Made by a program: the position numbers and the translations under genes
Notes under the pieces: model-generated
Told to the model about the DNA's origin: nothing
The model's input: the letters and a program-made list of their open reading frames with translations, nothing else
The model's database searches: none
Virus record (IMG/VR): IMGVR_UViG_3300044522_000254
Span: 1-20,998 of that record
DNA: 20,998 nucleotides
Origin: a virus
Strand: one strand, 5' to 3'
Part shown: piece by piece, positions 1-20,998 of the stretch
How the letters are laid out: each line of letters begins with the position of its first letter
How positions within the stretch are numbered: the first letter of the stretch is position 1

Positions 1-611
1 AATTCTGATTCATACATTTCTATTTTGTGTGTTTTTATAGTTTGAGTAACTGTGTTTTTTGTTTTTGTTTCGTAATATGATGTTAATTCAGATTGCATTG
101 ACTTTTGTCTAAACCACGTTTTTAATCCTATCGTTTCATATTGACTTGAAAGTAAATCTTTATATGAAAATTTGGTAGTTCTATCTTCGTCAAGTGCTGT
201 TATATAGAATGGGTTTGTATAATACGAACTATCATCATAAGTAAATTTAAGATATATCAAATCATTATGACAGTCAACATTTGGAGTTATTGACCAATAG
301 TACAAACCTGTTGCGTAAAGGTCAATAACTATATCACTATCAATAGTTGTAGAAGTATTGTCAATACGAATAGTCTCTGCATTAGTTACTTCTTGAATTG
401 AATATGAATACAACAAATTGATAAGTAATGAATCATCTTCAACTTTTAATATCGATACAGTATATGGACTACTTAAATCTATTGTTGTTTTCTGTGTATA
501 ACTATTATTAGGAAGCAGTTGTATTCCTCCAAACTCATAAAAACTATTTCTTTGGCTATCTTTAAAATAGAGAGCTTCTGCCTTTGTCGTGTATAAATTT
601 ATTGCACTCAT
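1..611 (-). CDS. Tail fibre-like protein, N-terminal part (runs off window)
   Basis: This is an incomplete gene: the ATG is at 611 and the reading frame stays open to the left edge, giving about 203 residues. The first 38 residues are encoded by DNA identical to the start of the upstream gene at 3435 (exact 121-bp repeat). Downstream of that the two proteins stay alignable, sharing for example DLIYLKFT, YYTNPFYITALDEDR and the WFRQKS region, but this copy has an insertion of roughly 20 residues around residues 75-100. It is therefore a tandem paralogue of the 937-aa fibre-like protein and starts 11 bases after that gene's stop. A conserved N-terminus followed by a probably different distal part is what is expected of alternative phage tail fibres or appendages attached through the same anchor. 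The function is inferred from context. The C-terminal domains are not visible. Confidence 0.75.
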   Translation of the reverse strand, partial: MSAINLYTTKAEALYFKDSQRNSFYEFGGIQLLPNNSYTQKTTIDLSSPYTVSILKVEDDSLLINLLYSYSIQEVTNAETIRIDNTSTTIDSDIVIDLYATGLYYWSITPNVDCHNDLIYLKFTYDDSSYYTNPFYITALDEDRTTKFSYKDLLSSQYETIGLKTWFRQKSMQSELTSYYETKTKNTVTQTIKTHKIEMYESE

Positions 612-616
612 AATTA
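496..616. repeat. Exact 121-bp direct repeat, copy 1
   Basis: Bases 496-616 match 3320-3440 without a single difference, and the identity stops abruptly on both sides. The repeat covers the first 38 codons or so of two tandem fibre-like genes plus five bases upstream of each ATG. Such identity between otherwise diverged paralogues suggests recent recombination or gene conversion. Confidence 0.95.
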
Positions 617-621
617 TTTAT

Positions 622-3435
622 TTACCATATTGAATAATATGCATTAATATACGACTCTATATTTTCTCTATTAGCTGTACTAGCTACATTTGGAAATGAC
701 ATTATTTCAGAGATATACCCATCTGTATAGCCATAGAATCCCGTACCACCAGTCCTTCCAATCACTATATCAGAGTTTGTAACTGTTAATGAAGTCACAT
801 CGTATGGAATTAATAGCGACCCATTTGACCAAGCATTTGTTGTTGATGTATCTGCTATTAATTCATATAATCTATTTATACCTGGTGAATTTGTATATCC
901 AGTAAATGTACCCTGAGTTCCATAACTTATACTATTTCCACTTGGCACATAAAATCTTTGAGCAGGAGCAGCAAGTGAAAAAAGTAAACACGTACTGGTA
1001 GGGGCTAACCCATTACCTAAAGTATAAGTAGAAACATTATTAAAAGGAACTGATGTGTCATTAGCACTTAAAAAAGTTGAGTTTAATTGGATAAATCTAA
1101 TAGCAACTTTTCCATCGGTAGTTTCTAAATTACCTGATTGAACTAATCTTGGCTGATTTGTGATATTTGCACGTGTTGTATTTTTATCATTTCCACTTTG
1201 GTCAAACCACGTAACAACAAATATGTCACAAGTATTATATCCATCAATATTTGTATATCCACTTGAAGCAGCAAACTCGCCTAATGTTGTTGCATCTGTA
1301 TAAGTTCCAGATATATAAGTAACAGGACTATCTAGCCCTATTGTATTGTTTGAATTGAAATATACGTTTACTACTGTTGTAGTGACGCTTGGGGTTAAAG
1401 TCGTTCTTCTTACTCTCAAACATTTACGAGTAAAAGTATTGCTCAATCTTCTTAATGAATAAGCGTGATATGATGGATATAATCCATTTATAAGATTTAA
1501 GTTTGGAACAGCCAATGCTGTAAATGTTACTTCTTCTCCATAAGTAGTTTTTACACTATTAGTCGCATAGGCTCTAACTTTGTATGTAAAACCAGGTGTT
1601 AATCCAGTCATATCACTAATAAATATCCCTGCCCCCGCTCCATTGATTGTTCTTGGATTTGATACTATATTAGGATTTCCTGCGGTATTCCAACACACAC
1701 CTCTAGCTGTAACATCAAAACCACCATCATTAACAACTTCTCCACCACAAGTAGCAATTTTTGTTGAAATTTCCGTAACAATATCTGTGGTTACTGTGGC
1801 TTCTCCAGCTTCAGTAAGAACTTGTACATTATTAGCGTATGTAACAACCCCATCTATAAGTGCGTAAGCTCTAATGTGATAAGTTGTATTAGGTCTTAAT
1901 CCAAATATGTCGATAGTGTATGCCCCATTTATATTTTCACTTGTTATTTTAGTGTTCGCTAATGTTGGATTTATAGATTTACCATATACTATACCTCTCT
2001 CACTTATATTTCCTGAAAAATCATTTGGTATATATCCTCCAGTTCCTGTAATTTCATCTCCTACTACGTCTAATGGGGGTGTAGTTGTAAACCCTGAAAT
2101 TACATACATATCTTTTATAAGCCTTATTGATGCACCTCTATTAAGAGTAATTGTTGAAGGGTAATAATTTTGGAATCTATTTGATGTACTTTCTAAACGA
2201 ACATTAAGTGTAAATGGCATATCTTTTGCCCACCAATATCCAAAATTGCCTAAATCTGAAAATATCGTAGAATCTAACCCTGATTTAGACCCTCCAGGCA
2301 ATGCTGTAAATCCACTAGTGTTAGTCCCAGTATTTCCGATGCTCCAATGATAAGTTCCACTTTCTTTTAACTTAGCTCCTGATACTGAATTTCCTCCTAA
2401 AGATAATGATAAATTTGTCCAATCTGTGTATAATGCTGCTGACCATCCTATTGGAGCTATGTTTTTTCTATTTGCTATTTGCAATTCTGTTGGGGGATTC
2501 GATTCTTCTGTATGTATTCCCATCAATGCATACCAATTATACAATCTTCCATATATTGTTCCATTTGATGTGCTGTCTTCATAATAACGCCAAGCTCCAG
2601 TCTTTAATGCCGCCCATCCAGTTTTTACTTCAGGAATAGGAGTTCCATCTCTATAACTATCTGTGTTTAAATTATATCTATCCCATATTCTATAATCTGG
2701 CATTACATCACTTCCTGAAAATGAGGGTTCAAACTGAGATTTACCAACTAAAGTGAATTTTATCTTTCCAAAGTTCTCTTGCTGTGTTAATTCAGGTATT
2801 TTAACTGCTTCAAATAAATTATATCTCGTATCACGTATATATAAGCTAGAACTTTTAAGTATTTCAGCTGTCATAATTAAATCATCTATACTCATAAATT
2901 CTGATTCATATATATGTAGCATATTTGTCTTTATAGCTTGAGTAACTGTATTACCAGTCGATGATTCATAATATGTAGTTAATTCAGATTGTTTTGATTT
3001 CTGTCTAAACCACACTTTTAGGCTTATTGATTCATAATTATTTAATTCGAAATCTCTGTATGTAAATTTAGTTACCCTATCTTCATCTAACGCTGTTATA
3101 TAGAAAGGATTTGTGTAATATGTATTTGTTCCGTTTGTGAATTTAAGATAAATTAAATCCTTACCAAAATCATTTCTTGGAGTCATAGACAAATAATATG
3201 GACTTGGAGCTCCAATTACTTCTTGAATTGAATATGAAATATTACCAACAGCCGAATCATCAGCGACTTTTAATACCGACACAACATAAGAGTTTCCAAA
3301 ATTTGTTGTTATTTTTTGAGTATAACTATTATTAGGAAGCAGTTGTATTCCTCCAAACTCATAAAAACTATTTCTTTGGCTATCTTTAAAATAGAGAGCT
3401 TCTGCCTTTGTCGTGTATAAATTTATTGCACTCAT
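622..3435 (-). CDS. Modular tail fibre-like protein with FISUMP, Fn3-like and AbfB/LamG-like domains
   Basis: This 937-aa protein is probably a distal tail or fibre component involved in binding the host surface. Visible modules are: residues 1-240, an N-terminal region shared with the next gene; about 247-443, a FISUMP (Fib_succ_major) domain with GAWRYYED, YGRLYNWYA, SLGG, SGFTALPGG and the terminal SIRLIKD motif; about 444-541 and 545-640, two Fn3-like repeats with ERGIVYG...NPT, ARGVCWNT...NP and YKVRAYA; about 648-937, a domain with AYSLRRLS, CLRVRR, WFDQSGN and QPRLVQSG, as in arabinofuranosidase-B-like/concanavalin-type domains of Bacteroidota phages and surface proteins. I chose the ATG at 3435, two bases after the upstream stop, because the paralogous gene starts at the same MSAINLY sequence. 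The frame extends 44 codons further upstream, but only inside the previous gene. Catalytic activity is not demonstrated, so a binding role is as likely. Confidence 0.8.
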   Translation of the reverse strand: MSAINLYTTKAEALYFKDSQRNSFYEFGGIQLLPNNSYTQKITTNFGNSYVVSVLKVADDSAVGNISYSIQEVIGAPSPYYLSMTPRNDFGKDLIYLKFTNGTNTYYTNPFYITALDEDRVTKFTYRDFELNNYESISLKVWFRQKSKQSELTTYYESSTGNTVTQAIKTNMLHIYESEFMSIDDLIMTAEILKSSSLYIRDTRYNLFEAVKIPELTQQENFGKIKFTLVGKSQFEPSFSGSDVMPDYRIWDRYNLNTDSYRDGTPIPEVKTGWAALKTGAWRYYEDSTSNGTIYGRLYNWYALMGIHTEESNPPTELQIANRKNIAPIGWSAALYTDWTNLSLSLGGNSVSGAKLKESGTYHWSIGNTGTNTSGFTALPGGSKSGLDSTIFSDLGNFGYWWAKDMPFTLNVRLESTSNRFQNYYPSTITLNRGASIRLIKDMYVISGFTTTPPLDVVGDEITGTGGYIPNDFSGNISERGIVYGKSINPTLANTKITSENINGAYTIDIFGLRPNTTYHIRAYALIDGVVTYANNVQVLTEAGEATVTTDIVTEISTKIATCGGEVVNDGGFDVTARGVCWNTAGNPNIVSNPRTINGAGAGIFISDMTGLTPGFTYKVRAYATNSVKTTYGEEVTFTALAVPNLNLINGLYPSYHAYSLRRLSNTFTRKCLRVRRTTLTPSVTTTVVNVYFNSNNTIGLDSPVTYISGTYTDATTLGEFAASSGYTNIDGYNTCDIFVVTWFDQSGNDKNTTRANITNQPRLVQSGNLETTDGKVAIRFIQLNSTFLSANDTSVPFNNVSTYTLGNGLAPTSTCLLFSLAAPAQRFYVPSGNSISYGTQGTFTGYTNSPGINRLYELIADTSTTNAWSNGSLLIPYDVTSLTVTNSDIVIGRTGGTGFYGYTDGYISEIMSFPNVASTANRENIESYINAYYSIW

Positions 3436-3440
3436 AATTA
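3320..3440. repeat. Exact 121-bp direct repeat, copy 2
   Basis: This is the partner of 496-616. It includes the final TAA of the upstream tail-tip gene (3440-3438) and the first codons of the 937-aa fibre-like gene. Confidence 0.95.
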
Positions 3441-6400
3441 ATCTTTTATTAGTCTTACTGAAAAACCTATTCTCTTGCTGTAATAATCTCTGACTGCTAA
3501 ACTTTGGATATAATACAAGGTACGTGACCAAGAGAAAGATGCATCTTTTTCTGATGAACTCCACCAATACCCTAAATTACCAATACTGCTGAATGTTCCG
3601 CTACTGCCATCTCTAAAACCTGCTGGAAGCCCTGTAAACGCACTTTCATTTGTTGCTTCTGCATTAGGATTTGTCCAATGTGATAATCCAGTTTCCTTCA
3701 TTTTTCCACCAGCAAAATCTTCTCCACCTAAGTAAGTAATTAATGTAGTCCATTCTGTATCTGAAGGAATGTGATACCCGAGTGGAGCTAATCCTCTACT
3801 ATCATTAACAGCATACCAATTATATAATTTACCATAAGTAGCTTCAGTTGCAGGGTCATTGTTATAATAACACCAAGCACCTGTTGTTAAGCCTTGCCAA
3901 GCTGTTGGGTCAGTTACTTGGGGTATTACTGTACCATCTCTGTATGTAGATACATTAAGATTTCTATTAGTCCATTTTTGTGTTCCAATTACTACATATT
4001 CTTTTAATAATCTTACTGACAGACCGCTTGTTTTACTACTATTTCCTATAACTATATTGTCATCATTATGGTATAGGTTACGGTTAAATGCGTTAGTTGC
4101 ATTATTCTCAGTAGAACTCCAAAATCCTCCAGCATTATTAATTTCTGTAAAGTTACCGATGAATCTATATCCTGATGGAAGTGCTGTAAAACCGCTTTCA
4201 TTAGTAGCTCCTGTATTAGGATTTGTCCATAAGCCATCTCCTGTTGTTAAATTTCCTGTTGATTTTATTTTTCCTCCAGCAAGACTTTCTCCTCCTAAAC
4301 TACTTGTTAAAACCATAAATTCTGTATCTGTTGGTACATAATATCCTAATGGAGCTATTCCTCTACTATCATTAACAGCATACCAATTATACAATTTTCC
4401 ATATACGAGTCCATTAGGAGACGAATTAGCGTACCAACACCAAGCTCCTGTTGTTAATCCTGCCCAAGTAGTAGGGTCTGTAACTTGTGGTATTGTATCT
4501 CCATTTCTATATTTAACAACATCTAAGTTCTCAACCATCCAAATTTGATTTCCAATTTGAACATCAGTAACTCCACCTAAAAAACTTATTTCTTGTCCGT
4601 AACTTGTTCCATTTGCGTTAGTAGCAAAAGCTCTTGCATAATAATTTGTAAATTGAACTAATGGATACATTAAACTTGTAAATGAAGCATACCCACTTCC
4701 ATTGTATGTTTTAGTGTTTAACGCAATAGTTGGATTAGAACTTGTACTCCACACCATTCCTTTATCTATTATTGTAGAATAACCATCTGACAATAGATTT
4801 CCTCCTGATAATTCACTAGTTCCTGATTTTGGAGATATTGCTTTCGTTTCAATTGTAGGAACAAATGATGAATTAAATTTTTCTTCTGCCTTTATAGTTA
4901 ATTCCTTAGTTAAATTCTCATACTTCATACTCATTGGATATAACAAAATAGGTAATCCATTATTGTCGTATGTAGTAATATAACCTCTTACATTTCTTAC
5001 ATTATTTTGTAATGTTATATAGTCTGAATATTCAACATTTGCAAATACCACATCGTTATATATGAATGGACTTAAAATTGGAGTTGTATTGATAAATCCA
5101 GTTTCTATACCATCTCCCTCTTTTAATGTAATATTATTATAAGTAGAAGTAAACCCCTTGTTGTTTTTGTAAGATGATAATGTTATAGGTAGCGTTCTAT
5201 TATATATATTACAAGTAGCCAAGTATTTCAACCAATGGTTATTTATATTTCTTTTTATCGAATACCTTAAATTAGCAAAAGCTTGACTAGATATAATTGA
5301 TTCATTTATATTTGTAATACCGCCATCAGTATACGAAGTATATGGGTTTACAGTAGGATTTGGAGAATAATTATAAGTAGTTGCAGGAACATTTGATGAT
5401 TCAGATAAATCACTTAATCTTTTTAAGTCCATATAATAAACGCCTGAATTTGAAGCTTCTATTACCTCGTATACTCCTTTATTATAAGCTGAAGTTATAG
5501 TTACAGTAGCTCCATTAACAGGGAAAGCAGTAGAACTCCAAGCAGATGATTTAGTTATTCTTATTTTTCTTATGCCTAATGGAGCTATACCAGTACTTGT
5601 AAAATAATGTGCTAAAATTATAGGTGTTTGACTCCCGTTTATCGGTAATCCACTACCAGTTCCATCGCTAAAACCTACGTAACTATAAGCTGTTTCAAAA
5701 TATGTTGTGCCACTATCATTTATTCTTTCTAAGTAAATATAAGTAATTGCGTTGCCTGACACAACTTGAGCTAAAGGCGTAATCGATTTTATAAAATAAT
5801 TTCCCTTATTTAAATCACTTGTTATATTTAATTTATCTCCGATTACTAATGGCAATAATGCTAAATTAAGGTCTATACTTCTTAAGGCTAAGTATTCAAA
5901 ACTACCATCATATTTGTGGTAAACACTAAAACTTGAACTTTTAAATTCCTCTGTTGTCAATCTTGAATCTACTATAAATAAAGTGTCATCATTTTGAGAT
6001 GATGTAGTCGAGGACAAATCTATCGCCTTTCTTCTGTTTTCTTCAATTAAAAATGAATCCCTTACCCATTCAATAGATATATCTTTTTTATTCTCTACGC
6101 TTTTATTTTTTAATACCCATTTAGACTCTCCATTAATTACATCATAAGAGTTTAATATTTCATTTTCCTTTTGCGATTGAAATTTCTTATATCCATAATT
6201 AAACTCATTAATCTGAAATCTTGGATTAAATGTTTTGTTAAATGATGAAAATTGAACATTAGTGAATGTCTTAATTGGAGTTTCAGTATAAAAATCATCC
6301 TCAGTACCAAAAAATATTTTAGTTTCAGTTACCCCTAAATTTGTATAATCAGTTATTTGCCAATCTACATTTAACTCTACAAGTGATTTTTCTAAATCTT

Positions 6401-7652
6401 CTAAAGAAACTAAAAAAGGTCTTTTAATAAGTTTTAATGCAGGAAGATTTACTCCATCATCAACAATTTCACTTACCTCAGTTAAACCTCTTAAAAAGTT
6501 ACCGTTTAACAGTCTATTGTTGTAAAAAGTACCTGCTGAATCAAATCTTGGAGCATCTATATTTAATCCTGAAATTGATTTGACAACTTGTCGCATTACA
6601 TCTATTAGCCTAAACGATAAAGAAACAGAGTTTACAGAATCAACTTCCGCCTCTATTTCCATTTGAGAACCTGTTTGTTTGTATTTAATTTCACTGACAC
6701 CGCCACCATCGTGTGCTACTTGAAATCTATTGTACATCCAAAGCGAATGCCCTTGTGAAATTAATGGAATTTCAAAAGTACCTGATATAGTGTATGTTTT
6801 TTGACTTGACCCTGCTCCATAATGCGATTCAAAAACCGATTGTGGGAATATATATTCAGTAGCAGAATTAAAGCTAGAACCATACCGATACGCAAATTCT
6901 CCATAGGCATCTCCGCTCCCTGCTCCTCCTAATGGGTTTGTAGACCTATTTCTTAGATATAAATCCGCTGTAAATTCAGATATTTTTATTTTTACATTTT
7001 TTAAATCTCCATTTTTTGCTGTTAAAAGCTTTGTCCCATCACCATCTCCAGTATTAGAAGCTCCAAAAGATGTGTCAATAGAAGAATCGTATAATTCTCC
7101 TGAATAGCTATAATATCTTGTAGTTGTACTGCCACCTGTGTCTACAACAGTCTGATAGTCAAATCCGTCTTTTTTCCACCTTGAGTTTTCAGTCACTGGC
7201 TTGGAAATCATTATAATATTCTGAGTAGGTAATGGAGCAATATAATTGCCATCGATGTCTTTATCACTCAATAAATCAACTTTAACAGACTTTCTTCGTT
7301 TTACTATCTGTTTACTTGACTGCTGAATAACTTTACATTTAAAGTACTCGAAATCGTCTGTAATAGCAGTAGCAAAGTCTAACTCTCCAATTACTTGTGT
7401 AGAAATAACTAACTCTACAATAGATTCAAATCCATAAGTGTTGTTGTATTGTAATAACTTATCTAAATAATGATTACGATATTTAACAAACTCAAACTGC
7501 ACTTCGCCACCATTAAAAGATACATCACGACCATATCCTTTGTCTTTTTGCTTTAACTGAAAATCAACCGTAGCAAAGTTGATAGGTTCATCAATGCTAA
7601 GGTATACATCTTCGTTATTTCTAAATCTTAGTTGGAAAGTTTCTCCTGCCAT
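3438..7652 (-). CDS. Large tail-tip/baseplate-like protein ending in Fn3 and two tandem FISUMP domains
   Basis: This 1404-aa protein starts two bases after the tape measure stop, the usual place for distal tail, tail-tip or host-specificity proteins. The N-terminal part (about residues 1-130, with QLRFRNNEDVYLSIDEP and a run of beta-rich sequence) and the long middle are not assignable to a named family by eye, but look like an all-beta structural tail protein. The C-terminus is clearer: an Fn3-like repeat at about 933-1027 (KGMVWSTSSNPT, YYARAFATNANG), then two consecutive FISUMP domains at about 1028-1218 and 1219-1404. Both domains contain GAWC, YGKLYNWYAVNDSRG, APLGY, a SLGGE/YLGGE glycine turn, a FWSSTE/WWSSSE motif and an ending of SVRLLKE or SVRLIKD. 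FISUMP domains are common in Bacteroidota surface proteins, so a receptor-contact role is inferred. No secretion signal is present, which fits a virion protein. Confidence 0.8.
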   Translation of the reverse strand: MAGETFQLRFRNNEDVYLSIDEPINFATVDFQLKQKDKGYGRDVSFNGGEVQFEFVKYRNHYLDKLLQYNNTYGFESIVELVISTQVIGELDFATAITDDFEYFKCKVIQQSSKQIVKRRKSVKVDLLSDKDIDGNYIAPLPTQNIIMISKPVTENSRWKKDGFDYQTVVDTGGSTTTRYYSYSGELYDSSIDTSFGASNTGDGDGTKLLTAKNGDLKNVKIKISEFTADLYLRNRSTNPLGGAGSGDAYGEFAYRYGSSFNSATEYIFPQSVFESHYGAGSSQKTYTISGTFEIPLISQGHSLWMYNRFQVAHDGGGVSEIKYKQTGSQMEIEAEVDSVNSVSLSFRLIDVMRQVVKSISGLNIDAPRFDSAGTFYNNRLLNGNFLRGLTEVSEIVDDGVNLPALKLIKRPFLVSLEDLEKSLVELNVDWQITDYTNLGVTETKIFFGTEDDFYTETPIKTFTNVQFSSFNKTFNPRFQINEFNYGYKKFQSQKENEILNSYDVINGESKWVLKNKSVENKKDISIEWVRDSFLIEENRRKAIDLSSTTSSQNDDTLFIVDSRLTTEEFKSSSFSVYHKYDGSFEYLALRSIDLNLALLPLVIGDKLNITSDLNKGNYFIKSITPLAQVVSGNAITYIYLERINDSGTTYFETAYSYVGFSDGTGSGLPINGSQTPIILAHYFTSTGIAPLGIRKIRITKSSAWSSTAFPVNGATVTITSAYNKGVYEVIEASNSGVYYMDLKRLSDLSESSNVPATTYNYSPNPTVNPYTSYTDGGITNINESIISSQAFANLRYSIKRNINNHWLKYLATCNIYNRTLPITLSSYKNNKGFTSTYNNITLKEGDGIETGFINTTPILSPFIYNDVVFANVEYSDYITLQNNVRNVRGYITTYDNNGLPILLYPMSMKYENLTKELTIKAEEKFNSSFVPTIETKAISPKSGTSELSGGNLLSDGYSTIIDKGMVWSTSSNPTIALNTKTYNGSGYASFTSLMYPLVQFTNYYARAFATNANGTSYGQEISFLGGVTDVQIGNQIWMVENLDVVKYRNGDTIPQVTDPTTWAGLTTGAWCWYANSSPNGLVYGKLYNWYAVNDSRGIAPLGYYVPTDTEFMVLTSSLGGESLAGGKIKSTGNLTTGDGLWTNPNTGATNESGFTALPSGYRFIGNFTEINNAGGFWSSTENNATNAFNRNLYHNDDNIVIGNSSKTSGLSVRLLKEYVVIGTQKWTNRNLNVSTYRDGTVIPQVTDPTAWQGLTTGAWCYYNNDPATEATYGKLYNWYAVNDSRGLAPLGYHIPSDTEWTTLITYLGGEDFAGGKMKETGLSHWTNPNAEATNESAFTGLPAGFRDGSSGTFSSIGNLGYWWSSSEKDASFSWSRTLYYIQSLAVRDYYSKRIGFSVRLIKD
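3784..3836. repeat. FISUMP-coding repeat, distal copy
   Basis: This 53-base stretch matches 4351-4403 with three differences. It encodes the YGKLYNWYAVNDSRGLAP core of the second FISUMP domain. A weaker third relative (gcataccaattatacaat) lies near 2527 in the next gene. It reflects domain duplication within the protein. Confidence 0.85.
4351..4403. repeat. FISUMP-coding repeat, proximal copy
   Basis: Partner of 3784-3836, encoding YGKLYNWYAVNDSRGIAP of the first FISUMP domain. The offset between copies is 567 bases, which is about the length of one domain. Confidence 0.85.
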
Positions 7653-7654
7653 AA

Positions 7655-10600
7655 TTATACGCTTATACCAATTGCTTGAGAACGATTACTATTTGACCTT
7701 GTTATACTGTTACCATTTCTAACATACGATTGAAATCCGTTCTTGTCAAAGATAGTGTTTTGTGTTTTAATATTACCAAAATGTTTGCCTAAAATTTCAT
7801 CCATTTCATCAGGAGTCATTCCTTGATATTGTGGAGATGCCATTGATATATTATTACTTTGTAACATTTCAAATAATTGTTGTTCGTGATTTAATACTTT
7901 AGTTCCTTTAGGAGCATCCATAAGCACGTTTCTACCTTGAGGTCTAATTACTTTGCCACTTGGTAATATAACCTTCTCTTGGTAATTGCTTCCTGCTCCA
8001 TCATTCACAAGCATCAAACCTCCTGAGTGATTATCTGTACCTTCAGCATAAGCAGGTGGTTTTTGAGAAGCAACCATCCCTATTTGAGCAGCTCCTAAAC
8101 CAGCAATAATAAAAGCTAATGTAGTGGCACTAACACCAAAATCATATTTAGGAACTTGTGCATAAGTACTTACAATAGCCTGAGCAGTATCAATAGCTAT
8201 ATTTGCAATAGTTATTTTTTGTTTAGCCTTAAACTCTCTTAATTGAATTTCTTTTTTCTTTTTCTCGTAATCAGCTTCGATTTTTTCTTTAGCAGCAGTA
8301 CTATCTCCAGCATTTTTTATTGCTTCTGTTTTTTGTTTGTCTAAACGAGCATATTCAGCATCAAAACTTGCTTGAGAAGATTCATTAATCGTATTAAACA
8401 TTCCTTGAGCAGCATCTCCAATTACTTGAAAGGCAATAGCTGACTTTTCAGCAAGACTATCTGTACTATCCATCATCTTCATAAATGAAGATTGACCATT
8501 TTCATCAAAATCTAAGAATGTTTTAAGGCTTTGCATTCCTAACGCTTCTAAAGAATTAGTAAGTGCCTTGTCATAACTGTCCTTAAAAAATCCATCAACA
8601 GCTGCTTTAGCTTGTTCAGCTGGAGATATAATTTTAGTTAATTCTAATCTTAATGCCTTAAAGTTTTCCCTTACTGCTTCTTGTTTTATTGGGTCAGCTC
8701 CAGCTTCTCGCATTGCCATTGCTTCTTGAACAGCTATCCTCTTTTCAGCATCTAATAAAAATTCTTGGAACGCAGCTTCCCTATCTTTTAATGTTCGTTT
8801 TTTACCTTTTTCTTTATCTTCATAAATCATTTTATCAGCTAATATTTCAGCATCTAATTTTTTAATAGATAATTCTTGAGATGATTTTAAGTCTTTTTCT
8901 CTTAAATCTTCAATGTATTTTTCTTGTGAGTTTAATAATACTTTCTCTTTATTAATTTCCTCTACGTTTATTTTTTCTAATACAGTTTTATGTGTTTTAT
9001 CGATGTCTTCAATATTTTTATTATATTGCTTTCTATCTATTGTTTTATTTTTTAAAGCTCTATCATTTTCTACTTTGTCATCATCTCTTTTTTTATCCGC
9101 TATTGCTTTTTCTTCTGATGCAACTTCAAATATTTTTAACAATTCAAATTCTGTTAATTTTGTTCTATTCTCTATTTTTTGCTCGGTAGTAAGTTTATCT
9201 AAATCAGCAGATTGTAAATCAATTTTTTGCCCTTCAATCTTTGCTTCTGCTAAATCGTGTACAGATTTTACTTCATCAAACTTCAATACCTTTTTTTCAG
9301 GCTTATCTGTTAATTTATCTAATTTTTCTTGAGCTTTTTGTTCTTCTTTAAATCTTGCAGTTTGATTTGCTTCAACAAGTTTTGATATTTTTTGACCTTG
9401 TATTTTTACAGCACCTTCTCTTGTAATAGCATTTTTTTCAAAGTCTTTTAACTCCTCAGCTGTTGCAGTATATCCTAATTTTCTTAACTCAGCTAACTCT
9501 CTTTTTTTTCTAATTATGTTGTTAGTCATATCTTTTACGTTATTATCCGTAACAGCCTTACTATCTAATTCTACATATTTTTTAGCGTTTTCATATTTTT
9601 CTTTAGCCGCAGCACTTGCTGAAACAAGATTTTTCTGAATATCCTTTTCTTTTTGTAATTCTGATTGTCTTATTTTTTCTTCAGAAGCACCAGCTTGAAT
9701 TAAATTTTGTTTTCTTATTTCTGCTTGGTGTTCTATATTTCTTGTTGTGTTTATAATTGCATTATCAGTTTCTGCTTGAGAACGCTTAAATGCTTCTTGC
9801 CTATCTTTTACATCTCCTAAACCCCTTGCAATGTCAATTAATTTTGAACCATATACTGTAAGTAAAGTAACTCCAAGAGATATTACTGTTTGCCAAGAGA
9901 AAAATCCATTTGCTAATGTTTTTAATATAGATTCAGTTGGCTTACCATCTTTTTGAAGGTCTTTGTTCTTTTGTATAAGCACCCCTAATTCATCCGTTAA
10001 AATAGGGATGTTGTTAGACAATGCCATAAATCCAGTGCTAACACTATTAGCAAATGCTGGAGCTTCACGAGTAAGTTGGTTAATCGAGTTACCTAATCCA
10101 TTCCAAGATGATGAATAGTTACCAACATTACGAGTGTGTTTTCCAATATCAGTATCTACAACTCTTAATTGCTTACCATATTCATTAGCTTTATTTTTAG
10201 CATCTTCATAGGCTTTACCTGTTCTATTTGTAGTAATAGCTAAATCTTGAGCTAATTTTACGGCTTGTTTATGTTGAGCGTCTAATCTTGCATAAGCTCC
10301 AATTTGTTCGTTAGAGGCTGTGGATTCTAATGTTTTTGCTTTATTTAATTCTTTTTGAGCAATTGTTTCTTCGGTTATTCCTTTAACACTAGAAGTTCTC
10401 GCTACTGCTACTTTATTTAATTTGTCGCTTAAATCCGTAAAGTCTTTTATTTGTTGTTCTATTACAGCATTTAGCTTTGCATTTTCAGCAGTAAGTTTAG
10501 TTAAATCAGCAGTACTCTTAACGGTATTTGTATTATTTCCTAGCGCAGCGAATTTAGCAGATAATTCTCCAAATTTCGTATCTACTTTACCAAGTTCAGT

Positions 10601-10663
10601 TAACAATAAAGTTATTCTGTCAAATGCAACCTGTCCAACTACTAAATCTATCTCGTTTGCCAT
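7655..10663 (-). CDS. Tail tape measure protein
   Basis: This 1002-aa protein is predicted to set tail length and to sit inside the tail tube. It is long, helical and rich in Lys, Glu, Ala and Gln. Coiled-coil-like stretches lie at about residues 50-170 and 285-700. The conserved-looking segment RNVGNYSSSWNGLGNSINQ followed by LTREAPAFANSV (about 178-207) resembles the N-terminal motif of Bacteroidota phage tape measures. Hydrophobic helices occur at about 251-278, 818-834 and 844-865, as expected of a protein that contacts the host membrane during DNA entry. The C-terminus has the AYAEGTDNHSGG...LPSGK...PKGTKVLNHEQ pattern (871-927) frequent at the end of siphovirus tape measures. At about 1 kb of coding per 50 nm or so, the tail would be long and non-contractile. 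It follows a leader carrying a hairpin and precedes the tail-tip gene. Confidence 0.9.
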   Translation of the reverse strand: MANEIDLVVGQVAFDRITLLLTELGKVDTKFGELSAKFAALGNNTNTVKSTADLTKLTAENAKLNAVIEQQIKDFTDLSDKLNKVAVARTSSVKGITEETIAQKELNKAKTLESTASNEQIGAYARLDAQHKQAVKLAQDLAITTNRTGKAYEDAKNKANEYGKQLRVVDTDIGKHTRNVGNYSSSWNGLGNSINQLTREAPAFANSVSTGFMALSNNIPILTDELGVLIQKNKDLQKDGKPTESILKTLANGFFSWQTVISLGVTLLTVYGSKLIDIARGLGDVKDRQEAFKRSQAETDNAIINTTRNIEHQAEIRKQNLIQAGASEEKIRQSELQKEKDIQKNLVSASAAAKEKYENAKKYVELDSKAVTDNNVKDMTNNIIRKKRELAELRKLGYTATAEELKDFEKNAITREGAVKIQGQKISKLVEANQTARFKEEQKAQEKLDKLTDKPEKKVLKFDEVKSVHDLAEAKIEGQKIDLQSADLDKLTTEQKIENRTKLTEFELLKIFEVASEEKAIADKKRDDDKVENDRALKNKTIDRKQYNKNIEDIDKTHKTVLEKINVEEINKEKVLLNSQEKYIEDLREKDLKSSQELSIKKLDAEILADKMIYEDKEKGKKRTLKDREAAFQEFLLDAEKRIAVQEAMAMREAGADPIKQEAVRENFKALRLELTKIISPAEQAKAAVDGFFKDSYDKALTNSLEALGMQSLKTFLDFDENGQSSFMKMMDSTDSLAEKSAIAFQVIGDAAQGMFNTINESSQASFDAEYARLDKQKTEAIKNAGDSTAAKEKIEADYEKKKKEIQLREFKAKQKITIANIAIDTAQAIVSTYAQVPKYDFGVSATTLAFIIAGLGAAQIGMVASQKPPAYAEGTDNHSGGLMLVNDGAGSNYQEKVILPSGKVIRPQGRNVLMDAPKGTKVLNHEQQLFEMLQSNNISMASPQYQGMTPDEMDEILGKHFGNIKTQNTIFDKNGFQSYVRNGNSITRSNSNRSQAIGISV

Positions 10664-10678
10664 AGTGTATTAAATTTA

Positions 10679-10706
10679 AAAAGGGACTACCGCTTTCACA
10701 GTAATC
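10679..10706 (-). terminator. Hairpin with T tract in the tape measure leader
   Basis: On the minus strand GGGATTAC can pair with GTAGTCCC (eight pairs, one G-T) around a nine-base loop, followed at once by five T residues. It lies after the stop of the 208-aa gene and 16 bases before the tape measure ATG. It could be an intrinsic terminator or attenuator, or a 5'-leader hairpin stabilising the tape measure transcript. Confidence 0.5.
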
Positions 10707-10715
10707 CCCGAATTG

Positions 10716-10727
10716 CAAAGTTACGAA
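10716..10727 (-). promoter_or_regulatory. Putative Bacteroidota -7 box ahead of the tape measure gene
   Basis: The minus strand reads TTCGTAACTTTG, containing the Bacteroidota -7 consensus TAnnTTTG. The same 12 bases occur upstream of the capsid gene (15787-15798). No convincing TTTG element was found at the expected -33 distance, so this is a candidate only. Confidence 0.4.
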
Positions 10728-10730
10728 CTT

Positions 10731-11357
10731 TTATTTGTTATTTCTCTCTTGTTGAGCGTTTTTTTCCTCTAATAATTTACATAATTCAATCCACTCGCTT
10801 ACAGTTGTCTGTTTAGCATCTATTTTATAAGCTAATCCTAATCCTAAACTTACCAATACCATTTGCTTATTTAAGCTATATGTCTGCTTCTTTTCGTCAG
10901 TTTTTAATTCTGATTCAAGCATTTCAATCTGCGTTTTAATGTTTTGCATCGAGTTAGTAATTAATGCAATTTCTTCTGCATCTCCTTCAACTGTATTTAT
11001 TAAAGGCATATTAAAACCAAACTTATTTATTATTTCAATATACTGTTGCCTTAATTCCATCTGCATATCTCCAAATCCTAACCATAGTCTTTGACACAAC
11101 ATCGCTATTACATTGTAACGTGTGCGTAGATTATCGATTTTAGCCCATTTCTGCAACTTTTTTACAAAAGTCCTATCATCAACTGCTTTGAAATATTCCT
11201 CTTGTAATTTGCTCTCTAATGCAGTCAATTCTTCATTGTCTATTTTAGGTTGTCTACCATTGAAATTTATTATCAACCAATTGTTATCTCTTGTGGTTGT
11301 GTATCTATCCCAATTGTATAGTGGCAATACTTCTATGCTGTCGTAGTATTCAATCAT
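10731..11357 (-). CDS. Protein of unknown function in tail-chaperone position
   Basis: This 208-aa, mostly helical protein is not recognised by sequence. Its start overlaps the stop of the 156-aa gene in an ATGA arrangement, indicating translational coupling, and it is the last gene before the tape measure. In siphoviruses this slot usually holds tail assembly chaperones, which bind the tape measure during tail assembly and are absent from the mature virion. Tryptophan and tyrosine are frequent in the first 115 residues. A charged helical stretch (about 125-165) contains LESELKTDEKK. A short hydrophobic stretch (about 166-178, MVLVSLGLGLAYK) seems too weak for a membrane span. The chaperone role is inferred from position only. 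Confidence 0.6.
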   Translation of the reverse strand: MIEYYDSIEVLPLYNWDRYTTTRDNNWLIINFNGRQPKIDNEELTALESKLQEEYFKAVDDRTFVKKLQKWAKIDNLRTRYNVIAMLCQRLWLGFGDMQMELRQQYIEIINKFGFNMPLINTVEGDAEEIALITNSMQNIKTQIEMLESELKTDEKKQTYSLNKQMVLVSLGLGLAYKIDAKQTTVSEWIELCKLLEEKNAQQERNNK

Positions 11358-11824
11358 ATAAATTGTTTTATAAATTTCATTAATTCAGGATATATTATTT
11401 CGTAGTTTATTTTGTGAGTATCTTCTGCGTTCAAACCATACATATATGGAGTTTTAGTAAGAAATATAGACTTTCCTCCTGTACCTGTTCCTGTGCTATA
11501 TACTTCTAATTTATTTTCTCTTGTTATTCTTACTTGAAAATTAGATAAAAAATCTCCTGTCCATCCAAAATTATACAGTTCTCCAGCAATTTTAGGCAAT
11601 ACCGTTCTTTCTAATAAAGCTCTTTTTGCAGTTGACCCACCATATCTTCCTGTATATCCGTTTGCATAGTTTAATTTAGAATCATTAGTTCCTAAGCCTT
11701 TTTCCATTTGGATAACATTCAAATTTATTATCTCATCTTCTTTCATCATAGCAATATCATCAACATATCCTTTTACAGAAGTTTGCATTGCTTTAGCTCT
11801 ATTCATATATTCTCTTACTGTCAT
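11354..11824 (-). CDS. Protein of unknown function between tail tube and tape measure
   Basis: This 156-aa protein is not assigned to a known family. The N-terminal third is helical (REYMNRAKAMQTSVKGYVDD). The centre is rich in Gly and Tyr (GYTGRYGGSTAKRALLERT). The C-terminal half contains NFGWTGDFLSNFQVRI and ends in a helix. It opens the block that follows the strong terminator at 11879-11908, has a TACCTTTG box only a few bases before its ATG, and is coupled by ATGA overlap to the 208-aa gene. Its position suggests a tail assembly or tail completion factor. The box-to-start distance means its mRNA could be nearly leaderless. Confidence 0.6.
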   Translation of the reverse strand: MTVREYMNRAKAMQTSVKGYVDDIAMMKEDEIINLNVIQMEKGLGTNDSKLNYANGYTGRYGGSTAKRALLERTVLPKIAGELYNFGWTGDFLSNFQVRITRENKLEVYSTGTGTGGKSIFLTKTPYMYGLNAEDTHKINYEIIYPELMKFIKQFI

Positions 11825-11828
11825 AGTA

Positions 11829-11836
11829 CAAAGGTA
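11829..11836 (-). promoter_or_regulatory. Putative -7 box ahead of the 156-aa gene
   Basis: The minus strand reads TACCTTTG, matching TAnnTTTG, four bases before the ATG. It comes after a terminator and a palindrome, where a new promoter would be useful. No clear -33 element is visible. Confidence 0.35.
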
Positions 11837-11853
11837 AATAAAATTTAATTGAG

Positions 11854-11875
11854 TTTAAGAGATTTATCTCTTAAA
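11854..11875. promoter_or_regulatory. Perfect 9-bp inverted repeat with TTTA loop
   Basis: The arms TTTAAGAGA and TCTCTTAAA flank TTTA on the + strand. It sits between the tail tube terminator and the putative promoter of the 156-aa gene. It shares its core (AGA-TTTA-TCT) with the palindrome at 15843-15862. It could be an operator or an RNA hairpin, such as a processing site or mRNA end protector. Confidence 0.5.
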
Positions 11876-11878
11876 GAT

Positions 11879-11908
11879 AAAAAAACCCGCTACAAATATG
11901 CAACGGGT
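11879..11908 (-). terminator. Intrinsic terminator after the tail tube gene
   Basis: On the minus strand ACCCG and CGGGT form a GC-rich stem with an AT-rich loop of 14 bases, followed directly by seven T residues. It starts 25 bases after the tail tube stop codon, a textbook rho-independent layout, and likely closes the capsid-to-tail-tube transcript. Confidence 0.75.
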
Positions 11909-11933
11909 CTAATAAAATAATCTAATCTAAATA

Positions 11934-12956
11934 CTACAATGTAAGACCATCACTAATGCCTTTGTAAAGCAATTTAGTAGAAGATAATTGAACTATATTA
12001 GATGTCAATTGAGCAGGTGTAGGAGCTCCTGTTGAAGTATATGTTGCAGTCACAACTGAATATGTAGCACCAGCGGTAAAAGTAGCAGTAGGAATAGTCA
12101 ATGTATATGCTTTACCAATAGCGTCTGATGTTTGAGCAGTTGGAGCAAAATAAGTAACTGTATAAGGACTTGCTGTTAATACTTTTTTAACCAAGAATGT
12201 ATTTGGAGCTAAAGTAGTGTTTGATGCACTAAATGGTAATCCAGCAACAAATTGAGAACGGTCTGCCAATGTAGTTCCAACAACAACAGTTGCAGCAGCA
12301 GAAGGATTTAAAATCATTCCACTTACATTAAGATACAAATCATTAACACCATCTAAGTCAGACTTAGCATCAAAGTCAAGAGTTTCTCCTGAAATCCATA
12401 CTTGTCTATCCATTTCACCGTTGTCAGCTAATTGAATGTTCATTTTAACCTCAGCAGGGTTGTTTCCTTCTTTACCTTTGTATTGTCCTACGAACAACAT
12501 TTTAGCTTGGAATCCTTTGAAAACTGTACCTGCTTTGTTAGTTGTGAAAATTTTGTTTCCTTCAACATCGTAAAACGCACAGTTGTAAGAATCTTTAGAG
12601 TTGAATTTTCTCAATGCTTTCCAAAGGTTTACACCGTTGTTGTCAAACATTATTTCATACTCGTAAGGAAGCTCTCCAGTTACAGTTTTGTAACCTGAAC
12701 CATCTGCTGTGTTGATTTGTGGTTCAACAGCAGTAATTTTAAAAGATTTAATTCCTTGAAGGATAATTACATCTGAAGTTAATTGAGCAGCTTGAACTGT
12801 TGATAAATTTTGGTCACCCGTTGGATAAACATAACTTCTTGCAGAAAGCTCAATCGTTTCTACTCTATCCCAATCGAAAGCTGTTGCTTCCAATCCAGTT
12901 CCTAATAAGTCTGCTTTAGAGCTTGGAACTACTATTATTTGATTTGCTAATGCCAT
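11934..12956 (-). CDS. Probable major tail tube protein
   Basis: This 340-aa protein is rich in beta-forming residues, Thr, Ala and Val, with no cysteine cluster or signal peptide. Its place (after head-tail connector genes, before the tape measure block) and its own strong terminator fit the tail tube subunit, which polymerises around the tape measure. Residues 1-205 form one region, with ETIELSARSYVYP, EYEIMFDNN, CAFYDVEGN and a WISGETLDFD segment. Residues from about 206 are Thr/Ala/Ser-rich with repeated short beta motifs (for example TFTAGATYSVVTATYT), resembling an added surface domain. The assignment rests mainly on gene order. The start follows an AT-rich leader, and the 53-aa gene overlaps its first codons. 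Confidence 0.65.
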   Translation of the reverse strand: MALANQIIVVPSSKADLLGTGLEATAFDWDRVETIELSARSYVYPTGDQNLSTVQAAQLTSDVIILQGIKSFKITAVEPQINTADGSGYKTVTGELPYEYEIMFDNNGVNLWKALRKFNSKDSYNCAFYDVEGNKIFTTNKAGTVFKGFQAKMLFVGQYKGKEGNNPAEVKMNIQLADNGEMDRQVWISGETLDFDAKSDLDGVNDLYLNVSGMILNPSAAATVVVGTTLADRSQFVAGLPFSASNTTLAPNTFLVKKVLTASPYTVTYFAPTAQTSDAIGKAYTLTIPTATFTAGATYSVVTATYTSTGAPTPAQLTSNIVQLSSTKLLYKGISDGLTL

Positions 12957-13077
12957 TTTTTATAATGTATTTGTTATTAATTAAACGTTTTATTAATTGT
13001 TTTGTATGGAGGATAATTACTTCTCCTTTATTGTAATATTTGTCAAATGTAAATGGTTTAATTACTGTAAACTCCAT
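12916..13077 (-). CDS. Small 53-aa phage protein overlapping the tail tube start
   Basis: The ATG at 13077 follows directly on the TAG of the upstream gene with no gap. The frame runs to a TAA at 12918-12916, 41 bases inside the tail tube gene. The product begins MEFTVIKPFTFDKYYNKGE and continues with HTKQLIKRLINNKYI. This resembles a common class of small phage proteins of the form 'vkvlkpF...kGd.v.l....a..Li..gyi' found near head-tail genes, whose role is unknown. The last 13 residues, encoded in the overlap, look unconstrained. The lack of a gap after the upstream stop and the family-like pattern favour a real gene. Confidence 0.65.
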   Translation of the reverse strand: MEFTVIKPFTFDKYYNKGEVIILHTKQLIKRLINNKYIIKNGISKSNNSSSKL

Positions 13078-13596
13078 CTACTTTAATTTAAAATCACTAA
13101 CTTGAAATGTAACCTTAAAACAATGATTCGGATGCAAATCATTTACTAATTTAAAATCATATCCACTAAATACTGAAGTAATGTCAGTTGTTATCTTTTT
13201 TGTAACTTCTACATATCCAATTGTGGATAAAATATTAATTACATCCATTCTAACTTCTTCGTCAGCTCTATGCTGTATCGATGGCTTACAATCTTTTACA
13301 TTCACTATGAAATATACCTCTATTTCTGCATTATAGGTTGTAAAGCTATTTTGTGTAACATCTTTTTTACAAGTGAAGAAGAATTTGTTTTTGTCAGTAT
13401 GTATTAATGACTCGTACTCTCCTTTTCCTTTGTAATGCTCAAGTGTAGTTTTCTTATCTCTTTTTATCTCATAACATCTTGGATAACCATCTAACTTTAC
13501 ATTCCACAAAGCAGTCAATTTGTCGTACAATTTTTTTTGTACCTTATCAACTACTAAATCTAATCCTACTGGATTTGTTTTTGTATAGTTTGCCAT
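13078..13596 (-). CDS. Putative tail completion/head-tail connector protein
   Basis: This 172-aa protein has alternating helix and beta pattern: an N-terminal helix (about 13-32), beta strands around FFFTCKKD and AEIEVYFIVNV (about 91-130), a helix with RADEEVRMDVINIL, and final strands ending CFKVTFQVSDF. The layout (long initial helix, then sheet, helix and sheet) and position after the capsid genes and before the tube protein resemble tail terminator or tail completion proteins that cap the tail and join it to the head. No diagnostic motif is present, so the call is contextual. It overlaps the upstream 357-aa gene by one base (TAATG), indicating coupled translation. Confidence 0.5.
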   Translation of the reverse strand: MANYTKTNPVGLDLVVDKVQKKLYDKLTALWNVKLDGYPRCYEIKRDKKTTLEHYKGKGEYESLIHTDKNKFFFTCKKDVTQNSFTTYNAEIEVYFIVNVKDCKPSIQHRADEEVRMDVINILSTIGYVEVTKKITTDITSVFSGYDFKLVNDLHPNHCFKVTFQVSDFKLK

Positions 13597-14669
13597 TATC
13601 TTAATGTATAAGCAAAGACTTGATTTTGTTTAACTAAACCTTTTTTTAACTTACCTATTTCTGTTCTTATAGAAGCAATCTCTCCTAATAACTGATTTTC
13701 TAAACCGATTACTTTAACAATGCTTTCGCTACCTGTACCTTTTAATTCAATCATTAATTTCTCGTATAATTGAGCTGATTGAGATTGGTTTGAGTTACTT
13801 CTTAATGATGATACATATAGTTGAATACAACCAATGATACCTTCAATCTGAATCGCTCTTGCGAAAATCATTTTGTTATTTATAATGAAATCAGTATAAT
13901 CTTCATAAACCGATATATCTAAATTCAATCCTGAATCTTCTGACAATCCATCAACATCATCTAAATCGAATAGTGTAGTAGTCAAATGATTTGGCACTTT
14001 TACTCTTTCAACTTTTAAGTACGTTGGGTTTGATAAGACATTGCCTGAGTTCCACTCTCTTTTATATGGGGTTACAGTAAGCGAGTTATTAATATAACCG
14101 ATATAGTACTCTCCTTTGTAAGTGGTGTCTGAATTGTCTATAACCCAGTCAAGCACTACTTCTTGATGGTCAGTTGTAATTGTTATTACCTTAGATTGTA
14201 TCGTTGCCTTCTTTGCAGTATTCCAAAGTAGTAAAGTAAAACTTCCTGTACCTTGAAAATCGAGTAACACACGACTTATTTTAAAAGCCACATTTTTCTG
14301 ACTTGTTACTCTAATATGATACCCGACAAATCCTGTTGGTAATGTTTCTACTTCTATTTTATTAGAAGCGTTTTTGAACAATAATGTTCTATCTATGAAA
14401 TCGTAATCGCTAAATACTTGATTACAAACACTTGCTACCGATGATTTTTTTATATCAGTAAGCAATGAATTGAAACCTGTTGCAGATATATCAACGTAAT
14501 CTTGGTTGTCCTTTATATACTCGATTTTAGCATACGGATTATCCGTTATGTAATAACCTGAAGAACTTGCTTGATTTGTTGAGTCTACAATAGCATAATC
14601 AGGATTGTAAGGCTGTTTAAACCCTACAAGTCCCGATAACGCTGTTTGTATTTTTGTGATGTTTATCAT
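13596..14669 (-). CDS. Virion-associated protein of unknown function next to the capsid gene
   Basis: This 357-aa protein lies three bases after the major capsid stop. Residues about 105-235 are beta-rich (FKISRVLLDFQGTGSFTLLLW, then VITITTDHQEVVLDW and GEYYIGYI), resembling a jelly-roll/carbohydrate-binding-like sandwich. Residues about 236-357 are more helical and contain an Asp/Glu-rich patch (FDLDDVDGLSED) and a Ser/Gln stretch followed by a helix ending in LKKGLVKQ. I do not recognise a named family. The strong beta-sandwich appearance and the neighbours suggest a structural role, perhaps a capsid decoration or a head-tail connector, but this is inference. It is coupled to the next gene by a one-base overlap. 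Confidence 0.6.
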   Translation of the reverse strand: MINITKIQTALSGLVGFKQPYNPDYAIVDSTNQASSSGYYITDNPYAKIEYIKDNQDYVDISATGFNSLLTDIKKSSVASVCNQVFSDYDFIDRTLLFKNASNKIEVETLPTGFVGYHIRVTSQKNVAFKISRVLLDFQGTGSFTLLLWNTAKKATIQSKVITITTDHQEVVLDWVIDNSDTTYKGEYYIGYINNSLTVTPYKREWNSGNVLSNPTYLKVERVKVPNHLTTTLFDLDDVDGLSEDSGLNLDISVYEDYTDFIINNKMIFARAIQIEGIIGCIQLYVSSLRSNSNQSQSAQLYEKLMIELKGTGSESIVKVIGLENQLLGEIASIRTEIGKLKKGLVKQNQVFAYTLR

Positions 14670-14672
14670 CTA

Positions 14673-15704
14673 CTAGATAATTGCAAACGCAATGATAGGA
14701 GTTTCAGTTGATACTGTAAGAGGAGCTTTAGCAAATGACATATCTTGAGATATTTCGTATTGCGTAACAACATCTTGAGTATAACCATTATTTGTACTAT
14801 CATCAGCAGCAGTTACATAAGTATGCAATGCGTAAGATTCACCATCGATAGGGTTGATGATATTAGAGTAGTTACCTACTACCGTATCAACTCCAACTCT
14901 GTTTTGAACAGGAATCCAAGGCAATGTAGATACAGTTCCAACAGGAACAACAATCCAATATCCTTTAGTATGACCAGCTTTTACTGCAACTGCAAGAGCA
15001 TTAAGTTCTACTGAGTGAACAAATGTTACTCCATTGAATTGGAATGACAAGTTAGCAGAGTTAGAAATACCTTGAGCAGCTTGATACTCAAATTTAGCGT
15101 AAGCAACTGAATCACAGAAAATAGTATATCCTTCAGGATATTTGTTAGCCATCATTGCAATCTTAGTGATTTGCATAGCTCTACTTTCATTAGCAGAAGC
15201 AATCTCATAAGCATTTACCGTACCAGCGGTAATAAATGTAGCTTCAGGAGTTGTAGCAACAACAGCACTTCTGTTTGTAAAGATGTAAGAAGTAGCAGCT
15301 GTTTCATATCCTTCCATAAAGTTAGATACTGCATTTGAAATTTCGCTAAACAATTGCTCATCTGCATTATACAAAGAAGCATCAGCTTGTTTCAATGACA
15401 TATTGAATTTATCAGAATACGCAGTCCAAGATGGAGTTAGTACAGCTGAATCTTGTTTTACACCAGTATGGTTGTGAGTTCTACCACCTGTTCCAAGAGA
15501 ACGTTTTGCTCTTGCGATGAAGTTTGTTTCTACCGTTCTATCCTCTCTTGTACGAAGTTCATCGTAGTTAGGGAACATAATTGGAGAATTAGCTTTAAGA
15601 GCTAAATAAGTAGCTGGGTATCTGAATCTTAATTCAGAAGATTGAAATGCTCCAAGCAATCTTGCTTGTGCTTTTACTAAATTTGCGGTTGTTTTATTCG
15701 CCAT
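14673..15704 (-). CDS. Major capsid protein
   Basis: This 343-aa protein is predicted to be the main head subunit. It follows the scaffold-like gene and is preceded by its own leader with a terminator hairpin and a -7 box, fitting a need for high expression. The sequence is rich in Ala, Thr, Asn and Ser with few cysteines. Features compatible with an HK97-type fold are an N-terminal arm with charged residues (about 47-75, DELRTREDRTVETNF), a long helix (about 120-145, EISNAVSNFMEGYETAATSYIF) like the spine helix, and a later beta-rich part (about 225-300, FVHSVELNALAVAVKAG and WIVVPVGTVSTLPW). No protease motif for maturation is seen here or in the scaffold gene. The fold is inferred; the identity rests on order, size and composition. 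Confidence 0.8.
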   Translation of the reverse strand: MANKTTANLVKAQARLLGAFQSSELRFRYPATYLALKANSPIMFPNYDELRTREDRTVETNFIARAKRSLGTGGRTHNHTGVKQDSAVLTPSWTAYSDKFNMSLKQADASLYNADEQLFSEISNAVSNFMEGYETAATSYIFTNRSAVVATTPEATFITAGTVNAYEIASANESRAMQITKIAMMANKYPEGYTIFCDSVAYAKFEYQAAQGISNSANLSFQFNGVTFVHSVELNALAVAVKAGHTKGYWIVVPVGTVSTLPWIPVQNRVGVDTVVGNYSNIINPIDGESYALHTYVTAADDSTNNGYTQDVVTQYEISQDMSFAKAPLTVSTETPIIAFAII

Positions 15705-15786
15705 TTTGTTTAAAATTTAATTGATAATACTCTTTTTTGTTTATGAGCATACCGCCCGAATCCCTCCAACTACCGCCAAAGTGATA

Positions 15787-15798
15787 CAAAGTTACGAA
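15787..15798 (-). promoter_or_regulatory. Putative Bacteroidota -7 box ahead of the capsid gene
   Basis: The minus strand reads TTCGTAACTTTG, containing TAnnTTTG, and is identical to 10716-10727. The leader to the capsid ATG is about 80 bases and contains GGCGGTA twice (near 15777-15771 and 15752-15746). The element upstream at -33 is weak. Confidence 0.45.
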
Positions 15799-15839
15799 AA
15801 ATCCCCTACAAGTTTTAAATTCGTAAGGGATTTTTTTTT
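15797..15839. terminator. Hairpin terminator between the small genes and the capsid gene
   Basis: AAAAATCCC-C-TAC pairs with GTA-A-GGGATTTTT, with one internal mismatch and a 13-base AT-rich loop. The minus strand ends in five T residues and the + strand in nine, so it could act in both directions. It lies about 70 bases past the 47-aa gene stop. It likely ends or attenuates the packaging/scaffold transcript before the capsid promoter. Confidence 0.6.
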
Positions 15840-15842
15840 ATT

Positions 15843-15862
15843 TGTGAAGATTTATCTTCACA
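15843..15862. promoter_or_regulatory. Perfect 8-bp inverted repeat with TTTA loop
   Basis: The arms TGTGAAGA and TCTTCACA flank TTTA on the + strand. It lies directly before the bidirectional terminator on the transcript and shares its AGA-TTTA-TCT core and loop with 11854-11875. The rest of 15705-15906 contains no gene that I can support. Confidence 0.5.
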
Positions 15863-15906
15863 TTTACGCACTATTAAAGCTAATGAATAATAAGGCGATT
15901 TTTCTG

Positions 15907-16050
15907 TTACTTCTTTTTAGCTTTCATTTTAGCTTTACGAGCTACGCTAAGAGCAATTGCAACTGATTGCTTTTGACTTTTACCGTGTTTCATTTCGGTT
16001 CTAATATTAGAACTAATTGATTTCTTGCTATAACCTTTTTTTAGTGGCAT
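15907..16050 (-). CDS. Very small, highly basic phage protein (47 aa)
   Basis: The frame runs from the ATG at 16050 to a TAA at 15909-15907. The product starts MPLKKGYSKKSISSNI and contains EMKHGKSQKQSVAIALSVARKA, then a Lys-rich tail. It has 13 Lys and only one acidic residue. The pattern 'MPL.KG.S...IS.NI.TEMK.GK.QKQAVAIAL..AR' is recurrent among small phage and plasmid proteins of unknown function. The basic charge suggests nucleic-acid contact, but that is a guess. It overlaps the upstream 54-aa gene by 23 bases and is followed by a palindrome and a terminator. Confidence 0.75.
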   Translation of the reverse strand: MPLKKGYSKKSISSNIRTEMKHGKSQKQSVAIALSVARKAKMKAKKK

Positions 16051-16192
16051 TTCTACTTAATTTATTAAAATAAACTTTGTTTTTGTATTCAAGATACTCT
16101 CTGCCAAGTTCCTTTGCTGCTTCTTTTTTTAACGCTTCTATTTTAGATTTATCAATAAATAAAGAAAAGAACCATTCAATTAGCCTTCTCAT
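16028..16192 (-). CDS. Small 54-aa protein coupled to the scaffold gene
   Basis: The ATG at 16192-16190 overlaps the TGA of the scaffold-like gene (ATGA), and the frame ends at a TAG at 16030-16028 inside the next small gene. The product starts MRRLIEWFFSLFIDKSKIE and continues as a charged helix (LKKEAAKELGREYLEYKNK). The first 13 residues are hydrophobic and aromatic, giving an amphipathic or weakly membrane-seeking N-terminus. No family is recognised. The tight ATGA coupling on one side and the overlap on the other support it being translated. Confidence 0.55.
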   Translation of the reverse strand: MRRLIEWFFSLFIDKSKIEALKKEAAKELGREYLEYKNKVYFNKLSRNATKKRL

Positions 16193-16980
16193 ATTTTCAA
16201 CGTTCCATTAGAAATACGTTTAGCCATCTCTGAATTTTGTTTAGAAGCATCCCAATTATTTCTTTCAGACTCTTTCATAAACGCTTCAAAACTTCCAGCT
16301 TTACCTTCTCCAGTATCGTCTCCTTTACCAGCTCCACCTTCAACTTTAGCTAAATATGGTGTTGAGAACGTAGTTACCCAATCCTTTACAGTTATTGGAG
16401 AATAGTTAGCATCTTTTAAAATGTTACCATTTGAATCTTTTACTACTACATTGCCATCTTCTTTTTCAAAAGAGAATCCTTTTTCTTTTGCTTCAGTAAA
16501 AATTGTAGATTTAGACACCAATACATTGTCAGGAATATGTTTCGTAAACTCGTTTTTAATTTCATTCAATGTATTTGTTTGTTCAATCTTTGTTTTGAAT
16601 GAATTAAATTCTGTATCTTTTTCGTTTAACTTAGAAACCAAACCATCGAACTCTGACTTTAATGTTTTGTATTTTTCCTCAGGCTCAATTTTGCTTTCAG
16701 ACTCTGACTTTGCTTTAATAGCACTTACTAAATTCTCAATTGTCTTACCTTGAAAATCTAATCCAAGATTGTTTCTTTGTTCTTTTACAGCAGTTTCAAT
16801 TGCTACTGTTGCACTTTCTTTCTTGATATTTGCAATTCGCTCCTCATAAGCGTTTTTACTCAAGAATACTTTTTCTGATAAATCTACTGAAAACGCTTCT
16901 TCACTATTTATCATTTCGATTAACTTACCACTTTCAATTCCTAATGTGGTTTCGATTTCTGCGATGTTGTCTAACGCCAT
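16189..16980 (-). CDS. Scaffold-like capsid assembly protein
   Basis: This 263-aa acidic and Lys-rich helical protein lies between the portal block and the capsid gene. It has no cysteine. Residues about 98-148 form a strong coiled-coil candidate (EEKYKTLKSEFDGLVSKLNE). A Gly-rich linker follows at about 214-230 (EGGAGKGDDTGEGKAG), then a C-terminal charged segment (FEAFMKESERNNWD...) that could bind the capsid subunit, as in GP20-type and other phage scaffolds. Scaffolds guide procapsid assembly and then leave the head. No serine protease motif is visible. Alternative: a minor head protein. It starts one base after the previous gene's stop. Confidence 0.7.
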   Translation of the reverse strand: MALDNIAEIETTLGIESGKLIEMINSEEAFSVDLSEKVFLSKNAYEERIANIKKESATVAIETAVKEQRNNLGLDFQGKTIENLVSAIKAKSESESKIEPEEKYKTLKSEFDGLVSKLNEKDTEFNSFKTKIEQTNTLNEIKNEFTKHIPDNVLVSKSTIFTEAKEKGFSFEKEDGNVVVKDSNGNILKDANYSPITVKDWVTTFSTPYLAKVEGGAGKGDDTGEGKAGSFEAFMKESERNNWDASKQNSEMAKRISNGTLKI

Positions 16981-16981
16981 A

Positions 16982-17317
16982 TTACTTTAGTTTGGTTATT
17001 TCTTCGGTTAGTTTATTCACTCCCCAAATAGGCTTTGCCTTTTCTCCTGATAACAATTCGTATTCTTTAATTAATTCATCTTTACTCGGTACTTCTTCCT
17101 GTACTTCTAAAAAGTCTTTTCCTTCTAAATGTAATTTAGTAAGTTTTTCATCTTTCTCATACCATAATCCATTAATCTTGCAATTGTCATTGGTTGTGTC
17201 TGCAAAAGTAATGTGTACTAAATGTGGAGGTCTTTCTACTGATAGTTTGTAGTTGGAATTAAATCCATTTCCCTCTCTGCCTAATTTGTGTAATACGTAA
17301 ACTGCAACTTGACTCAT
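16982..17317 (-). CDS. Small protein with SAP/HeH-like C-terminal motif
   Basis: This 111-aa protein lies between portal and scaffold genes, with gaps of seven bases and one base. Residues 1-75 are a beta-prone region with HLVHITFADTTND and a conserved-looking GLWYEKDEK. The last 34 residues (SKDELIKEYELLSGEKAKPI, then WGVNKLTEEI) have the helix-extended loop-helix pattern of SAP, HeH or Rho-N-like mini-domains, which often bind nucleic acid and occur in small phage head proteins. The similarity is recognised by pattern only. Its role may be in head completion or DNA packaging. Confidence 0.55.
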   Translation of the reverse strand: MSQVAVYVLHKLGREGNGFNSNYKLSVERPPHLVHITFADTTNDNCKINGLWYEKDEKLTKLHLEGKDFLEVQEEVPSKDELIKEYELLSGEKAKPIWGVNKLTEEITKLK

Positions 17318-17324
17318 ATAATTT

Positions 17325-18962
17325 TTATTTAGTTATTGGTGCAACTGGCGGTGCTACAACCTTTTTATTTAATTCAAACCAGTTATTAAATTCAGCAGTC
17401 AATACTTCTTCTGACTTGCTATAATCTGTAACTGTCTGCCACCATTTTTGATATAATACTTTTCTTTGTGCTTCTTCGTTTCCAAAGATACTTAAAACTG
17501 TTTGTAAAGGTAAGTGTAAATATGGTTCGATTCGCATTTTTATGAGATTAATTTGCAAATCAATTGGATTATTTCTATATTTTGCCGATAAATACTCACT
17601 AAACAGCTTATCCAACACCACACTATTTTCTTCAGCCTTAACAGACATCTCGTATCTTTCCAATAATGTGTCATAACCTTCAACGATATATCTACGACCT
17701 AAATTGATTGTTATTCTACTTTCACTTCTGCTTTTTCCTAAGTCGTAAAAGTTTAATATCCATTCACAGAATTTCCACTCAACATATTCTATAAAGTCAG
17801 CATATTTATTAAGTTGATTCTCTAATGGTTGTTTGTTGTAGATTATTTCAGTAGCTGTTTTCTCTACATTGCTCATATTCTGAATACCATAACTTGTTCC
17901 CCAATGCGTTTTATACATCTTCTCCTCAAGTAAATTCAATTCTTCTGAGTATTGCTTCCACACATCTAAATCAGGTGATATAAATCCTGCAATGTTTGGT
18001 GCGATAACTGGAGTATCTCTATCATCAGGAATAGGTAACTCAACAACACCTGTGACATCGCTTTTACCCATCATCTTTCCGTGACCATCACAAGTAGTAC
18101 AAGTTTCTTCCTCTACTTTACCTGTTCCTCCACAATCACCACAATACTGAACGTACTTCCAAAAGATTGGATTACCCTTATAAATTTTATATAACGTTAA
18201 GAATGATTGGTCTCTCGCATATTCTTTGGAGATGTCTATAATGTTATCAATGGCTGATAATCTCTCCTCCTCTGCTGGAATTTGAATGTTAGAACAGATA
18301 AGTGCAGGTACTTGACCAAATGGATGCTCAAATGTTAATTCAGGTATAATATTAAATGTAGTTCCAACTTGCTCGAATGTTCTGTCTGTCAAATCGTCAA
18401 CAACTCTCCAAAACTGTCTGTTATCTAATCTCTTTGGCTCAAATATTACATACTCGACCATCTGCCCTCTTGATTCGTAATAACGAATACTATCAATTGC
18501 TTTGTAAGTTGGATAAATATCTACTTCGGGTTCAGTAGTATATTCTAAGAACATCAATCCATTCGGGTCTGTGTTCATTAATTTAATTGCGTAGTCTTGT
18601 ACCCATTCCGTTAAAGACTTTCCATCTCTAACACTTGCAATTTTATTTAAAAACTCTGCTTTAATCGTAGGGTTTAAAATGTCGTAGTCTTTTATTCCTC
18701 CAGTTGCATAATAAATATTATCGATAGGCTGAAATATTCTTCCGAATAAATCTTTGATGCTTCTTGAGTATTTTCTCCTTGCTTCTGCTTTTACATTACT
18801 CTCAATTCCTTCTATGTTCTCTATAAGCTCCTCTATGAAGTCATCTCCATTTACTAACGCTTTTAGTTCATCAGAACATTCACGCATTTCGACAAATTCT
18901 TCATTGATTTTAAGATTACTCTTAATAGCCGATATGGCTTCTTCGTTGCTTTTGAATATCAT
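17325..18962 (-). CDS. Portal-like protein with embedded DnaJ-type Cys4 motif
   Basis: This 545-aa protein directly follows the large terminase gene, where the portal is normally encoded. The portal forms the dodecameric vertex ring through which DNA is packaged. The sequence has mixed N-terminal alpha/beta (about 100-225, including SLTEWVQDYAIKLMNTDPNG and PTYKAIDSIRYYE), a long helix (about 229-265) and a helical C-terminal half (330-415 and 440-535), compatible with portal wing, stem and crown. Unusually, residues 274-295 contain CGDCGGTG and CTTCDGHG, two CxxCxGxG units as in the DnaJ zinc-finger, ten residues apart. They lie between two segments that otherwise look continuous. The portal call is from gene order and size, not from a diagnostic motif. 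Confidence 0.7.
   Translation of the reverse strand: MIFKSNEEAISAIKSNLKINEEFVEMRECSDELKALVNGDDFIEELIENIEGIESNVKAEARRKYSRSIKDLFGRIFQPIDNIYYATGGIKDYDILNPTIKAEFLNKIASVRDGKSLTEWVQDYAIKLMNTDPNGLMFLEYTTEPEVDIYPTYKAIDSIRYYESRGQMVEYVIFEPKRLDNRQFWRVVDDLTDRTFEQVGTTFNIIPELTFEHPFGQVPALICSNIQIPAEEERLSAIDNIIDISKEYARDQSFLTLYKIYKGNPIFWKYVQYCGDCGGTGKVEEETCTTCDGHGKMMGKSDVTGVVELPIPDDRDTPVIAPNIAGFISPDLDVWKQYSEELNLLEEKMYKTHWGTSYGIQNMSNVEKTATEIIYNKQPLENQLNKYADFIEYVEWKFCEWILNFYDLGKSRSESRITINLGRRYIVEGYDTLLERYEMSVKAEENSVVLDKLFSEYLSAKYRNNPIDLQINLIKMRIEPYLHLPLQTVLSIFGNEEAQRKVLYQKWWQTVTDYSKSEEVLTAEFNNWFELNKKVVAPPVAPITK
18090..18143 (-). other. DnaJ-type CxxCxGxG pair encoded within the portal gene
   Basis: Cysteines 274, 277, 288 and 291 of the portal-like protein form two CxxCxGxG units. 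In DnaJ this arrangement binds zinc. Zinc binding in a portal is inferred here, not shown. Confidence 0.75.
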
Positions 18963-18974
18963 ATTTTTATTTAT

Positions 18975-20333
18975 TTACCAAATTATTCGTAATCTCGGCT
19001 TACCTTTCAATTCAAAGAAAAATCGGAGCATTAGAGAGTCGGCAAAATCAGGCGACCTACCTATTCTTTTCTTTATTTCCTCTTTTTTTTCTAACGCTAT
19101 TTTTCCATCATCTTGAAATGGAAGTCTATTTATCTGCTCCAACTCCTCAATTATTTGCTTTCTATACTTATCCTCTTGAATAAATATCTTAGAGTCTTTA
19201 ACCGCTTCTGCAAAATACCAGTAACATTGAGTTTTTAAATTTCTAAAGTTCTCCGTCTTACCGTGCATCTTTATTGGCTTACCATTATTGTTAAATGGAG
19301 TTGCTCCTACTAAATTTCCTAACTTTGTTGATGCCCTTGTAAATGTCTGCAATCCATCAGCATCATATATCACATTTTTAAGTGGCACTCTATTCTCTAT
19401 GCGTAACTCATTTATCTTCTTGCTTACCATCGTATCGTCAATCTTATCAATGGCAATTATTTTCAATGCTACAAATCCTGCCCAAACAACGATAACAAAC
19501 TTATCCGAACCTGTGTAAGCAATATCACAAGTCATATACCTATCTTGAGTAGGCTTTATAAACTCATTGGTGTACAATCCAAGAATATCTGAATACTCAA
19601 ACATCGCATAAGGATTATCATCAAACTCCCAATTCCCATACACAAGCCTTTGAACTTCGTTATGGCTTAATATTTTCATTAAGTTAGGAACGTAATCAAC
19701 TGGCAATGTCTTATTATCTGTTGGCAATGCCTGAATGAACTTCATGTGACTTGGAATAGTTCTATCAATTGTCGCCTTATAATAATCCTTGTACAAGTAA
19801 TTCTTGCTGGGGTTACACGTTTGTAGCAACTTTGGCGACAGGTCATATTCCTTATTCTTCCAACGCCCTATACTCGCTTGTAAGTTATTCTTACACTCAA
19901 TGTCAAACTCCCCAGCTTCTTCTATCCATCCACGAGTATTCTGCATACCTCCAAATCGCATATAGTTTGGGTCTGAAGGCAAATACTTCGCATCAATTAA
20001 AAATATCTTAGATTTATTATGAAACTTGAAATAGTTATCTTGACCATTGAAGCTATAATAATCCTCTGTTATTCCCCATCCACTCAAAACCTCTTGAATA
20101 GAAGGAATAGTAAACTTACGTAAATCTGCTAATGTCTTTCTCGCAATAAAATAATGCGTTTCAGGGTACATTAGTGCATCTGCACATATCAAAGAACAAC
20201 CTATGAAAGTCTTTCCGCTTCCCTTAGAGCCTCCATAAACAATATCAATGGTAGTTTTATCAGTCCAAGCCTTTATGGCTTCTAATTGCTTTAAATTACC
20301 TCTAACATTTAATGATAGGCTTTTATTCTGCAA
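18975..20333 (-). CDS. terL: Terminase large subunit (ATPase and nuclease)
   Basis: This 452-aa protein is the DNA-packaging motor. The ATPase half shows Walker A GGSKGSGKT (34-42), Walker B with the catalytic Glu in GWIEEAGE (135-142) and a coupling motif TCNPS (172-176). The nuclease half carries acidic residues expected of the RNase H-like fold: Asp270 in TCDIAYTG, Asp324/Asp326 in VIYDADG and Asp429/Asp432 in SPDFADSL. The length is normal for the PBSX/Terminase_3 or Terminase_6 type. The start is a TTG (20333-20331), because there is no ATG in frame between an upstream stop and Met56, which lies beyond Walker A. The start overlaps the small terminase by 11 bases, implying coupled translation. 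It works with the upstream small terminase and the downstream portal. Confidence 0.93.
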   Translation of the reverse strand: MQNKSLSLNVRGNLKQLEAIKAWTDKTTIDIVYGGSKGSGKTFIGCSLICADALMYPETHYFIARKTLADLRKFTIPSIQEVLSGWGITEDYYSFNGQDNYFKFHNKSKIFLIDAKYLPSDPNYMRFGGMQNTRGWIEEAGEFDIECKNNLQASIGRWKNKEYDLSPKLLQTCNPSKNYLYKDYYKATIDRTIPSHMKFIQALPTDNKTLPVDYVPNLMKILSHNEVQRLVYGNWEFDDNPYAMFEYSDILGLYTNEFIKPTQDRYMTCDIAYTGSDKFVIVVWAGFVALKIIAIDKIDDTMVSKKINELRIENRVPLKNVIYDADGLQTFTRASTKLGNLVGATPFNNNGKPIKMHGKTENFRNLKTQCYWYFAEAVKDSKIFIQEDKYRKQIIEELEQINRLPFQDDGKIALEKKEEIKKRIGRSPDFADSLMLRFFFELKGKPRLRIIW

Positions 20334-20763
20334 CTTCTTCTTCCTCTTGGTTAATAATCTGCATCCCTATAATCGGAACTACCTTCAATTTATCCCCTCC
20401 TGAAGTAATATCGAGCTTCTCGCTGTACTTTTTAGGGTTCATCCTTCCTAATACCCATTTACGAGTATCAAGTTGCAACCTTGACCTGTTTACAGCTACC
20501 ATACTTTGTTGTCTGTTTCCATTAACATCGTAGTAGTAGTCCTTAGTACCATCATCAGAAATCTCTAACATATCGTCAAAGATACCATCAGCTCGTATTT
20601 CAGTAGCTTTCTTATATAATTCTATTCTATCAGGATTTTCATTTAACCAGTTGTAGAAAGTACTTCGTGTGATTGGGTAATCATCACCATCTAATATATT
20701 CTTTATTGAACGACCCAACTCTATCTGTTGAATAATATCCAAAAATACTTTATCTCTTTCCAT
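20323..20763 (-). CDS. terS: Terminase small subunit (DNA recognition)
   Basis: This 146-aa protein recognises phage DNA and loads the packaging motor. The N-terminal part (about 8-42, QQIELGRSIKNIL and STFYNWLNENPD) is a helix-turn-helix. A helical oligomerisation region follows, with ELYKKATEIRADG. The segment RLQLDTRKWVLGRMNPKKY (95-113) is characteristic of Sf6-like small terminases. The acidic tail (QEEEEVAE) may contact the large subunit. The ATG at 20763 is preceded by a TAACTTTG box. It is the first gene of the block, and its last 11 bases contain the TTG start of the large terminase. Confidence 0.88.
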   Translation of the reverse strand: MERDKVFLDIIQQIELGRSIKNILDGDDYPITRSTFYNWLNENPDRIELYKKATEIRADGIFDDMLEISDDGTKDYYYDVNGNRQQSMVAVNRSRLQLDTRKWVLGRMNPKKYSEKLDITSGGDKLKVVPIIGMQIINQEEEEVAE

Positions 20764-20787
20764 AATTATATTTAATAATAATTGCTA

Positions 20788-20795
20788 CAAAGTTA
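20788..20795 (-). promoter_or_regulatory. Putative -7 box ahead of the terminase genes
   Basis: The minus strand reads TAACTTTG (TAnnTTTG), 24 bases before the small terminase ATG. The upstream side is an almost pure A/T stretch (20796-20865) that could serve as an UP-like element. No clear TTTG at -33. Confidence 0.4.
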
Positions 20796-20868
20796 CAAAA
20801 TTAATTAATAGTATTATATATTATATATATTTTTTTTAATAATAATAATATTTTATAAAATAAAGGAA

Positions 20869-20917
20869 ATATACCCCCCCCCTATTTCTTGATACACTTT
20901 TTAGGGGGGGGGGTATA
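20869..20917. repeat. C9/G10 inverted repeat upstream of the terminase genes
   Basis: TATA-C9-TA at about 20870-20884 faces TA-G10-TATA at about 20902-20917, separated by about 17 bases. The tracts can form a very GC-rich stem within otherwise extremely AT-rich DNA. It lies about 110 bases upstream of the small terminase start. Possible roles are a packaging site, an upstream operon terminator (T-rich on the + side) or a slippage-prone switch. The difference of one base between tracts could also be an assembly artefact. Confidence 0.7.
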
Positions 20918-20960
20918 AAAGTGCGTTTTTTTTTTACGTTTTTTCAAAAAGTGCCGTTTT
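20917..20960. repeat. AAAAGTGC(C)GTTTT direct repeats
   Basis: AAAAGTGCGTTTTT at about 20917-20930 and AAAAGTGCCGTTTT at about 20947-20960 recur in tandem beside the C/G hairpin. The hairpin loop also contains the related ACACTTTTTA on the opposite orientation. Together with 20961-20998, which holds no supportable gene, this is non-coding or the edge of an upstream gene. Clustered short repeats next to terS fit a terminase binding region, by inference. Confidence 0.45.
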
Positions 20961-20998
20961 TCATACTTTTTTCCTACAAAATGTTATTTGCGAAGCGA

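Follow-up and report, generated by a model that had tools for sequence, protein, structure and literature searches.

Two neighbouring genes at the end of a viral contig begin with the same 121 bases, which raises the question of whether they are tail fibres able to replace one another by recombination or have come to share this block through a different history. The window analysed here is an entire IMG/VR record, a fragment of 20,998 bp, and gene 3 of the locus is therefore cut by the contig end. The phage genes described are all encoded on the minus strand and follow the standard order of tailed phages. The features that bear on the question are as follows.

20763-18975, minus strand: small and large terminase
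18962-17325, minus strand: portal
between portal and tape measure in the listed order, minus strand: probable capsid protein
10663-7655, minus strand: tape measure
3438-7652, minus strand: gene 1, a conserved tail protein directly upstream of the anchor in relatives, ending here in two FISUMP domains
622-3435, minus strand: gene 2, an anchor fused to a predicted adhesin, 937 aa (ORF; PF09603)
2716-3435, minus strand: anchor domain of gene 2, residues 1-240 (AlphaFold2; fold match to mumin6-3 protein)
622-2707, minus strand: distal putative adhesin module of gene 2, about residues 243-937 (match to L224 5932-8073)
2113-2688, minus strand: FISUMP (Fib_succ_major, PF09603) domain of gene 2 (Pfam)
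628-1674, minus strand: C-terminal region of gene 2, match to phrog_10356 (virion structural protein)
3-611, minus strand: gene 3, most likely a canonical tail-tip anchor, N-terminal 203 residues, cut by the contig end (open ORF; anchor HMM)
3320-3440, minus strand: 121-bp exact repeat, copy over the start of gene 2
496-616, minus strand: 121-bp exact repeat, copy over the start of gene 3

Relatives of the portal and of gene 1 among isolates are mostly Bacteroidota phages, and the host of the virus is probably Flavobacterium. Exact-match scans returned no near-identical strains of the window phage. Our best explanation, which as a whole we consider probable, is that the locus is the tail tip of a Flavobacterium-type siphophage in which an anchor-adhesin gene, gene 2, has been acquired beside the canonical anchor gene, the 5' ends of the two have recombined, and deletion of the acquired gene is possible.

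The anchor family and its place behind gene 1

Gene 2 and gene 3 share a domain of approximately 229 residues, in keeping with the earlier proposal that they are paralogues, and gene 3 scores 322 bits against the anchor HMM. This N-terminal domain is conserved among related phages (~43 contigs), being carried by about 41 viral contigs and by two from one Flavobacterium MAG, and the order of gene 1 followed by an anchor is kept in about 40 contigs and also in those of the MAG. In nearly all relatives the anchor is a single short gene of ~255-300 aa that carries no adhesin domains and directly follows the gene-1 homologue. Gene 3 is most likely such a short canonical anchor without an adhesin, so that few or no distal domains are expected to the left of the contig end, which argues against the plain tandem fibre pair of the preliminary description. 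Tandem anchors are rare (3 of ~43 contigs), and comparison of the locus across relatives reveals that the two-gene arrangement is not fixed, most having one anchor.

The AlphaFold2 model of the gene 2 anchor (residues 1-240) is mostly beta, with a mean pLDDT of 88.6 from an input of 40 sequences, where 15 sequences gave a pLDDT of 59. Among viral proteins, those closest to it in fold are uncharacterised; one of them, of 364 aa, is from Flavobacterium phage mumin6-3 (TM 0.84, 21% identity). The Muminvirus gene of this length is gp059, which lies directly after gp058, the gene-1 homologue, and profile comparison of the anchor with gp059 gives a 97% homology probability. The gp058-gp059 pair of Flavobacterium Muminvirus (PMC7077304; MN812222) thus resembles the window in both fold and gene order, although gp059 is single copy, 364 aa long, only ~21-24% identical and annotated as hypothetical. 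The anchor family has no clear Pfam or PHROG match, and searches of solved structures with the anchor profile, gene 1 and gene 2 gave zero sequence matches. A PDB fold family for the anchor was also considered and set aside, as the matches have low TM and are Ig-like sandwiches of a generic kind; the best is 4m8r (VIA-align Z 5.1, rmsd 3.4, 87 residues). From gene order, the fold family and PHROG neighbours we infer that the conserved anchor protein has a structural role at the tail tip. The family was previously unnamed, and we know of no anchor-family gene with a tested function. Annotation of attachment proteins is poor in phages of Flavobacterium and other Bacteroidota, and the locus defines a widespread tail-tip anchor family that is hypothetical in the annotation of the cultured Muminvirus.

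Gene 1 itself varies. Its FISUMP (PF09603) score is 279.1 bits against a curated Pfam cut-off of 33.9, and two tandem FISUMP domains close the gene (window 3438-4604), with ~77% DNA identity over 150 bp at a distance of 567 bp. L010 and L013 have one such domain where the window has two, and relatives have gene-1 products of 871 to about 1400 aa. Even between mumin6-4 and mumin6-3, isolates of one species, gp058 differs in length by 159 bp (L228 4953-7490, L229 3633-6329).

Gene 2 and the gene 1/anchor junction

Beyond its anchor, gene 2 carries a distal module of 695 residues that is FISUMP/fn3-like. The PF09603 domain spans residues 250-441 (E=4.9e-25, 89.3 bits against the cut-off of 33.9) and is followed by a weak fn3 match; the C-terminal region has a 43% aa relative that is a separate downstream gene in L013 (13001-13969). 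From residue 243 to the stop, gene 2 is 78% identical in amino acids to a free-standing 713-aa gene of a further phage (L224 5932-8073), with 82% DNA identity over the part searched. The L224 phage carries GroEL and GroES genes and a terminase of phrog_6681, as against phrog_2 in the window, and outside the module DNA comparison of the two gave no strong or long match, just short, weak stretches; it is otherwise unrelated to the window phage. The N-terminus of the L224 protein consists of 24 different residues and similarity begins at a DYRIW motif, the start of FISUMP. The same putative adhesin is therefore carried on different mounts in different phages. The two sequences show that the module is shared and give no indication of the direction of transfer. 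The conserved anchor with a variable distal part proposed by the preliminary description thus holds for gene 2, whose distal module recurs in an unrelated phage, and the locus reveals a graft point of that adhesin. L109 has another gene in which an anchor is fused to FISUMP (13218-14510), truncated at the end of that contig. Taken together, domains, gene order and PHROG names suggest that the gene 2 product is on the virion and binds a host receptor.

The position that gene 2 occupies is variable in content. Gene 1 and the first anchor usually lie 2-140 bp apart, but the distance reaches 450 bp in L009, 466 in L109, 636 in L219, 1,073 in L198, 1,160 in L195 and 1,772 in L217. These long gaps hold unrelated small ORFs, and elsewhere the junction contains an extra anchor (L006) or, in the window, gene 2. 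The junction therefore looks insertion-prone, a place where genes would come and go. It is conceivable, though on balance doubtful, that it is a recurrent docking site at which phages of this type acquire anchor-fused adhesins from unrelated phages and shed them again through homologous recombination within the conserved first ~40 codons; if true, this would be a recombinase-free means of equipping the tail tip with an optional second adhesin. Two junction ORFs of 145-150 aa (L009 7561-7998, L109 12763-13215) look related and have no Pfam match. Endonuclease genes also occur nearby in relatives, a GIY-YIG homing-endonuclease gene directly after the anchor in L012 (8923-9600) and, in L008 (155-631), one of the NUMOD4/HNH type that lies upstream of the tape measure. 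Nearby homing endonucleases of relatives could promote local gene conversion.

The 121-bp repeat and the history of the two anchor copies

The repeat reported in the preliminary description is borne out in every dimension: the identity of 496-616 with 3320-3440 is exact and cannot be extended by one base on either side, the copies are separated by 2,824 bp, and both lie over translation starts, the minus-strand ATGs at 3435 (gene 2) and 611 (gene 3). It is by far the longest exact repeat of the window, the runner-up of ~33 bp being between the two FISUMP domains of gene 1. In both genes it runs from 5 nt upstream of the ATG through 38 codons. Homology continues past the repeat, as was also claimed, with 62% aa identity between gene 2 and gene 3 over 203 residues and about 70% nt identity in the DNA beyond the repeat. 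In 90 other pairs drawn from 14 related anchor genes the same 5' block is 68-96% identical, and in none is it 100% identical. Part of the identity thus reflects constraint, since the block is conserved among phages at up to 96%, but the exact match in the window is exceptional and more than constraint alone would give. In L006 the blocks of two adjacent anchors are only 75% identical, so identity within a genome is not required.

The sharp edges of the repeat had been read as a sign of recent exchange. This stands for the downstream edge, where identity drops from 100% to ~70%, and falls for the upstream edge, which is uninformative because unrelated gene ends flank the ATGs there. Recent exchange at the 5' block is supported by the contrast between 100% identity in the block and 70% nt identity in the remainder, and by gene bodies whose lineages are discordant. 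In the DNA tree of the region beyond the repeat, the gene 2 anchor groups with the fused gene of L109 (support 94/97), the partners of gene 3 are L005 and L013, whose anchors are single-copy (89/86), and a clade of gene 2 and gene 3 is rejected by the AU test on DNA (p=0.008). On protein the same test does not reject the two as sisters (p=0.09). The extra anchor of L006 groups with the L012 anchor (99/97), and its pairing with its own neighbour as sisters is rejected by the AU test on both DNA (p=0.002) and protein (p=0.0002). As the L006 copy belongs with the L012 anchor, extra copies would derive from other phages, and it appears that they are mostly older lineages brought together rather than fresh duplications. 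The 5' block of gene 2 is 96% identical to that of L013 and 91% to that of L109, its sister in the gene body, which hints weakly that a canonical anchor gene may have donated the block.

These results bear directly on the possibility that a single fibre gene was duplicated in situ and diverged, with its 5' identity kept by selection. The paralogues are adjacent, have the same orientation and share 62% of their residues, the 5' block is conserved in all relatives, and the protein AU test (p=0.09) is compatible with such an origin. On DNA, however, the two bodies fall into different lineages (AU p=0.008), which speaks against a recent whole-gene duplication as the origin, and gene 2 bears a foreign adhesin that L224 also has. 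The 25% difference between the L006 copies in the same block further implies that identity is not forced by selection, and we consider tandem duplication unlikely. An assembly artefact, in which two strains were joined at a common 121-bp block, appears less likely still. The second copy does lie within 611 bp of the contig end, the identity is exact, and one relative, L007, has a possible chimeric inversion at its own contig end. Against this, the order of gene 1, extra anchor and canonical anchor is found independently in L006, whose copies, with only 75% identity in the block, differ too much to have been misjoined at a repeat, a fused gene is present independently in L109, and coherent, complete gene ends flank each copy of the repeat.

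A programmed host-range switch, whether a diversity-generating retroelement acting on the FISUMP domains or a site-specific inversion cassette, is highly improbable: FISUMP is a retroelement target in human microbiomes (PMC4159848) and in Bacteroides uniformis siphophages (PMC8143477), where it likewise lies in a putative phage adhesin, and L007 has an inverted FISUMP-anchor segment, but no reverse transcriptase was found in ten contigs of up to 44 kb, no serine or tyrosine recombinase was found in ten contigs, and differences between the window and L224 modules are scattered without clustering at the FISUMP end. As most of these contigs are fragments, the absence of such genes is not final. 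Unlike the B. uniformis targets, the window has no reverse transcriptase or variable-repeat pattern that could be seen; its inverted repeats are short and imperfect, and no template/variable repeat pair with adenine-biased changes was seen among its repeats, in a search that was not template-specific. The failure to find recombinases or a reverse transcriptase in the contigs searched, together with the scarcity of tandem anchors, also tells against the dedicated switching cassette envisaged earlier. The L007 segment (1-733, at the contig end) comprises the FISUMP end of gene 1 and the start of the anchor, joined in inverted orientation to the middle of an extra anchor copy. Its action as an invertase substrate was set aside in favour of a chimera or an illegitimate inversion, given a junction with only ~5 bp of microhomology (AGCTT).

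Gene 2 therefore seems best described as an accessory adhesin on an older anchor paralogue, the 5' end of which was recently homogenised with that of gene 3. We propose that the conserved, beta-rich anchor of ~230 residues normally sits directly after gene 1 as a short, adhesin-free gene, and that gene 2, in which an anchor from a different lineage continues in frame into a FISUMP/fn3-like adhesin, has come to occupy the gene 1/anchor junction. The gene 2 anchor would most likely dock on the tail tip beside or instead of the canonical anchor and display the adhesin. The first codons shared by anchor genes may provide homology sufficient for ordinary recombination, and the latest such event would have homogenised the 121 bp, either by gene conversion or by a crossover during acquisition. 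Recombination between the copies could in turn remove gene 2 and restore the single-anchor state. The preliminary description expected this recombination to yield a new fusion with a different appendage; as the repeat is identical and contains the start codon, the product would instead be an unchanged gene 3 behind gene 1, and the predicted change reduces to loss of an accessory adhesin.

Relation to known systems

The locus is a newly seen, clear case of the known swapping of phage attachment parts. A parallel in mechanism is the branched tail-spike (TSP) complex of the Ackermannviridae, which has several receptor-binding genes with structural N-terminal domains and for which recombination through the conserved 5' ends of tsp genes has been proposed; a tandem tsp5 added in the laboratory led to a tsp4/tsp5 chimera, or to tsp3 loss with truncation of tsp4 (PMC11414711). 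The anchor genes of the window similarly share conserved 5' ends that may allow recombination. They differ in virion type and proteins, in that the usual anchor of the family is without an adhesin, in that the identical block covers the first 38 codons only, and in that recombination would delete a gene and form no chimera. Distantly related Alteromonas phages have a host recognition module in common (PMC10579305), although there a whole multi-gene module is shared together with a chaperone, whereas in the window a single in-frame set of distal domains is shared on an unrelated N-terminus. A survey of domain shuffling in phages identified recent mosaic proteins by at least 70% identity over the shared part, among them tail fibres, spikes, endolysins and others (PMC10684548). 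Gene 2 and its L224 counterpart (78%) fit this definition, and the window adds to the survey a site, an anchor family and a 5' homology block. In L013 the gene after the canonical anchor (8813-10471) is tail-spike-like with a Peptidase_S74 chaperone domain, and its product is likely to be the main fibre of these phages.
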